64,000 nucleotides of DNA from NCBI RefSeq assembly GCF_032229225.1, contig NZ_CP135076.1:620001-684000 (forward strand). Reading direction: 5' to 3'. Shown piece by piece: positions 1-64,000 of this stretch. Each line of letters begins with the position of its first letter. Positions within the stretch are counted from its first letter, which is position 1. The translations under genes were made by a program, and so were the position numbers. The notes beneath the pieces are model-generated. The model was given only the letters and a program-made list of their open reading frames with translations. It ran no database searches and was not told the origin of the DNA. Source of the DNA: Stakelama saccharophila (GTDB lineage Bacteria > Pseudomonadota > Alphaproteobacteria > Sphingomonadales > Sphingomonadaceae).

Positions 1-507
1 CAGCAGCCAGCGGCCCGACAGGTCGCCGTCATAATGGCGCCGGCCCATCTCGACGAAGGTCTCGTAGGTGCCCTGAACGATCCCCTGCGTGCCGATATAG
101 ATCCACGAACCTGCCGTCATCTGCCCGTACATGGCGAGGCCTTTGCGATCGAGCTCGGCGAAATGCTCCCAGGTCGCCCATTTGGGCACCAGGTTGGAAT
201 TGGCGATCAGGACGCGCGGCGCATCCTCATGCGTGCGGAACACGCCCACCGGCTTGCCCGACTGGACGAGCAGCGTCTGGTCCGCCTCCAGGTCGCGCAG
301 GGCGGCGACGATCCGGTCGAAGCTTTCCCAGTCGCGCGCGGCGCGGCCTATGCCGCCATAGACGACCAGTTCCTCCGGCCGCTCGGCCACGTCCGGATCG
401 AGATTGTTCATCAGCATCCTGAGCGGCGCTTCGGTCAGCCAGCTCCTGGCGGTCAGTTCCGTACCGGTGGCGGCGCGGACGGTGCGGCTGTTGTCGCGGC
501 GGTTCAT
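1..507 (-). CDS. hutU: Urocanate hydratase HutU (partial, N-terminal part)
   Basis: Second enzyme of histidine degradation: NAD-dependent hydration of urocanate to imidazolone propionate, cytosolic. Only the first 169 codons lie in the window; the family is usually about 555 residues, so the rest lies beyond the left edge. The visible part carries typical urocanase stretches such as [33 protein letters not shown] and [18 protein letters not shown]. The ATG at 507 is preceded by AGGAG within the 10-bp gap after hutG. It is the last gene of hutI-hutH-hutG-hutU. Confidence 0.95.
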
Positions 508-517
508 AAGCGCTCCT

Positions 518-1333
518 TTAGAGATTGCGCGCGAACGCCAGGCAGGCGTCGATTATGGGCTCGAGGCGGCGAACGAGCGGCGCGGCGCGTTCGGCATCGA
601 AGGGCGTGGGCCAGTTGCCGGCGCCCGGATCGTCCGGTTCGTCCATATAGCCGCGCATGGCGAGTTCCATCTGGATGGCGTGCTGCCCGGTGTCCGGACG
701 ACCATGATGGCGTGTCGTCCAGCCGCCGCGAAACCGTCCGTCGACGACATGGGCATATTCGCTGTCGGCGGCGATCCGCGTCACCGCCTCGCGCAGTTCC
801 ACCGCGCAGGTCCTGCCGCCATCGGTGCCGATGTTGAACTGCGGCAACTCGCCATCGAACAGCCGCGGCACCCGGCTGCGGATCGAATGCGCGTCATAGA
901 GGACGACGCGGCCATGGCCGCCGCGCAGCCGGTCGAGTTCGGTCTGGATCGCGTGGTGATAGGGGTCGAACCAGGTCGCCCGCCGCTCGGCGATCTCGCC
1001 CGCATCGGGCTCGCGTCCCTCCTCGTAGAGCGGCGCGCCATCGAATGTCGTGACGGGGCATAGTCCCGTCGTCGCCTGACCGGGATAGAGCGATGCGCCG
1101 GACGGGTCGCGGTTCACGTCGATCACACTGCGCGAAACGGTCGTGCGGACGGTCGTCGCGCCCTTGTCGGGGACGAAGGCGTAGAGCCTGTCGATCCACC
1201 AATCGGCATCCAGGCGCGAGCGCCAGGGCGAGATCATCCGCTGTTCGATCGCGTGCGGAATGTCCGTGCCCGTATGCGGAAAGGCGACGACGAGCGGCGC
1301 GTCGCCGCGGTGGATTTCAAGCCAGTCGGTCAT
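518..1333 (-). CDS. hutG: N-formylglutamate deformylase HutG
   Basis: Hydrolyses N-formyl-L-glutamate to glutamate and formate, the last step of the five-enzyme histidine route used together with HutF. The protein has 271 residues, as expected for the family. Visible family features are [11 protein letters not shown] near the N-terminus, [10 protein letters not shown] and YDAHSIRS. The ATG at 1333 overlaps the hutH stop (ATGA), so the two are probably translationally coupled. A much longer open frame upstream is only read-through of another frame of hutH. Confidence 0.95.
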
Positions 1334-2853
1334 GCCACCTCCGGCAGGGCGAGGTCGCAGGCCGCGATCAGCGCGCCACCGCGCACGAGTTGGTTCGCCG
1401 CCTCCATGTCCGGATGGAAATGGCGGTCGTTTTCCAGCGCCGGGACCACGTCCCGAATGCACGCCCGCACCGCCTCCAGCGCATCGCTGGAACGCAGCGG
1501 AGCGTGGAACTCCACGCCCTGCGCCGCGGCCAGCGCCTCGATACCGATCACCGCGGTGGCATTGTGCGCCATGTCCAGCAGCCGCCGGCTGCCATGCGCG
1601 GCCATCGAGACGTGATCCTCCTGATTGGCCGAGGTCGGGATCGAATCGACGCTCGCCGGATAGGCGCGCTGCTTGTTCTCCGAAACGAGCGCGGCCGCCG
1701 TCACCTGCGGGATCATGAAACCGGAATTGAGCCCCGGATCGGGCGTCAGGAAGGCGGGCAGGTTCGACAGCGCCGGATCGATCAGCATGGCGATGCGCCG
1801 CTCCGCGATCGAGCCGATCTCGCAGATGGCGAGCGCGATCGTGTCGGCGGCGAAGGCGGTCGCCTGGGCATGGAAATTGCCGCCCGACAATGCCTCGTCG
1901 GTATCGGGAAAGATCAGCGGATTGTCGGACACGCCGTTCGCCTCGACACCCAGCGTGTGGCCCGCCTGGCGCAACAGGTCGAGCGCGGCGCCCATCACCT
2001 GCGGCTGGCAGCGCAGGCAATAGGGGTCCTGCACCCGCTCGTCATTTTCGAGATGGGAGGCGCGGATCGCCGACCCCGCCATCAGTCGGCGCAGCGCATC
2101 CGCGCTTTCGATCTGCCCGCGATGGCGACGCAGTTCGTGGATGCGCGGGTCGAAGGGAGTGTCGGAGCCCCTGGCGGCTTCGGTCGACAAGGCGCCGGTG
2201 ACGAGCGCGGAGCGGAACAACCGCTCCGTGTCGAACAGCCCGGCAAGGGCATAGGCGGTCGAGAATTGCGTACCGTTGAGCAGCGCCAGCCCCTCTTTCG
2301 GCCCCAGCTCGACCGGTGCGAGGTCGGCGTCGGCAAGTGCGGAGGCCGCCGGCCTGGTGGTGCCGTCGATCACGATCTCACCCACGCCGATCATCGTCGC
2401 GGCGAGGTGGGCGAGCGGCGCCAGGTCGCCCGACGCGCCGACGGACCCCTGCGCGGGGATCACCGGCACCAGCCCGCGCTCCAGCATCGCCTCGAGCAGC
2501 GCCACCGTCTCCTGGCGGACGCCCGACGCGCCCTGCGCCAGGCTCGCGAGCTTCAGCGCCATCATCAGCCGCACCACCGGCGCCGGCGTCGGCGCGCCCG
2601 TGCCGGCGGCATGGCTCAGCACGATATTGCGCTGGAGCGTGGCGAGATCGTCGTCGCCGACCTTCACGTTCGCCAGCTTGCCGAAGCCGGTATTGATGCC
2701 ATAGACCGGCTCGTGCCGCGCGAGGATGCGCTCCACCGCCGCCGCGCTTTCGGCGATTCGCGGCGCGCAGGCGGGATCGAGCCTCGCGGTTTCGCCGCGA
2801 TAGATGGCGCGCCATTGCGTGAGTGTCGCGGTGCCGGGTTCGAGCGTGATCAC
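1330..2853 (-). CDS. hutH: Histidine ammonia-lyase HutH
   Basis: Deaminates L-histidine to trans-urocanate and ammonia. The protein has 507 residues, normal for the family. The Ala-Ser-Gly triad that cyclises into the MIO electrophile is visible in [16 protein letters not shown]. Other conserved segments are [19 protein letters not shown] and [13 protein letters not shown] choose a GTG start at 2853 because it forms a 4-bp GTGA overlap with the hutI stop and gives the usual N-terminus. The open frame extends well upstream inside hutI, but that part is a shadow. Confidence 0.96.
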
Positions 2854-4058
2854 TGGCCCCTCCAGATACGAGCGTGAAGGGGATTGAACCCCATGCGATA
2901 GACGAGATCCGCGGGCTGCTCGATGTCCCAGATGGCGAGGTCGCAGGCCTTGCCTGCCTCCAGCGTGCCGATCCGGCCCTCCAGCCCCAGCGCCCGGGCG
3001 GCATTGCGGGTGACGCCGGTGATGCATTCGTTCACCGTCAGCCGGAACAGCGTCGCGCCCATGTTGAGCACCAGCAGGATCGAAGTGAGCGGCGACGTCC
3101 CCGGATTGCAGTCCGTGGCGAGCGCGATCGGCACGCCCGCATCGCGCAGCGCGGCGATGGGCGGCAGCTTCGTCTCGCGCGTGAAATAGAAGGCGCCGGG
3201 CAGCAGCGTCGCGACCGTGCCGGCTCGCTTCATCGCCGCCACGCCGTCGGCATCGAGATGTTCCAGATGGTCGGCGGACAGCGCTCCGTATCGCGCCGCA
3301 AGCGCCGCGCCGCGAAGGTTGGAGAGCTGTTCGGCATGCAGCTTCACCGGCAGGCCGTATCTGCGCGCCGCTTCGAACACCCGCTCCGTCTGTGTCGCGG
3401 TGAACCCGATCCCTTCGCAAAAGGCATCGACCGCGTCCGCCAGCCGCGCTCCGGCCACCGCGGGAAGCATCGTTTCGCACACTTCGTCGATATAGCCGTC
3501 CGGATCGTCCCTGCGCTCGGGCGGCAGGGCGTGCGCGCCGAGAAAGGTCGTCGCGACCTGAACGCCGCGCGCCAGCTCCAGCCGGCGGGCGGCGCGCAGC
3601 ATCTTCATCTCGTCCTCGGTCGACAGGCCATAGCCCGACTTGACCTCGACGGCGGTGACGCCTTCCGCGATCAGCGCGTCGAGCCGTCGCAGCGCGCCCG
3701 CGACCAGCTCGTCCTCGCTCGCCGCGCGCGTCGCCCGCATGGTCGAGACGATCCCGCCGCCGGCGCGCGCCACCTCTTCATAGCTGGCGCCGGCCAGCCG
3801 CTGCTCGAACTCGCCCGCACGGTTGCCGCCATGGACGAGGTGCGTGTGGCAATCGATCAGCCCCGGCGTGATCCAGCGCCCTTCGCAGCCGATCGACTCG
3901 TCGGCTTCCAGCGCGGGCGCATCCCCCGCCGGCCCGGCATAGACGATGTCGCCGTCCTTCGCCGCGATCACGCCGTCCTCGACGACGCCCAGGCCGGGCG
4001 CGCCGTCCACCAGCGTCGCCAGCCGCGCATCGCGCCAGAGGGTGTCGCACTTCATCAT
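2850..4058 (-). CDS. hutI: Imidazolonepropionase HutI
   Basis: Metal-dependent amidohydrolase that opens 4-imidazolone-5-propionate to N-formimino-L-glutamate. The protein has 402 residues. Metal-site motifs are visible: [16 protein letters not shown] (HxH), KLHAEQLSN and [11 protein letters not shown]. It is the first gene of the minus-strand hut operon, overlapping hutH by 4 bp. Two ATG codons are adjacent (4058 and 4055); the GAGG of the ribosome site sits only 2 bases from the first, so the second may be the one used. The hut operator lies about 30 bp upstream. Confidence 0.96.
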
Positions 4059-4086
4059 CGCCTCGTTCGTTGCCTCGCCGCGCGAT

Positions 4087-4100
4087 AATGTCTAGACATT
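4087..4100. promoter_or_regulatory. Probable HutC operator in the hut divergent promoter region
   Basis: AATGTCTAGACATT is a perfect 14-bp palindrome in the 65-bp gap between the divergent starts of hutI (4058) and hutF (4124). Its core GTCTAGAC fits the GTMTAKAC-type consensus of HutC-subfamily GntR regulators, and hutC is encoded in the same cluster. A repressor bound here could silence both transcripts. The assignment is inference from position and consensus. Confidence 0.75.
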
Positions 4101-4123
4101 TGGCCGAGTCAAGGAGGTGCGCG

Positions 4124-5470
4124 ATGGAAACCCGGCTGCATTTCGATCAGGCCCTGCTTCCCGGCGGCTGGGCGGATGATGTCGCCGTCCGGATCCGCGG
4201 CGGTAGGATCGCATCGCTCACCGTCAATGCCGCGCCCGATCCCGCGGCCGAACGGCACGGGATCGCGCTGCCCGGCATTCCCAACCTGCACAGCCATGCC
4301 TTTCAGCGCGCCCTGGCGGGCCTCACCGCGCGCCGCGGCGATAGCGAGGACAGCTTCTGGACGTGGCGCGAGGCGATGTACCGCTTCGTCGACCGGCTCG
4401 ATCCGGACGGCGTCGCCGCCATCGCGGCGCTGGCCTATGTCGAGATGCTGGAAGCGGGCTTCACCCGTGTCGGCGAATTCCATTATCTGCATCACGGCCC
4501 CGACGGCGCCCCTTATGGTGACCGGGCGGAAATGGCGGCCGCCATCGCGCGCGCGGTCGGCGAGACCGGCATCGCGCTGACGCTGCTCCCGGTCTTCTAT
4601 GCCCGCTCCGGCTTCGGCGGCGCGCCGGCGGGGGCGGGGCAGCGCCGCTTCGCGAACGATATCGACGGCTTCGCCGAGCTGCTGGAGGGCGCGCGCCGGC
4701 ACCTCGATCGCTTGCCGGACGCCGTCCTGGGCGTTGCACCGCACAGCCTGCGGGCGGTCACGCCGGAGGAACTGTCGATGGTTGCCGGTCTGAGCGAGGG
4801 GCCGATCCACATCCACATCGCGGAGCAGGTGCGCGAAGTGGAGGATTGCGTCGCCTGGAGCGGCGCCCGGCCGGTCGAATGGCTGATGGCGAACCAGCCG
4901 GTCGATGCGCGCTGGTGCCTCGTCCACGCCACCCACATGACGGACGCCGAAACCGATGCGCTGGCGCGGTCCGGCGCGGTGGCGGGCCTGTGTCCGGTGA
5001 CGGAGGCCGATCTGGGCGACGGCATCTTCCCGGCCGAGCGCTATTTCACCGGCGGCGGTCGGTTCGGAATCGGCACCGATTCCAACGTGCGCGTCGATGC
5101 CGCCGGGGAACTTCGCCTGCTGGAATATGGCCAGCGATTGTCGCAGCGCCGGCGCAATGTGCTGGCGGATGCGGGCACGTCCACCGGCGCGCGCCTGGTG
5201 ACCGATGCGATCGCGGGCGGGGCGCAGGCGCTGGGCGCGGTCGCGGCCCTGCGCGAAGGCGCCCCCGCCGACATCGTCACCTTGCCCGCCGATGCGCCGG
5301 ACTTCGTCGCGCGCGCCGGCGACGCGCTGCTCGACAGTTTCGTTTTCGGCCGGGGCGCCCTGGATTGCGTCTGGCGCGCCGGGGTGAAGCAGGTCGAAAG
5401 CGGCAGGCACCGGGCGCGCGATGCGGTCGCTGTGCGCTACCGCGCGGCGGTGGAACGGGTGCTGGCGTGA
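4124..5470 (+). CDS. hutF: Formimidoylglutamate deiminase HutF
   Basis: Deiminates N-formimino-L-glutamate to N-formyl-L-glutamate and ammonia, feeding HutG. The protein has 448 residues with amidohydrolase-fold motifs: NLHSHAFQRALAG (HxH), LGVAPHSLRAV, HIHIAEQVREVED, LVHATHMTD and GIGTDSNVRVD. The start at 4124 has a strong AAGGAGGT site 5 bases upstream; an in-frame start at 4070 would run through the operator and is rejected. The stop overlaps the hutC start (GTGA). HutF plus HutG defines the formylglutamate variant of the Hut pathway. Confidence 0.95.
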   Translation: METRLHFDQALLPGGWADDVAVRIRGGRIASLTVNAAPDPAAERHGIALPGIPNLHSHAFQRALAGLTARRGDSEDSFWTWREAMYRFVDRLDPDGVAAIAALAYVEMLEAGFTRVGEFHYLHHGPDGAPYGDRAEMAAAIARAVGETGIALTLLPVFYARSGFGGAPAGAGQRRFANDIDGFAELLEGARRHLDRLPDAVLGVAPHSLRAVTPEELSMVAGLSEGPIHIHIAEQVREVEDCVAWSGARPVEWLMANQPVDARWCLVHATHMTDAETDALARSGAVAGLCPVTEADLGDGIFPAERYFTGGGRFGIGTDSNVRVDAAGELRLLEYGQRLSQRRRNVLADAGTSTGARLVTDAIAGGAQALGAVAALREGAPADIVTLPADAPDFVARAGDALLDSFVFGRGALDCVWRAGVKQVESGRHRARDAVAVRYRAAVERVLA

Positions 5471-6174
5471 CCGCCCCTCTTCATGAGCGCATCCGCCGCG
5501 ACGTGGAGGCGCGCATCCTGTCGGGCGCGCTGGGCCCGGGCGATCGCCTGCCGACCGAACAGGCGCTGATGGCCGACTATGGCTGCGCGCGCATGACGGT
5601 CAGCAAGGCGCTGGGCGCCCTCGCGGCGGCAGGTCTGATCGAGCGCCGCAAACGAGCGGGATCGTTCGTCGCCCGGCCCGAAACCCATTCGATGATGCTC
5701 GACATCCCCGATCTGGAGGGCGAGGTGCGCGGCCGCGGCGAGGCCTATGCCTTCCACGTCACGCACCGGACGGTGCGGCGCCCGCGAACCGCGGCCGAAC
5801 GCGCGCTCGGCGGCCAAGGGGAACTGCTCGTCGTCGAAGGAATACACCGGGCCGATGACCGGCCCTTCGCGGTCGAATATCGGTCGATCAGCCTGAATGC
5901 GGTGCCGGAGGCGCGGACGCGCGACTGGGCGGCGCCTTCGCCCGGAGCCTGGCTGCTGGCGCATGTGCCCTGGACGGAAGCGGAAAGCCGGGTGACCGCC
6001 ATTTCCGCCGACGCGAAGCTGGCCGACAAGCTCGACGTGGAGCCTCGCGCCGCCTGTCTTGCGCTCGACCGCAGGACCTGGCGCGGCGCGGACGGCATCA
6101 CCAGCGTTCGCCAGATCTTCGCACCCGGCGCGATCGACCTGGTGGCGCGCTTCGGCCCCGACCGCCGCCGCTAG
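5467..6174 (+). CDS. hutC: Histidine utilization repressor HutC (GntR family)
   Basis: Transcriptional repressor of the hut genes, expected to respond to urocanate. The protein has 235 residues. An N-terminal GntR winged helix is visible (LPTEQALMADYGCARMTVSK followed by the wing RRKRAGSFVA). A UTRA effector domain follows from about residue 85, ending in DRRTWRGADGITSVRQIFA. The GTG start at 5467 overlaps the hutF TGA by 4 bp, implying coupled translation and so autoregulation from the palindrome at 4087-4100. Confidence 0.92.
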   Translation: MTAPLHERIRRDVEARILSGALGPGDRLPTEQALMADYGCARMTVSKALGALAAAGLIERRKRAGSFVARPETHSMMLDIPDLEGEVRGRGEAYAFHVTHRTVRRPRTAAERALGGQGELLVVEGIHRADDRPFAVEYRSISLNAVPEARTRDWAAPSPGAWLLAHVPWTEAESRVTAISADAKLADKLDVEPRAACLALDRRTWRGADGITSVRQIFAPGAIDLVARFGPDRRR

Positions 6175-6217
6175 AGTATTTTTCGCCTCGGGCAAGCTCA
6201 TGCAGCGCGCGCCTCCA

Positions 6218-6354
6218 AATTCCTCCCCCGCAGGGGGGCCATGCGAAGCATGGTGGAGGGGTATCGCGGGTTGCCTGCGCGCGCCGCTACGGCCGTCGTC
6301 GCCGGGGGGCTCCACCGCCTGCGGCGGTCCCCCTCCCCTTGCAGGGGAAGATTT
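6218..6354. repeat. Long palindromic intergenic repeat (copy A)
   Basis: About 137 bp with inverted ends (TTCCTCCCCCGCAGGGGG at the left, CCCTCCCCTTGCAGGGGAAG at the right) and internal GGTGGAGGGGT / CTCCACCGCC arms. It fills most of the 236-bp gap between the convergent genes hutC and the AlkA-type glycosylase. It shares layout and sequence with copy B at 41489-41615. It may act as a bidirectional terminator; that is inference. Confidence 0.8.
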
Positions 6355-6410
6355 TCGTGTCCGCTAATGGATACCGGTGGATTACCTGCCGGCCCGAAAT
6401 CGCCGCCCGC

Positions 6411-7034
6411 TTAGATCACCGGCATTTCGGTGCGATAGTGGTGCCAGGCGAAGATCGCGGCGGCACCGCGGTGCGGGCGCCACGGTTCGGCGAGTTCGCG
6501 CACCAGCTTTTCCGGCGGGCGCTCGGCATGGCCGAGGATGCGGCCGACCTCGATCTGCACGGCGAGGTCGCCGGCCGGCCAGATGTCGGGCCGCCCTTCG
6601 GCGAACAGCAGATAGATTTCCGCCGACCAGCGGCCGATCCCCTTGATCCGCACCAGTTGCGCGATAGCCTCCTCGTCGTCCGCCGGCAGATGCGCGAGAT
6701 CGAGCCCGCCGTTCGTCACTTCCTCGGCCAGGCTGCGGGCATAGCCCTGTTTCTGGCGCGAAAGCCCGGCGCCGCGCAGCGTCTCGTCGCTCGCCGCCGT
6801 CAGCGCGCGCGGATCGGTGGCGTCGCCCAGCGCCGCGTCCAGCTTGTTCCAGACGGCGGCCGCCGCCTTGAAGCTCACCTGTTGTCCGACGATCGTGCGC
6901 AGCAGCGTGGCATAGCCCGGCTCGCGGATGCGCGGTTCGGGATAGCCCACGCGGCCGAGGGCCGCGGCGAAGGCCGGTTCGGCCCTGGCAAGTTCGTCCA
7001 GCGCGGTGCGAAGCTGTTCGGCGCTCAATCCCAT
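6411..7034 (-). CDS. DNA-3-methyladenine glycosylase II (AlkA-type, HhH-GPD)
   Basis: Base-excision repair glycosylase that removes alkylated purines. The protein has 207 residues, a compact form compared with E. coli AlkA (282), as it lacks the N-terminal AlkA domain. The helix-hairpin-helix is visible in LVRIKGIGRWSAEIYLLFA, and the Gly/Pro-rich loop with the catalytic Asp in DIWPAGDLAVQ. LLRTIVGQQVSFKAA is the conserved N-terminal helix of the fold. It is convergent with hutC and divergent from the ferredoxin gene. Confidence 0.9.
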   Translation of the reverse strand: MGLSAEQLRTALDELARAEPAFAAALGRVGYPEPRIREPGYATLLRTIVGQQVSFKAAAAVWNKLDAALGDATDPRALTAASDETLRGAGLSRQKQGYARSLAEEVTNGGLDLAHLPADDEEAIAQLVRIKGIGRWSAEIYLLFAEGRPDIWPAGDLAVQIEVGRILGHAERPPEKLVRELAEPWRPHRGAAAIFAWHHYRTEMPVI

Positions 7035-7110
7035 GCGTGCTCGTAGTCCTTGAAATCCAGATGGTCCGGCGGCATCTCGCGCGGATCGCGAAGCCGTTCA
7101 GGAGAATTCG

Positions 7111-7428
7111 ATGCCCAAGCTTATCGTCACGACCCGCGAGGGGGAAGAACGCGAAGTCGAGGGCGAGGCGGGGCTCACCGTCATGGAGAATATCCGCGAC
7201 AACGGGTTCGACGAGCTGCTCGCGCTATGTGGCGGCTGCTGTTCCTGCGCCACCTGCCATGTGCATGTCGATCCGGAATTTGCGGCCAAACTGCCGCCGA
7301 TGAGCGAGGACGAGAACGACCTGCTCGACAGCTCCATGCACCGCGACGAAAGCTCGCGCCTGTCGTGCCAGATTCCCTTCACCGCCGCACTCGACGGCCT
7401 GCGCGTACGGATCGCCGAAGAGGACTGA
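7111..7428 (+). CDS. [2Fe-2S] ferredoxin, adrenodoxin type
   Basis: Small electron carrier of 105 residues. The cluster ligands appear as C40, C46, C49 and C86 (CX5CX2CX36C, in [11 protein letters not shown] and RLSCQIPF), the adrenodoxin/putidaredoxin spacing; two extra cysteines (C43, C44) lie between the first ligands. Such proteins serve P450s, Rieske oxygenases or Fe-S assembly. No partner reductase or oxygenase is adjacent, so the client is unknown. A purine-rich AGGAGAA lies upstream of the ATG. Confidence 0.93.
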
Positions 7429-7586
7429 CGATGCGACGCTAGGGTGGGCCTGTCGGGCTGATCCGGCCGCTCCCGGCGGGAGGAAATCGGTAGCGGCGGC
7501 CTGCAACCCAACCCGTAGAGATTGCTGCGGAGGAGCCAATCGGTCGGTCATGCATTGGTTCGCTGTCCCCTCATTGGAGCAGTCAC

Positions 7587-7988
7587 ATGGAACAGACCAC
7601 AGGCGAGCGCATGCAGGACATCTCCGGACACCCGATGATCCTGTCGAGCCGCGTCGTCGGCACCCCGGTCTACAACCGCGAGGGCGACCGCCTCGGCCAT
7701 GTCGACGACCTGTCGATCGAAAAGGCGAGCGGGCGGACGATCTATGCGATCATGTCCTTCGGTGGCTTCCTGGGTATAGGCGAGAGGTTCCACCCGGTGC
7801 CCTGGTCCCTGCTTGACTACGATGTCGGGCAGGCCGGCTTCACGGTGCCTCTCGACAAGTCCGCGCTGGAGGGCGCACCGCACTACGACGCGGCCGAGAT
7901 CCGCGAACTCGGCGGTCCCGAGCACCGGACCTACGGCGACTCGATTTACGGCTATTATGGGACTTATGGCGCCGTCCCTTACTGGTGA
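7587..7988 (+). CDS. PRC-barrel domain protein
   Basis: Protein of 133 residues with a PRC-barrel core from about residue 20 (SSRVVGTPVYNREGDRLGHV, then GRTIYAIMSFGGFLGIGERF and HPVPWSLLDYD). Such stand-alone PRC-barrel proteins are common in alphaproteobacteria and often stress-associated; their function is generally unknown. The C-terminal tail is rich in Tyr and Gly. GGAGCAG precedes the ATG. The 158-bp gap upstream holds no gene that I can support. Confidence 0.88.
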   Translation: MEQTTGERMQDISGHPMILSSRVVGTPVYNREGDRLGHVDDLSIEKASGRTIYAIMSFGGFLGIGERFHPVPWSLLDYDVGQAGFTVPLDKSALEGAPHYDAAEIRELGGPEHRTYGDSIYGYYGTYGAVPYW

Positions 7989-8057
7989 GTCCCGCGCAAG
8001 GAGCGACTGGGGCGGAGCACGGTCGAAAGTCGCTGCGACGTCGTTCAGCACCTCGGC

Positions 8058-8810
8058 TCAGCCGCGCGCAGCCGTCGCGTAAAGCGCGATCGCGGCGGCA
8101 TTGGAGACGTTCAGGCTCTCCATCTTCGGGCTGATCGGCAGTTTTGCCAGTTCGTCGCAGTGCGATTCGGTGTTTGCCCGCATTCCCTCGCCCTCGGCAC
8201 CGAGGACGAGGCAGACGCGCGCGGAGCCGAGCGCGTCGGCGAGCAGTCGGTCGGCATGGCCGGTCAGCCCGATGCGCCAGAATCCGGCCTCGGCGATCTC
8301 GTCCAGCGCACGAGCGAGGTTCACGACGCGCACCCAGGGCACGGTTTCCAGCGCGCCGCTCGCCGATCGCGCGAGCGTGCCCGATTCGGGCGGCGCGTGC
8401 CGGTCCTGCGTGACGATGCCCAGCGCATCGAATGCCGCGGCGGACCGCAGGATCGCGCCGACATTATGCGGATCGGTCACCTGGTCGAGCACCAGCAGCG
8501 GCCGCCGGTCGCCTTCGCCGGCACCCTGTTCCAGCAGATCGCCGAGCCAGATTTCGTCCAGCGGCTCCACCTCTGCCACCAGGCCCTGATGCGGTGCGTC
8601 GGACGGGACCAGCCGAGCCATGTCGGCGCCGTCGGCATAGATGACGGGAAGCTCCGACGGCAGGTCGAAGGCGGCCAGCGCCTCGCGCGTGCCCCATAGC
8701 TTGCGCACGGTACGCTTCGGATTGGCGATGGCGGCACCAACCGCGTGCCGCCCCCAGAGACGGGGCCGGCCCGGCAGCGGCTTGCTGGGGCGATGCCCGC
8801 GCCGCGCCAT
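8058..8810 (-). CDS. rlmB: 23S rRNA (guanosine-2'-O-)-methyltransferase RlmB (SpoU/TrmH family)
   Basis: SPOUT-class methyltransferase of 250 residues, expected to methylate G2251 of 23S rRNA. The N-terminal substrate-binding domain begins RLWGRHAVGAAIANPKRTV. The trefoil-knot motifs are VLDQVTDPHNVGAILRSAAA (motif 1), VLGAEGEGMR (motif 2) and ISPKMESLNVSNAAAIALY (motif 3). I chose the ATG at 8810; the frame stays open 75 codons further, but that extension is unlike the family and overlaps the promoter of the divergent tRNA gene. Confidence 0.92.
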   Translation of the reverse strand: MARRGHRPSKPLPGRPRLWGRHAVGAAIANPKRTVRKLWGTREALAAFDLPSELPVIYADGADMARLVPSDAPHQGLVAEVEPLDEIWLGDLLEQGAGEGDRRPLLVLDQVTDPHNVGAILRSAAAFDALGIVTQDRHAPPESGTLARSASGALETVPWVRVVNLARALDEIAEAGFWRIGLTGHADRLLADALGSARVCLVLGAEGEGMRANTESHCDELAKLPISPKMESLNVSNAAAIALYATAARG

Positions 8811-8926
8811 CAGAAACGGGTCCGGACGGATGGAAGACGGGTCATCGGGTTCTTTCGCAATTGGCCGGGGAGATTCCGCGCGGACGCTATGGCCGCTGCT
8901 CAGAACACGCAAGTCGGCAACAGGCG

Positions 8927-8955
8927 TTGACAGCGCCCGCTCACATCGGCAATTG
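8927..8955 (+). promoter_or_regulatory. Probable promoter of tRNA-Tyr
   Basis: TTGACA (8927-8932), a 17-bp spacer and CAATTG (8950-8955), about 29 bp upstream of the mature tRNA 5' end. The -35 is a perfect match and the -10 a weak one. The call rests on spacing and position only. Confidence 0.5.
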
Positions 8956-8983
8956 AGCGCCCTCGCTGTTTCAGCGGCCCCGT

Positions 8984-9069
8984 GGACAGGTGGCCGAGTG
9001 GTTAAAGGCAGCAGACTGTAAATCTGCCCGCGCAAGCGTACGCTGGTTCGAATCCAGCCCTGTCCACCA
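8984..9069 (+). tRNA. tRNA-Tyr (anticodon GTA)
   Basis: Complete class II cloverleaf. The acceptor GGACAGG (8984-8990) pairs with CCTGTCC (9059-9065), followed by discriminator A and an encoded CCA (9067-9069). Anticodon stem GCAGA/TCTGC (9011-9015, 9023-9027) with loop CTGTAAA gives anticodon GTA at 9018-9020. A long variable arm (CCGCGCAAGCGTAC region) fits tRNA-Tyr. T stem GCTGG/CCAGC with loop TTCGAAT (9047-9053). Confidence 0.98.
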
Positions 9070-9078
9070 CCTTTCGCC

Positions 9079-9729
9079 TCATCGCCGGATGTTGATCAGC
9101 CATGGTTTCGGCCGGCCGGTGGGATGCGGCGTTCCATTGAGGCGCTGCACGCGGACGATCCTGACCGGGTCCAGGATCATCTGCCCCTTCATCGAACCGC
9201 GGCCGCCGCCGCTTTTCATCGCCAGGATCTTCTTCACCACGTTCATCCCGGCAACGACATGGCCGAAGGCGGCGAAGCCGCGATAGTCGCCGTGCGCATC
9301 CAGGCTGGGATTGTCGCCGACCATGATCGAAAAGTTGCCGGTCGCCGAATCGGGGTCGGCACCGTGCGCCATCGAAATGGTCGCGTCGCTGTGCTTGATG
9401 CCGGTCTCGCTGGTCGGCTCCAACGGAACCGAGGGCAGGACGCGACGGGCGTCCATGCCGATGCCGCCCTGGATGAAACCGTGTTTCGGATCGCCCTTGC
9501 GCCGCGATGTGCGGTAGAATTGCGTGCCGTCCAGACGGCCGTCATCGACATAGTCCATGAAGTTCTCGACCGTCTTCGGCGCGTGCTTGCGGTCGAGCGC
9601 GACCGTGATCGGGCCGGCCGTGGTGACGATCCGGACGCGGATCGTGTCCGGCGCTCCGGCAGCGGCGGTGCCGAGGGCCAGCAGCGCCGCGAGGCCGGTG
9701 AGCAGGGCGTAGAATATCGTGCGCATCAT
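9079..9729 (-). CDS. Secreted peptidyl-prolyl cis-trans isomerase, cyclophilin type
   Basis: Cyclophilin of 216 residues with a signal peptide (MMRTIFYALLTGLAALLALG then AAAGAP), so probably periplasmic. The barrel is recognisable from GPITVALDRKHAPKTVENF, FYRTSRRKG (the position of the catalytic Arg), GFIQGGIG and FAAFGHVVAGMNVVKKI. The paired ATGs at 9729/9726 are chosen because they begin the signal peptide; an upstream start adds a hydrophilic stretch in front of it. The gene ends 9 bp from the tRNA-Tyr 3' end, in convergent orientation. Confidence 0.88.
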   Translation of the reverse strand: MMRTIFYALLTGLAALLALGTAAAGAPDTIRVRIVTTAGPITVALDRKHAPKTVENFMDYVDDGRLDGTQFYRTSRRKGDPKHGFIQGGIGMDARRVLPSVPLEPTSETGIKHSDATISMAHGADPDSATGNFSIMVGDNPSLDAHGDYRGFAAFGHVVAGMNVVKKILAMKSGGGRGSMKGQMILDPVRIVRVQRLNGTPHPTGRPKPWLINIRR

Positions 9730-9794
9730 ATGCGCGTCTATCCGCGCAACGACGCGGGAAATCCAGCCTTGACTCACGTCCATACCGGAAGCGG

Positions 9795-9995
9795 TCAATC
9801 CCAGCCGCCGCGACGGTCGCGGTCATGGTCTCGATCGTGGTGGTGACGGCCATGATGATGGTCGCGATCGTGGCGATCGTGATGATAGCGGCCATATCGG
9901 TCGCCCCAATAGCCGGGCCGGTCGTTATAGCAGCCGGAAAGCGCCAGGCCGCCGGCGATCAGTACGCCGGTAACGGCGATCCTTCCGATACGCAT
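9795..9995 (-). CDS. Small His/Asp/Arg-rich lipoprotein
   Basis: A 66-residue protein. The N-terminus is a lipoprotein signal (TGVLIAGGLALSGC, lipobox LSGC), and the mature part is almost entirely His, Asp and Arg. A good AGGAGA site precedes the ATG at 9995; the longer frame from 10031 would put charged residues before the signal. The His/Asp density suggests divalent metal or proton buffering at the membrane, which is inference. Next on this strand is the cyclophilin gene. Confidence 0.75.
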   Translation of the reverse strand: MRIGRIAVTGVLIAGGLALSGCYNDRPGYWGDRYGRYHHDRHDRDHHHGRHHHDRDHDRDRRGGWD

Positions 9996-10104
9996 GTCGA
10001 TTCTCCTGTCCGTTCTTCGGACGAAGACCATGACAGAGTGCAGGTGTATCGCCGATGTATGACGCCTTCAGCGCAGAGAAGGATTGCCGGCATGACCGGC
10101 CTGG

Positions 10105-10695
10105 TCAGGACCGAAGGCCGATGCCGCCGGCGCGTTCGAGATTGCGCGCATCGATCCGTTCGCCGCCGATCAGGACGCGCAGCGTGCGCAACAGGATGCG
10201 GCAATCGAGCGCCAGACTGCGATGCTCGATATACCAGAGGTCGAGCGCGACCTTCTGCTCGTTGGTGAGCAGGAGGTTGCCATTCACCTGAGCCCATCCG
10301 GTGATGCCGGGCGGAACGCTTGCCCGCCGGCGCCCTGCAGCGCCCATGGCCAGAACGGTTTCGGGAAGCAGCGGCCGCGGTCCCACCAGCATCATTTCGC
10401 CCCGGGCGACGCTGAGAAGGCCGAGCAGATCATCGAGCCGGGAGCGCCGCAGGAATCTCCCGAATCCGGGGGTGCGCTCGTCATCCGGAAGCAATGCGCC
10501 CGCGTCATCGCGCATGTCGCGCATGGTACGGAATTTCACCATGGCGAACGGCCGCTGGTCCTTGCCCGAGCGGACCTGGACGAACAGGATCGGCCTACCC
10601 AGGCAAATCGCCACCGATAGCGCCGTGGCGACAAGCACGGGCGCCAGCACCAGCAGCAGCATCGCGCCGAGAAGGCGGTTGATCAGCGTCACCAT
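10105..10695 (-). CDS. Small undecaprenyl-phosphate sugar-1-phosphate transferase (monotopic PGT, PglC-like)
   Basis: A 196-residue minimal bacterial sugar transferase, the size of PglC, that moves a sugar-1-phosphate from a UDP-sugar onto undecaprenyl phosphate at the inner membrane. An N-terminal re-entrant helix (residues 8-32, kink Ala18-Pro19) precedes VRSGKDQRPFAMVKFRTMRD, LVGPRPLLPE, PGITGWAQVNG and LDLWYIEHRS. The catalytic dyad, Asp-Glu in characterised members, reads Asp88-Asp89 (SRLDDL) here. It follows the LuxR-type regulator by 75 bp on the same strand. It probably starts the glycan made by the rest of this locus. Confidence 0.88.
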   Translation of the reverse strand: MVTLINRLLGAMLLLVLAPVLVATALSVAICLGRPILFVQVRSGKDQRPFAMVKFRTMRDMRDDAGALLPDDERTPGFGRFLRRSRLDDLLGLLSVARGEMMLVGPRPLLPETVLAMGAAGRRRASVPPGITGWAQVNGNLLLTNEQKVALDLWYIEHRSLALDCRILLRTLRVLIGGERIDARNLERAGGIGLRS

Positions 10696-10770
10696 GCGGC
10701 GAACCGCCGACTGTTTCGCGGCAACGGGCGGTTCGCGTAATCGGGGCCGCTCGCCAGCATGGATGTCGCC

Positions 10771-11514
10771 TCAGGCGGCGACCATCACGCGGCTGTTGGC
10801 GTCGCAAGTGGCCTGGATCGCAGCGGGCACCCAGGGACGCTCCGCTTCGGATTCGGCGAGCGCGCCATCAATGCCGTGGTGCAGCGCATAGATCGCTGCC
10901 TGGGTACGGTTCTGCACCTTCAGCTTGCGCAGAATGGCCTTTACATGGACCTTCACGGTGGCCTCGCTGATATCCAGCCGCCGCGAAATCAGCTTGTTCG
11001 GATAGCCAATGACGAGACAGCGCAGAATCTCGATCTCACGATCGGAAAGCAGCTCCTGGATTTCGCCGCTGGCTGCCGGCAGCGCGGATCCGATCGCGGG
11101 GCTGCTGGGCAGCCGGTCGACGAGGGCGCCCGGCAACACCCGTTCGCCCAGCGCAACGAGCTGAAGCGATCCGACCAGGCTCTCGCACGGAATATCCTTG
11201 ACGATATAGCCGTGCGCACCCGCGCGGAAGGCCGCCACCATGTTGTCGAAATCGAAATTTTCGGCGAGCAGCACGATCCTGCTGCCTGGATACCTGGCTT
11301 GCAGACCGCGAATATCGTCCTGGCTGTAATTGTCGCTGCCCTGATCAAGGACGAACATCATGTCCTGTCGTTCCAAGGTGTTCTGTTCGTAGAGTTTTTC
11401 GGGATCCTCGACGGAGGATATCACCTCGAATCGTTCCCTGGTGAGGATGTGCCGCAATCCTTCGCGGATAAGAGCGTTTCGGCCTAGAAGAGCTACTTGC
11501 AACGGGTCGGTCAT
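10771..11514 (-). CDS. LuxR/NarL-family response regulator with atypical receiver
   Basis: A 247-residue regulator with an N-terminal receiver-like domain (residues 5-115) and a C-terminal LuxR helix-turn-helix (LSDREIEILRCLVIGYPNKL, then ISEATVKVHVKAILRKL). The phospho-acceptor position is kept (D57 in MFVLDQGSD) as is the Lys in YIVKDIP. The acidic pair that binds Mg in the first loop is missing: VALLGRNALIREG has Gly-Arg there. It may therefore work without phosphorylation. It sits inside the glycan locus upstream of the sugar transferase, so local control is likely. Confidence 0.88.
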   Translation of the reverse strand: MTDPLQVALLGRNALIREGLRHILTRERFEVISSVEDPEKLYEQNTLERQDMMFVLDQGSDNYSQDDIRGLQARYPGSRIVLLAENFDFDNMVAAFRAGAHGYIVKDIPCESLVGSLQLVALGERVLPGALVDRLPSSPAIGSALPAASGEIQELLSDREIEILRCLVIGYPNKLISRRLDISEATVKVHVKAILRKLKVQNRTQAAIYALHHGIDGALAESEAERPWVPAAIQATCDANSRVMVAA

Positions 11515-11787
11515 TGGTTACCCCCATCTATCGATTTCCTGTCCGGGCGCGACCCAGGATAAGCTCTTATGTTTTCGGCTGACTTTCTTCGTCCCGAGAT
11601 ATGTTGATAACTGTTATTTAACGTGTCGCCATCCGAAGAGTCGAGTCATTTATTCTGTACCTATTTTGGACAGTAGTGACTTGGATAACAGCAACAGGAT
11701 TGCCTGTAGAAGCGAGTTCCGGGTGTTCGTACTGTACGAAAGTATAGGTTCTACCCTAACTTGTATAGGAATAGGCGCCGCAAACGA
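11515..11787. promoter_or_regulatory. AT-rich intergenic control region upstream of the LuxR-type regulator
   Basis: A 273-bp gap, clearly richer in A and T than its surroundings. It contains two short inverted repeats: ATAAC-T-GTTAT at 11607-11617 and TTCGTAC-T-GTACGAA at 11726-11740. Both neighbours read leftward, so this must hold the promoter of the regulator and sugar transferase genes. The palindromes are candidate operators. I see no supportable gene in it. Confidence 0.5.
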
Positions 11788-12819
11788 TCAGGCGAATCGG
11801 GACATGGATTCATCAAGAGTGCCGCCGGCGAAGAACAGCGGCTTGGAATAGGTCATCATCTGCAGGCCGGGGGTCCATCTGAAATCGGCGGCATCGGCAA
11901 GTCCCGCAGCCCGAGCGAGCAGCCAGCGCGCAATCCCGCCGCCGGCGCGGTCCACCAGGACATAATGATCGCTAAGCATGGGACGCACCGCGGCCAGGTG
12001 GATGGTGCCCGTCCCGGTTCGGACGAACTCGGCAACCAGGGGTCCGGTCATTCGGCCGATCGCATCGGTCAGGCGCCGTATCGCGGCGTCGATCCGTACG
12101 TCGTCGACGGTCGTGGCCACATCGACGCAGGGGGACAGGCGGATCAGTTCGAACGAGCCGGAAAACAGCAGCCCGCCGTCCGCGTCGAACAGCATTTGCG
12201 CGACGATCGTCCGTTCGGCGGGGAGCGGGGGCGGATCGACCGGCGCGGGCGCGTCCGGCAGATCGACGGAAAGCGTCGCGGTGGACCGCCGCAGTTGCGC
12301 GTCGCCGTTGCGCAGCCGCGGGGCGCCGATCGACCGGGCCAGCGAATCGAGCGCGGCATCGTCCCTGCTCAGTTCGATCGCGACCGGATTTCCGGTAAGC
12401 ACGGTGGTGTCCATTTCCTGCAGCGGAAGCCGCGCTTCGGCGAGTCTGGCCAGGTCCAGCGGCGAACCGGGCAGCACCAGATCGACACCGGTTTCGACAC
12501 ACAGGCGGATCAACTGGTCGACGAAATCGGCGTGATCGATCGGCGGCAGCGCATGGAACTCGTCCGAAATCAGACAGGCCGGGCTGATGCGCGGACGGGG
12601 CGCGGCAGCGATGAACCGCACGGTGATGTCCAAAGCGTCCGCCGCGTCGCGAAAACAGCGGATCAGTCCCACATGATCGCATGCCGACGTCAGCAGGACC
12701 GTGATGCTCGGCCGTGACGGGGTGCAGTCGTTGGCCGTCGCGGTCGTCACGTTCGCGGCCGAACGATACGGACCGCGCGGATGCTGGTTCCCGAGCCTCC
12801 GATCCGTGACCTCTCCCAC
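11788..12819 (-). CDS. ATP-grasp-like protein of the glycan locus
   Basis: A 343-residue protein. Residues 40-130 look like the pre-ATP-grasp Rossmann domain of carbamoyl-phosphate-synthase-like enzymes (ITVLLTSACDHVGLIRCF, SPACLISDEFHALPPIDH, DLVLPGSPLDLARLAEARLP). The rest should be the ATP-grasp domain, with LVAEFVRTGTGTIHLAAVRP resembling its terminal metal-binding strand. I see no clear Lys/Gly-rich nucleotide loop, so activity is uncertain. The frame starts with GTG at 12819 with a poor ribosome site, so the first 35 residues may not be real. It follows the formyltransferase on the same strand. Confidence 0.6.
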   Translation of the reverse strand: MGEVTDRRLGNQHPRGPYRSAANVTTATANDCTPSRPSITVLLTSACDHVGLIRCFRDAADALDITVRFIAAAPRPRISPACLISDEFHALPPIDHADFVDQLIRLCVETGVDLVLPGSPLDLARLAEARLPLQEMDTTVLTGNPVAIELSRDDAALDSLARSIGAPRLRNGDAQLRRSTATLSVDLPDAPAPVDPPPLPAERTIVAQMLFDADGGLLFSGSFELIRLSPCVDVATTVDDVRIDAAIRRLTDAIGRMTGPLVAEFVRTGTGTIHLAAVRPMLSDHYVLVDRAGGGIARWLLARAAGLADAADFRWTPGLQMMTYSKPLFFAGGTLDESMSRFA

Positions 12820-12856
12820 TCCGCTCGCATCATCGCGCCGTCCCCGGTTACCGTTG

Positions 12857-13798
12857 TTATCCGTCGCCGAGAACGGTGTGGAGCGGCGGTGGTCGTCCCG
12901 TATCGTTTTTCCAGTTCCGCACCCGCAGCAATCCGTCGCCCGTCCTGACGTCGAAATGGTGCGCGCCGCGCGCCACCACCTGTCCCGGCGCTGCCAGATG
13001 GCGTTCGCCGCCTGCCTGTCGAGATGCCGCCCAGACGATAATCCGTTCGCCGCGGCTGCTAGTGAAGGCGCCGGGATAAGGCCGGCCCACCGCCCGGATC
13101 AGCCTGTCGATTTCGGCCGTCGGCCGGTTCCAGTCGATTCGTCCGTCCGCGGCGCTCCGTTTTGCCGCATAGGTTGCGCAGTGCTCGTCCTGATCGCGCG
13201 CGGCGGCATCGCCGCGTCGCAGCCTCGCCAATCCGCTCGATATCATCGCCGCCAGCGCATCCATGTGCTTGTCGTACAGCGAACCGGCGGTTTCATCCGG
13301 CGCGACATGGAAGAATCGCTGTTCGAAGACGGCGCCGCTGTCGATGCCGGCATCGACCCAGAACAGGGTGCCGGCGGTGATCGGTTCGTCGTTGAGAATG
13401 GTCCAGGGAATGGCGGCCCGCCCCCGTAGCCGCGGCAGCGCGGCGGGATGATAGCCAAGCACGCGTCCCTCGAAAATCCGCAACAGGTCCGGGCCGAAGA
13501 TCTGCGACCAGCCCACGACCAGGACGAGGTCCGGGCGTGCCGCCGCGATCCGGTCCAGTATGCACGTGTCGTTGATCCGCTCGGCATGGAGGAGTTCGGC
13601 CGCGGATTCGCGGCCCGCCGTGGAGAGATCCCGGAAATCGGAATGGCGGGCGGCCTTTTCGGGTGGAAGCGTCACCACCATCGCGACCCGCCATCCCTCG
13701 CACGCCGCAGCGGTGCGGATCGCCACCTCCGTGCTCGCCACAGCGCCGACGATCGCCACGCTGGCATGATCGCGGCGTGCCGTGATCGTATCGGCCAT
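12857..13798 (-). CDS. Formyltransferase-family protein (sugar N-formyltransferase candidate)
   Basis: A 313-residue protein with a formyl-transferase N-domain (PF00551 type) and a C-terminal Fmt-like region. Key segments are LVVGWSQIFGPDLL, GYHPAALPRLRGRAAIPW and LFWVDAGIDSGAVFEQ, holding the catalytic His and Asp of the family; the usual Asn two residues before the His is Gly. The location between a glycosyltransferase and an ATP-grasp-like gene argues for a sugar amine substrate with formyl-tetrahydrofolate rather than initiator Met-tRNA. I start at the ATG at 13798; the frame extends 28 codons upstream into the glycosyltransferase gene. Confidence 0.8.
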   Translation of the reverse strand: MADTITARRDHASVAIVGAVASTEVAIRTAAACEGWRVAMVVTLPPEKAARHSDFRDLSTAGRESAAELLHAERINDTCILDRIAAARPDLVLVVGWSQIFGPDLLRIFEGRVLGYHPAALPRLRGRAAIPWTILNDEPITAGTLFWVDAGIDSGAVFEQRFFHVAPDETAGSLYDKHMDALAAMISSGLARLRRGDAAARDQDEHCATYAAKRSAADGRIDWNRPTAEIDRLIRAVGRPYPGAFTSSRGERIIVWAASRQAGGERHLAAPGQVVARGAHHFDVRTGDGLLRVRNWKNDTGRPPPLHTVLGDG

Positions 13799-13815
13799 GC
13801 GCTGGTCGGGCCGGT

Positions 13816-15003
13816 TCACTGCGCGGTCCGGACGAGGGGCGACGGAATGGGGGCCGATTTCGGCGACACCACCGATTCGCATCGCGACAGGCGCATGCAG
13901 GCGAGCAGCGCCGCATTCACGTCATGGACGTCGTAAGATCGCTCCGCCGAACGGCGCGCCGCCGTCGCCATCCGCAGCAGCGCGTCGGGATCCGCGAGGG
14001 TTTCGAGGATGGCGCCGGCCAGCGCCTCGGGATCGCGCGGTGGCACGAGACGACCGTTCTCGCCCTCGACGATGGCATCGCGGCAGCCCGGCAGGTCGGT
14101 CGTGACCACCGGTCGCCCGGTCGCAAGCGCCTCCAGGATCGTCCGGGGTAGCCCTTCGCGATGAAAGGACGGCAGCACGAACAGGCTCGATGCCGCGAGA
14201 TGGGGACGGACGTCGCGTGTTTCGGGGAGGATCTCGACCAAACCGGCGTTTGCCCAGTTCCGGCACTCGGCCTCCGACACCGCCGTCGGATTTTCATGGT
14301 CGCGGCGGCCGAGGATCTGGAAGCGGACCTCCGGCATCGCGGCCTTCACCCTGCGCGCGGCTTCGACGAACTCGTACACTCCCTTGTCGCGCATCAGGCG
14401 CGCGATCATCAGGACCACCGGCGGGCCGTCCGGAAGGGGGCGTGCCGCGAAATGCGTCGTATCGACGCCGGACCCGGATACCTGGACGACATAGTGCCGT
14501 TCTGAAATGATCCGGTTGCGCAGCATTTCCGAACGGTCGTCGGAGTTGAAGACGAAGATGGTGCGCGCGGCATGGACGCCTTGCCGATAAACCATGCTGA
14601 CCAGGCGGCGCAGCAGAACGCGGTGTCGCGCCTCGTCGCTGAAGACATAGCCCAGGCCGCTCATCAGCACATGGAATCTGCTGCGCCCCGCCAGGCGCGC
14701 GGCGAGCCCGCCATAGATGATCGGCTTTTGCGTATAGGCGATGACCGCGTGCGGACGATGCCTGCGCATCAGCCGCATATAGGCGGCAAGCGTCATACAG
14801 TCGCGCAACGGACTGATCGAGGCCCGCGCCATCGGAACCGGTTCGAACCCCACGCCGATCCGCGCCAGTTCCCGTTCGATTTCCGGGTCGCGGTCCGGCG
14901 CGGTCGCGACGACCTCGTGCCCCGCCGCCACCAGCGCGCGCAGCAGCGCGCCGCGGAAATTGATCAGCGAATAAGCAAGGCTCGAATGCACCAGAAGCTT
15001 CAT
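13816..15003 (-). CDS. GT4-family glycosyltransferase
   Basis: A 395-residue GT-B glycosyltransferase. The N-terminus MKLLVHSSLAYSLINFRGAL has the usual acceptor-side opening. The C-terminal domain carries the EX7E-type donor site in FHREGLPRTILEALATGRP followed by VVTTDLPGCRDAIVEGENG. Similar enzymes (PglA-like and related) add the second sugar to an undecaprenyl-linked amino sugar. The long open frame continuing to 16143 is a shadow of the divergent dehydratase gene. It is first in a minus-strand unit with the formyltransferase (17-bp gap) and the ATP-grasp-like gene. Confidence 0.88.
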   Translation of the reverse strand: MKLLVHSSLAYSLINFRGALLRALVAAGHEVVATAPDRDPEIERELARIGVGFEPVPMARASISPLRDCMTLAAYMRLMRRHRPHAVIAYTQKPIIYGGLAARLAGRSRFHVLMSGLGYVFSDEARHRVLLRRLVSMVYRQGVHAARTIFVFNSDDRSEMLRNRIISERHYVVQVSGSGVDTTHFAARPLPDGPPVVLMIARLMRDKGVYEFVEAARRVKAAMPEVRFQILGRRDHENPTAVSEAECRNWANAGLVEILPETRDVRPHLAASSLFVLPSFHREGLPRTILEALATGRPVVTTDLPGCRDAIVEGENGRLVPPRDPEALAGAILETLADPDALLRMATAARRSAERSYDVHDVNAALLACMRLSRCESVVSPKSAPIPSPLVRTAQ

Positions 15004-15337
15004 TGTCGTCTCGGTCGTTGGCGCGGTCGCGAAATCATCCACGCTGGCGGCCAACGACCCTAGGCCGGGCCTCGCGACGTGTAATGGCGTAATCGGTCGT
15101 ATATACTTTTGGGGCATCGCCGCGGCTTTTGCGCGGAATTCCTGCGCCTTCCGGTCGGCTGAGCCCGCCTCCTCCCCGAATTTGCCCGCGGCGCGATTGC
15201 GGATGATGGCTGTTTGGCCGAGTGTCCGGCGCCCCGCTTCCCGATACAACGAAACTGCCGAGCGCCCGGCCGGATGATCCCCAAAGTCCGGCCGGGACAG
15301 GCGTTTGCCGCATCGAGCCGGCGAATGAGGGAAGGGC
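15004..15337. promoter_or_regulatory. Divergent promoter region between glycosyltransferase and dehydratase genes
   Basis: A 334-bp gap between divergent starts, so it must carry promoters for both arms of the glycan locus. An AT-rich patch around 15090-15110 (GTCGTATATACTTTTGG) is a plausible -10 area. A perfect hairpin (10-bp arms) lies at 15265-15296, 41 bp before the dehydratase start. No gene that I can support is present. Confidence 0.5.
15265..15296. other. Leader hairpin upstream of the dehydratase gene
   Basis: CCCGGCCGGA (15265-15274) and TCCGGCCGGG (15287-15296) form a perfect 10-bp stem with a 12-base loop. No T-run follows on either strand, so it is not a standard terminator. 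It may be an mRNA leader structure or a protein site. Confidence 0.55.
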
Positions 15338-17473
15338 ATGATGAACAGCGCGACCGGCGACGAACCATTCCTGCTGCGGGAAGCGCCAGTCCTGCCCTGC
15401 CCGGACGACGCGCGACCGAAACGCGAATGGCACATCGTGCCCCCCGCCCGTCGCGTGGCGGTCGTGCGTCGTATCCTGGGCCACCGCTCGAGCCGCGCGG
15501 TGCTGCGCTTCATCGCGATCGTATCGCTGGATTTCGCCGCCATCGCCGCGACCATGGCGATGGTGCTCGCGCTGACCGACCGGGACGAAATAGGAACACC
15601 GGTCTTTCGCGCTGCCTTTCTTTTCCTGTTCGCCACGATCGCGACCTCGGTCTTCGTGCTCAGCGGCCTGTATCGGCGGAGCTGGCGGTTCCTGACCTTC
15701 GCCGACTGCGTGTTCCTCGGCCGGACGATTCTGCTGGGGCTGGCGACGGCGTGGATCGCGGCGATGGCGGTGCCCGGATATCGGCTGCTGGGCGAGCATA
15801 TCGTTGCGCTGGCGGTGCTCCACGGGTCGGCACTTGCGGTCCTGATGGGATCGATGCGCGTCGTTCGCCGCTTTCTGCGCGAGCGCCGGTCGAGCGGAGT
15901 CGCGATGCACTCCGCTGCGGCGGACGGGGCCGCCCGCCGGCTGGTGTTGCTGGTGGGACCGCCGGAATGGGCGTCGTCCGTGATCGAACTGGTGCGGCGC
16001 GACCCTTCCTCGCAGATGGACGTTGCCGGAATCCTGCTGCCGGCGGCGGGCGATCCGATCTCGCGCCTGTCCGGCGTGCCGGTCCTGGGCGGCCCGGAAA
16101 TGCTCGTCGGTGCGCTCGACATGCTGGAAGACCGCGGTCGCAAACCGGATTCGCTGATCCTGTGCGACGACGATCATTCCATGGCCTTCGCCGACCGCTC
16201 GCGCCTGATCGGGCGGGCGCACGACATGGGGCTGCAGATCGGCCGCGTAGCCGACCCCTGCCGCCAATTGCTGCGAACCAGCCCGCGGATCGATATCGAG
16301 GGACTGCCCGTCGCCGAACTGCTCGGGCGGCCGGAAAGCAAGATGGAGCGGCGCCTCGTGGCGGAGGTGATCCGTGGCAGCCGGGTGCTGGTCACGGGCG
16401 CCGGCGGCACCATCGGCGGCGAACTCGTCAAGCAGCTTGCCGGTTTCGACCCGTCGGAGATCGTGCTGCTCGATCACGCCGAACACAGCCTCTATACGAT
16501 CGAGATGGAGGTGCGGGACCGTTTTCCCGGCGTCACCTTCCACCAGGCGCTGTGTTCGATCCGGCAGCGTCAGTCCGTACGCGCCGTGTTCGAGCGGTTC
16601 CGGCCCGAATATGTCTTCCACGCCGCCGCGCTGAAGCACGTTCCCATCGTCGAGGCGAACCCTTGCGCCGGCGTTCACACGAACGTGGTCGGTACGCGCA
16701 ACGTGGCGGACGCCGTATGCGAATTCGGTGCGGTGGCGATGGTCCAGGTGTCGACCGACAAGGCGGTGAACCCGGTCGGCATGATGGGCGCGACCAAACG
16801 GCTCGGCGAACTCTATTGCCAGGCGCTCGACCTGTGCGGCACCGACGATGCGGACGCGCCGCGGTTCATCACCGTCCGGTTCGGCAACGTGCTCGGCTCC
16901 AGCGGATCGATCGTGCCGCTGTTCAAGCGCCAGATCGCCGATGGCGGGCCGCTGACGGTCACCCATCCCGACATCACGCGCTTCTTCATGACGGTGAAGG
17001 AGGCGGTGCAACTGATCCTGCAAAGCAGCGCCGCGGCGGTGAAGACCGATGCCGATCGCGGCAACATCTACGTGCTCGACATGGGCGAACCCGTGCGCAT
17101 CGTCGATATGGCGCGGCAGATGATCCTGCTCGCCGGGCTGGAGCCCGAGGTGGACATCGATATCCGCTTCGTCGGGCTGCGGCCGGGCGAAAAGCTGTAC
17201 GAGGAACTGTTCGACAGCTGCGAGGACCGGCTGGGTTCCACCATCACCGGCATCTTCGAGGCGCATTCGCGGCCCATCCCGCTGCCGCTGATCGCGCGCG
17301 CGATCGCCCGGCTGGAGCACTTGGTGGCGGAAGGCGACGACGACGAAGTCTGCCGCATAACCCACAATCTGGTGAAGCTTCCGAACGGCAGCGCGGATAT
17401 CAGCGTGCCCTTCGGCGACATCGCGTCGCGCATGGCAGCGATCGATCAGGAAAGGAGAATGGTGCAATGGTAA
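15338..17473 (+). CDS. Membrane NDP-sugar 4,6-dehydratase (PglF/WbpM/FlaA1-like)
   Basis: A 711-residue protein that should convert UDP-GlcNAc to the 4-keto-6-deoxy sugar. Four membrane segments occupy about residues 55-185, followed by a CoA-binding-like Rossmann domain and then the SDR catalytic domain from about residue 345. The SDR domain shows VLVTGAGGTIGGELVKQL (NAD site), VSTDKAVNPVGMMGATKR (the Ser/Asp-Lys with Met replacing Tyr, as in PglF and WbpM) and FVGLRPGEKLYEEL. Its stop lies inside the start of the aminotransferase gene (7-bp overlap), so the two are coupled. Confidence 0.93.
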   Translation: MMNSATGDEPFLLREAPVLPCPDDARPKREWHIVPPARRVAVVRRILGHRSSRAVLRFIAIVSLDFAAIAATMAMVLALTDRDEIGTPVFRAAFLFLFATIATSVFVLSGLYRRSWRFLTFADCVFLGRTILLGLATAWIAAMAVPGYRLLGEHIVALAVLHGSALAVLMGSMRVVRRFLRERRSSGVAMHSAAADGAARRLVLLVGPPEWASSVIELVRRDPSSQMDVAGILLPAAGDPISRLSGVPVLGGPEMLVGALDMLEDRGRKPDSLILCDDDHSMAFADRSRLIGRAHDMGLQIGRVADPCRQLLRTSPRIDIEGLPVAELLGRPESKMERRLVAEVIRGSRVLVTGAGGTIGGELVKQLAGFDPSEIVLLDHAEHSLYTIEMEVRDRFPGVTFHQALCSIRQRQSVRAVFERFRPEYVFHAAALKHVPIVEANPCAGVHTNVVGTRNVADAVCEFGAVAMVQVSTDKAVNPVGMMGATKRLGELYCQALDLCGTDDADAPRFITVRFGNVLGSSGSIVPLFKRQIADGGPLTVTHPDITRFFMTVKEAVQLILQSSAAAVKTDADRGNIYVLDMGEPVRIVDMARQMILLAGLEPEVDIDIRFVGLRPGEKLYEELFDSCEDRLGSTITGIFEAHSRPIPLPLIARAIARLEHLVAEGDDDEVCRITHNLVKLPNGSADISVPFGDIASRMAAIDQERRMVQW

Positions 17474-18720
17474 CCGCACTTTCACCGCATCGCGGCGAGG
17501 TCGTACGCCCGGAATCCGTGCCCGTCACCATTGTCGCGCGCCAGGGGGCGGTCGAACCGGTGTCGCTGGCTTCGCGCTGGCCGAGGTTCGAGCAGGACGA
17601 GATCGACGCGGCCACGGATACGCTGCGCAGCGGGCGGGTGAACTCGCTGCTGCACGGCGACCAGACCCACCTGTTCGAGCAGGAATTCGCCGCCTTCACC
17701 GGTGTCGCACATGCCATCGCGGTCGCCAACGGCACGCTGGCGCTGGAACTGGCGCTGCGTGCGCTCGGCATCGGCGCGGGCGACGAAGTCATCGTGCCGG
17801 CGCGCAGTTTCTTCGCCAGCACCAGTGCGGTGGTGGCGGTGGGGGCCAGCCCCGTATTCGCCGACATCGATCCGGTGACGCAGAATATCTGTCCCGAATC
17901 GGCAAGCCGCATGATCGGTTCGCGCACCCGCGCCGTGCTGTGTGTCCATCTCGCCGGCTTGCCGTGCGACATGAAGCGCCTCGCCTCGCTGTGCGAGGGC
18001 GCCGGCCTGTTCCTGGTCGAGGATTGCGCCCAGGCGCATGGTGCGGCGATCGACGGCCGGCGGGTGGGCAGCTTCGGCCACATGGCCGCCTTCTCCTTTT
18101 GCACCGACAAGATCATGTCGACCGGTGGCGAGGGCGGCATGGTGACGACCAACGACCACGCGCTCTGGTCGCGTGCCTGGTCCTACAAGGATCACGGCAA
18201 GGATCCCGACAAGCTTTCGGCGGCGGGCGGCGGCAGCGGCTTCCGCTATGTTCACGATCGCTTCGGCAGCAATTTTCGCCTTACCGAGATGCAGGCCGCG
18301 ATCGGGCGCCGTCAACTGGCCAAGCTTCCCCTGTGGCTGCAACGGCGCCGGGCCAATGCGGAGGCACTGAGAGGCTCGCTCCTGAACCATCCGGCGACCG
18401 TCATCCCCCCGGTCCCGGATGGTACGGAACCGGCCTGGTACAAATGCAATATCGGGCTCCGGCCGGAACTGCTCGGACGCGATCGGCGGGTCGAGAACGT
18501 GGTCGAGCAGTTGCGCGCCCGCGGCATCACCTGCGGCACCGGCTCCTGTCCCGACATGAGCCACGAGGCCGCGTTCGCCGGTCGGACGGTGCGACGCGAC
18601 GGCGACCTGCCGGTGGCGAAATGGCTCGGTGAACGGAATCTCATGGTGGCGGTCGATCATCTGTTCGATCCCCCGGACATGATCCGTATCGCCGACGCGA
18701 TCAGGACAGCATTGTCTTGA
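17467..18720 (+). CDS. DegT/DnrJ/EryC1/StrS-family sugar aminotransferase
   Basis: PLP-dependent enzyme of 417 residues, expected to aminate the 4-keto sugar made by the upstream dehydratase. Features are FTGVAHAIAVANGTLALELA, FLVEDCAQAHGA (Asp and Gln around the PLP ring) and AFSFCTDKIMSTGGEGGMV, with the Schiff-base Lys in TDK. The last part of the family fold, with GSNFRLTEMQAAIGRRQL, is intact. The start overlaps the dehydratase stop, and its own TGA overlaps a TTG start of the next gene. Together dehydratase and aminotransferase give a 4-amino-4,6-dideoxy sugar. Confidence 0.92.
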   Translation: MVTALSPHRGEVVRPESVPVTIVARQGAVEPVSLASRWPRFEQDEIDAATDTLRSGRVNSLLHGDQTHLFEQEFAAFTGVAHAIAVANGTLALELALRALGIGAGDEVIVPARSFFASTSAVVAVGASPVFADIDPVTQNICPESASRMIGSRTRAVLCVHLAGLPCDMKRLASLCEGAGLFLVEDCAQAHGAAIDGRRVGSFGHMAAFSFCTDKIMSTGGEGGMVTTNDHALWSRAWSYKDHGKDPDKLSAAGGGSGFRYVHDRFGSNFRLTEMQAAIGRRQLAKLPLWLQRRRANAEALRGSLLNHPATVIPPVPDGTEPAWYKCNIGLRPELLGRDRRVENVVEQLRARGITCGTGSCPDMSHEAAFAGRTVRRDGDLPVAKWLGERNLMVAVDHLFDPPDMIRIADAIRTALS

Positions 18721-19808
18721 TCTTCGCGTCCCAGCACGCACGAGCGCCCGCGCGGATCGAACGCTTTCCGGCGGACCTGCCGTCCGGCGCGGACCGGACG
18801 CGGAACGCGCCATTGCCGGCCAGAGGCCGGCCCGCCGTGGTGACTGTCGATGCTGGTGACGTTCGCCCCGCTATGCTTGCCGAAGCGTTTCTAGGCGGCG
18901 CGGCCGCCGTTACGGTCGCGTTCGGCGATCGCCTCGGCCGGCTATGGCGACGCCTGGTGGCCGACGAGCGCGAGCAATTGCCCTGGCAGGCGCCCCTCAT
19001 CGACATCGCGCGCAACCATTGCGGTTCGGAAAGCCTGGTGAAGAGCTTGGGCGATGTCGCCTATTTCCAGCCCGGCCAGCACGGCTATATCGCCCGCAAG
19101 ATCGAGATCGACCGGGACGATGCCGGCACGCTGAAGCCGGAGCCGGCGCGCTTTTTCCAGGGCGATCGCGAATATGCCGTGCCCATGCCCGCGCTGTCCG
19201 AATGTTGCGCGATCGTGGACCTCATCATGGATGGATTGCGGCCGCGCGACCGGGCGCCGGGTACAAGTCGCGTCGTTCTGCAGCGGTTGAAATATCAGGC
19301 TGGTGCAGCGGAACTGGAGCGGCTGGAGGCGCTGACCCGCAACGCGATGGCGCGCTGGGGGCGCGTCGGGTTCCGGATCGATGCCCATCGCGGGCGCGTC
19401 AATCCGCGGCTCAATCGCAAGGGGCTGTCGGATGCCATGGCGATCATGATGCTCAACCCGCGCTTGCGCCGCCTCGCCGAGTGGGGAAATCGCACGTTCG
19501 GGGACCCGCGTCTCGCCCCGCCTTCGGGGGGCGGCCGCCGGATCGTCGAAGCCGCGCATCTGGATGACCGCTTCTTTTCCGCCATCTGCGGTTCCCGTGA
19601 CACGATAGCTACCCAGGTCTATCATGCCGGTGCGTGGCACACCCTGCCGATCGGCCTCGACCGGCTGACGATCATCCCGGGCAAGACCGCCCAACGCGCC
19701 TTCGGGCTGACGCCGGCACTTCACCGGGTGATCTATTCCGGCGATGCGGCGGAAGGCGAGGTCGATCCGAGGACCGGCAACGTCACGATGCTGCTCGGCG
19801 CGGCCTGA
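18717..19808 (+). CDS. Uncharacterised protein with an isopenicillin-N-synthase-like C-terminal core
   Basis: A 363-residue protein I do not recognise by family. The C-terminal third carries H281-x-D283 (AAHLDDRFF) and H336 (TPALHRVIY), 55 residues apart, with GAWHTLPIGLDRLTIIPGK between. This matches the iron-site layout of IPNS-like 2OG oxygenases: the true oxygenase at 23265 in this window has 57 residues between the same positions. The RxS that binds 2-oxoglutarate is not visible. The TTG start overlaps the aminotransferase stop (TTGA); an ATG at codon 53 is possible. It may modify the sugar or be a catalytically altered relative. Confidence 0.65.
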   Translation: MIFASQHARAPARIERFPADLPSGADRTRNAPLPARGRPAVVTVDAGDVRPAMLAEAFLGGAAAVTVAFGDRLGRLWRRLVADEREQLPWQAPLIDIARNHCGSESLVKSLGDVAYFQPGQHGYIARKIEIDRDDAGTLKPEPARFFQGDREYAVPMPALSECCAIVDLIMDGLRPRDRAPGTSRVVLQRLKYQAGAAELERLEALTRNAMARWGRVGFRIDAHRGRVNPRLNRKGLSDAMAIMMLNPRLRRLAEWGNRTFGDPRLAPPSGGGRRIVEAAHLDDRFFSAICGSRDTIATQVYHAGAWHTLPIGLDRLTIIPGKTAQRAFGLTPALHRVIYSGDAAEGEVDPRTGNVTMLLGAA

Positions 19809-19831
19809 GGGCATCAACCCTCGGCGCGGCC

Positions 19832-21868
19832 TCACCGCGCCTTCGCCGCGCGTTCGATCGCCGGCGCCATCAACCGGGCACCCGACGCGCTCAGATGGTT
19901 GCTATCGACGTAAAGCGGTCGGCCCTGGTCGGCGGCGCGGCACTGTCCGTCGCGGCACAATATCTGCGCAGGCCGGACGCGGTGCAACCGGGGCGACTGG
20001 CCGAGCCCGTCCAGCAGGGCGATCGTGCCGGCCTGACGCTGCTCATACAGCGATATCGGGCTGGTGAAGTCGTCGACGGTTCGGCCGTGCCTTGCCAGCC
20101 GTGCAAGGGTGAACGGCACGTCGTGGCCGATTTCGGGTATCGGATAGATCAGCACGATCGTCTTGCCGGCGGCAAGCAGCGCATGGATCATCGCTGCGAT
20201 CCCGGCTGCTTCAGCATCACGCGCGGCACGGCTGAACTGACCGTATCGTCGTCCGGATTCATCCTGAAGCTCCGGCAGGTGATTGTTCGATTCGGCCGGG
20301 CCGAGCGCAGTTGCCCGCCCGTCATAATAATAGGTCCAGCGCGATGCGATGATGACCGTGTCGATCTGCGGATGGGAGGCCAGGAAGGCAAGGTTCCGTC
20401 GGTTCCGGGCAAGGCACGCCGTATCGGGCGCAACGGTCAGGAACGGTGGACAGCGTGATGCCGCGCCGTACAGGGTTGCAGCCCCGTGTTCGGCAATGCG
20501 CCCCATGGCGTGCCGCAGGGCGGCGGCATGGGAATCCCCCAGGAGTGCATATCGCAGCCGCGCCGGATCGCCGATGATGCAGTCGCGCCGCAGCGCCAGC
20601 CCGCCGTTGCAATGCCATGCATAGGGATTGGGCTCGTCGGCGGTTGCCGAAAGGCTGTTCACCCGCTGGGAAAAACGCTGGGGCAGGCCGTCCATGACGT
20701 AGAGCAGTGCACCGCTCGCAGCCGTGCCGACCAGAATGGTGGCCGCCGCGCCGAACAACGCCTTGCGCGAGCGTAACAGCCCGCCCGAACGGAACGGGCG
20801 TTCGACATAATACCAGGACAGGGTGGCGCACAGCAGGGCGAGCAGCGAGACGATGATCATCGCCGCCGGCGACGGCTCCTCGATCGAAACATACCGGGCA
20901 TAGACGAACAGCGGCCAGTGCCAGAGGTAGAAGGAATAGGATATCTGGCCGATGAAAACCGCCGCCGGCCGGGACAGGACGTCACGCGCTATCGTCGGGT
21001 GATCGCCCATGCCGGCATGAATGACCATTGCGGAGCCGAGACAGGGCAGGATGGCGGCGGCGCCGGGAAAGACGGTGCGCTCCGAAAAGGCGGCGACCGC
21101 GAACAGGATCATGGCGAGTCCGCCCGTACCGGCGAGCTGGGCGGCCAGCGCGGAGCGGAAGGCGGGAACCAGTCCCATCGCCAGCAGCGCGCCCAGCACC
21201 AACTCCCAGGCGCGGTACGGCAGGAGATAGAATGCCGCGGTCGCATCGCGGCCCGTCATCCAGATGCACGCCGCCAGCGAGACCGCCAATATCCCCACCG
21301 TCGCGGCAAGCCGCAACCGGTGCGACAAGCGTGCGAGCACCAGCAGCAGGACCGGCCAGAAGAGGTAGAATTGCTCCTCCAGCGAAAGGGACCAGGTGTG
21401 AAGAACGAGCTTCAGTTTCGAAGAGCCGTCGAAATAGTCGTCCTGCATCCATAACAGCACGTTCGACAGCGATGCCGCGGCCGCCGACAGGTTGATGCCG
21501 AAGGTCGCCAGATCGCGCGGCAGCATGACGACCAGGCCGACCGCGAAGGACGCGATCAGCACTACGAACAGGGCGGGGAAGATACGCCGTATCCGCCGTT
21601 CGTAGAACCGTATCAGCGAGAACCGCCCGGCCGTCATGTCCGTGAGCAGAATCCTGGTGATCAGAAAGCCGGAGATCACGAAGAAGACGTCGACGCCGAC
21701 GAACCCCCCGGAAAAGACGCCGAAGCCGGAATGGAAGAGCACCACCGGCAGTACCGCCACGGCGCGCAGGCCGTCGATATCGGCCCGATAGGCCTTGTTC
21801 GGCCGTGCGGCGGTGACGGGAATCCTGCCGGCCGCATCCAGCGCGGAACCGGAAAGGGCTATCGGCAT
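19832..21868 (-). CDS. OafA/YrhL-type membrane acyltransferase with C-terminal SGNH domain
   Basis: A 678-residue protein. The N-terminal acyltransferase-3 domain (about residues 25-370) has some ten membrane helices, with LPVVLFHSGFGVF carrying the conserved His and GFVGVDVFFVISGFLITRIL typical of the family. A periplasmic SGNH-like domain follows, with YALLGDSHAAAL (block I) and VDSNHLSASGARLM (block V Asp/His). Such fusions O-acetylate O-antigen or exopolysaccharide. The start at 21868 drops a 12-residue TTG-initiated extension. It is convergent with the oxygenase-like gene. Confidence 0.93.
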   Translation of the reverse strand: MPIALSGSALDAAGRIPVTAARPNKAYRADIDGLRAVAVLPVVLFHSGFGVFSGGFVGVDVFFVISGFLITRILLTDMTAGRFSLIRFYERRIRRIFPALFVVLIASFAVGLVVMLPRDLATFGINLSAAAASLSNVLLWMQDDYFDGSSKLKLVLHTWSLSLEEQFYLFWPVLLLVLARLSHRLRLAATVGILAVSLAACIWMTGRDATAAFYLLPYRAWELVLGALLAMGLVPAFRSALAAQLAGTGGLAMILFAVAAFSERTVFPGAAAILPCLGSAMVIHAGMGDHPTIARDVLSRPAAVFIGQISYSFYLWHWPLFVYARYVSIEEPSPAAMIIVSLLALLCATLSWYYVERPFRSGGLLRSRKALFGAAATILVGTAASGALLYVMDGLPQRFSQRVNSLSATADEPNPYAWHCNGGLALRRDCIIGDPARLRYALLGDSHAAALRHAMGRIAEHGAATLYGAASRCPPFLTVAPDTACLARNRRNLAFLASHPQIDTVIIASRWTYYYDGRATALGPAESNNHLPELQDESGRRYGQFSRAARDAEAAGIAAMIHALLAAGKTIVLIYPIPEIGHDVPFTLARLARHGRTVDDFTSPISLYEQRQAGTIALLDGLGQSPRLHRVRPAQILCRDGQCRAADQGRPLYVDSNHLSASGARLMAPAIERAAKAR

Positions 21869-22000
21869 CGGCGGATATCCGGCTTTCGCCGCTCGGGGTT
21901 GCAAGCCGTGGCGTGCATGACGGCGGTCATTGACTCGCTGCCTCCGCTGGTTCGGGGTGGAGGTGGGTCTGTTGCCCGGTTCGGTCCCGGGCGCCGGCTC

Positions 22001-22915
22001 CTAACCGACCAGCCCGGGTTCCGATTTCACCCGGTCGCGAACGGACGGGCGTTGATAGATGTCGAAGAACGGATCGAGATGACGTGCGATATATTCGTCG
22101 ACGAAGGCGATCTCGTCCTCCGACAGGTAATCGACATAGCCGCCTGCCTTGCCACGCCGGACCTTGTAGCTTTCGGGATTGGCCGGATCGGCGGGGCGAA
22201 GGCGTTCGTGCTTGAACCCGTCCGACATCTCGATCTTGCGCAGATTCTCGAACGAGGCGAATTCCACGGCCTGGTCGAGCAGCGCGTCGTCGGGCTCGGG
22301 AATCTGCAGGAACGAACATGCTTCCCTCAGCACGCGGCGCGGGGCGACGTGCATGTCCTCATAGGTGATCCAGTGGAATGCGCGCACGCGCGAGCGGGCC
22401 TGCGCCCAGGCATTGTAGAAAGCGACGATCGCATCGATGCTGCCGCGTTCTTCGCGCAGATAGCGGCCGATCGAACAGTCGATGACCTTCATCCGGTTCT
22501 TGGCATCGAAATAATAGGACACCAGCACGTCGCGCGGATCGCGCGTCAGAAACAGGATGCGCTTGGCGGCATAGCGCGATTTGTCGGTTTCGACCTCCGC
22601 GCCGAATTTCAGGTTGGGCGAATCGTCGTGGGTGAATCCGATATTCGGAATGCGCGACGACAATTTCCAGAAATGCTGGATTTCCATCGGGTTGTCGAGC
22701 GCCAGATTGTATTGGCGAGAGATGATGTAGCCGATCATGGTGCGGAACCAGGTGCGGCCGGCCTTCGGATAGGAGAGAACGAACGCATCGCGCGCCCAAT
22801 GGCTCGCGGCCCGGCGCAACGCGCCCATCGGTCCTTTCGTTTTGATGCTCCTGGGCAGCAGTATCTCGCCAGTCGAGAAGGAAAGGTCGCGAAGTCCGGC
22901 ACGTAAGCGCGTCAT
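22001..22915 (-). CDS. PAPS-dependent sulfotransferase
   Basis: A 304-residue cytosolic sulfotransferase. The 5'-phosphosulfate loop is visible in FVLSYPKAGRTWFRTMIGY and the 3'-phosphate site in ILFLTRDPRDVLVSYYFDA. A C-terminal KVRRGKAGGYVDYLSEDE resembles the RKGxxGDW-type segment of the family. It lies next to the acyltransferase gene in the glycan locus, so a carbohydrate acceptor is likely; PAPS synthesis genes are not in the window. Confidence 0.88.
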   Translation of the reverse strand: MTRLRAGLRDLSFSTGEILLPRSIKTKGPMGALRRAASHWARDAFVLSYPKAGRTWFRTMIGYIISRQYNLALDNPMEIQHFWKLSSRIPNIGFTHDDSPNLKFGAEVETDKSRYAAKRILFLTRDPRDVLVSYYFDAKNRMKVIDCSIGRYLREERGSIDAIVAFYNAWAQARSRVRAFHWITYEDMHVAPRRVLREACSFLQIPEPDDALLDQAVEFASFENLRKIEMSDGFKHERLRPADPANPESYKVRRGKAGGYVDYLSEDEIAFVDEYIARHLDPFFDIYQRPSVRDRVKSEPGLVG

Positions 22916-23264
22916 GGCAGATCCCGTTCACTGTGTACTGGTCGGTGGATGCGGCCATCCGGCGCCTCCGTCGATCCGGCCGCTCACCTGTCCCTCGACT
23001 ATAGCCTTGCATCGCGCATGCGCCCTTGCTTTTAAGGGTAATGCTCAAAGGGATAGCAATGCGCTCGCTTCCGCTTCTCGCCGCCGCGCCGGTCCCGACG
23101 GGCTGTGGCGGCGACGATGACGGCGGGCCGGTACGGATCGATCCGGAACCGGCGGGCGAGGGCGGGGTGAAGGGCGACATCTCGCTTTCCGGCTGACCCT
23201 GTTCGGGTGCGGGCGAAAAGCCTATCTGAACGGTAATGGCAAACACGAAACCCCGGACATCATC
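22916..23264. other. Intergenic region between sulfotransferase and 2OG oxygenase genes
   Basis: A 349-bp divergent gap. It holds one small candidate gene at 23059-23196 and the presumed promoters of the flanking genes. The stretch TTGCTTTTAAGGGTAATG around 23027-23044 is locally AT-rich and could be a promoter for the small gene. Confidence 0.4.
23059..23196 (+). CDS. Small lipoprotein-like protein (45 aa)
   Basis: A short frame with an AAAGGGA site 5 bases before the ATG. The protein begins MRSLPLLAAAPVPTGCGGDD, which resembles a lipoprotein signal ending in a TGC lipobox, followed by an Asp/Gly-rich mature part of 30 residues. Two prolines in the hydrophobic stretch are unusual and could mean decay. 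I cannot assign a function. It reads toward the oxygenase gene, 68 bp away. Confidence 0.45.
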   Translation: MRSLPLLAAAPVPTGCGGDDDGGPVRIDPEPAGEGGVKGDISLSG

Positions 23265-24218
23265 ATGCTCGATACGCCTCTTTCCGAAGTTCCACTGATC
23301 TCTATGACGCAGCAGCGCGAGGATGCGGACGCCTTCGCGGCGGCCCTTGGCGGCTCGTTCGAGCGATTCGGTTTCGCCATGGTCGCCGATCACGGCATTG
23401 ATGCGCGCCTGATCGACCGCGCCTGGAAGGAAACGGAGGCGTTCTTCGCGTTGCCCGAAGCGGAAAAGCGTCGCTATCACGTCGAAGGCGGTGGTGGTGC
23501 GCGCGGCTATACGCCGTTCAAGACCGAGATCGCCAAGGGCGCCGAACATGTGGACCTCAAGGAATTCTGGCATGTCGGGCGCGAGCTGCCGCCGGGTCAC
23601 AAATATGAAAGCGACATGCCGGCCAATATCTGGCCCGACCGGCCGGAGGGTTTCCGCGAGACCTTCACCGAACTGTTCTCTGCCTTCGATGCCGCGGGCG
23701 ACACGTTGCTCTCCGCCATCGCGCGCCATCTGGGGCTGAAGCCCGACTGGTTCGATCCGGCGGTGAAGGACGGCAATTCGATCATGCGCCTGCTCCATTA
23801 TCCGCCGGTCGAACAGGATGCGCCCAATGTCCGCGCCGGCGCGCATGAGGACATCAACCTTATCACGCTGTTGCTGGGTGCCGAGGAGGCGGGACTCGAA
23901 CTGCTCGACAGGGACGGCCGCTGGCTGCCCGTCAAGCCGCCTGAAGGCGCGATGGTCGTCAATGTCGGCGACATGCTGCAGCGGCTGACCAATCACGTTC
24001 TGCCGTCGACCACGCACCGCGTCGTCAACCCGCCGCCAGAGCGGCGCGGCCGGTCGCGCTATTCGATGCCGTTCTTCCTCCACCCCGCGCCCGATTTCCT
24101 GATCGAGACGCTGCCGGGCTGCATCGGCGAGGACAATCCCAATCGCTATCCCGAGCCGATCACCGCGCAGGACTATCTCTACGAGCGGCTGGTCGAGATC
24201 GGCCTCATCAAGAAATAG
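23265..24218 (+). CDS. 2OG-Fe(II) oxygenase, isopenicillin N synthase family
   Basis: A 317-residue non-heme iron enzyme. An N-terminal DIOX_N-type region contains FGFAMVADHGID and FFALPEAEKRRYH. The iron ligands are H and D of AGAHEDINLITLL and the distal H of TTHRVVNPP, and the 2-oxoglutarate Arg/Ser pair is in SRYSMPFFLHP. Members include gibberellin and ethylene-type oxidases; the bacterial substrate is not predictable here. It is transcribed alone, with hom following 139 bp downstream. Confidence 0.9.
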   Translation: MLDTPLSEVPLISMTQQREDADAFAAALGGSFERFGFAMVADHGIDARLIDRAWKETEAFFALPEAEKRRYHVEGGGGARGYTPFKTEIAKGAEHVDLKEFWHVGRELPPGHKYESDMPANIWPDRPEGFRETFTELFSAFDAAGDTLLSAIARHLGLKPDWFDPAVKDGNSIMRLLHYPPVEQDAPNVRAGAHEDINLITLLLGAEEAGLELLDRDGRWLPVKPPEGAMVVNVGDMLQRLTNHVLPSTTHRVVNPPPERRGRSRYSMPFFLHPAPDFLIETLPGCIGEDNPNRYPEPITAQDYLYERLVEIGLIKK

Positions 24219-24357
24219 GGGCGGGTAAAGAATTCCTGCGTCACCTTTGAACTTGTTTGCGACCTACACCGGACGGTAGGGGGTGCTCCTGCTTCCGCAG
24301 GAATACCGACCGCTACTCGTCCGGATGGATGGGGCACGACCAATTGGGGAGAGCGCG

Positions 24358-25650
24358 ATGACCGAACCGCTGCGCGTGGCGATTGCCGGCCTTGGCACCG
24401 TGGGGGCGGGCGTCATTCGCCTGCTCGACACCAATGGCGATCTGATCGCGCGGCGTGCCGGCCGGCCGATCGAGGTGGTGGCGGTCACCGCGCGCGACCG
24501 GTCGAAGGATCGCGGCGTCGATCTGTCGCGCTTCGACTGGGTCGACGATCCCACCGCGCTTGCCGCCGAAGCCGATGCAGATGTCGTGCTCGAACTCGTC
24601 GGCGGCGCAGACGGCACCGCGCTGGCGCTGGCGCGGGCCGCGCTCAAGGCGGGTAAGAATTTCGTCACCGCCAACAAGGCGATGATCGCGCATCACGGGC
24701 TCGAACTGGCGCAGGCGGCCGAGGGCGCGGGTGTCGCGCTCAAGTTCGAAGCCGCGGTCGCCGGCGGTATTCCGGTGGTGAAGGGCCTGCGCGAAGGTGC
24801 GGCGGCCAACGCCATCGACCGCGTCTATGGCGTGATGAACGGCACCTGCAATTTCATCCTGTCGAAGATGGAAAGCCAGGGTGGCGATTTCGCCGACGTA
24901 CTGGCCGAGGCGCAAGCCAAAGGCTTTGCCGAAGCCGATCCCGGCTTTGACATTGATGGCGTGGACGCAGCGCACAAATTGTCGATTCTCTCCAGCATCG
25001 CTTTCGGCACCGAGCCCGCGTTCGGCGACGTCGCGATCGGCGGCATTCGCAACGTCGTGGCGGCGGATATCGCGGAGGCCGCGGCGCTCGGCTATCGCAT
25101 CCGGCTCGTCGGCATCGCCGAGGCCGATGGCGAGGGGCTGTTCCAGCGCGTCCACCCCTATCTGGTGCCGATGGCGCATCCGCTGGCGCACGTGTCGGGT
25201 TCGACCAACGCCGTGGTGGCCGAGGGCAATTTCGTCGGCCGGCTGTTCTTTGAAGGCGCTGGTGCCGGCGACGGCCCGACGGCGAGCGCGGTGGTCGCCG
25301 ACCTGATCGACATCGCGCGCGGCGAATTCGGCCCGCCCTACGCGATGCCGGTGACCGTGCTGGCGAAACAGCCGCCCGCACCCACCGGCGAGCGCCGCGG
25401 CCGCGCTTATGTCCGGCTGACGGTGGCGGACAAGGTCGGCGTACTGGCGGAAATCGCAGCGGCGATGCGCGACGCCGGCGTGTCGATCGAGGCGCTGATG
25501 CAGCGCGGCGCGTTGGCGGACGGCAGCGTACTCGTCGCCATCGTCACGCATGAGGGACCCGAGCGCTGCGTCGCGCAGGCGCTGGAGACGCTGTCGGCCT
25601 CGTCCAACATGACCGGTCCGCCGATGTGGATGCACATTCTAGGGGAGTAG
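24358..25650 (+). CDS. hom: Homoserine dehydrogenase
   Basis: NAD(P)-dependent reduction of aspartate semialdehyde to homoserine, the branch to threonine and methionine. The protein has 430 residues, as usual for the form with a regulatory ACT domain. RVAIAGLGTVGAGVIRLL is the nucleotide site; GVMNGTCNFIL, GFAEADPGFDIDGVDAAHKL and AAVAGGIPVVKGLREG form the catalytic domain. The ACT domain begins near YVRLTVADKVGVLAEIA. GGGGAGA lies before the ATG. A tandem duplication spans its stop codon. Confidence 0.96.
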   Translation: MTEPLRVAIAGLGTVGAGVIRLLDTNGDLIARRAGRPIEVVAVTARDRSKDRGVDLSRFDWVDDPTALAAEADADVVLELVGGADGTALALARAALKAGKNFVTANKAMIAHHGLELAQAAEGAGVALKFEAAVAGGIPVVKGLREGAAANAIDRVYGVMNGTCNFILSKMESQGGDFADVLAEAQAKGFAEADPGFDIDGVDAAHKLSILSSIAFGTEPAFGDVAIGGIRNVVAADIAEAAALGYRIRLVGIAEADGEGLFQRVHPYLVPMAHPLAHVSGSTNAVVAEGNFVGRLFFEGAGAGDGPTASAVVADLIDIARGEFGPPYAMPVTVLAKQPPAPTGERRGRAYVRLTVADKVGVLAEIAAAMRDAGVSIEALMQRGALADGSVLVAIVTHEGPERCVAQALETLSASSNMTGPPMWMHILGE

Positions 25651-25668
25651 CGTTCTAGGGGAGTAGCG
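25637..25668. repeat. 16-bp tandem duplication over the hom stop codon
   Basis: TTCTAGGGGAGTAGCG occurs twice, back to back, at 25637-25652 and 25653-25668. The first copy contains the hom TAG (25648-25650). The second lies outside the gene and so has no coding effect. Confidence 0.9.
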
Positions 25669-25693
25669 TTTGGCTGAGTGCCGGATGCCCCTT

Positions 25694-25779
25694 CCCGTTT
25701 GTGCTGAGCCTGTCGAAGCACGGTTCTTCTTCAACGCTAAGAAGAAGGGCAGCCTTTCGACAAGCTCAGGGCGAACGGA
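25694..25779. repeat. Palindromic intergenic repeat between hom and glpX
   Basis: An imperfect inverted repeat of about 86 bp. The left arm contains CTGAGCCTGTCGAAGCA and GTTCTTCTT; the right arm contains GAAGAAGGGC and TTTCGACAAGCTCAGG. This CTGAGCTTGTCGAA type is dispersed through many alphaproteobacterial genomes. It could form a cruciform or a transcript hairpin downstream of hom. Confidence 0.85.
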
Positions 25780-25891
25780 GAGGCTGAGCCCCGCTTTCGC
25801 GGAACCGTAGCATCAGCCGGGCATTGCTCGACAAGCCATCACCGCTCGCTTATCGACGCGGCCAACGACAGTTTCAAAGGATGCCCGCGCC

Positions 25892-26863
25892 ATGCCGTCC
25901 ACCAGTCAGAATCTCGACCGCGTTCTCGTTCTCGAAATGGTGCGCGTTACCGAGGCCGCGGCCATCGCCGCATCCTCGCTTATCGGGCGCGGCAACGAAA
26001 AGGCCGCCGATGCCGCCGCGGTGGAGGCGATGCGCGATTCGCTCAACTCGCTCCACATGGACGGCACCGTCGTGATCGGCGAGGGCGAGCGCGACGAGGC
26101 GCCGATGCTCTATATCGGCGAAAAGGTCGGCATCACCGATGGTGACGTGCCCTCGATCGACATCGCGCTCGACCCGCTGGAGGGCACCACCATCACGGCC
26201 AAGGCCGGTCCCAACGCGCTCGCCGTATTGGCGATCGCCGAAAAGGGCTGTCTGCTCAATGCGCCCGATGTCTATATGGAAAAGATCGCGATCGGTCCCG
26301 GCTATGACAAGGGGGTCATCGACCTCGACAAGAGCCCGCGCGAAAATGTCGAGGCGGTGGCGATGGCGAAGGGCGTGGCGCCGCACGAGATCATCGCCTG
26401 CGTCCTCGACCGGCCGCGCCACGAAGGGCTGATCGCCGAACTGCGCGAGGTCGGTTGCGGTATCGTGCTGATTCCGGACGGCGATGTCGCCGGCGTGATC
26501 GCGACGACCGATCCCGAAACCACCATCGACATCTATATGGGCCAGGGCGGTGCGCCCGAGGGCGTGCTGGCGGCGGCGGCGCTGCGCTGCGTCGGCGGCC
26601 AGTTTCAGGGCCGGCTCGTCTTCCGCAACGACGACGAGCGCGGGCGCGCGCGCAAATGGGGGATCGAGGATCTCGACAAGATCTATGATCTCGACGATCT
26701 CGCCAAGGGGGATTGCATCTTCGCCGCCACGGGCGTCACCGACGGTTCGCTGCTGGAGGGTGTGAAGCGTTTCGGTACCAAGATGACGACCGAAAGCGTC
26801 GTCATGCGTGCAAGCTCCGGCACCGTGCGGTGGGTAAAGGGCGAGCACCGCATCGGTCGCTGA
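25892..26863 (+). CDS. glpX: Fructose-1,6-bisphosphatase class II GlpX
   Basis: Metal-dependent, lithium-sensitive-fold phosphatase of gluconeogenesis, 323 residues. Visible signatures are GTVVIGEGERDEAPML, IALDPLEGTTITAKAGPNAL (metal-binding Asp/Glu) and IFAATGVTDGSLLEGV. It lies downstream of hom after the palindromic repeat, as in related sphingomonads, where it shares the hom transcript or has its own promoter. Confidence 0.95.
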   Translation: MPSTSQNLDRVLVLEMVRVTEAAAIAASSLIGRGNEKAADAAAVEAMRDSLNSLHMDGTVVIGEGERDEAPMLYIGEKVGITDGDVPSIDIALDPLEGTTITAKAGPNALAVLAIAEKGCLLNAPDVYMEKIAIGPGYDKGVIDLDKSPRENVEAVAMAKGVAPHEIIACVLDRPRHEGLIAELREVGCGIVLIPDGDVAGVIATTDPETTIDIYMGQGGAPEGVLAAAALRCVGGQFQGRLVFRNDDERGRARKWGIEDLDKIYDLDDLAKGDCIFAATGVTDGSLLEGVKRFGTKMTTESVVMRASSGTVRWVKGEHRIGR

Positions 26864-26870
26864 CCGCCTC

Positions 26871-27623
26871 ATGGTCGTGGCGCTGACCCTGATCGCGCTC
26901 GCGGCCTATGTGCTGTTCCTGAAGGGCCGGCTGGCCGACCGGCTGGGCATCGATCGCTTCGACCGTGCGGCCATGTACCGCTTCTGGGTCGTCAAGGCGC
27001 TGTTGCTGTTCGCGTTGCCGTCGCTGCTCGCGCTGGTGTTGCTCGGCCGCATGGACCTGTTGATTGTGATGCCGGCGGGATTTGCTCGGGCGGCGCTTGC
27101 CGTCGGCATCCTGCCCGGCGCGTGGCGGGGCGACGCGACCATGTTGCAGACAATGACAGCAGGCCTGATAGGCGGCGGATTGCTGGGCGTGGTCATCGCC
27201 AGATGGCGGATGCGCCGGGGGCGGCGACCATGGATGCTGGGCGAGGTGGGGCAGGTCCTGCCGCGCCATCGCGGCGAACTGCCGTGGACCCTCCTCCTGT
27301 CGCTGACGGCCGGTGTTACGGAGGAGCTGTATTTCCGGCTGCTCTTGCCGCTGTTGAGCCTGATGCTGCTCGGCGCCGCCCTGCCGGGGTTCGCCCTGTC
27401 GCTCATCCTTTTCGCGCTGGCGCACGGCTATCAACGCTGGCTCGGCATGGCCGGCGCCCTGGCGCTGGGCGTGATATTCACTGCCGTCTATTGGCTGACC
27501 GCAAGCCTGTGGGTCACGATGGCGCTTCATGCGCTGGTCGATTGCAACAGCCTGTTCCTGCGGCCATTGTTGCTGGGCCTGCCGCCCGCGCCCGTCAGCT
27601 TTTCAGGCGATAGCCGCTCTTGA
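26871..27623 (+). CDS. CPBP-family intramembrane metalloprotease
   Basis: A 250-residue membrane protein with about seven hydrophobic segments. The CPBP (Abi) motifs are present: [13 protein letters not shown] (motif 1, EExxxR), [12 protein letters not shown] (motif 2, FxxxH) and [12 protein letters not shown] (motif 3, HxxxN/D). Prokaryotic relatives process prenylated or bacteriocin-like peptides; no such target is nearby. It begins 7 bp after glpX. Its last 29 bp overlap the 3' end of the opposite-strand permease gene. Confidence 0.88.
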
Positions 27624-28356
27624 AGATCCAGGTGATCAGCGCAAGGCACAGCGCCATGAACAGTGCGATGAAGCCGAGGCTCCAGCCCACCGACACGTCG
27701 CCCTGGCCGAAAAAGCTCCAGCGGAAGCCGCTGACCAGATAGACGACCGGATTGAACAGGCTGACCGTGCGCCACGGTTCCGGCAGCATGTCGATCGAAT
27801 AGAAGGCGCCGCCGAGGAAGGTGAGCGGCGTCACCAGCAGCGCCGGCACGATCGACAATTGCTCGAATCCCTGCGCCCAGATGCCGATGATGAAGCCGAA
27901 CAGGCTGAAGGTCAGCGCGGTCAGCAGCAGGAATGCGATCATCGCCAGCGGATGGTCGATATGCAGGTCGACGAACAGCGTCGAGGTGGCGAGAATGATG
28001 AGGCCCAGCACCACCGATTTGGTCGCCGCCGCGCCGACATAGCCGATCACCATCTCCATCGCCGATACCGGCGCCGACAACAGCTCGTATATCGTGCCGG
28101 TGAATTTCGGGAAATAGATGCCGATCGACGCATTCGAGATGCTTTGCGTCAAAAGCGTCAGCATGATGAGGCCAGGCACGATGAAGCTGCCGTAATCGAC
28201 GCCGCCCACTTCCTGCATCCGGCTGCCGATCGCGCCGCCGAAGACGACGAAGTACAGCGATGTGGTGATCACCGGTGTCGCCACCGACTGCCACAGCGTG
28301 CGCAGCGCGCGCGCCATTTCGAAGCGATAGATCGCCCAGATGCCGTGCCCGTTCAT
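27595..28356 (-). CDS. ABC-2 type transporter permease (YadH/NodJ-like)
   Basis: A 253-residue permease with six predicted helices, for example [20 protein letters not shown] and [39 protein letters not shown] is the YadH/NodJ-type signature segment. It partners the ATPase encoded just upstream on the same strand, forming a Yad-type exporter of unknown substrate. The start at 28356 is the first ATG after the palindromic repeat; longer frames run through that repeat into the ATPase gene. Confidence 0.92.
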
Positions 28357-28368
28357 ATTGGCGCCCCT

Positions 28369-28446
28369 GTCCGTTTGCTTCGAGCGAAGTCGAGAAGCGT
28401 CTCCATGCCGTGCCATGTCTCTCGACTTCGCTCGAGACGAACGGGC
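28369..28446. repeat. Palindromic repeat between ABC ATPase and permease genes
   Basis: An inverted repeat of about 78 bp. The left arm GCTTCGAGCGAAGTCGAGAAG and the right arm CTCTCGACTTCGCTCGAGAC pair over some 18 bp. It sits within the ABC operon in the 109-bp gap between the ATPase stop and permease start, so it would form a strong hairpin in the shared mRNA and could uncouple expression of the two subunits. Confidence 0.88.
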
Positions 28447-28465
28447 GATTCGCTGCACACGATGC

Positions 28466-29407
28466 TCATGCCGCCTTCTCCTCATCGGGTTGCGACACGA
28501 GACCGACGAAAATATCCTCGAGCGAGCTTTTCGATGTCTCCAGATCCTTGAAGGCGATCCCGAGATCGCCGAGCTTGCGCAGCAGCGACGGGATACCCGT
28601 TCGCTCCGCCTGTGCATCGAAGGTGTAGCGCAGGCGGTTCCCCTCGTCCTCCAGCGAAAGATCCCATTCGGCGAGCGCCTCGGGAATCGCCGCGATCGGG
28701 TCGACTAGCAGGATATCGAGTTCGCGCTTGCCCAGTTTGGACATCAATGCCTGCTTTTCGTCGACCAGCAGCAGCTCGCCATTGGCGATCACGCCCACGC
28801 GGTCGGCCATTTCCTCCGCCTCGTCGATATAATGGGTCGTCAGGATGATGGTGACGCCGCGTGTCCTGAGGCGCGAAATGAGCTTCCACATGTCGCGCCT
28901 CAGCGACACGTCGACGCCTGCCGTGGGTTCGTCGAGGAACAGGATATCGGGTTCGTGCGCCAGCGCCTTCGCGATCAGGACGCGACGCTTCATGCCGCCC
29001 GACAGGTGCATGATCTTGGACTTGCGCTTGTCCCACAGCGACAGGTCGCGCAGGATTTCCTCGATATAGGCATCGTGCCCGCTGCGGCCGAACAGGCGGC
29101 GGCTGAACTTCACCGTCGCCAGCACCGTCTCGAACTGATCGGTGGCAAGCTCCTGCGGCACAAGGCCGATCATCGCGCGTGCCTTGCGATAGTCGCGGAT
29201 CGCATCGTGGCCCGCGACGGTGATCGTGCCGCCGCTGGGCGTCACGATACCGCAGACGATGCTGATCATCGTCGTCTTGCCCGCGCCGTTCGGCCCCAGC
29301 AGCGCGAAGATCTCGCCCTTTCGGATGTCCAGATCGACGGATTTCAGCGCCTGATGCCCGCCGCCATAGGTCTTGCTGACGCCGGTTAGCGAAAGGATCG
29401 GTTCCAC
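28466..29407 (-). CDS. ABC transporter ATP-binding protein (YadG/NodI-like)
   Basis: A 313-residue ATPase. Walker [16 protein letters not shown]-loop near [11 protein letters not shown], signature [17 protein letters not shown], Walker [14 protein letters not shown] and the switch His in [12 protein letters not shown] are all intact. The C-terminal 90 residues are an accessory domain as in YadG. It is first in a two-gene unit with the permease; the palindromic repeat lies between them. Confidence 0.94.
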
Positions 29408-29468
29408 GAAAGCCCCCTGTTGCGGAACGACAGGTAGGAATGCGTCGCCGGTTCGGCAACGCCGGCGC

Positions 29469-30209
29469 TCAGCTTTTCGCGTGCTCGATCTGCGCCTGGA
29501 GCTGCTGATAGGGCAGCGCGCCCGATGTCACGCGGTTGCCGATCACCCAGGCGGGGGTGCCGGTGACGCCCAGTTGCCGGGCCATGGACAGGTTCTGCGC
29601 GATCTGCCGCGCCGCTTCCTGCGAGCCTGCGAACTGGGCGGCGCGGTCCATGTCGAGCCCGGCCACCCGCGCCGCGTGACGGATCGCGTCTTCCGTCAGC
29701 CGATCGGCGGCGAACAACGTGTCGTGGAATTTTTCGAACTTGCCCTGTTCGGCCGCGGCCAGGCTCCACTGTGCCGCGGTTTCGCTCTGTGCGCTGAGGA
29801 TCGGCAACTCGCGATAGACGACGCGCACGCCGGGATCGCCTTTCACCAGCTTGTCGATTTCCGGCAGGCTGGCCCGGCAGAAGCCGCAGGCATAGTCCAT
29901 ATAGACGACGACCGTAGCCTTCGGATCCTTCGCGCCCTCCCACGCCCCGGCAAAGGGATCGACGATCGCCTCGCGATTGGCGGCGACGACCTGGGCGGTT
30001 TCCTTTTCGCGCAGGCGGTCCATCGCCTCCGGCAGGATTTCGGGGTGCTCCAGCACATAATCGTGAACCACCCGCTCCATGGCAGCCCGGTCGGCGGAGA
30101 CGCCGGGGATCGCGCGTTGCAGGACCGCGAACGCGCCCGCGCCGATCAGGGCGGAGATGAGGACGACGAGGATCAGGCGGAGCGGGGTCTTGGTCAGGCT
30201 TTCGGTCAC
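29469..30209 (-). CDS. DsbA-family thiol:disulfide oxidoreductase (membrane-anchored or secreted)
   Basis: A 246-residue protein with an N-terminal hydrophobic anchor ([20 protein letters not shown]), then a DsbA-type thioredoxin fold with active site CGFC in [16 protein letters not shown] and the cis-Pro loop [13 protein letters not shown] conserved helical region before the fold ([13 protein letters not shown]) is typical of ScsC/BdbD-like proteins. It acts in the periplasm. The GTG start at 30209 overlaps the M48 protease stop (GTGA), suggesting joint envelope-protein quality control. Confidence 0.9.
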
Positions 30210-31561
30210 GATCCGCGCCTACGCCCGTGATCCATTTCGTCAACCTGGTTCTTGGACACCATGACGATGTCCTGCGCCCGCAGCCGGTCGGGCGTGTCCT
30301 TCGGCAGGCCGGCCACCGCGGCACGCGCGCTGACGAGCGCGAGCATGGGGTCGCCGGTCAGATTGGCGCGCTCGGCCGATGCCAGCGCGGCACGCGCGGC
30401 ATCGCCTTTGCGTTCATAGACGGTGCCGAGTTGAAGCCACGCGAAGGGATTTTCGTCGTCGCGGGCGATCGCCTGGCGCAAGACGGATTCCGCCTCCTTC
30501 AGATGATCGGGATTTTCGGTCGCCACCAGCGCATGGCCGAGTGTCGTGCCGATCATCGGCGCGTGATCGCTCAGCGCCACCGCCTTGCGCAGCGGATCGA
30601 GCGCCTGTTCCGGCCGCCCCGATTCCAGCAGGATCTGCCCCTTGAGTTCGAGGAAATAGGGATTTTCGGGTTCGGCCGAGACCAGTGCCTCGGCCTCGGC
30701 ATCCGCGCGGTCGGGATAGCCGGCGCGGTGATAGGCATAGGCTCGCGCATAATGCGCCGGCAGCGAATTGGTGGTTTCGGGATAGTCCCGCAACACCGTG
30801 TTCTTGTCCTCCACATACCCTTCGAGCTTCGCCTGGACGAGTTCGAAGCGTTGTTCCAGTCCGGGCGGGGTCGATTTGCCCCAGGCCGAGGATTTGTGCA
30901 GGTCGTTGGTAAGCGCCGCGATGCGCTCTCCGGTCAGCGGGTGACTGCGGTTGAAGCTGTCGTCCTGGGGCACGCCGATGCGATATTCGTAATTCTGCAG
31001 CTTCTTGAAGAAGGCGAGCATGCCCTTGCCGCTGATATGCGCGCGGTCGAGATAGTCGGCACCTGCGGCGTCGGCCGATGCCTCCTGCGTGCGGCTGAAG
31101 GCGAGATAGCGGCCCAGGGCGGCGCGCTGGCCCGCGGCCAGGATACCCATGCCGGCATCGCCCGCGCCGGCCGCCATCGCCGCTACGCCCAGCAACAGGC
31201 TTCCGATCGAGATCCCGGTGGCCGACTTCGCGCCGCGATCGGCCAGCGGCACGTGGCCGCCGACGATATGACCCAGTTCATGGGCGATCACGCCCTGCAC
31301 CTGATTGGCGTTGTCGGCCGCCTCGATCAGCCCGGAATGGAGGAACACCACCTGCCCGCCGGCGACGAAGGCGTTGATCCCCTTGTCCTGGATGATGATG
31401 ATTTCGACATTCTTCGGCGAAAGCCCCGCCGCTTCGATGATCGGGCGCGACATGTCCTTCAGCAGCGCCTCCGTCTCGGTGTCGCGCAGGATCGTCTGCG
31501 CCCGGACGGGCAGCGCGAACAGGAGACAGCAAAAGGCGAGGGCGGCGATGATCCGCTTCAT
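30206..31561 (-). CDS. Periplasmic M48-family metalloprotease with TPR region (BepA-like)
   Basis: A 451-residue protein. Signal peptide IIAALAFCCLLFALPVRAQ; zinc site HELGH in GVIAHELGHIVGGHVP, with the third ligand Glu in SRTQEASADAAGADYL. TPR-like repeats follow from about residue 285 (HYARAYAYHRAGYPDRADAE and others). BepA/YfgC relatives degrade or chaperone stalled outer-membrane proteins such as LptD. It overlaps the DsbA-like gene by 4 bp on the same strand, which fits a role in oxidative folding or OMP quality control. Confidence 0.92.
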   Translation of the reverse strand: MKRIIAALAFCCLLFALPVRAQTILRDTETEALLKDMSRPIIEAAGLSPKNVEIIIIQDKGINAFVAGGQVVFLHSGLIEAADNANQVQGVIAHELGHIVGGHVPLADRGAKSATGISIGSLLLGVAAMAAGAGDAGMGILAAGQRAALGRYLAFSRTQEASADAAGADYLDRAHISGKGMLAFFKKLQNYEYRIGVPQDDSFNRSHPLTGERIAALTNDLHKSSAWGKSTPPGLEQRFELVQAKLEGYVEDKNTVLRDYPETTNSLPAHYARAYAYHRAGYPDRADAEAEALVSAEPENPYFLELKGQILLESGRPEQALDPLRKAVALSDHAPMIGTTLGHALVATENPDHLKEAESVLRQAIARDDENPFAWLQLGTVYERKGDAARAALASAERANLTGDPMLALVSARAAVAGLPKDTPDRLRAQDIVMVSKNQVDEMDHGRRRGS

Positions 31562-31666
31562 GGCACCACTATCGGGCAGATTGCCCCTCCGATCAACGCG
31601 GTCCGTTTCCCTTGATGGTCGCGGAATGTAGGTGCGGCGGCCTGAACTTGCGCTGAAGCGGCATCG

Positions 31667-31704
31667 GCCGGCATGTCCGTGATCGAGGCGACGAACATGC
31701 CGGC
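31667..31704. terminator. Hairpin just downstream of rne
   Basis: GCCGGCATGT (31667-31676) and ACATGCCGGC (31695-31704) form a perfect 10-bp stem with an 18-base loop, 6 bp past the rne stop. No clear T-run follows on the minus strand, so termination there is uncertain; it could instead protect the 3' end. Confidence 0.45.
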
Positions 31705-31710
31705 CCGGGA

Positions 31711-34296
31711 TCAGCCGAAGGTGCGCTGCCACCAGCCGCGCCGCGGCTTCGCTTCCTCGTCCGCGTCGGCCTTGCCGCCGTCCACCGCGGCGGACGCTCC
31801 GTCACCGGCATCGGCTTCCTCCGCCGGCGCAGATGGCGCCGCAGGCTCGAGATCCTGCTCGACGGTTTCCGCTTCGGTCTCCGCCTTCTTGCGGCGCCCA
31901 CCGCGACCGCGCGCATTGGGAGCTTCTTTCGCCTCTGCTTCCGCTTCGGCCTTGGCCGGAGGCACGGCGTCCGCGTCCGCCGCGACGTCGTCGACGGTCT
32001 TCTTCTTGCGGCGCGTACGCTTGGGTTTCGGCTTTTCCTCCGCAGCCTCCACGGTTTCCGAGACTTCCGCGGGCGCCTCACTTTCCGTCCGTGCCTTGGG
32101 CCGACGACGCGTGCGCTTGGGCTTGGCCTCGGCCGCTTCCGGGGCTGATTCCGGTTCGGCCGGTGTTTCGGCGGCTTCCGTCACCGGCTCGGCCGGTGCA
32201 GCGGCGGCAGGCGCGTCCTGCTGCTCCACCGAATCCCGATCCTCGACGCCGTTCTCGTCCTCCGCCTTGCGACCGCGATTGCGACGTCCGCCGCGACGTC
32301 CGCGCCGGCGGCGCTTCGGCTTGTCGTCGTCACTGTCCTCTTCACCGGCGGATTCGGCCGTTTCCTGCTCGGATTCCTCATCGCCGTCTTCGGACGTTTC
32401 GTCGGAGTCGCGTTCCTCTTCGCCCGGACCGCCGCGATTGCGCCGGCCACGGCGGCGGCGGCGGCGGCGGCGTGCGCCTTCGCCCTCCTCGTCGTGCGAT
32501 TCGGCTTCGGTCTCTTCCTCCTCGGGCGTTTCCTCGGGCAGGTCGTCGTCGTTATATTCGACTATCTGGTCGAGCTTGGGCGCATGTGCGGGCGGCGGGC
32601 CGGAAGCCTCGACCGACATGCGGGCGCCCTCGATCTCCCCATCCGACACGATCTCGACGGAAACGCCGTAGCGTTCTTCGATCTCGGCGATGTCGGCGCG
32701 CTTCTTGTTGAGCACGTAGAAAGCGGCCTCCTGGCTGGCGCGCAGCGTCAGCACCGAGCCGCGGCCGCGCGCCGCCTCGTCCTCGATCAGGCGCAGCGCC
32801 GACAGGCCCGCCGACGACGCCGTGCGGACGAGGCCGGTGCCCTCGCAATGCGGGCACTGGCGGGTGGAGGCCTCCAGCACGCCCGTGCGCAGGCGCTGGC
32901 GGCTCATCTCCATCAGGCCGAAGGCGGAGATGCGGCCCACCTGGATGCGCGCGCGATCGGCCTTCAGCGCCTCCTTCATCGCCTTTTCGACCTTCCGGAC
33001 ATTGGACGAATGATCCATGTCGATGAAATCGATGACGACCAGACCCGCCATATCGCGCAGGCGGAGCTGACGGGCGATTTCCTGCGCCGCTTCCAGGTTG
33101 GTCGCGGTCGCGGTCTGCTCGATATTGTGCTCGCGCGTGGACCTGCCGGAATTGATGTCGATCGACACCAGCGCTTCGGTCGGATTGATGACCAGATAGC
33201 CGCCCGATTTGAGCTGCACGACCGGGTGGTACATCGCGCCGAGCTGGTCTTCGACGTGATGGCGCTGGAACAGCGGAACTGCGTCCGAATACTGCTTCAC
33301 GCGCCGCGCATGGCTGGGCATCAGCAGCTTCATGAAGTCCTTGGCCTGGCGGTAGCCGTCCTCGCCCTCGACGATCACCTCGCCGATGTCGCGGTTGTAG
33401 ATGTCGCGGATCGCGCGCTTGATGAGGTCGCTGTCGCCATAGACCGGGCACGGCGCGGTCGATTTCAGCGTCGCCTCGCGAATGCCGTCCCACAGCCGCG
33501 CCAGATAGTCGAAGTCGCGCTTGATCTCGGTCTTGGTGCGTTGCAGCCCGGCGGTGCGTACGATGCAGCCCATGGTCGGCGGCAGCTTCATCTCCGCCAT
33601 GATCGTCTTCAGCCGCTTGCGGTCGGCAGCGGACGAGATCTTGCGCGAAATGCCGCCGCCATGGGCGGTGTTCGGCATCAGCACGCAATAGCGGCCGGCA
33701 AGGCTCAGATAGGTGGTGAGCGCCGCGCCCTTGTTGCCGCGCTCTTCCTTGACGACCTGGACCAGCAGTACCTGCCGCCGGCGGATAACGTCCTGGATCT
33801 TGTAGCGCTTCCTGAGCGACATGCGGCGCTGGCGCAGTGCCTCGACCGCGCTCTTGTCGCGCTTGCCGCCGCGATTCCCGGCCTGGTCGCCGTCTTCGGC
33901 CTCCGCCTCGGCTTCATCCTCGTCGCTGGGCCGCTCGAGCACCTCGAGATCGCCCTCGCCGTCCTCGTCGACCTCCTCTTCGGCGCGCAGCGCGGCCTCC
34001 TCGGCGGCATGCTCGGCCTCTTCGGCGAGCAGGGCGTCGCGATCCTCCTTGGGGATCTGATAATAATCGGGGTGAATCTCGGAAAAGGCGAGGAAGCCGT
34101 GGCGGTTGCCGCCATAATCGACGAACGCCGCTTGCAGCGAGGGTTCGACGCGGGTTACTTTCGCCAGATAGATATTGCCCTTGAGCTGCTTTCGCTCCGC
34201 GGACTCGAAATCAAACTCCTCGATCCGGTTTCCCTTGACGACGGCCACGCGGGTTTCCTCCCGGTGGCGTGCGTCGATCAACATACGCATGGTCAT
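31711..34296 (-). CDS. rne: Ribonuclease E
   Basis: Endoribonuclease and degradosome scaffold, 861 residues. The S1 domain (about 35-215) is split by an acidic insertion (about 88-150, Glu/Asp/Ala-rich), typical of alphaproteobacteria. The DNase-I-like catalytic domain has the two metal Asp in ALVSIDINSGRST and LVVIDFIDMDHSS; the Zn-link is RQCPHCEGTG. The C-terminal 260 residues are disordered, with an Arg-rich stretch and acidic/Ala-rich tracts, as expected for RNA and partner binding. GGAGAA precedes the ATG. The rRNA/mRNA processing role is established for the family. Confidence 0.96.
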   Translation of the reverse strand: MTMRMLIDARHREETRVAVVKGNRIEEFDFESAERKQLKGNIYLAKVTRVEPSLQAAFVDYGGNRHGFLAFSEIHPDYYQIPKEDRDALLAEEAEHAAEEAALRAEEEVDEDGEGDLEVLERPSDEDEAEAEAEDGDQAGNRGGKRDKSAVEALRQRRMSLRKRYKIQDVIRRRQVLLVQVVKEERGNKGAALTTYLSLAGRYCVLMPNTAHGGGISRKISSAADRKRLKTIMAEMKLPPTMGCIVRTAGLQRTKTEIKRDFDYLARLWDGIREATLKSTAPCPVYGDSDLIKRAIRDIYNRDIGEVIVEGEDGYRQAKDFMKLLMPSHARRVKQYSDAVPLFQRHHVEDQLGAMYHPVVQLKSGGYLVINPTEALVSIDINSGRSTREHNIEQTATATNLEAAQEIARQLRLRDMAGLVVIDFIDMDHSSNVRKVEKAMKEALKADRARIQVGRISAFGLMEMSRQRLRTGVLEASTRQCPHCEGTGLVRTASSAGLSALRLIEDEAARGRGSVLTLRASQEAAFYVLNKKRADIAEIEERYGVSVEIVSDGEIEGARMSVEASGPPPAHAPKLDQIVEYNDDDLPEETPEEEETEAESHDEEGEGARRRRRRRRGRRNRGGPGEEERDSDETSEDGDEESEQETAESAGEEDSDDDKPKRRRRGRRGGRRNRGRKAEDENGVEDRDSVEQQDAPAAAAPAEPVTEAAETPAEPESAPEAAEAKPKRTRRRPKARTESEAPAEVSETVEAAEEKPKPKRTRRKKKTVDDVAADADAVPPAKAEAEAEAKEAPNARGRGGRRKKAETEAETVEQDLEPAAPSAPAEEADAGDGASAAVDGGKADADEEAKPRRGWWQRTFG

Positions 34297-34772
34297 TTAT
34301 TGTTCTCCGGGCGCGCCGGCCGGCATGCGGCGGCGCGCAGTCAACAAGGCCCGCCGACGGGGTTGGAAACGGTCCGTCGGCGGGGGTGTCAAAAAGAAAT
34401 GCTGCTGCTGTCGCGGCACGGCCGGACCGGTGATCCGACGCTTCCGTCGCGGCGCGCCCGCCCGGCTGGGCCAAGCGGTGCAGGCGAAACGGAACTTGCC
34501 TCATACAGCGTCAACCTGAAAATGCCGCGCTCGCCCGAAATTCGGCGGCGCGCGGGAAATTGAGCGGCTGTTCCGGGCAGGTGCCCGGGGCCGGTCCCAT
34601 CTGCCTAGCACCGCTGGAGTTGCGCGGCAACACTGGCGGGGGCGTCGGCGGCGGCAAGGCGCTGCCGGACGCCCGGCAAATCCCCGCCGCCGTGCCGACC
34701 GCGCCGCTTGACCGCGCCTCGAAGGCAGGACTGCCGGGCGAGCCTCGTTGGCGGGCAACCGGACCGTTCATC
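34297..34772. promoter_or_regulatory. Divergent region between rne and the amidase gene, with hairpin
   Basis: A 476-bp gap. A perfect 11-bp stem with a 13-base loop lies at 34350-34384 (CCCGCCGACGG / CCGTCGGCGGG), 54 bp before the rne start. On the minus strand a TTGACA lies at 34392-34387, just before it. The hairpin could be part of an rne leader involved in autoregulation, as known for enterobacterial rne, or overlap its promoter. Nothing else in the gap looks like a gene. Confidence 0.5.
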
Positions 34773-36017
34773 ATGCTTTTTGGCTGGACCGGCAAGGTTG
34801 CGAGGCGGCATAGCGTCGGTGTGGGTTTCCTGTTGCTGATTCTGGCGAGCTGGATGGGCGGAGCGCCGGCCTGGACGTCGGCGGTCGAGGATATCCGGAT
34901 CGCGCCCGATCGCATCGTGATCCGGTTCGACGGGCGCGTCGCCGATGCCCGTTCCTTTCTCCGGTCGGGGGCGGAACGGACCGTGGCCGACGGCGGCGGT
35001 GCGTCCTCCGGCGTCGCGTCGCATACCGCCGGGGTAACCGCGCGCGTGCGCCGGGTGGTCCATGGGCCGGATTCGGCGCGAATCGTGTTCGACCTTTCGC
35101 GCCCGGCGATCGTCACCGGCGGCAGCTTCGGCGCCGATGGCCGCACCCTGACGCTGAGCCTCCGCAATGTCGGCGACGCCGATTTCCATCATGCCGTCGC
35201 GCGGGGGCGGGCACATTCTCTGCCGGATTTCGCATTCGGGCATCGCCGCTCCGCGCCCTCGATAACGATGGATGTGCCGCCGGTGCGCGATGACGGATCG
35301 CTGCCACGCATCTACGGCGCTGCCGCCGGACGCCCGCTGGTGGTGATCGACGCCGGGCATGGCGGCCACGATCCGGGCGCGATCGGTGTCGACGGGCTGC
35401 GCGAGAAGAACGTGACGTTGAAGATCGCCGAAGCGATCAAGGCGGAACTCATCCGTTCCGGCCGGGTGCGCGTCGCACTGACGCGCGAGAGCGACCGATT
35501 CCTGCCGCTGCGCCGGCGTTATGCGATCGCGCGCCGGCTGCATGCCGGCCTGTTCCTTTCCATCCATTGCGACAGCGCCGCCAATCCCGACGCGACGGGT
35601 GCGACCGCCTACACCCTGTCGGAAGTCGCCTCCGACAAGGAGGCGGCCCGGCTGGCGGCACGCGAGAACAAGGCCGACGTCATCGCCGGCGTCGACCTCG
35701 ATCGGCAGAGTGCGGACATCTCTTCGATCCTGATCGACCTTACCCAGCGTCAGACCATGAACGCATCCGCCGGCTTCGCCCGGCTGCTGGGGCGCGAGGC
35801 TGAGCCGCTCATCCGCACCAAGGACGATTTTCATCGCATGGCCTCGCTGATGGTGCTCAAGGCGCCGGACATGCCTTCCATCCTGTTCGAGGCAGGCTAT
35901 ATCTCCAACGAGGACGATGCCGCGATGCTGGCTTCCGCCGCGGGGCGCAAGCATATCGCCAGGGCGATCCGGGAGGCGGTGGACATCCACTTCGCCAGAC
36001 AGCTCGCCTCGCGCTGA
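34773..36017 (+). CDS. N-acetylmuramoyl-L-alanine amidase (AmiC-like, AMIN + Amidase_3)
   Basis: Periplasmic septal peptidoglycan amidase of 414 residues. Signal segment VGVGFLLLILASWMGGAPAW; AMIN-like domain about 40-165; zinc amidase from about 190 with VVIDAGHGGHDPGAIG, LREKNVTLKIA (Glu), LFLSIHCDSAANP (His) and PSILFEAGYISN (Glu). The start is set at 34773, because the upstream extension of the frame has no ribosome site and would bury the signal peptide. It is followed by PBP1A, a common cell-wall pair. Confidence 0.92.
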   Translation: MLFGWTGKVARRHSVGVGFLLLILASWMGGAPAWTSAVEDIRIAPDRIVIRFDGRVADARSFLRSGAERTVADGGGASSGVASHTAGVTARVRRVVHGPDSARIVFDLSRPAIVTGGSFGADGRTLTLSLRNVGDADFHHAVARGRAHSLPDFAFGHRRSAPSITMDVPPVRDDGSLPRIYGAAAGRPLVVIDAGHGGHDPGAIGVDGLREKNVTLKIAEAIKAELIRSGRVRVALTRESDRFLPLRRRYAIARRLHAGLFLSIHCDSAANPDATGATAYTLSEVASDKEAARLAARENKADVIAGVDLDRQSADISSILIDLTQRQTMNASAGFARLLGREAEPLIRTKDDFHRMASLMVLKAPDMPSILFEAGYISNEDDAAMLASAAGRKHIARAIREAVDIHFARQLASR

Positions 36018-36097
36018 CGGATGGGCACGATATTGCGACACCCTGGCCGTCGCGAATGTCTGGCATGTACGGCAAATCCTGCTAGACCCGCCTCGGT

Positions 36098-38614
36098 ATG
36101 AGCGAGAGTGAAGCGTCCGGGTTCAACATCAGTCTGAAGCGCGAAATGCAGGGGATTCGCAGCGAATTCCGCGCGGTGCGCAAGCGCTGGTGGTTCAAGG
36201 TTCTGGCTTGGCTGGCCGTGCTCGCGGGGCTGGGGGCGTTCGCCCTGTGGCTCTTCATCGCCCGCGACCTGCCGTCGGTCCAGCAGTTGAAGGCTTATGA
36301 GCCGCCGCTGCCGACCAACGTCCGCGCGATCGATGGCGAGCCGGTGCATTCCTATGCGCGCGAGCGCCGGATCGTCCTCAGCTATGACGAGTATCCGCCC
36401 TTGCTGGTGAAGGCCTATCTGGCGGCCGAGGACCGGACCTTCTTTCAGCATCACGGCGTCGACATCCCCGGCATCGCCAGCGCGATGTGGACCAATATCA
36501 CCCATAGCGGCCGCCCGGTCGGCGCTTCGACCATCACCCAGCAGGTGGCGAAGAACCTGCTTCTGACCAATCGCGTCAGCTATGTCCGCAAGGCCAAGGA
36601 GGCGATCCTCGCCTGGCGGATCGAGGATGCGCTGACCAAACAGCAGATCCTCGAACTCTATCTCAACCAGATCTTTCTCGGGCGGAACGCCTATGGCGTC
36701 GAAGCCGCCAGCCAGGCCTATTTCGACAAGGATCTCGATCAGCTTTCGCTGGCGCAGATGGCCTATCTGGCGATCCTGCCCAAGGGGCCGGCCAATTACG
36801 ATCCGGAACGGCATACCGAACGTGCGCTGTCGCGGCGCAACTGGGTGCTGGGGGAGATGCGGCGCAACGACTTCATCACCGAAGCGCAGTACCGCGAGGC
36901 GGTGGACCAGCCGCTGGGCGCCGTCAGCCGGCGCATGCCGCGCTACGATCGGGTCGGCGGCTATTTCATCGAGGCGGTGCGGCGCCAGCTCGTCGATGAA
37001 TTCGGCGAGACGGCGGAGGACGGACCGCACAGCGTCTATGCCGGCGGTCTGTGGGTGCGGACCTCGCTCGACCCCGAACTCCAGCGATATGCGCAGAAGG
37101 CGCTGCGTGACGGCCTGATCCGGTTCGATCGCGGCCGCGGCTGGAGCGGCCCGATCCGGGAAACCGACCTGGAGGCGGACGGCGACTGGCGCGGCACCCT
37201 GCTCGGCACCAATGTCGGGACCGACTATGACGATTGGGATGTCGCCATCGTCATCGACAAGGCGGATGGATCGGCCCGGATCGGCTTTGCCGACGGCCGT
37301 ATCGCCGATCTGCCGCGCGGCAATGCGACGATGCCCGTGCGCGGCAAGGGCGGCACCGCCTTCGCGGCGCTGAAGCGCGGGGACGTGATCGCGGTTTCGC
37401 CGGCGGGCGACGATTATCGCCTCCAGTCCATTCCCAGGGTTTCCGGCGGCATGGTGGTCGAGGATCCCAGTTCGGGCCGGGTGATGGCGATGCAGGGCGG
37501 GTTCGATTCGCGCATTCAGGCGTTCAACCGCGCCATCCAGGCCGAACGCCAGCCTGGTTCCACGATCAAGCCGATCGTCTATTCCGCCGCGCTCGAACAG
37601 GGCATGACGCCGGCGACGATCATCATGGACGCGCCATTCTGCGTGGAGCAGGGCGCGGGGCTGGGGCGGAAATGCTTTCGCAACTTCGGCAATGAAGGCG
37701 CCGCCGGCCCGCGCACCATGCGGTGGGGCATCGAACAGTCGCGCAACCTGATGACGGTGCGCGCCGCCCAGCGCACGGGCATCGAACACGTCGTCGACAT
37801 GATTCACCGGCTCGGCGTCAGCGAAAAGAAGCTGCCGCCTTATCTTTCCTACGCGCTGGGTGCGGGCACCACGACCGTCATGCGCATGGTGAACGCCTAT
37901 TCCATCATCGCCAATCACGGCCAGGCGCTCACCCCGACGCTGGTCGATTATGTCCAGGATCGCCAAGGCAAGGTCATCTGGCCGAAAAACTGGCGGCCGT
38001 GCGAACGCTGCAACGCGCCCGACTGGGACGGCAAGGCGATGCCGCGTCCGGTCACCCGCTCGCGCCAGCTCATGGACCCCATCACCGCCTATCAGATGGT
38101 GCATATCACCGAAGGCGTGATCCAGCGCGGCACCGGGCGGCGGCTGCGCAGCCTCGATCGGCCGATGATCGGCAAGACAGGCACCACGACCGGGCCGACC
38201 GACACATGGTTCATCGGCGGCACGCCGCAGATGATCGGCGGCCTTTATGTCGGATACGACAATCCGCGGCCGATGGGCCATTATGCGCAGGGCGCGACGG
38301 TCGCCGCACCGATCTTCCAGGCATTCGCGGAAAAAGCGCTCGAAGATCTGCCCAAACTCGCCTTCCGCGCGCCGCACGGGACGCGGATGGTGAAGATCAA
38401 TCGCATCACCGGCAAGCCGGTCTTCGGCGCGTGGCCCACCGATGCGATCAAGGCGCCGGTGATCTGGGAGGCGTTCAAGCCCGAAAGCGAGCCGCGCCGC
38501 CGCGCCCGCGAACAGGAAGACGAAGCGCCGGAGCCGGCCAAACGGGCGCCGGAGCGCAGGCAGCGGGAGTCCGACGACAGCGACTTCTTGCAAAGACAGG
38601 GCGGAATCTACTAG
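36098..38614 (+). CDS. mrcA: Penicillin-binding protein 1A (bifunctional)
   Basis: An 838-residue peptidoglycan synthase with transglycosylase and transpeptidase domains. One membrane anchor at about 34-55 (VLAWLAVLAGLGAFALWLF). GT51 motifs: AAEDRTFFQHHGVD, GASTITQQVAKN and RKAKEAILAWRIE. Transpeptidase motifs: SxxK in QPGSTIKPIVY (Ser488), SRN in GIEQSRNLMTV, and KTG in MIGKTGTTTGPTDTWF. The C-terminus is charged and probably disordered. It lies in an envelope/translation cluster with the amidase gene and prfB. Confidence 0.95.
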   Translation: MSESEASGFNISLKREMQGIRSEFRAVRKRWWFKVLAWLAVLAGLGAFALWLFIARDLPSVQQLKAYEPPLPTNVRAIDGEPVHSYARERRIVLSYDEYPPLLVKAYLAAEDRTFFQHHGVDIPGIASAMWTNITHSGRPVGASTITQQVAKNLLLTNRVSYVRKAKEAILAWRIEDALTKQQILELYLNQIFLGRNAYGVEAASQAYFDKDLDQLSLAQMAYLAILPKGPANYDPERHTERALSRRNWVLGEMRRNDFITEAQYREAVDQPLGAVSRRMPRYDRVGGYFIEAVRRQLVDEFGETAEDGPHSVYAGGLWVRTSLDPELQRYAQKALRDGLIRFDRGRGWSGPIRETDLEADGDWRGTLLGTNVGTDYDDWDVAIVIDKADGSARIGFADGRIADLPRGNATMPVRGKGGTAFAALKRGDVIAVSPAGDDYRLQSIPRVSGGMVVEDPSSGRVMAMQGGFDSRIQAFNRAIQAERQPGSTIKPIVYSAALEQGMTPATIIMDAPFCVEQGAGLGRKCFRNFGNEGAAGPRTMRWGIEQSRNLMTVRAAQRTGIEHVVDMIHRLGVSEKKLPPYLSYALGAGTTTVMRMVNAYSIIANHGQALTPTLVDYVQDRQGKVIWPKNWRPCERCNAPDWDGKAMPRPVTRSRQLMDPITAYQMVHITEGVIQRGTGRRLRSLDRPMIGKTGTTTGPTDTWFIGGTPQMIGGLYVGYDNPRPMGHYAQGATVAAPIFQAFAEKALEDLPKLAFRAPHGTRMVKINRITGKPVFGAWPTDAIKAPVIWEAFKPESEPRRRAREQEDEAPEPAKRAPERRQRESDDSDFLQRQGGIY

Positions 38615-38736
38615 CGGCCGTGGCGATAGCGAGGGCATCGGCACTACCGCCTGTCCGAAGATTTGACGCAGTCCCGACGCCTGTCCACATTCCGGCAACG
38701 GCGGCCGGGCTGCCCATGACGTGAACGGAGTAACCG

Positions 38737-39864
38737 ATGCGCGCCGAAGCGCAGGCTCATTTGGACAGGATCGACGCGGCCGTGGCGCTGCTCAGGCGTT
38801 TTCTCGACTGGGACAAGGCGCTGCGCCGGCTGGACGAACTCAACGCGCGGGTCGAAGACCAGGCGCTGTGGGACGATCCGAAGCAGGCGCAGGAAGTGAT
38901 GCGTGAGCGCCAGCGCCTGGATGCCGCCATTTCCAGCACGCGCGAGATCGCGGTGGAGCGGGACGATACCGCGGAGCTGATCGAAATGGCAGAGGCCGAG
39001 GGCGATCAGGCGATGGCGGACGAAGGCGTCGCGGCGCTGCAGGCGCTGGCCGAGCGCGCGGAGAAGGACAAGGTGCAGGCCCTGCTCGCCGGCGAGGCGG
39101 ATGCCAACGACACCTATCTGGAAATCCACGCCGGCGCCGGCGGAACGGAAAGCCAGGACTGGGCCGAGATGCTGCAGCGCATGTATCAGCGCTGGGCCGA
39201 GCGGCGCGGGATGAAGGTCGAACTGGTCGACTATCATGCCGGCGAACAGGCGGGCATCAAGTCGGCGACGCTGCTGCTGAAGGGCGAGAACGCCTATGGT
39301 TATGCCAAGACCGAAAGCGGCGTGCACCGGCTGGTGCGCATCTCGCCCTATGACAGCTCGGCCCGGCGGCATACGAGCTTTTCCAGCGTCTGGGTCTATC
39401 CCGTCATCGACGACGATATCGACGTGGAGGTCAACGACAGCGATCTTCGCATCGATACCTATCGCGCGAGCGGCGCGGGCGGGCAGCACATCAACACCAC
39501 CGATTCGGCGGTCCGCATCACCCATCTGCCGACCGGCATCGTCGTCGCCTGCCAGAACCAACGTTCGCAGCACAAGAACCGGGCCGAGGCGATGAAGCAG
39601 CTCAAGGCCCGCCTCTACGAAGCCGAACTGCGCCGGCGCGAGGAAGAGGCCGACGCCGTCAACGCGTGCAAGTCGGACATCGGCTGGGGGCACCAGATCC
39701 GGTCCTATGTGCTGCAACCCTATCAACTCGTGAAGGACCTGCGCACAGGTGTCACGTCGACCAGCCCGTCCGACGTGCTCGACGGCGACCTCGATCCCTT
39801 CATGGCGGCGGCTCTGTCGCAGCGCGTGACGGGGGAGACCGTCGAGGTGGAGGACGTCGACTGA
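38737..39864 (+). CDS. prfB: Peptide chain release factor 2
   Basis: Recognises UGA/UAA and triggers peptide release; 375 residues. The GGQ loop is in [17 protein letters not shown]. The tripeptide anticodon region reads [15 protein letters not shown], with SPY in place of SPF. The frame is continuous from the start, with no internal TGA, so the programmed frameshift known in E. coli prfB is absent. Its stop overlaps the next start by one base (TGATG). Confidence 0.95.
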
Positions 39865-40637
39865 TGCGCCTGCGCCCGGCGTTGCTGATCGCGTTCGCGG
39901 CGCTGCCGCCGCTGGCGGCCTGCGACGGCGGTCCTCCGCGGGTGCCGCAACACAATAGCGAGGATGTCGGCGAATTTCCCGCCGCCGACCGGCCGGTCGC
40001 CAGCATCGTTTCCAGCCGATGGTCGAACGAGGAGGCCCGCGACCGGCTGAACGAGGCCGGTGAGGTAATGGACAAGGCCGGCATCAAGCCGGGCATGACG
40101 GTCGCAGACATCGGCGCGGGCGAGGGCTATTACACCATCCGCCTGTCGAAGCGCGTCGGCCCGGACGGCCGCGTGCTGGCGGAGGACATCGTGCCGGAGG
40201 TGCGCGATGCGCTCGCCCAGCGCGTGGCGCGCGAGCGGCTCGACAATGTCAGTGTGCGACTGGGGAAGGCGCAGGACCCGAAGCTGCCGGAAAACAGCTT
40301 CGACCGGATCCTGATGGTCCACATGTATCACGAGATCGAGTCGCCCTACGAATTTCTCTGGCGGATTCGGCCTTCGCTCCGCGCCGACGGGCAGGTGATC
40401 GTGGTCGACGCCGACCGCGAGACGCGCAATCACGGCACGCCGCCGGCGCTGCTCAAATGCGAATTCGCCGCGGTGGGGTACGAACTCGTGCGATTCGAGG
40501 ACATGCCCTCGGCCGGCGGCTACATGGCCGCGTTCCGGGCGCGGGGCGGGCGGCCGGCGCCCGAGGTGATCCGCCCCTGTCGCCTGGCGAGCCATGTCGG
40601 CAATAGTGGCGGAAGCGCCCGCCCGCCCGAAAGCTGA
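39864..40637 (+). CDS. Class I SAM-dependent methyltransferase with a lipoprotein signal
   Basis: A 257-residue protein. The N-terminus [14 protein letters not shown] reads as a lipoprotein signal with lipobox LAAC (Cys20). A methyltransferase core follows: [20 protein letters not shown] (SAM loop), [12 protein letters not shown] and [20 protein letters not shown] methyltransferase behind an export signal is unexpected, because SAM is cytosolic. The start overlaps the prfB stop, so they are co-transcribed. The substrate is unknown. Confidence 0.85.
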
Positions 40638-40678
40638 ACTTGGCGCTGCCGCGATCAGCGGCTAGTCCTTGCCCCGCA

Positions 40679-41473
40679 ATGCGGCAATATCTCGACCTGA
40701 TGCAGCGTGCGCTCGACCACGGCGCAGAACAGTCCGACCGGACCGGCGTCGGCACGCGGTCCGTCTTCGGCCACCAGATGCGCTTCGATCTGGCCGAAGG
40801 ATTCCCGGTGCTGACCACCAAGAAGCTTCACCTGCGCTCGATCATCGTCGAGCTTTTGTGGTTTCTGCGCGGCGACACCAATGTCCGCTGGCTGCAGGAC
40901 CGGAAAGTCAGCATCTGGAACGAATGGGCCGACGAAAACGGCGATCTCGGCCCGGTCTATGGCAAGCAATGGCGCGACTGGCAGGCCGCCGACGGGCGCC
41001 ATATCGACCAGATCGCCGAACTGATCGACACGATCCGGGCGACCCCTGCGTCGCGCCGGCAGATCGTCACCGCCTGGAATCCGGGCGAGCTGCACGCCAT
41101 GGCGCTCAGCCCGTGCCACTGCCTGTTTCAGACGCATGTCGCGAACGGCAAGCTCAGCCTGCAGCTCTACCAGCGCTCGGCGGACATCTTCCTCGGCGTA
41201 CCGTTCAATATCGCCTCCTACGCGCTTCTCACCCACATGCTCGCCCAGCAATGCGATCTGGATGTCGGCGAGTTCATCTGGACCGGCGGCGACTGCCACC
41301 TCTATTCCAACCATCTCGACCAGGCCCGCCAACAGCTCAGCCGCGCGCCCGGCCCGTTGCCGCGCCTGGAAATCCTGTGCAGGCCCGCAGCGATCGATTC
41401 CTACGAATATGAGGATTTCGTGCTCCACGGTTACGAAGCGCAGCCGCACATCAAGGCACCGGTGGCGGTTTGA
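40679..41473 (+). CDS. thyA: Thymidylate synthase ThyA
   Basis: Methylates dUMP to dTMP using methylene-tetrahydrofolate; 264 residues, the same as E. coli ThyA. The catalytic Cys is in [12 protein letters not shown]; other conserved segments are [44 protein letters not shown] and [12 protein letters not shown]. The downstream folA recycles the dihydrofolate it produces, a common pairing. A palindromic repeat separates the two genes. Confidence 0.97.
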
Positions 41474-41488
41474 TGGCGGCGCCGTCTC

Positions 41489-41615
41489 ATTCCTCCCCTG
41501 GAAGGGGAGGGGAACCAGCCGCAGGCTGGTGGAGGGGTGTTGCCGGCTGCCACGCCGTCATTGCGAGACCCCTCCACCGCGCAAGCGCGGTTCCCTTCCC
41601 CTTGCGGGGGAGGAT
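41489..41615. repeat. Long palindromic repeat (copy B) between thyA and folA
   Basis: About 127 bp, same layout as copy A at 6218-6354: left end TTCCTCCCCTGGAAGGGGAGG, inner GGTGGAGGGGTGT and CCCCTCCACCGCG arms, right end CCCTTCCCCTTGCGGGGGAGG. It fills nearly the whole gap. Its right end supplies the purine-rich sequence directly before the folA ATG. Confidence 0.88.
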
Positions 41616-42092
41616 ATGATCACCTTCTTTCTGGCACGTGCCGACAATGGCGTGATCGGCAAGGACGGGGACTTGCCCTGGCATATCCCCGCCGACCTGA
41701 AGCGGTTCAAGGCCATGACCATGGGCAAGCCGCTCGTCATGGGGCGCAAGACCTTCGAGAGTTTCCCCAGCCTGCTCAAGGGGCGGCGCCATATCGTTCT
41801 GACGCGCGATCGCGACTGGCAGGCGCCGGGGGCCGAGGTCGCGCACAGGCCGGAGGACGCGTTGGCGCTGGCGGGCGAGGGCGAGGTCGCGGTGATCGGC
41901 GGCGCGGAGATCTTCGCCATCTATCGCGACCGGGCCGATCGCGTCGAACTGACGGAGGTTCACTGCGCGCCGGCCGGCGACGCGACCGTACCCGCCTTCG
42001 ATGCCGCCGCGTGGCGCGAAACTGTCCGTGAGGACCATTTGGCGGAAGGCGAGCGCCCCGCGTTCAGCTTCGTTACGCTGGAACGGCGCTGA
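41616..42092 (+). CDS. folA: Dihydrofolate reductase
   Basis: Reduces dihydrofolate to tetrahydrofolate with NADPH; 158 residues, close to E. coli FolA (159). Features are FLARADNGVIGKDGDLPWHI (substrate Asp region), LKRFKAMTMGKPLVMGRKTF and EVAVIGGAEIFAIY. The ATG at 41616 is the only start giving the family N-terminus, and its GGGGGAGGAT ribosome region belongs to repeat copy B. It may be co-transcribed with thyA through the repeat. Confidence 0.95.
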   Translation: MITFFLARADNGVIGKDGDLPWHIPADLKRFKAMTMGKPLVMGRKTFESFPSLLKGRRHIVLTRDRDWQAPGAEVAHRPEDALALAGEGEVAVIGGAEIFAIYRDRADRVELTEVHCAPAGDATVPAFDAAAWRETVREDHLAEGERPAFSFVTLERR

Positions 42093-42136
42093 AAGCGATT
42101 TGGCAGTGACGGGCTTCGTCCCTATAGGCCGCGGCC

Positions 42137-43066
42137 ATGAAACGGCTTGACGGCGGCTCGGCGGTTCCGCCCGAACTGCGCGGCGGCATCGTCGCACTCG
42201 GCAATTTCGACGGATTCCATCTCGGCCACCAGGCGGTGGCGGGCCGCGCGATCTCATGGGCGAAGACGCAAGGCCGGCCGGCGATCGTCGCGACCTTCGA
42301 TCCGCATCCGGTACGGTATTTCAGGCCCGACGCGCCGCCGTTCCGCCTCACCACGCTCGACCAGCGCCAGCGCCTGTTCGCCGAAGCGGGGGCGGACGCG
42401 ATGCTGGTCTTCCACTTCGATGCAGATCTTGCCGGCCTGCCCGCGCGCGCGTTCGCGCGAACGCGGCTGGTCGACAGGATCGGCGTCGGCGGCGTGGTCA
42501 CGGGCGACGACTTCACCTTCGGCAAGGGGCGCGACGGCGACGTGTCGGTGCTCCACGCGCTGGGCGAGGAGCTGGGTTTCGGCGTCGCTACCGTGTCTCC
42601 CGTCGCCGATGATGGCGACATCGTCTCCTCCAGCCGCATCCGCGAATTGCTGAAGCAGGGCCGACCGCGCGATGCAGCGGCGCTTCTTACCCGGCCCTTC
42701 GCCATCGAGGGCGTGGTCGAGCCCGGCGCGAAGCTGGGTCGCGAACTGGGCTTTCCCACCGCCAATATCCGCCTGGTCAACTATCTGCGTCCCAGATTCG
42801 GCATCTATGCCGTGCGGGGGCGCCTACCCGACGGGCGCATCGTCGATGGCGCGGCGAATCTCGGCATCCGCCCCAGCTTCGACCCGCCGGTAGAGTTGCT
42901 GGAACCCTATTTCTTCGACTTTTCCGGCGATCTCTACGGGCAGACCATCGAGGTCGAACTCATCGAATATCTGCGCGAGGAAGAAAAGTTCGACGATCTC
43001 GAGGCGCTAAAGGCCCGGATGGCCGACGATTGCGAGCGGGCGCAAAAGGTATTGGCGTCGATATAA
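42137..43066 (+). CDS. ribF: Bifunctional riboflavin kinase/FAD synthetase RibF
   Basis: Makes FMN and FAD from riboflavin; 309 residues. The N-terminal adenylyltransferase domain has LGNFDGFHLGHQAV and FDPHPVRYF, and SSSRIRELLKQG. The C-terminal kinase domain has GRELGFPTANI and YLREEEKFDDLEALKARM. It lies between folA and ileS, the standard order ahead of ileS-lspA. Confidence 0.96.
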   Translation: MKRLDGGSAVPPELRGGIVALGNFDGFHLGHQAVAGRAISWAKTQGRPAIVATFDPHPVRYFRPDAPPFRLTTLDQRQRLFAEAGADAMLVFHFDADLAGLPARAFARTRLVDRIGVGGVVTGDDFTFGKGRDGDVSVLHALGEELGFGVATVSPVADDGDIVSSSRIRELLKQGRPRDAAALLTRPFAIEGVVEPGAKLGRELGFPTANIRLVNYLRPRFGIYAVRGRLPDGRIVDGAANLGIRPSFDPPVELLEPYFFDFSGDLYGQTIEVELIEYLREEEKFDDLEALKARMADDCERAQKVLASI

Positions 43067-43068
43067 TC

Positions 43069-43203
43069 GTTTCGCGCGGAGACGCGGAGGCGCGGGTCGT
43101 GATGCGGCGAAGCCGCTTCGAAAGTCTTATGGTGCTGTGCAAACGGAGCGTTGCTGACGAGGCGCGGCGCTGCGGCCATCATCTCCGCGCCTCCGCGCGA
43201 ACA
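43069..43203. repeat. Palindromic repeat between ribF and ileS
   Basis: An inverted repeat with arms GTTTCGCGCGGAGACGCGG (from 43069) and ATCTCCGCGCCTCCGCGCGA (ending 43200), separated by about 85 bp. It covers most of the 223-bp gap. It belongs to a family distinct from copies A-C. Confidence 0.8.
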
Positions 43204-43289
43204 ACCTTTTCTTCCCCGGTTTCTCGAAACACCGCACCCGCACACACCTGTTTCCCTGACGCGCAACCTCGGCTAAACGCCCACATTCC

Positions 43290-46280
43290 ATGAACGACGC
43301 ATCCGACACGAAGCGCGACTGGCGCGACACCGTCTTCCTGCCGAAGACCGATTTCCCGATGAAGGCCGGCCTCGCCGCCAAGGAACCGGCGATCCTGGAA
43401 CGCTGGGCGCGGATCGGCGTGTACGAGCGGCTGCGCGAACAGCGCGCGGAGGCGGAGCGCTTCCTCCTCCATGACGGCCCGCCTTATGCCAATGGCGACC
43501 TGCACATGGGCCATGCACTCAACAAGATCCTGAAGGATCTGGTGACGCGCAGCCAGTCGCTGCTCGGCAAGAACGCGCCTTATGTCCCCGGCTGGGACTG
43601 TCACGGCCTGCCGATCGAATGGAAGGTCGAGGAAGCCTATCGCAAGAAGAAGCTGAACAAGGACGAGGTCGATCCCGTCCAGTTCCGCGCCGAGTGCCGC
43701 GCCTATGCGAGCAAATGGGTCGATGTGCAGCGCGAGCAGTTTAAGCGTCTGGGCATCATGGGCGACTGGGACGATCCCTATCTGACGATGAAGTTCGAAT
43801 CGGAAGCGATCATCGCCGGCGAGCTTCTGAAGTTTGCCGAATCCGGCCAGCTTTATCGCGGTGCCAAGCCGGTGATGTGGTCGCCGGTCGAAAAGACCGC
43901 GCTCGCCGAGGCGGAGGTCGAATACGAGGACATCGTCTCGACCCAGATCGACGTGGCGTTCGAGATCACCGAAGCGCCGAACGCGCCGGAACTGGTCGGC
44001 GCGCATGCCGTCATCTGGACGACGACGCCGTGGACGATCCCGGTCAACCAGGCGTTGGCCTATGGTGCGGACGTCCATTATCATCTTTTCTTCGATGAGC
44101 ATGGACGCAAGTTCCTTCTGGCCTTCGACCTTAAGGAAGCGTTCGAGCGACGGACCGGACTGGCACTTCGAACCCTAGAAAATGTTTCGCCGGATTTATT
44201 AGAGAACCTACGGGACATCGTTGACCGGCAGATACCCGGCAGTCTGCTCGCCGGCGCGAGGGCGCAGCATCCGATGCACCATCTCGGCGGGTTCTTCGCG
44301 AAACCCCGGCCCTTCCTCGATGGTTCGCACTTCGTCACCACCGACGCGGGCACCGGCATCGTTCACATGGCGCCCGATCACGGCGAGGACGATTTCTGGC
44401 TGTGCCGCGCAGCGGGGATCGACCCGGTCTTCGCGGTCGAGGGTGATGGCAAGTACCGCGACGACTGGGCGTGGCTCGGCGGGCAGGGCAGCGTCATCAA
44501 CAAGAAGTTCGTCGCGTCCGACGGGCCGATCTGCACCGATCTGCGCGAAGCGGGGGCGCTGCTGGCAGCGTCGGACGATTTCGAGCACAGCTATCCGCAT
44601 AGCTGGCGCTCGAAGGCGAAGATCATCTACCGCTGCACCCCGCAATGGTTCATCCCGATGGATCAACCCGCGAACGGTGATCGTCCGGGGGACGATCACA
44701 GCGGGTTGATCGCCGAGCGAAGCGAGGTGTGGTCCCCCTCCCGCCTGCGGGAGGGGTCAGGGGAGGGCCTGTTGGAGCAACAGGCGCCCAAGCTCGAAGA
44801 TCGCGCGTCTGACCCTCCCCCGGCCCCTCCCGCAAGCGGGAGGGGAGATAACGGCCCGACGTTGCGCGAACTCGCGCTCGACGCGATCGCGCGGACGCGC
44901 TGGGTGCCCGAGCGGGCGAAGAACCGCATCCGCGCGATGGTCGAGGGGCGGCCCGACTGGGTGATCAGTCGCCAGCGTGCCTGGGGCGTGCCGATCCCGC
45001 TTTATGTCCACCGCCGGACCGGCGACTATCTGCGCGACGAAGGCGTCAATGCGCGCATCATAGAGGCTTTCCGCAATGGCGGAGCCGATGCGTGGTTCGC
45101 CGCCGATCACCAGGTGCTGCTCGGCCCCGACTACGACCTGGCCGACTATGCGCCGGTCACCGACATTCTCGACGTGTGGTTCGATTCGGGCTCGACCCAC
45201 GCCTTCGTGATCGAGCAGCGTTATGGCGAGGGCGTCCGCGCCGACCTCTATCTCGAAGGCTCTGACCAGCATCGCGGCTGGTTCCAGTCGTCGCTGCTCG
45301 AATCGGCCGGCACACGCGGCCGCGCGCCCTACACGTCAGTGCTGACGCACGGCTTCGCGCTCGACAGGAACGGGCGCAAGATGTCGAAGAGCCTCGGCAA
45401 CGTCGTCGATCCGCTCAAGATCATCGATCAGTCGGGCGCGGATATTCTCCGCCTCTGGGTCGCGAGCACCGACTATTTCGAGGATGTGCGCATCGGCGAC
45501 GAGGTGCTGAAGGGCACGAGCGACGCCTATCGCAAGCTCAGGAACACCTTCCGCTACATGCTCGGCGCGCTCGACGGGTTCACCGATGACGAGAAGATCG
45601 GCGTCGACCGGATGCCCGAGCTGGAACGCTATATCCTCCACAAGCTCGGCACGCTCGACGTGGAGCTGCGCAATACGATCGAGAATTACCAGTTCCACCG
45701 CTATTCGCGCGCGCTGATCGAGTTCATGAACGAGGACCTGTCGGCGTTCTTTTTCGATATCCGCAAGGACTGCCTCTATTGCGATGCCGCCGACGACCCC
45801 AAGCGGCGCGCATACCGGACGGTGCTCGATACGCTGTTCCACGCGCTGGTGCGCTACGCCGCGCCGATCCTGTGCTTCACCGCCGAGGAAGTGTGGCAGG
45901 CGCGCTTCCCGAGCGAGGACGATTCGGTCCATTTCCTGACCTGGCCCGAACTGCCGCCGCTGCCCGGCGACGATGCGATCTCGACCAATTGGGAGAGCGT
46001 CCGGTCCTTGCGCGAGCGCGTGACCGAGGCGATCGAGCCTTTGCGGCGCGAAAAGGTGATCCGCTCGAGCAACGAGGCCGAGGTGACGGTGCCCGAAATG
46101 CCGCTGCCGGCCGACCACCTGCAGGAGATCTTCATTTCCTCGACCGTTCATCGCGGCGAAGGGGAGGTGACGGTAGAGCGTACCGACAACCACAAATGCG
46201 GCCGCTGCTGGCGCTGCCTGCCGGACGTTTCGGAAGACGGCGCACTTTGCGGTCGCTGCGAAAGGGTGATCAACCGATGA
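43290..46280 (+). CDS. ileS: Isoleucyl-tRNA synthetase with in-frame repeat-derived insertion
   Basis: Class I synthetase that charges tRNA-Ile and edits valine; 996 residues. HIGH motif appears as GDLHMGHALNK and KMSKS as RKMSKSLGNVV; the C-terminal zinc finger has HKCGRCWRCLP and CGRCERVINR. Between CTPQWFIPMD and LRELALDAIARTRWVP lie about 55-60 extra residues (about 465-523) encoded by palindromic DNA, rich in Arg, Pro, Ser and Glu. A stretch of the editing domain around 44090-44225 uses AT-rich codons, including two consecutive TTA. The frame is intact, and the essential function implies the insertion is tolerated. The stop overlaps lspA (ATGA). Confidence 0.95.
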   Translation: MNDASDTKRDWRDTVFLPKTDFPMKAGLAAKEPAILERWARIGVYERLREQRAEAERFLLHDGPPYANGDLHMGHALNKILKDLVTRSQSLLGKNAPYVPGWDCHGLPIEWKVEEAYRKKKLNKDEVDPVQFRAECRAYASKWVDVQREQFKRLGIMGDWDDPYLTMKFESEAIIAGELLKFAESGQLYRGAKPVMWSPVEKTALAEAEVEYEDIVSTQIDVAFEITEAPNAPELVGAHAVIWTTTPWTIPVNQALAYGADVHYHLFFDEHGRKFLLAFDLKEAFERRTGLALRTLENVSPDLLENLRDIVDRQIPGSLLAGARAQHPMHHLGGFFAKPRPFLDGSHFVTTDAGTGIVHMAPDHGEDDFWLCRAAGIDPVFAVEGDGKYRDDWAWLGGQGSVINKKFVASDGPICTDLREAGALLAASDDFEHSYPHSWRSKAKIIYRCTPQWFIPMDQPANGDRPGDDHSGLIAERSEVWSPSRLREGSGEGLLEQQAPKLEDRASDPPPAPPASGRGDNGPTLRELALDAIARTRWVPERAKNRIRAMVEGRPDWVISRQRAWGVPIPLYVHRRTGDYLRDEGVNARIIEAFRNGGADAWFAADHQVLLGPDYDLADYAPVTDILDVWFDSGSTHAFVIEQRYGEGVRADLYLEGSDQHRGWFQSSLLESAGTRGRAPYTSVLTHGFALDRNGRKMSKSLGNVVDPLKIIDQSGADILRLWVASTDYFEDVRIGDEVLKGTSDAYRKLRNTFRYMLGALDGFTDDEKIGVDRMPELERYILHKLGTLDVELRNTIENYQFHRYSRALIEFMNEDLSAFFFDIRKDCLYCDAADDPKRRAYRTVLDTLFHALVRYAAPILCFTAEEVWQARFPSEDDSVHFLTWPELPPLPGDDAISTNWESVRSLRERVTEAIEPLRREKVIRSSNEAEVTVPEMPLPADHLQEIFISSTVHRGEGEVTVERTDNHKCGRCWRCLPDVSEDGALCGRCERVINR
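44661..44711. repeat. Nested palindrome inside ileS
   Basis: Two perfect nested inverted repeats. Outer arms: GATCAACCCGC (44661-44671) and GCGGGTTGATC (44701-44711). Inner arms: GTGATCGTCC (44677-44686) and GGACGATCAC (44690-44699), around a GGG loop. It sits at the left boundary of the insertion in the synthetase and is translated in frame. Confidence 0.92.
44731..44849. repeat. Palindromic repeat (copy C) inserted in frame in ileS
   Basis: About 119 bp with strong terminal hairpins: CCCTCCCGCCTGCGGGAGGG at the left and CCCCTCCCGCAAGCGGGAGG at the right. The outer parts also pair (GGGAGGGGTCAGGGGAGGG with CCCTCCCCCGGCCCCTCCC). The composition resembles copies A and B. All 119 bases are read as protein within ileS, without a stop. 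Confidence 0.9.
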
Positions 46281-46795
46281 AGCGCGCCCGTATCCTGGGG
46301 CTTGTCGTGGCGCTCCTGGTCTTTCTGGTCGACCAGGGGGTAAAGGCCTATGTCACCGGTCCGCTGCAGCTCGATGCGCTGGGCGAGCATCTGTCCGTGC
46401 TGCCGATCTTCGATCTGCGCTTCGTGCCCAATATCGGCGTGTCGCTGGGGCTGTTGCCGGCCGACAGCGAGGCGACGCGCTGGGCGCTGGTGGCGCTCAC
46501 CGCGCTGATCGCGCTCGGTGTGCTATGGTGGTTGTCGCGAGAGACCAACCGTCAGGATATCGGCGCGCTGGGCCTTGTACTGGGCGGCGCGCTCGGCAAC
46601 ATCCTCGACCGGGTCCGGCTGGGCTATGTGGTCGATTATGCCGACCTGCATTTCGGCGACTGGCGACCGTTTCTGGTCTTCAACGTGGCCGATGCAGCCA
46701 TTACCATCGGCGTCCTGATCCTGCTTGCCCGCGCGCTCCTGGTGCGCGACAAGCCCAAAAGCGACCGCGCGACTGTGGAGAATGTGAATGCGTAA
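46277..46795 (+). CDS. lspA: Lipoprotein signal peptidase LspA
   Basis: Inner-membrane aspartyl peptidase that removes signal peptides of prolipoproteins; 172 residues with four membrane helices. The catalytic Asp residues are in GGALGNILDRVRLGYVVD and FNVADAAITIGV. The ATG overlaps the ileS stop by 4 bp, the classic ileS-lspA coupling. It is followed, with an 8-bp overlap, by a DUF3035 lipoprotein gene. Confidence 0.96.
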   Translation: MKRARILGLVVALLVFLVDQGVKAYVTGPLQLDALGEHLSVLPIFDLRFVPNIGVSLGLLPADSEATRWALVALTALIALGVLWWLSRETNRQDIGALGLVLGGALGNILDRVRLGYVVDYADLHFGDWRPFLVFNVADAAITIGVLILLARALLVRDKPKSDRATVENVNA

Positions 46796-47198
46796 GGTGT
46801 TTCCGATTGCCGCCGGCCTGACGGCCGTGGTCCTGCTTGCCGGGTGCAGCAAGGGCGGTCTCGATCGCACCCGCCCCAACGAGTTCGCCGTCGCGCGCCA
46901 GGCGCCGCTGGTCGTGCCGCCCAATTTCTCGCTCGCGCCGCCGCAGCCCGGCGCGCCGCGGCCGCAGGATGTCGGCAGCTCGCAACAGGCGCTGGACGCG
47001 ATGTTCGGCGGCCCCGCACCGCGCAGCGATGTCGAGCGCGAGGCGCTGGACGCAGCGGGTGAGGATGTGGCCGATCCGGGTATCCGCTCCGAAGTCGGCG
47101 ATGCCGAGACCAGCAGCGTCGACAAGGGCCGCACGACGCAGGATATCATCGCCGCGCCGGAAGGCGACGGACGCGCGGCGCGCGTAACCACGCCCTGA
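46788..47198 (+). CDS. DUF3035-family lipoprotein
   Basis: A 136-residue lipoprotein; signal AAGLTAVVLLAGC with lipobox LAGC. The DUF3035 core is RPNEFAVARQAPLVVPPNF followed by Pro-rich PPQPGAPRPQ. The function is unknown; the gene follows lspA in many alphaproteobacteria, so its product is presumably processed by LspA. The start overlaps the end of lspA by 8 bp. A hairpin terminator follows. Confidence 0.9.
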   Translation: MRKVFPIAAGLTAVVLLAGCSKGGLDRTRPNEFAVARQAPLVVPPNFSLAPPQPGAPRPQDVGSSQQALDAMFGGPAPRSDVEREALDAAGEDVADPGIRSEVGDAETSSVDKGRTTQDIIAAPEGDGRAARVTTP

Positions 47199-47225
47199 TC
47201 GCCAAGGCGCGACAGCCACGCAAAT

Positions 47226-47260
47226 AGCCGGGGAAGCGATCCGCCTCCCCGGCTCTTTTC
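47226..47260 (+). terminator. Rho-independent terminator of the ileS-lspA-DUF3035 operon
   Basis: AGCCGGGGA (47226-47234) pairs with TCCCCGGCT (47246-47254), a 9-bp stem with an 11-base loop, followed by CTTTTC. It lies 27 bp after the DUF3035 stop. Confidence 0.85.
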
Positions 47261-47306
47261 GTGTGCGGAACCTATGCCCGGGGGAGCGGCGGCGTGCGGC
47301 GCCGGC

Positions 47307-48077
47307 TCAGAAGCTCAGCCCGACATAGCCCAGCACCGTGGCGCCGCGACCATTGGCCTGGGCGAAATCGCCGGCGTTGGAAATGTCCGTATCGACATAT
47401 TTCACGCCGCCCGTGATCGGCCCGCCGGCCCATTCCACGCCGAAGGACGTATCCCAATATTCGTCGTCGTTCGGGTCGAGGTTGTAGAGGCCGAGCGACC
47501 CCTTGGACCGGCCGATATGCGCGTTCAGCGACAGCGGCGTGCCGGGGATGGAGGTCGACGCCTCGGCGTGCAGATAAAGGCTGTCGTCGTTGCTCGCGGT
47601 GTAATCGAGCCCGTCCTGTCCGCCCCAGGCGTAGTTCGCACCGACGCTGGTGCTGACCGGGCCGATGGCGTAGCTGACCGTCGCATACGGTTCGAAATAA
47701 TCGGTGTCGTTGCCGCCCGGCGCATCGACATACCAGTAATAGAGCATGCCGACGTCGATGCCGATCCCGTTGTCCAGCGTCGTCGAATAGCCGCCGTACA
47801 GATCGACTTCGGTATCGCCGTAGCCGGGCAGCGAAACCTCGTCGTCCAGCGTCGACGCCCAGGTGCCGACATAGAAACCCGACTCGTGATTGACGTTCAC
47901 CGTGCCCTGAAGGGCGGCGTCCTCGTCCGTCTGGGTCAGGCCGCGAAAGCGATAGTCGGTGACGACGGTGACGCCGCCGGAAACCGTCACGGGCGGCGGC
48001 GGGGCGGTGTCCTGCGCCATCGCGGGCGCGGCGGCGAAGCACGACAGCGCGCAAAAGCCGTATGTGGAGAAGCGCAT
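47307..48077 (-). CDS. TorF-family putative porin (TIGR02001 type)
   Basis: A 256-residue outer-membrane beta-barrel. Signal peptide FCALSCFAAAPAMAQD; the mature protein begins with the family hallmark VTVVTDYRFRGLTQTDEDAA. Alternating strands such as YYWYVDAPGG and FEPYATVSYAIGPVSTS follow, and it ends with aromatic Phe (VLGYVGLSF), the usual BamA-recognised C-terminus. The substrate is unknown. GAAAGGGA precedes the ATG at 48077; longer frames upstream lack a signal. A perfect hairpin lies about 140 bp upstream. Confidence 0.9.
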   Translation of the reverse strand: MRFSTYGFCALSCFAAAPAMAQDTAPPPPVTVSGGVTVVTDYRFRGLTQTDEDAALQGTVNVNHESGFYVGTWASTLDDEVSLPGYGDTEVDLYGGYSTTLDNGIGIDVGMLYYWYVDAPGGNDTDYFEPYATVSYAIGPVSTSVGANYAWGGQDGLDYTASNDDSLYLHAEASTSIPGTPLSLNAHIGRSKGSLGLYNLDPNDDEYWDTSFGVEWAGGPITGGVKYVDTDISNAGDFAQANGRGATVLGYVGLSF

Positions 48078-48216
48078 GATGATCCCTTTCCGATGGTGAT
48101 GATCACTCGCTCCTGCGGCCGGGGTCCGGGCGCCTCTGGCGTGCGCGATCTGACATCCGACGACAGGAGGTTGCCGGATCATGCTGCCCTGCACAATGAA
48201 AATTGCCGATGATGTC

Positions 48217-48255
48217 CGAATTGTTGCCGTACTGTTGCGGCACGGCAACAATTCG
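48217..48255. promoter_or_regulatory. Perfect inverted repeat between ridA-like and porin genes
   Basis: CGAATTGTTGCCGT (48217-48230) and ACGGCAACAATTCG (48242-48255) pair perfectly over 14 bp with an 11-base loop. It lies 25 bp past the RidA stop and 140 bp before the porin start, both on the minus strand. It could be a terminator (a short ATTTT comes 14 bp later) or an operator for the porin gene. Confidence 0.6.
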
Positions 48256-48279
48256 CGCCAACGCGCGTGGTGCCGACCG

Positions 48280-48741
48280 TCAGCGCACCGCGACGATCGC
48301 GTCCACCTCGACCACCGCATTCAGCGGCAGCGCGGCGACGCCGACCGCGCTTCGCGCATGCCGGCCGGCGTCGCCGAACAGGTCCGCCATCAGTTCAGAG
48401 GCGCCGTTCGCGACCTTCGGCTGATCCGTGAATTCGGGCGCGCTGTTGACGAAGACGCCGAGCTTCACGATTCGCGCCACGCGGCTGAGATCACCCAGCG
48501 CTTGCTTCATCTGCGCCACGAGCATCAGGCCGCAGCGCTGCGCCGCGGTCTGGCCATAGGACAGGTCGCGACCCGCGCCCATGCGGCCCGTCATCAGTTC
48601 CCCGTCGTTGAACGGCAACTGGCCGGAAATATGCAGCAGCCCACCGAATTCGACGGCGGGTACGTAGGACGCCACCGGCGCGGCCGCTTCGGGCAGGATA
48701 AGGCCGAGTTCGGCCAGCTTCGCTTCGATCTGTTCGGTCAT
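48280..48741 (-). CDS. RidA/YjgF-family protein
   Basis: A 153-residue protein of the enamine/imine deaminase family, which clears reactive 2-aminoacrylate-type intermediates. It is the longer RidA subgroup, with [19 protein letters not shown] and [13 protein letters not shown]; the catalytic Arg of canonical RidA (in the FxSGxxP...R context) is not obvious, so activity is uncertain. The ATG at 48741 follows GAGGG. It lies 14 bp downstream of the HAD hydrolase gene on the same strand. Confidence 0.85.
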
Positions 48742-48754
48742 TTCGGGACCCTCT

Positions 48755-49408
48755 TCATGCAGTGGCGGTGGCGGTGGCGGAGGCGCTTGGGGCGGCCTCC
48801 TGTCGGGAAAATCGGCCGGCGATCCACGCCTTCGCCTCGCGCCAGTCGTCGATGCGGGCATGGGCGTGCGGCGCCGCGGCAACCCGCGGCGCTAGCGACG
48901 GTTCGGCCACCATCTGCAGGCGGTGGACGCCGGGGGCGTGGTGCGCGACCGAATCGTGATGGACGGCCAGATCGTCGACGAAGACGGTGACCGGGTCGCC
49001 ATGTTCGGCGACGAGTCGGGCAACGGGGGCGCCCTTGCCGCCCTGATTGCATTCCACCCGGTGCTCGATGCCGAATTCGGCGAGCTGCGCGACGCGGTGT
49101 TCGCGGCAATGATCGCCGAGGTTCGTCAGGATGACGATTTCCGCAGATCGCGACAATTCCGCCAGCGCTTCGCGCGCATGGGGAACCAGGGTCTGGCGCG
49201 CCATCTGACCGGGAAAGAAGCCGCCCAGCAGCGTCCACATCTCTTCGCGTTCCAGTGATGTGCCGCAGGGGCGCCGTCGCATGGAATTGGCGAAATCTCC
49301 GCCATCCGGGGCGAAATCGATATCGTGCTCCTCGTCCAGCCAAGCGCCGAAATGCTTCACCATGTGCAGCAGCACTTCGTCGCAATCGCAGATCAGCAGT
49401 GGTTTCAT
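48755..49408 (-). CDS. HAD-superfamily hydrolase
   Basis: A 217-residue HAD-fold protein. Motif I is LLICDCDEVLLHM (DxD with nucleophile Asp), motif II EIVILTNLGDHC, and motif IV VTVFVDDLAVHHDSV. The substrate is unknown. The last 12 residues (SASATATATA) come from a GGCGGTGGC-type simple repeat near 48762-48790 and look non-conserved. Start and stop overlap or abut DUF3572 (ATGA overlap) and RidA, suggesting a three-gene unit. Confidence 0.85.
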   Translation of the reverse strand: MKPLLICDCDEVLLHMVKHFGAWLDEEHDIDFAPDGGDFANSMRRRPCGTSLEREEMWTLLGGFFPGQMARQTLVPHAREALAELSRSAEIVILTNLGDHCREHRVAQLAEFGIEHRVECNQGGKGAPVARLVAEHGDPVTVFVDDLAVHHDSVAHHAPGVHRLQMVAEPSLAPRVAAAPHAHARIDDWREAKAWIAGRFSRQEAAPSASATATATA

Positions 49409-49677
49409 GGATTCTCCAGTTTGCGCCGGGCGCCGACCAGCGCTTCCGGCGTCACGTCGAGCGCCGCCGCACAGGCCAGCAGGTCGGGTTCGTGCGCTTC
49501 AAGATAAGCGAGCGTCGCCGCCATGAAAGCGGGTTCGTCCGCCTGCGCGCGCAGCGTGTCGAGATCGATGCCTGTGACGTCCAGATACCGGTTCGCCCGT
49601 TCCGGCGTCGCGACGATCCAGGCCAGTGCGCCCAGCGCCAGGATGGCGGCATTGGCATTTGTTTCGCCAAGCGGCAT
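49405..49677 (-). CDS. DUF3572-family protein
   Basis: A 90-residue helical protein of unknown function. ANAAILALGALAWIVATPERANRYL is split here as LALGALAWIVATPERANRYL, and GIDLDTLRAQADEPAFMAA follows; both are typical of DUF3572. In alphaproteobacteria it is often found beside divK, as here, where it is divergent with 40 bp between the starts. It overlaps the HAD gene by 4 bp. Confidence 0.85.
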   Translation of the reverse strand: MPLGETNANAAILALGALAWIVATPERANRYLDVTGIDLDTLRAQADEPAFMAATLAYLEAHEPDLLACAAALDVTPEALVGARRKLENP

Positions 49678-49717
49678 GACGTAGGGCTACTCCCGCAGCA
49701 TCAGGTGAGAAGTCGGC

Positions 49718-50080
49718 GTGTCGAAGACGGTTCTGGTTGTCGAGGACAACGAACTCAACCTCAAACTGTTCTGCGACCTCTTGCGCGCGCACGGTTTCAC
49801 GGCGGAGGCGGTACGCGACGGGCGGGACGCGGTGGCGGTTGCGCGCGACCTGGTGCCCGATCTCGTGATCATGGACATCCAGTTGCCGCACGTAACAGGA
49901 ATCGAACTGATCGAGCAGATGAAGCGGGACGACAGCCTGAAGACGGTGCCGATCATGGCCGTTACCGCTTATGTCGGGCGCGAGGACGAGGATCGCATCC
50001 GCACCGCCGGCGCCAACGCCTATGTGTCGAAACCGATCGCGGTAACCCGCTTCATGGAAGAGGTGCGCGGGCTGATCTGA
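49718..50080 (+). CDS. divK: Single-domain response regulator, DivK-type
   Basis: A 120-residue receiver-only protein. LVVEDNELNLKLFCDLL holds the acidic pair, VIMDIQLPHVTGIELIEQM the phospho-acceptor Asp, and AVTAYVGRED and YVSKPIAVTRFMEEV the Thr and Lys. The sequence follows Caulobacter DivK closely, a cell-cycle regulator that feeds the CckA-CtrA pathway. It begins with GTG at 49718. A CtrA-like half-site elsewhere in the window (50550) fits presence of that pathway. Confidence 0.9.
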   Translation: MSKTVLVVEDNELNLKLFCDLLRAHGFTAEAVRDGRDAVAVARDLVPDLVIMDIQLPHVTGIELIEQMKRDDSLKTVPIMAVTAYVGREDEDRIRTAGANAYVSKPIAVTRFMEEVRGLI

Positions 50081-50103
50081 CGCGCCGCGCTTGCGACCGT
50101 ACG

Positions 50104-50220
50104 CGTCGTTCCGGGGAAGGCCGGAATCCAGGGTCCCAAGCGGAAGCGTTGCAGCTCGCGAGCCGGTCTTCGCCGGGAGGGCGGGTAAAAGACATGGATC
50201 CCCGCCTTCGCAGGGACGAC
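50104..50220. repeat. Palindromic repeat between divK and rpmG
   Basis: About 117 bp with arms GTCGTTCCGGGGAAGGCCGG and CCCCGCCTTCGCAGGGACGA. It belongs to the widespread GTCATTCCCGCGAAGGCGGG family of dispersed repeats. It lies between the convergent genes divK and rpmG and could terminate both. Confidence 0.85.
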
Positions 50221-50246
50221 CTTCGCAGGCTACCCGCCCGCGAAGG

Positions 50247-50414
50247 TCACTTGATCTTCGCTTCCTTGAACTCGACGTGCTTGCGCACGACCGGGTCGTA
50301 TTTGCGGAACGACAGCTTCTCGGTCTGATTGCGCGGATTCTTCTTCGTGACGTAGAAGAAACCGGTATCCGCCGAGCTGACGAGCTTGATCTTGACGGTG
50401 GTCGGCTTGGCCAT
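50247..50414 (-). CDS. rpmG: 50S ribosomal protein L33
   Basis: A 55-residue ribosomal protein: [20 protein letters not shown], then [20 protein letters not shown]. It is the zinc-independent form, since the CxxC pairs of zinc L33 are absent. It is transcribed alone. The start is the ATG at 50414; longer frames upstream are not conserved. Confidence 0.97.
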
Positions 50415-50549
50415 GACCTGAGTGTCCTTCGAAGGTTCGATTGAAACGCGAAAAGCGGCGCGACCGCTCGCACGGGCGCCGCTGTCAGGCGCGTGCCGAT
50501 GCGGCAATTGGCGCCGAATGTCAAGCGCAGCGGCGATCTTCACGGGCTC

Positions 50550-50557
50550 TTAACCAT
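50550..50557 (+). promoter_or_regulatory. CtrA-like half-site TTAACCAT
   Basis: TTAACCAT, 42 bp before the ATG of the uncharacterised gene at 50600. An identical octamer lies 41 bp before the ATG of the MCP/Cache gene at 61568. The octamer matches the CtrA half-site known from Caulobacter. Confidence 0.45.
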
Positions 50558-50599
50558 GGTGGCGCACTCTTGACGTATCCAACGGGGGAAAGGCACATC

Positions 50600-50923
50600 A
50601 TGGCGCATCACTTGCCGGTACAGCCGGAAATCCGGGCGGAACTCGGCGCACGCGTCGATGCCGTCAGCGCGCGGGCGCATTGCAGCCGGCCCGGTGAGAT
50701 CGCGGCCGAACTGGAAGCGATCCGCAGCCTCGCTCGGCGTAACGGAATTCGTCCGGCCGTCACGGTCATCCACGCCATCGATTCGGCCCTGGCGCGCGGG
50801 GAGCATGGCGCGCTGGTGCAGGGCTGGCTCGCCATCCTGCGCGACGCGGTCGACTCCGATCTTTCCGAACCGAATGCGGAGACGCTGTTCACGGCTGCGT
50901 GCTCGGTCCGGCTGAACGGCTGA
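50600..50923 (+). CDS. Uncharacterised small protein (107 aa)
   Basis: I do not recognise this family. The protein is soluble and mostly helical, with a single Cys pair position (AHCSRP and TAACSVRL). The segment IAAELEAIRSLARRNGIRPAVTVIHAI looks like a helix-turn-helix-sized helical bundle, but no DNA-binding motif is evident. GGGGGAAAGG precedes the ATG at 50600. A TTAACCAT octamer 42 bp upstream suggests CtrA-type control. The neighbour downstream is 13 bp away, so they may be co-transcribed. Confidence 0.75.
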   Translation: MAHHLPVQPEIRAELGARVDAVSARAHCSRPGEIAAELEAIRSLARRNGIRPAVTVIHAIDSALARGEHGALVQGWLAILRDAVDSDLSEPNAETLFTAACSVRLNG

Positions 50924-50936
50924 TCCGGCCTTTTGG

Positions 50937-51503
50937 ATGAACGCGCTCGTCCCCGCCTTTATCGCCGCGCTGCTGGCGCAGGCGGGGGACCGGCCGCCCT
51001 GGCTCGCGGCCATCCTGCGCGATCGCCGCGGTCGACCGGTTGCGATCCTCGCCGCGATCCTGTTCGTCCAGCTTGCGGGGGCGGTGATCGCCATAGCCGG
51101 TGCAACCGTCGTCGCGCCCCTGCTGGTGCCGGAAGCGCGCAACCTGATGCTGGCGCTTGCGCTGAGCTTTGCGGGTATCGGTGCCCTGTGGCCGATCCGA
51201 CCACCGGACCGGCTGACGGGATGGCGCATCGGCGCCTTTCCCACAGCGGCGCTCGGCCTGTTCATCCTGACCCTCGGCGACCGCACCCAGTTCCTGACCG
51301 CGACCATCGGCATCGCTTCCGGCCACCCGGCTTTCGCCGGAATCGGCGCGGTAGCGGGGGCCTTTCTCGCCAATCTTCCGGCGGTAATGCTGGGCGAGGC
51401 GGCGTGGCTGGCGCTGCCGCTGGATTGGCTGCGGCGCGTATCGGGCCTATTGTTCCTGTTGGTCGCCGTGCCGCTGGCATTGGCCGCGCTGCGGCTTATC
51501 TAG
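50937..51503 (+). CDS. GDT1/UPF0016-like membrane protein with altered motifs
   Basis: A 188-residue protein with about six membrane helices in two related halves. The UPF0016 hallmark E-x-G-D-(K/R)-(S/T) occurs twice in the family; here the halves read LAQAGDRPPW and LTLGDRTQFLTATIG, so Gly-Asp-Arg is kept but the leading Glu is lost in both. Family members export manganese or exchange cations for protons. The missing Glu may change ion handling. It follows the 107-aa gene by 13 bp. Confidence 0.75.
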   Translation: MNALVPAFIAALLAQAGDRPPWLAAILRDRRGRPVAILAAILFVQLAGAVIAIAGATVVAPLLVPEARNLMLALALSFAGIGALWPIRPPDRLTGWRIGAFPTAALGLFILTLGDRTQFLTATIGIASGHPAFAGIGAVAGAFLANLPAVMLGEAAWLALPLDWLRRVSGLLFLLVAVPLALAALRLI

Positions 51504-51617
51504 CGGACCGATCGCCGTCATCGAGACATTTCCCCAAAGGCGGCGGAGCGAAAGTGGCGGAAAGTCGTTCTCGCTGCGAACCAATTTTCGCAAAGACCCG
51601 ACTGGAAAGGATACATC

Positions 51618-52115
51618 ATGGCTGATAGCGATGCCGCCCTCAACACGCCCACCGACCTGAAGGACAATGCCGCCAAGACGGTGGCTCAGGCGCTGAACGG
51701 CATTCTCGCCGATTCCTATGCGCTCTATCTGAAGACCAAGAACTTCCACTGGCACGTCTCCGGCCCGCATTTCCGCGATTACCATCTGATGCTGGACGAT
51801 CAGGCGGCGCAGATCCTGGGAACGACGGATGCGATCGCCGAACGCGTGCGCAAGACCGGCAACACGACGCTGCGCTCGATCGGCGACATCGCCCGGCGGC
51901 AGACGATCGAGGACAATGACAAGGATTTCGTGAAGCCGGAGGATATGCTTGCCGAACTGCGGCAGGACAATCTCAAGCTCGTCGAACGCCTGCGCGAGGC
52001 GAAGGACATCGTCGACGAGGCCAAGGACAACGCCACCAGCGGCGTCCTGGACGACTGGACCGACGAGGCGGAGGAGCGGGCCTGGTTCCTGTTCGAGGCC
52101 AGTCGCAAGAGCTGA
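51618..52115 (+). CDS. dps: Dps-family DNA-binding ferritin
   Basis: A 165-residue Dps protein that stores iron and protects DNA under oxidative stress. The intersubunit ferroxidase site is visible: KNFHWHVSGPHFRDYHLMLDD (His and Asp/Glu ligands). The remaining helices show AIAERVRKTGNTTLRSIGDI. AAAGGATACATC lies before the ATG. A small DUF1328 membrane protein gene follows 57 bp downstream. Confidence 0.93.
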   Translation: MADSDAALNTPTDLKDNAAKTVAQALNGILADSYALYLKTKNFHWHVSGPHFRDYHLMLDDQAAQILGTTDAIAERVRKTGNTTLRSIGDIARRQTIEDNDKDFVKPEDMLAELRQDNLKLVERLREAKDIVDEAKDNATSGVLDDWTDEAEERAWFLFEASRKS

Positions 52116-52172
52116 CGGAACGCTTGTTCGCTCCCGTCGGTTAAAGCAGGCACACAAGCGAAAGGAAATGCC

Positions 52173-52358
52173 ATGATCAAATGGGCACTGATTTTCCTGG
52201 TGCTGGGCCTGGTCCTGGCTGCCATCGGCTTCGGCGGCGCGGCGGGCGTCGCCTTCACCATTGCGAAGGTCCTGGCCTTCATCGCGATCGCGCTGTTCGT
52301 GATCTTCCTCGTGATGGGTATCATGGCCGGCAAGGCGGTGAAGGACGCGGTCGACTGA
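52173..52358 (+). CDS. DUF1328/UPF0391 small membrane protein
   Basis: A 61-residue protein with two hydrophobic helices (WALIFLVLGLVLAAIGFGG and AIALFVIFLVMGIMAG) and a short charged tail. UPF0391 (YtjA) proteins are often stress-induced; their function is unknown. AAAGGAAA precedes the ATG. It follows dps in the same direction, fitting a stress-response pair. Confidence 0.9.
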   Translation: MIKWALIFLVLGLVLAAIGFGGAAGVAFTIAKVLAFIAIALFVIFLVMGIMAGKAVKDAVD

Positions 52359-52424
52359 TCGCAACGCACCGGAACCGGATCGGGGCGGGCGACGGGATCG
52401 CCCGCCCTTTTTCCGTCCAGCGCC

Positions 52425-54029
52425 ATGCATGCCTTCGCTGACCTCCTGAACCGCCTGATCTACACGCGCTCGCGCAATGCGAAGCTGCGGCTGATCGCCG
52501 ATTATCTCCGCGCGACATCCGACCCGGATCGTGGCTGGGCCGTCGCCGCGCTTACCGGCGACCTCGATCTGCCGGCGGTGAAGTCGTCGACCGTGCGTGG
52601 ACTGATCGAAGCGCGGACCGATCCGCTTTTATTCTCGCTCAGTCGTGATTTCGTCGGCGATACGGCGGAAACCGTCGCACTGCTCTGGCCGGAGCCCACG
52701 CGGCCGCCGGATGATCGTGCCGAGGCGCAGGGGCGGTCGCTGGCCGAGGTCGTGGACCGACTGGCCGGTCTGACGCGTCCGAGCGCGCCGGCGGCGCTCG
52801 CCGAGATGCTCGACCGGTTCGACGCGGACGAACGCTACGCCCTGCTCAAGCTTGCTACGGGCGGCCTGCGGGTCGGGGTGTCGGCGCGCCTGGCGAAGAC
52901 CGCGCTCGCCCAGGCCTTCGGGCTCGATGTCGATGCGGTGGAGGAAGTATGGCACGGCCTTTCGCCGCCCTACCGGGAAATCTTCGCCTGGGGAGAGGGG
53001 CGGGCGGCGCAGCCGACGCCGGCCGACGTGCCCGTCTTTCGCCCCTTCATGCTCGCCCACCCGCTCGACGATGCCGAACTCGATCTCGCCGACTTTGCGG
53101 CCGAGTGGAAATGGGACGGCATCCGCGTGCAGCTCGTCCATGTCGGCGGCGAGACGCGGCTCTACAGCCGGGCGGGCGACGACATCACCCGCGCCTTTCC
53201 CGATATCGCCGATAGCTTTTCGACACCCGGCACCCTCGACGGCGAATTGCTCGTGCGCGGCGAGGCGCAGGGGCACGCGCTGGGTGAGGGCGGCGGTGCG
53301 GCCAGTTTCAATGCGCTGCAGCAGCGTCTGAACCGCAAGACCGTGTCGAGGAAGATGCTGGCGGAAGCGCCGGCCTTCGTCAGGCTGTACGATATTCTGT
53401 TCGACGGCGATGAGGATTTGCGCTCGTTTTCCTGGCAAGACCGTCGACGTCGGCTGGAGGCGTTCGTCGCAACCCTCGATCCCGACCGGTTCGACGTCTC
53501 AAGCCTGATCGATGCCGAAGACTTCGCGGCGCTCGCCGCCTTGCGCGAGAACGCGCGCCAAGGGGCGATCGAGGGAGTCATGCTGAAACGCCGCGACTCA
53601 GCCTATGTACCCGGCCGGCGCGTCGGATTGTGGTACAAGTGGAAGCGCGATCCGCTCGTGGTCGATTGCGTGATGATGTACGCGCAGCGCGGAAGCGGCA
53701 AACGGTCGAGCTTCTATTCCGACTATACCTTCGGATGCTGGGCGGAGGACGGAACGCTGTTGCCGGTGGGCAAGGCCTATTTCGGCTTCACCGACGAGGA
53801 ACTCCGCTGGCTCGATCGCTTCGTCCGCAACAATACCGTCGACCGTTTCGGGCCGGTACGGGAAGTGGAAAAGACGCTGGTGCTGGAAGTGGCGTTCGAT
53901 TCGGTGCATTCGTCGAAGCGGCACAAGTCCGGCCTCGCCATGCGCTTCCCCCGGATCAGCCGGATCCGGCGCGACAAGCCTGCCGCGGAGGCCGACCGGA
54001 TCGCGGCGCTGGAACGGATGATCACCTGA
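52425..54029 (+). CDS. ATP-dependent DNA ligase (cisplatin-damage-response type)
   Basis: A 534-residue ligase. The adenylation motif with the nucleophilic Lys is FAAEWKWDGIRVQLV; other nucleotidyl-transferase motifs are TLDGELLVRG, FVRLYDILFDGDEDL and GVMLKRRDSAYVPGRR, followed by the OB-fold part LWYKWKRDPLVVDCVM. The N-terminal DNA-binding domain spans about 1-190. In many proteobacteria this ligase sits in a cluster with an MBL-type exonuclease and an Lhr-like helicase; here its presumed exonuclease is at 62694, about 8.7 kb away. Confidence 0.93.
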   Translation: MHAFADLLNRLIYTRSRNAKLRLIADYLRATSDPDRGWAVAALTGDLDLPAVKSSTVRGLIEARTDPLLFSLSRDFVGDTAETVALLWPEPTRPPDDRAEAQGRSLAEVVDRLAGLTRPSAPAALAEMLDRFDADERYALLKLATGGLRVGVSARLAKTALAQAFGLDVDAVEEVWHGLSPPYREIFAWGEGRAAQPTPADVPVFRPFMLAHPLDDAELDLADFAAEWKWDGIRVQLVHVGGETRLYSRAGDDITRAFPDIADSFSTPGTLDGELLVRGEAQGHALGEGGGAASFNALQQRLNRKTVSRKMLAEAPAFVRLYDILFDGDEDLRSFSWQDRRRRLEAFVATLDPDRFDVSSLIDAEDFAALAALRENARQGAIEGVMLKRRDSAYVPGRRVGLWYKWKRDPLVVDCVMMYAQRGSGKRSSFYSDYTFGCWAEDGTLLPVGKAYFGFTDEELRWLDRFVRNNTVDRFGPVREVEKTLVLEVAFDSVHSSKRHKSGLAMRFPRISRIRRDKPAAEADRIAALERMIT

Positions 54030-54577
54030 GTCGGTGCGGGGGTGCGTCGGCCCTCCGCGCGCCGCTACGCATACGTTCGACAGGCGACCGACCACCGCAC
54101 GCCGGGACGGGAGCCCGGCTTGACCGCCTCCAAACCACCTGAATTTCAGCTCAAGCGTGCGGTCAGGCCGGTGCTGGACGTCGTCGGCCGCGAGCGGGAG
54201 CCCGTGTCCGACCGCGCGGAGCGGATGGCGGAATATGAGGATGTGTGCGAGCGCGAGCTATAGGCCACCGATCCGCCGCCGGGCTATGTCCGCGACGGCG
54301 GAGTCCGGTTCGAGCGCACGGGTGAATCGCTGCGAATTGTGCGCCGATCCGCGGCTAGGCCGCCTCACCGCCAACATCTTTCTCACCTACCCGCAAGGGG
54401 CGACGCAAGGCCCGGCGCAATCCTCGGCGGGACGCGCGGCAGCATCGCCCGCCGGCTGGGTCCGGCCATAAACCTTGGGCGCGGCGGGCTTCCAACCGCC
54501 ACGCTCCATCCGAACGAACGGGTTGACCGGCGCCCACGAAGGCGCGCCGGTCCGAACCGTTACGGAAAGGCCGCTGC
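54030..54577. other. Gene-poor region between DNA ligase and cold-shock protein genes
   Basis: A 548-bp stretch between convergent genes. Only two short frames look at all protein-like: a minus-strand frame at 54387-54509 with three cysteines, and a plus-strand frame ending at 54263 with an Arg/Glu-rich tail. No repeat family from the rest of the window is present, and no clear terminator was seen. Confidence 0.4.
54387..54509 (-). CDS. Candidate 40-residue protein with C-terminal cysteines
   Basis: A short frame that begins MERGGWKPAAPKVYGRTQPA and ends EDCAGPCVAPCG, giving three Cys spaced CX3CX3C. No convincing ribosome-binding site is present and I do not recognise it. The composition is protein-like and unlike the flanking shadow frames, but it could be chance. 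Confidence 0.3.
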   Translation of the reverse strand: MERGGWKPAAPKVYGRTQPAGDAAARPAEDCAGPCVAPCG

Positions 54578-55351
54578 TTACTGGACCGGCTGCAGGTTCA
54601 CCGCGGCATATTTGCCGCGACGATCGACCTCCAGCTCGAATTCCAGGCGGTCGCCTTCGTTCAGCGTCGGCATGCCGGCACGCTCCACCGCGGAGATGTG
54701 CACGAAGGCATCGGGCCGGCCGTCATCGCGCTGGATGAAACCGAAACCCTTCATGGCATTGAAGAATTTCACCGTGCCGCTCGCCTTCTCGCCGGTCAGT
54801 TGCCGCTGCGGCCCGCCGCGCGGGGCACCCGCACCGGGGCCTGCGCTTTCCTCAACCGGCATCGGCTCACCGTCGATCTTCAGATCGGTCGCCGAGATGC
54901 GGCCACCGCGATCGACCAGGGTGAAGCCCAGCGGCTGCCCCTCGGCCAGGCCGGTCAGGCCGGCCTGCTCGACGGCGGAGATGTGGACGAACACATCTTC
55001 ACCACCATCGTCGCGCACGATGAAGCCGAAGCCCTTCTGCCCGTTGAAGAATTTTACGACACCCGTCGCTTCTCCGACGACCTGGGGCGGCATGCCGCGC
55101 CCACCGCCGCCGCCGGCACCGCCGCGGAAACCGCCGCCGCTGCGCGAATCACCGAAACGGTTACCGCCGCCAAAGCCGCCGCGATCAGCGCCACCGAAGC
55201 CGCCGCGATCGTTGCCGGCATTGCCGCCGCCCCGATCCTGGCCGAACCCGTTGCCGCGATCGAAACTCTGATATGCCTCGTCGCCGAAGAAATCCCGCTT
55301 GTCTCTGCCGCGCCCGCCGCGATCGCCGCGGCGTCCCTTGTCGAAACTCAT
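54578..55351 (-). CDS. Two-domain cold-shock protein with Gly/Arg-rich N-terminus
   Basis: A 257-residue RNA/ssDNA-binding protein. Residues 1-88 are a disordered Gly/Arg/Asp-rich segment (RGG and RGGF repeats). The first cold-shock domain has VVKFFNGQKGFGFIVRDDGG and VFVHISAVEQ; the second has TVKFFNAMKGFGFIQRDDGR and AFVHISAVERAG. A Pro/Gly linker separates them. Single-domain Csps have about 70 residues, so this is a large composite form. It is divergent from terC. Confidence 0.92.
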   Translation of the reverse strand: MSFDKGRRGDRGGRGRDKRDFFGDEAYQSFDRGNGFGQDRGGGNAGNDRGGFGGADRGGFGGGNRFGDSRSGGGFRGGAGGGGGRGMPPQVVGEATGVVKFFNGQKGFGFIVRDDGGEDVFVHISAVEQAGLTGLAEGQPLGFTLVDRGGRISATDLKIDGEPMPVEESAGPGAGAPRGGPQRQLTGEKASGTVKFFNAMKGFGFIQRDDGRPDAFVHISAVERAGMPTLNEGDRLEFELEVDRRGKYAAVNLQPVQ

Positions 55352-55558
55352 TGCCCTGTTCGTCTTCCCGGTTCGCCCGCATTCCAATTCAAAACCGGCG
55401 CTTCGGACGAAAAACGCGGGCTTCCTGACGCTCGAACTACGCGCCACGATTCTCAACATACCGAAAAACGGTCGCCTTCGCGAACAAATTCGTCGTGAAA
55501 TAGTCCAGCAATACAACGATACTTGCGGAGCCGGTGCATAAACGGCACAGATTTTCGC

Positions 55559-56362
55559 ATGGCCGATATCATCGCACTGTTTGCCGATCCCGCGACCTGG
55601 GCGGCGCTCGTCACCCTGATCGTGCTCGAAGTGGTGCTCGGCATCGACAACCTGATCTTCATCTCCATCCTGTCGAACAAGCTGCCGGCGCACCAGCAGC
55701 AGCGCGCGCGGCGCGTCGGCATCGGGCTGGCGCTGATCCTGCGGCTGGTCCTGTTGTCGATGATCGCCTGGATCGTCGGGCTGAAGGCCGTGATATTCGA
55801 TCTGGGGCTGACCGGGGCGCCGGGTGCGCACGGCGAACCGACGTTCGAGACGGCCTTTTCGATCCGCGACCTGATCCTCATCGCCGGCGGCCTGTTCCTG
55901 CTCTACAAGGCGACGACCGAAATCCACGGTCACGTCGAGGGCGAGGAGCACGAGGCGCCGGGGGCGGGCGGAGGCGCGGGCAAGCGCGGCCTGACCTTTG
56001 CCTCCGCCATCGCCCAGATACTCGCGCTCGACATGGTCTTTTCCATCGACTCGATCCTGACCGCGGTGGGCATGACGGACGATCTTCCGGTGATGATCGT
56101 CGCCGTGATCGTCGCCGTCGGCGTGATGCTGTTCGCCGCCGACCCGCTGGCGAACTTCATCGCGCGCAATCCGACAGTCGTCATGCTGGCATTGTCCTTC
56201 CTGCTGATGATCGGCCTGGTGCTGATCGCCGACGGTTTCGGCGTGCATATTCCGAAGGGATATATCTACACCGCCATGGCCTTCGCCGCCGGGGTGGAGA
56301 TGCTCAACATCTTCGCCCGGCGACGCCGTGGTGCTCGCGGAGAAGATGCGGCGGGCCATTGA
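55559..56362 (+). CDS. TerC-family membrane protein
   Basis: A 267-residue protein with seven to eight membrane helices. Signature TerC segments are [21 protein letters not shown] and [20 protein letters not shown], whose Asp residues sit in the membrane. The family includes tellurite-resistance TerC and proteins implicated in manganese efflux or metal loading during secretion. The start at 55559 gives the standard N-terminus [14 protein letters not shown]. The frame's last residues run into the 31-bp gap before the RNase D gene. Confidence 0.9.
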
Positions 56363-56393
56363 GCGTCCGGCCAATCGGGGCTAGGCGGACGCA

Positions 56394-57011
56394 ATGACCG
56401 TGCATTTCCATGAAGAAGACCTGCCCGACGGCGTGCTCGCCCCCGGCGCCGTCGCCGTCGATACCGAAACGATGGGCCTCGTCACGCCGCGCGACCGGCT
56501 GTGCGTCGTTCAGATTTCCGACGGGCGGGGCGACGAGCATCTCGTCCGCTTCAATCCCGGCAGCGACTATGCCGCGCCCAATCTGAAGCGCGTGCTCGCC
56601 GATCCGGCGCGGCTGAAGCTCTACCATTTCGCGCGCTTCGATCTTGCCGCGATTCAGCATTATCTAGGCGTCGTCGCGGCGCCGGTTTATTGCACCAAGA
56701 CGGCCTCGCGACTGGTGCGCACCTATACCGACCGGCACGGCCTGAAGGAGCTGGTGCGCGAACTGCTGGGCGGCGAGATTTCCAAGGCGCAGCAATCCTC
56801 GGACTGGGGCGGGCCGGAGCTGTCGGAGGCGCAGCGGGATTATGCCGCGTCCGATGTGAGGTTCCTGCACCAGTTGAAGGAAGAACTCGATCGTCGGCTC
56901 GATCGGGAGAACCGCACCGAACTGGCTCAGGCCTGTTTCGACTTCCTGCCCCACCGTGCCGCGCTCGATCTCGCCGGCTGGCCCGAAATCGATATCTTCG
57001 CCCATGTCTGA
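56394..57011 (+). CDS. Ribonuclease D-like 3'-5' exonuclease
   Basis: A 205-residue protein with only the DEDD exonuclease domain; the HRDC domain of full-length RNase D (about 375 residues) is absent. DEDDy residues are visible: AVDTETMGL (motif I), YHFARFDLAAIQHY (motif II) and DYAASDVRFLHQL (motif III, Tyr type). This short form is common in alphaproteobacteria next to lptC, as here. It acts on small structured RNAs. Confidence 0.92.
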   Translation: MTVHFHEEDLPDGVLAPGAVAVDTETMGLVTPRDRLCVVQISDGRGDEHLVRFNPGSDYAAPNLKRVLADPARLKLYHFARFDLAAIQHYLGVVAAPVYCTKTASRLVRTYTDRHGLKELVRELLGGEISKAQQSSDWGGPELSEAQRDYAASDVRFLHQLKEELDRRLDRENRTELAQACFDFLPHRAALDLAGWPEIDIFAHV

Positions 57012-57037
57012 CCGGCGCGCCCCGCTCGGCCGATCCG

Positions 57038-57682
57038 ATGTCTGACATCGCCCGCCGCGTCCGCTCGGAACGCCAGAACTGGGCGGCGCCCGGCAGCACG
57101 CATGACCGGGTGGTGGCGATCATGCAGGTGGTGTTGCCGATGGGGATCGGTGCGCTCGCCGCGTTCCTGGTGCTCGCCCCGCTGGTGCAGGGGGGCGACG
57201 TCAGCTTCCTGCTGGCCAAGGACAAGGTCGATGTCGCCGGGGAACGTATGCGGCTTCAGGCCGCGCGCTACCGTGGAGAGGATTCCGAAGGACGTCCCTT
57301 TCTGCTCTCCGCGAAGTCCGCGGTGCAGGAAAGCTCGACCCGCCCGGTGGTGCAGATGCGGGGCCTTGCGGCGCAGCTCCGCCTCTCCGACGGGCCGGCG
57401 CGCATCGTCGCGGAGCAGGGACGATACGACATGGATGCCGAAGAGGTACGCATCGACGGCCCGATCCGGGTGCGTGCGCCGGACGACTATCGCATCGATA
57501 CCAGCGACGCGGTGGTGGATCTGAAGGCGCGCAAGCTCGAAAGCACGGGGCCGGCAAGCGGCAGCAGCTCGCTCGGCACCTTCAGCGGCGATCGTATGAG
57601 CGCCGATCTGGAAAGCCGGACGATCCACCTGGACGGCGATGCCCACTTGCGGATCGTGCCCGGGCGCGCAAATAGGCGCTGA
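57038..57682 (+). CDS. lptC: LPS export protein LptC
   Basis: A 214-residue membrane-anchored periplasmic protein that takes LPS from the LptBFG exporter and passes it to LptA. The anchor is VVLPMGIGALAAFLVLAPLV at about 32-51; the beta-jellyroll follows, with MRLQAARYRGEDSEGRPF and DGPIRVRAPDDYRIDTSDA. The ATG at 57038 is in the 3'-flank of the RNase D gene. The stop overlaps the lptA ATG by one base. Confidence 0.88.
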   Translation: MSDIARRVRSERQNWAAPGSTHDRVVAIMQVVLPMGIGALAAFLVLAPLVQGGDVSFLLAKDKVDVAGERMRLQAARYRGEDSEGRPFLLSAKSAVQESSTRPVVQMRGLAAQLRLSDGPARIVAEQGRYDMDAEEVRIDGPIRVRAPDDYRIDTSDAVVDLKARKLESTGPASGSSSLGTFSGDRMSADLESRTIHLDGDAHLRIVPGRANRR

Positions 57683-58224
57683 TGATGTCGTTGCGCCGTT
57701 CCCTGATCGCCGGCCTGGCCGCGCTGACTGCCCTCTCCGGCGTCGCAGCGGCGCAATCGCGCCACAATACAAGCGCACCGATCGATTTCGCGGCCGAACA
57801 TATCGAACTGCAGGACAAGGCCAGTCGCGCCATCCTGTCGGGCGACGTGAACATCACCCAGGCGGAAATGTCGCTTAATGCCGCGCGGGTGACGGTCCAT
57901 TATACCGGCAGGATCATCGGCGGATCGCCCCAGGTGTCGCGCATGGAGGCGGCGGGCGGCGTTCTGGTGCGACGTCCGCAGCAGACCGCACGGTCGCAAT
58001 ATGCCGTCTACGACCTGAACTCCCGCGTCATTACCATGCTCGGCAACGTCCAGCTCGTCCAGGACGGCAACACAATCGGCGGTGGTCGGTTGCGGATCGA
58101 CCTCGATACCGGGCGCGCCGTGATCGACGGTTCCGCAGTGGGCACGGGCAGTACGGCGCCGGGAGCCGTGGAGCGACAGAACGGCAGGGTCACAGGAACG
58201 TTTTCGGTGCCGGAACGCGACTGA
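57682..58224 (+). CDS. lptA: LPS transport periplasmic protein LptA
   Basis: A 180-residue periplasmic protein. Signal peptide LRRSLIAGLAALTALSGVAAA; OstA-like repeats follow: APIDFAAEHIELQDKASRAI, LSGDVNITQAEMSLNAARV and TMLGNVQLVQDGNTIGGG. It bridges LptC to the outer-membrane LptD. The start overlaps the lptC stop (TGATG). The gap to lptB is 126 bp and carries no gene. Confidence 0.9.
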   Translation: MMSLRRSLIAGLAALTALSGVAAAQSRHNTSAPIDFAAEHIELQDKASRAILSGDVNITQAEMSLNAARVTVHYTGRIIGGSPQVSRMEAAGGVLVRRPQQTARSQYAVYDLNSRVITMLGNVQLVQDGNTIGGGRLRIDLDTGRAVIDGSAVGTGSTAPGAVERQNGRVTGTFSVPERD

Positions 58225-58350
58225 GCATCCGCGATCGCCACCATTTTACCGCACCGCCCCTTTCATCCAGGCGGATAATCATGCACGATTCCTGCCAATC
58301 GGCTGCTCCCTCTGGCCAGTGGGGGCGGTGACGGCATATTGAGGACCATC

Positions 58351-59127
58351 ATGGACGACATTGCCACCCTGGCGGACGCCGATCCGATTCACGAAGCCCC
58401 GGTGGAGCAGGGGCTTTCGGTCGTGTCGATTGCCAAGGCCTATGACAAGCGCTCGGTCCTGTCGGACGTTTCGCTGTCCGTCGCGCGCGGTGAGGTGATC
58501 GGCCTGCTCGGTCCGAACGGCGCGGGCAAGACGACCTGTTTCTATTCGGTCATGGGGCTGACGAAGCCGGATTCCGGCCGGATCATGCTCGACGGCGACG
58601 ATATCACCGGCCTGCCCATGTATCGCCGCGCGATCCTGGGGCTCGGCTATCTGCCGCAGGAAACCTCCATCTTTCGCGGTCTTTCGGTGGAAAAGAACAT
58701 CCTGGCCGTGCTCGAACTGGCAGAGCCGGACAAGGCCGCACGCGAACGCCGCCTCGATCGGTTGCTGGACGAATTCGGCCTCGCGCGCCTGCGGGATGCG
58801 CCGGCCATGGCATTGTCCGGCGGCGAGCGGCGACGTGCCGAAATCGCCCGCGCGCTTGCGGCCGACCCGAAGATCATGCTGCTCGACGAGCCGTTCGCGG
58901 GCATCGATCCTATCTCGATCGCCGACATCCGCGATCTCGTCTGCGACCTGAAGGATCGCGGTATCGGCGTGCTCATCACCGATCACAATGTTCGCGAGAC
59001 GCTGGAAATCGTCGACCGCGCCTACATCATCTACGATGGCCGGGTACTGTTCACCGGCTCGCCCGACGAATTGGTCGCCGACGAGAATGTGCGCCGCCTC
59101 TATCTCGGCGAGGGCTTCTCGCTGTAG
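58351..59127 (+). CDS. lptB: LPS export ABC transporter ATPase LptB
   Basis: A 258-residue ATPase that drives LPS extraction from the inner membrane with LptF/LptG (not in the window). Walker [22 protein letters not shown]-loop GYLPQETSIFRGL, signature MALSGGERRRAEIARAL, Walker B KIMLLDEPFAGIDPIS and switch His ITDHNVRETLEI are all intact and LptB-like. I start at the ATG 58351 (GAGGA upstream) rather than the TTG at 58339. rpoN follows 6 bp downstream. Confidence 0.95.
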   Translation: MDDIATLADADPIHEAPVEQGLSVVSIAKAYDKRSVLSDVSLSVARGEVIGLLGPNGAGKTTCFYSVMGLTKPDSGRIMLDGDDITGLPMYRRAILGLGYLPQETSIFRGLSVEKNILAVLELAEPDKAARERRLDRLLDEFGLARLRDAPAMALSGGERRRAEIARALAADPKIMLLDEPFAGIDPISIADIRDLVCDLKDRGIGVLITDHNVRETLEIVDRAYIIYDGRVLFTGSPDELVADENVRRLYLGEGFSL

Positions 59128-59133
59128 CCGCGC

Positions 59134-60636
59134 ATGAGCCTCGCTCCCCGCCTCGACCTGCGGCAGACGCAATCGCTGGTGATGACGCCTCAGCTCCAGC
59201 AGGCGATCCGGCTGCTGGCGCTGTCCAATCTCGAAATCGAGGCCTATCTTGCCGAGGAGATCGAGAAGAATCCCCTGCTGGAAGCCGGGGGCGACGATTC
59301 CGCCGGCAATGCCGAAGATCTGCCGGAGCGGGCAGACGAGCGCAGCGATCCCGCGAGCGCCGACGAACTGTTGATCTCGGGCAGCGGCACCGGCGAGGCG
59401 GCGCTCGATGTCGATCTCGATACCGAATCCTTCCATCATGACAGCGCGGCCGATTCGATCGGTGGGCTGGACGGCGGCCTCGGCCTCGCCGGAACGGCGA
59501 GCGGCGGCGTGCCGGAGGACGGACCCGATCTCGCCGCCTTGTCCAGCAGCGATACCAGCCTCGCCGATCATCTGCTCGCGCAGGCGGGCACCGCGGTCGA
59601 CGGTACCGACATGTTCATCGCCGCGCATCTGATCGATCAGATCGACGAGACCGGATACCTTACCGTCCCGCTGCTCGATACGGCCAACCGGCTGGGCGTC
59701 CCGCTGGCCCGGATCGAGGCGGTGCTGGCGATTATCCAGACGTTCGACCCGACGGGCGTCGGCGCGCGATCCCTTGCCGAATGCCTGGCGCTGCAGGCGA
59801 GGGAGGCGGATCGCTACGATCCGTGCATGGCGGCGCTTATCGACAATCTCGATCTCGTCGCACGCGGGGATCTTGCGCGGCTCAAGCGCATCTGCGGCGT
59901 CGATGACGAGGATATGGCCGACATGATCCGCGAGTTGCGCGATTACGATCCCAAACCCGGCTGCCGCTATGGCGGGGAGCCGGCGGCCGCGGTCGTCCCC
60001 GACGTTTTCGTCGGGCGCCGCAAGGGCGGCTGGGCGGTGGAGATCAACAGCGCGACGCTGCCACGCCTGCTTGTCGACCGCACCTATTACGCCGAGCTGT
60101 CGTCCGGCCGGCAGGACAAGGCAGCGAAAAGCTGGCTGTCCGACTGTCTCGCCAGCGCCAACTGGCTGGTCAAGGCGCTCGACCAGCGTCAGCGCACCAT
60201 CGTCAAGGTGGCGAGCGAGATCGTGAAGCAGCAGGAAGGCTTTTTCCTGAGGGGGGTCGCGCATCTCAGGCCGATGACGCTGAAACAGGTCGCCGACGCG
60301 ATCGACATGCACGAATCGACCGTCAGCCGCGTGACCAGCAACAAATATCTGAGCTGCGCGCGCGGCCTGTTCGAGCTGAAATATTTCTTCACCTCGGCGA
60401 TCCAGTCGGCCGATGGCGGCGAGGCGGTATCGGCCAACGCGGTAAAGAGCGCGCTGAAGGCGCTGATCGCGGCGGAGGATCCGAAGAAGATACTTTCGGA
60501 CGACACGCTCGTGGATATGCTACGCGCGCAAGGTTTCGACATTGCGCGGCGCACGGTCGCCAAATATCGCGAGGCGATGGGTATCGGCAGCTCGGTGCAG
60601 CGGCGCCGACAAAAGGCATTGGAGGGTGTAGCTTGA
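59134..60636 (+). CDS. rpoN: RNA polymerase sigma-54 factor RpoN
   Basis: A 500-residue alternative sigma factor. Region I is Gln/Leu-rich (LRQTQSLVMTPQLQQAIRLL), followed by an acidic region II (about 45-130), the core-binding domain (HLIDQIDETGYLTVPLLDTA) and the DNA-binding C-terminus with the RpoN box ARRTVAKYREAMGI. It follows lptB, a common arrangement. The hpf gene that usually comes next is absent; an EEP-family gene follows instead. Confidence 0.95.
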   Translation: MSLAPRLDLRQTQSLVMTPQLQQAIRLLALSNLEIEAYLAEEIEKNPLLEAGGDDSAGNAEDLPERADERSDPASADELLISGSGTGEAALDVDLDTESFHHDSAADSIGGLDGGLGLAGTASGGVPEDGPDLAALSSSDTSLADHLLAQAGTAVDGTDMFIAAHLIDQIDETGYLTVPLLDTANRLGVPLARIEAVLAIIQTFDPTGVGARSLAECLALQAREADRYDPCMAALIDNLDLVARGDLARLKRICGVDDEDMADMIRELRDYDPKPGCRYGGEPAAAVVPDVFVGRRKGGWAVEINSATLPRLLVDRTYYAELSSGRQDKAAKSWLSDCLASANWLVKALDQRQRTIVKVASEIVKQQEGFFLRGVAHLRPMTLKQVADAIDMHESTVSRVTSNKYLSCARGLFELKYFFTSAIQSADGGEAVSANAVKSALKALIAAEDPKKILSDDTLVDMLRAQGFDIARRTVAKYREAMGIGSSVQRRRQKALEGVA

Positions 60637-60644
60637 GGATATTG

Positions 60645-61487
60645 ATGCGCGTCGTCGCGGCAGTTGGTCTGGCGCTGTGTTCCGTGATTCCGGCAGCGGC
60701 GCAGGCCGGCAGGTCCGACGGCGACCTGCGCGTCATGAGCTTCAACGTGCGCTATGCGAACGAGAATGACGGCGCCAATTCGTGGAGCAAGCGGCGCGAC
60801 GTCTTCGTCGACACCATCCGCAAGGCGCATCCCGACATTTTCGGCACGCAGGAATTGTTGCAGAAGCAGGGCGACTATATCGTCGATCACCTGCCGCAAT
60901 ATGGCTGGTTCGGCGTAGATCGCCGCGGCGCCCATGAAGACGAGCATATGGGGCTGTTCTACGATCGCGAGCGGCTGACGCTGGTCGATCTCGGAAATTT
61001 CTGGCTGTCCGACACGCCGGACGTGGTGGGCAGCAACAGTTGGGGCACGCCCCTTCCGCGCATGGTCACCTGGGGCCTGTTCGAGGACAAGGAGACGGGC
61101 AAGCGCTTCTATCTCTACAACACGCACTTTCCGTACAAGGCGGAGGACGAACCCGCGCGCGAAAAGGCGGCGGCCGTGATCGTGAAGCGTATCGCCGCGC
61201 TGCCCGCCGAGGTGCCGGTGATCGTCACCGGCGATTTCAACACGACGCCCGATTCGAGGGCGCACGCGACGCTGACCGGCGGTCTTGCGGACGTTCGCGA
61301 GGAGGTTTCCGATCCGGCCGGTTCGGCCGAAACCTTCCACAACTTCACCGGGAAGGCGGATCGCCGTATCGACTGGATACTGGAACGCGGCTTCACCCCT
61401 CTTCATTTCGCGACCGACACCTATCACCGCGACGGCCATTACCCGTCCGACCATTTCCCGGTGATCGCGGATCTGCGCTTCGACTGA
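60645..61487 (+). CDS. Secreted endonuclease/exonuclease/phosphatase-family enzyme
   Basis: A 280-residue EEP-fold metal-dependent hydrolase. Signal peptide VVAAVGLALCSVIPAAAQA. Catalytic signatures: LRVMSFNVRYANEND (Asn), FGTQELLQKQ (Glu), VIVTGDFNTTPDS (Asp/Asn) and HYPSDHFPVIADL (Asp/His). Substrates of this subgroup are mostly unknown phosphodiesters. I prefer ATG 60645, with GAGG six bases upstream; a TTG at 60633 overlapping the rpoN stop is the alternative. Confidence 0.88.
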   Translation: MRVVAAVGLALCSVIPAAAQAGRSDGDLRVMSFNVRYANENDGANSWSKRRDVFVDTIRKAHPDIFGTQELLQKQGDYIVDHLPQYGWFGVDRRGAHEDEHMGLFYDRERLTLVDLGNFWLSDTPDVVGSNSWGTPLPRMVTWGLFEDKETGKRFYLYNTHFPYKAEDEPAREKAAAVIVKRIAALPAEVPVIVTGDFNTTPDSRAHATLTGGLADVREEVSDPAGSAETFHNFTGKADRRIDWILERGFTPLHFATDTYHRDGHYPSDHFPVIADLRFD

Positions 61488-61518
61488 AATCCGGGGACGC
61501 GGCGAGAAAAACCGCATC

Positions 61519-61526
61519 TTAACCAT
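61519..61526 (+). promoter_or_regulatory. CtrA-like half-site TTAACCAT
   Basis: TTAACCAT, 41 bp before the ATG of the MCP/Cache gene. Same octamer and near-identical spacing as at 50550-50557. Consistent with motility or chemotaxis genes being under CtrA in sphingomonads. Confidence 0.45.
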
Positions 61527-61567
61527 CACGGTGCAGGGTTCGGTCCGTCAAAGGGGACCGCACTTTC

Positions 61568-62611
61568 ATGCCACGACGTATTCGCTCTCTCATCGCGACG
61601 CTCGACGACGAGGTCCGGGCCTATGCCGACAAGAGCGAGGCGATCGCGGGGCGGACGAACCTGCTCGCGTTGAATGCGTCGATCGAGGCGGCGCGGTCCG
61701 GCGAAGCGGGCAGGGGCTTTTCGGTCGTGGCGCAGGAGGTGAAGGCGCTTGCGGCCAGTGCGCTCGACCTGGCGGCGAAATTCCGCGGTCAGGTTCTCGG
61801 CAGCCTCGAGGCCGGCCGCGCGATCGCGGATGAACTGGTCGGCGACGTCGAAGGGGCGCGGTTGGAAGAACTGGCCCAGTCGATCATGAACTCGATATCG
61901 CGCTCGCTCTACGATCGCTCGATCGACGTGCGGATGCTTGGTTGCGACCAGGCGGTGGTCGACGGCGCCCTGCATGGTGCGAGCGATCGCAATGCCGAAG
62001 CGAAGGCATTGGACCGGCTGCGCGCATTGCTGAAATTCTCACCATATTTCCTCAACGCCTTCATCGTCGACGATACCGGAAATATTCCCGTCTGCGCGCA
62101 TGCCAATGCGTCCGTGCGTACCGAAAATCTGCGCGGCGCGGACCAGTATGAACGCGCGATGGCAGCTCCGGCGGGCGAGGACTGGTTCACCGATGCGGTG
62201 TGGGAAAATCCCTGGTCGAACGGCCGCAAGGTCCTGATCTTCGTGGCGCCCATCCGGCACGAGGGGCGGGCCATCGGCGTCGCCTATCTGGAATATGATT
62301 TCGAAGGTCAGGTCGCCCAGATCATGAATGTCATGAGACAGGCGGCGGGGAATTCCGTGATCTCTATCGTCGATGACGATGCCCGGGTGATGGCGACGAC
62401 GGGTTCCTACGCCTTCGGTCATCATCTGGCGGCGGCCCGGGCCGGCAGCGGCGCGGGTGCGAGTGGTGACGGCACGATCACGGCCATTTCGTCGGCCAGC
62501 CGTTATTATGATTTCGACGGTCTCAATCTGCGCTGCGTGATCGAGCACCAGGTGCCGAGCGACGAGGAGATCGCACAGGCCCTGCGAAAGGCGCTGCCCG
62601 AACGCGGCTAG
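61568..62611 (+). CDS. Soluble MCP-tip protein with Cache-like sensor domain
   Basis: A 347-residue protein without membrane segments. Residues 24-62 match the conserved signalling tip of methyl-accepting chemotaxis proteins ([20 protein letters not shown] and [15 protein letters not shown]), but only the tip and part of one arm are present. A Cache/PDC-like domain follows ([51 protein letters not shown]). The order is opposite to that of a normal chemoreceptor. It may sense a cytosolic ligand and join receptor arrays or recruit CheW. AAAGGGG precedes the ATG. Confidence 0.82.
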
Positions 62612-62693
62612 ACGCATCGTCCTACAGCCATTTCAGCTTGCCGAAGGTCAAGGGCTGCAGGCCGCGTGAAGCTATCGGCGGCACCGCGCCCGA

Positions 62694-63689
62694 TCAATCG
62701 TCCTCGTCCTCGAAGCCGACGAGATCGAGCGCGCGCGCCTTGATCTGGTGCGTCGCGCACCAATGGACCAACGCGTCCTCGCGTCCGTGCGTCACCCATA
62801 TTTCGCGCGGCGCCAGTTCGCGGATCGTCCCGGTCAGTTCGTCCCAGTCAGCATGGTCGGACAGGATGATCGGCAGCTCGACATTGCGCTGGCGCGCCCG
62901 CTGTCGCACCCGCATCCAGCCCGATGCCATCGCCGTGACGGGATCAGGCAGGCGGCGCGACCACCGATCGTTGAGCGCGCCCGGCGGACAGAGCACGATA
63001 TGGCCCTTCATTGCGGACCGGTCGCTTTCGGTCGCCGGCCGCAATTCGCCGAGATCGACGCCGTGTTCGACGTAAAGGTCGCACAGGCGCTGCAACGCGC
63101 CGTGAATATAGATCGGATCGGCATGGCCGAGATCGCGCAGTTCGCGGATGACCCGCTGCGCCTTGCCCAACGCATAGGCGCCGACCAGCACGCAGCGATC
63201 CGGATTGGCGTGCAGCGCGGACAACAGCTTGTCTATTTCGTCATGCGTATCGGGATGTCGGAACACGGGCAGGCCGAAGGTCGCCTCGGTGATGAAGACG
63301 TCGCATTTCACGGGTTCGAAGCGCGCGCAGGTGGGATCGGGGCGGCGCTTATAATCGCCCGAGGCGACCACGCGCTCGCCGTCGTGGTCGAGCACGACCT
63401 GCGCCGAACCCAGCACATGGCCGGCCGGCACGAACGTGGCATCGACGCTGCCGAAGGCGACGGTTTCGCCATATGCAACCGGCCTGCCGTTCTGCGGGCC
63501 GTAGCGGGCCTCCATGATCGCGATCGTCTCCGGCGTCGCCCACACCTCGCTATGGCCGCCGCGGGCATGGTCGGCATGGCCGTGGGTCACGAGCGCGCGG
63601 GCCTTCGGCGCGGAAGGGTCGATCCACAGGTCGGCGGCCGGCACGTAAATGCCTTCGGGGCGGGGTTCGATCCAGGTTCCAAGCGTCAT
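62694..63689 (-). CDS. Ligase-associated DNA damage response exonuclease (MBL fold)
   Basis: A 331-residue metallo-beta-lactamase/CPSF-type nuclease. Zinc motif HGHADHARGG in ARALVTHGHADHARGGHS, then FVPAGHVLGSAQVVLDHDGE and VVASGDYKRRPDPTC, and a C-terminal LSDHADWDEL and EIWVTHGREDALVHW. Family members (TIGR04122-like) work with the ATP-dependent DNA ligase in repair of crosslink damage. The ligase gene is at 52425-54029 rather than adjacent. The ATG at 63689 gives the family N-terminus LGTWIEPRPEGIYVPAADLW. Confidence 0.9.
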   Translation of the reverse strand: MTLGTWIEPRPEGIYVPAADLWIDPSAPKARALVTHGHADHARGGHSEVWATPETIAIMEARYGPQNGRPVAYGETVAFGSVDATFVPAGHVLGSAQVVLDHDGERVVASGDYKRRPDPTCARFEPVKCDVFITEATFGLPVFRHPDTHDEIDKLLSALHANPDRCVLVGAYALGKAQRVIRELRDLGHADPIYIHGALQRLCDLYVEHGVDLGELRPATESDRSAMKGHIVLCPPGALNDRWSRRLPDPVTAMASGWMRVRQRARQRNVELPIILSDHADWDELTGTIRELAPREIWVTHGREDALVHWCATHQIKARALDLVGFEDEDD

Positions 63690-63798
63690 GGCCGCATCAT
63701 ATGGGCGGCGCGGCGGCGCCGTGCCACTCGGATCGGATCGAAAGCCGCGCCACTGTGTTGATTCGACCATGAACGGCATCTGAGCCGCATGGGAGAAT

Positions 63799-63987
63799 AT
63801 GATGATCGATCTCGGAAGCCTGTGGGGCGTACTGACGGTGATCGGGCCGATCCTGTTGGCCGCGGTCATCATCTGGGTGCTGCTTCACAACCGCACGTCG
63901 CACCGCGAGGATATAGAGACCGAGGCGGCGACGCACCGGATGTATGACGAGCAGGATCGCGAGGACAAGGTGAACGAAAAGCTCTAA
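63799..63987 (+). CDS. Small membrane protein (62 aa)
   Basis: A short protein with one N-terminal membrane helix (LWGVLTVIGPILLAAVIIW) and a charged cytoplasmic tail (HREDIETEAATHRMYDEQ). GGGAGAA sits 4 bases before the first ATG (63799). I do not recognise a named family; similar short anchored proteins are common in sphingomonads. It is divergent from the exonuclease gene. Confidence 0.7.
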   Translation: MMIDLGSLWGVLTVIGPILLAAVIIWVLLHNRTSHREDIETEAATHRMYDEQDREDKVNEKL

Positions 63988-64000
63988 GCCCGTCGGGTGG

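Follow-up and report, generated by a model that had tools for sequence, protein, structure and literature searches.

The ileS gene of Stakelama saccharophila raises the question of how a dispersed repeat comes to reside, in frame, within the gene of an essential enzyme, and whether this is a singular event or one instance of a wider process. The gene lies on the forward strand (43290-46280) of the window, i.e., the whole stretch of 64,000 nucleotides analyzed here (contig NZ_CP135076.1, positions 620,001 to 684,000), as a stop-free frame encoding a product of 996 amino acids. It was identified from its open reading frame, Pfam matches (tRNA-synt_1 and Anticodon_1) and closest solved structures, which are those of isoleucyl-tRNA synthetase (IleRS; 8c9e, 1ffy); the KMSKS motif occupies residues 697-701. 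A protein search of our species collection returned Stakelama marina (81%) and S. pacifica (78%) as its nearest named relatives. This gene is the only strong IleRS match in the genome, which consists of one contig of 3.19 Mb, any others being not stronger than about 1e-16.

A composite palindromic insert in ileS

The loop between the CTPQWFIPMD and LRELALDAI segments is expanded (44658-44861, forward strand, residues about 457-524), as judged from its length relative to enzymes outside the family and from the pLDDT of an AlphaFold2 model. Within it lies a REP-like doublet of 119 bp, here called type A (44731-44849, no strand assigned, residues about 481-520), recognized by its fold and its matches in the genome. 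A left REP-like unit (44735-44767, forward strand), made of a hairpin (CCCCTCCCGC-GCGGGAGGGG) and a tail, is arranged head to head with a right unit in inverted orientation (44813-44845, reverse strand), the two being 91% complementary. The spacer separating them contains a small hairpin (44768-44784, no strand assigned) read from the sequence and paired in the fold. As RNA, the element folds with -89.8 kcal/mol, against -57.2 +/- 3.9 kcal/mol for shuffled sequences (z -8.35; none of 200 shuffles as low). A chance palindrome in GC-rich DNA is ruled out by this z score, by codon-shuffled ileS (the best inverted repeat of the gene scores 24, versus a maximum of 14 in 200 shuffled copies) and by the codon-shuffled loops described below. 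Coordinates, stop-free frame and fold thus bear out the original prediction of a 119-bp palindrome read in the frame of ileS. An RNA gene was also considered and rejected, as Rfam gave only four matches to microRNA precursors, far under the cut-offs, as expected of a long hairpin.

The two segments flanking the insert had been said to lie close together in ordinary enzymes, and they do: from the WF motif to SRQR we counted 98 residues here and 35-53 (median 35) in the 40 loops that the same pattern extracted from sequences outside the family. The extra stretch of about 63 residues is somewhat longer than the 55-60 attributed to the repeat, and the 119-bp element supplies only part of it (about 40 residues). 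The remainder is mostly a second, separate palindrome and its surroundings, and the insert is a composite. This second palindrome (44661-44711, no strand assigned) lies in frame directly 5' of the 119-bp element, is 76% self-complementary and is single-copy, its only match in the genome being itself.

Searching the 3.19 Mb genome at E <= 1e-3 gave at least 52 matches to the 119-bp element, which is thus repetitive, as had been proposed; 40 of 49 candidates were scored, and one palindromic place may match several times. For type A, 29 distinct places in this genome were used. The element also matches 45 of the 61 genomes of the genus, the match numbers per genome being lower bounds with at most 14 candidates scored in each. 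The element had been said to resemble two intergenic repeats, at 6218 and 41489, which was not upheld: the only nearby match is 12 nt long and at chance level, and those two repeats match one another (89% over 44 nt). An assembly fault at this position is unlikely because the genome is a single contig and palindromes are found at the same site in many independent assemblies.

The AlphaFold2 model of IleRS, built from 45 aligned sequences, has a mean pLDDT of 86.5, with values below 50 only at residues 1-5 and at residues 464-519, which belong to the insert. Among solved structures, Foldseek matched this model to those of IleRS (query-normalised TM of 0.83 to 8c9e and to 8c9f), and 8c9e and 1ffy have two or three residues in place of residues about 457-524. 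The model thus predicts that the insert is a disordered loop, presumably exposed to solvent at the surface of the enzyme.

The IleRS loop as a hotspot across the family

To place this insert among relatives, the same loop was compared across ileS genes of the genus (present in 61 of 61 genomes), 80 named loci, which were the best 80 of 264 from the species collection and were counted en bloc as inside the family with the membership of each assumed, and class and order samples. The class sample had an IleRS match in 112 of 115 genomes and the order sample in 113 of 118, and those read were the ones made into loci or fetched. A first extraction pattern missed 9 of 141 loci; a looser one, which begins one residue later and leaves loop lengths uncertain by one residue, recovered all but L059, whose contig ends just past the loop. 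Stop-free loops were thus recovered from 140 of the 141 loci, the lack of stops resulting partly from the way loops were extracted. Two sequences (L214 and L243) were trimmed, and L179, L180 and L233 were omitted from the loop count as repeats of other rows.

The 162 distinct loops from the family are 37-132 residues long, with a median of 68, compared with a median of 35 (range 35-53) for the 40 from outside. Strong palindromes (score >= 18) occur in 40 of these 162 loops, in none after 20 rounds of codon shuffling and in none of the 40 loops from outside the family; at a score >= 14 the number is 48 of 162, versus a shuffled mean of 0.25. The ileS loop is thus a hotspot of repeated palindrome invasion across the family. 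The S. saccharophila insert, whose strain specificity had been raised as a question, is one case of this family-wide pattern, in which at least five groups without detectable mutual similarity take part. The refuting condition named beforehand, a conserved and non-repetitive insertion in most of the order, holds by half: family members usually have long loops, but these lack conservation across the family, and one in four is palindromic.

The loop stands out from the sequence around it. The 80 named loci comprise 691,893 bp, of which 557,262 lie in conserved coding regions and 16,917 in the loops. Palindromes with a score >= 18 are enriched in the loop (18) over other conserved coding DNA (2, in about 540 kb), with 52 elsewhere; at a threshold of 15 the numbers are 22, 4 and 77. 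The one genuine case in conserved coding sequence outside the loop is L114, where a palindrome has been inserted, in frame, into the part of ileS that encodes the editing region; another palindrome (L131) seems to lie upstream of the start codon, though it was counted in conserved coding sequence. General leakiness of coding sequence is ruled out for the genes around ileS by the count of 18 versus 2. Palindrome density is 1.06 per kb in the loop versus about 0.39 per kb outside conserved coding sequence, so tolerance alone may fall short as an explanation. Among 60 further ileS loci (L031-L091 without L059), 21 palindromes lie in the loop and four elsewhere in the gene (L044, L057, L058 and L060). 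Weaker or decayed repeats were found near residue 330 in further relatives and near residue 890 in L169. The editing region of IleRS thus serves as a secondary site, with positions near residues 290 and 330.

Different palindromes at the same site

From their arm motifs, we labelled eight types of palindromes at this site (A to H). Read as protein, type A gives PSRLREGSGEG...PPLTPPASGRG, type B SPSPSGEGLGVG...PHPNPSPEGEG, type E VAPAKAGASGE...HETPAFAGVT, type F VRAEPVEAR...RQAQGER and type G VSTSLDTNG... (a further 11 protein letters are not shown). Pairwise BLAST of 15 representatives revealed a clear link between B and C (74-77% over >100 nt) and shorter links between A and B (over 37 nt) and between C and D (over 29 nt). 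At E <= 1e-3, BLAST found no similarity between any two of the groups A-D, E, F, G and H, the last with one representative. Since A to D are linked by similarity, the eight types make up at least five groups.

These palindromes are not confined to ileS. Searches with representatives matched 52 (type B), 38 (type E) and 30 (type G) of the 61 genus genomes, and each of the types A, B, E and G has several copies in the genomes whose ileS supplied it; type F, noticed via glyS, is multi-copy in the S. saccharophila genome. Genome G002 has a type-B copy in ileS that shares 90% identity with copies outside this gene in the same genome and 83-86%, among the matches listed, with the ileS copies of G051, G031, G041 and G004; it thus looks as if it had been drawn from the genomic pool. 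When the type-E copy in ileS of G026 is taken as reference, its best match is the ileS copy of G010 (92%), ahead of a G010 copy outside ileS (89%) and of the best other copy in G026 itself (83%). As these two ileS copies are mutually closest, some sharing by descent or allele exchange is indicated, and the changes counted below are not all insertions.

A FastTree phylogeny of 193 IleRS sequences (183 distinct) was computed with the loop excluded, and changes were counted on it irrespective of branch supports. Absent from it, as too short, are the labelled loci L055, L236, L238, L239 and L241. A labelled palindrome is carried by 58 of the 183 distinct sequences, and with eight labels the 60 labelled rows, which include weak palindromes, fall into 54 uniform clades. 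At least 50 state changes are required with eight labels, at least 43 with A-D merged and at least 34 when only presence and absence are scored, each count pooling gains, losses and replacements. Turnover is exemplified by two close relatives: the L047 loop is palindromic and the loop DNA of L087 is wholly different, at a dS of about 0.16 in the rest of ileS. Among the loops compared, no clean empty site was found, and no target duplication was seen by eye in the flanks or in the L047/L087 alignment, in a comparison that lacked such an empty site. The Stakelama loops (LPERVREG...PTPASA) resemble type-A elements by eye and may be decayed copies of them.

Other invaded genes

A search for the repeat within other coding sequences of the genome had also been suggested, and it is found there. 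Types A, G and F together occupy at least 66 places in the S. saccharophila genome, with 40 of 379 candidates scored in the search derived from glyS. Spanning stop-free frames (49) were tested with Pfam, frames without a coding-like base composition remaining mostly outside this test, and 15 places had no such frame. Nine invaded genes are supported by Pfam, ileS included. Type A is found inside ileS, valS, leuS, glyS and hrpB; type G inside the gene for the alpha subunit of propionyl-CoA carboxylase, with one arm in carA; and type F inside the linker of an E2 acyltransferase and in methylmalonyl-CoA mutase. The glyS gene (GlyRS-beta) carries four elements, of types A, G, F and E. Eight further Pfam-positive frames, in which the element lies upstream of the domain, were left uncounted (PrmC, FumC, EF-G, YebC, FMN reductase, GNAT, ABC-2 and DUF559).

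Four of the nine genes encode tRNA synthetases (IleRS, ValRS, LeuRS and GlyRS-beta), which far exceeds the share of these enzymes in coding sequence, estimated by us at about 1.5%; ileS was given from the outset, and the glyS query brought most of the G and F places. With type A alone and ileS left out, three of four invaded genes are tRNA synthetases. We also sampled type B at 40 places from the listed rows of four other genomes (G002, G023, G054 and G051); 21 had no spanning frame, and the 20 frames tested yielded four genes, MurD, MutL (twice) and PccA, with no tRNA synthetase among these four coding hits. An exclusive preference for tRNA synthetases is therefore rejected, the four of nine in S. 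saccharophila being unrepeated with type B elsewhere. MutL carries differing elements at the same linker position in G002 and G054, and the same loop of PccA is invaded by type B in G054 and by type G in S. saccharophila. A set of permissive loops, rather than synthetases alone, is the safer statement.

Origin and maintenance of the inserts

We consider it probable that REP-like inverted-repeat elements have been inserted in frame, repeatedly, in a permissive loop of IleRS. An element from a dispersed repeat family of the genome would enter the ileS loop in frame, in S. saccharophila beside a single-copy palindrome, the copies arriving from the genomic pool by a transposition-like process. The loop would tolerate very different inserts, their retention being mainly a matter of tolerance, and the insert would be read through and kept in the protein as a disordered loop. 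Insertion, decay and replacement would then produce the turnover, with unrelated groups of palindromes, carried elsewhere in the genome of each lineage, invading the same loop many times. Transposition itself is unobserved in these sequence data. The evolution of the loops fits mere tolerance imperfectly: across seven palindromic loop pairs with differences, pN/pS ranges from 0 (L044/L052) to 1.22 (L055/L116), compared with 0.06-0.36 in the rest of ileS over all pairs, and the low values of some pairs (0 to 0.44) are not what plain neutrality predicts. As a test of function, these ratios are mixed and based on few sites.

A rival idea is that the hairpin in the ileS mRNA or the additional protein loop is useful, for example by slowing translation for folding or by tuning the level of the synthetase, and has hence been re-acquired by lineages. 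The three synonymous and zero nonsynonymous differences of L044/L052 would agree with this, as would the palindrome density of the loop, above that outside conserved coding sequence, and the invasion of four tRNA-synthetase genes in one genome, GlyRS-beta by four elements. Yet 122 of the 162 distinct family loops lack a strong palindrome, so none is required, the inserts vary in sequence, length and type, some palindromic pairs have pN/pS values of 0.55-1.22, and the four coding hits among the 40 type-B places include no tRNA synthetase; we regard a selected function as unlikely. The same holds for the broader view that the sphingomonad genes for IleRS, ValRS, LeuRS and GlyRS-beta are a preferred, perhaps selected, habitat of elements with non-RAYT mobility whose inserts affect translation or folding of the synthetases, which seems to us an improbable one. 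A preference of the insertion machinery for a DNA target, or the exchange of loop cassettes by homologous recombination within the conserved ileS flanks, could explain why whole loops are replaced between close relatives while the flanks are conserved, and why the type-E copies of G010 and G026 are mutually closest. Palindromes of unrelated groups at the same site count against this, as does the G002 type-B copy, which is nearer to copies outside ileS than to the ileS copies listed; no shared target motif was seen by eye in the flanks, and we give this explanation little credence. A single ancient insertion that has diverged past recognition in each lineage, suggested by the long loops usual in the family, by the links among types A-D and by the preference of the R. 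japonica authors for a common origin of RPE-4/6/7 (PMC3767692), is largely refuted already and appears very improbable: no similarity is detectable between any two of the groups A-D, E, F, G and H, types A, B, E and G are multi-copy in the genomes bearing them in ileS, and many arms pair almost perfectly, a pairing that an ancient insert would have lost.

Relation to known repeats

REPINs consist of two REPs inverted around a spacer and are multi-copy. The 119-bp element resembles them in having two inverted REP-like units with a spacer and many copies, and differs in that no RAYT-kind Y1 transposase accompanies it: the RAYT family PF01797 has no match in the S. saccharophila genome (5 of 14 controls matched) and matches only 4 of 61 genus genomes. 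A RAYT was therefore rejected as the mover of the element. REP-like repeats are thus abundant in genomes where a recognised REP transposase was not found. Di Nocera and co-workers distinguished the GTAG and CGTC superfamilies of REPs, the latter studied also in S. wittichi and said to lack a dedicated transposase, and reported REPs wholly inside ORFs, including tRNA synthetases of X. oryzae, E. litoralis and S. alaskensis, as well as different REPs at about one site in recB of two Xanthomonas (PMC3733652). REPs read in frame have thus been published before, for tRNA synthetases of sphingomonads as well; no family-wide recurrence at one ileS loop was noticed in that paper, supplementary lists aside. 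In our set, type-E DNA starts with CGTC, and neither tag was seen by eye at either hairpin end of this type-A copy. No paper on a recurrent palindromic invasion of sphingomonad ileS was found in the literature, as judged by titles and the opening of abstracts.

In behavior, the nearest parallel is indeed, as first suggested, that of the Rickettsia palindromic elements (RPE), which, like those of Wolbachia, are palindromic, measure about 100-150 bp and lie in frame within conserved genes, at positions that models show as solvent-exposed (PMC3767692; PMC10969869). The genes for isoleucyl-tRNA synthetase and PheRS beta are among those listed for RPE-7, and a single locus can harbor different RPE groups (PMC3767692); a review considered similar protein evolution in other prokaryotes conceivable (PMC10969869). 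We liken the 119-bp element, also an in-frame palindromic insertion in a conserved gene, to RPEs by behavior without filing it among them: here the hosts are GC-rich Sphingomonadaceae, and groups without detectable similarity share one site. In Rickettsia, the question of whether a hotspot or common descent accounts for different palindromes that share a site was left open, the R. japonica authors having allowed for hotspots (PMC3767692), and our data bear on it, as at least five such groups at the site indicate a hotspot here. The loop further offers a natural insertion experiment, in which inserts a few dozen residues long and very unlike one another have been kept in one loop of an essential enzyme. 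The mitochondria of Nematomorpha also contain long inverted repeats that are translated (PMC6649704); those coding palindromes encode conserved residues and are no insertions of dispersed repeats, unlike the 119-bp element.

Palindromes in ileS and elsewhere in the window

Directly upstream of the ileS element (window 44731-44849) lies a single-copy palindrome (window 44661-44711) that is likewise read in frame. The original prediction had likened the ileS element to the repeats at about 6220-6355 and 41489-41618 of the window; these two are related to each other and belong to a different family of palindromes, whose arms are rich in C and in G, and they have no sequence relation to the ileS element. 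Among the ileS loops examined, the longest (132 residues) is that of Sphingomonas sp. CFBP 13720 (locus L108), in which a type-E palindrome is followed by a degenerate tandem repeat reading GVTSGAG. The IleRS editing region of relatives carries additional in-frame palindromes at sites distinct from this hotspot, strong in loci L114, L058, L060, L044, and L057 and weaker in L075 and L128.

Palindromes in other genes

In the window's genome, glyS, encoding the GlyRS beta subunit (contig G000:C1, 2768165-2770660; locus L014:45-2540, minus strand), harbors four palindromic elements, all in frame and of types A, G, F, and E. Type-A elements also lie in frame in valS (G000:C1:2387298-2387395, locus L003) and leuS (G000:C1:370550-370583, locus L016). 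Shared sites occur in non-synthetase genes as well: two species (L309, L329) have differing type-B elements at an identical position in the MutL linker, and one loop of the propionyl-CoA carboxylase alpha subunit holds palindromes of two types in two species (L265, L330).
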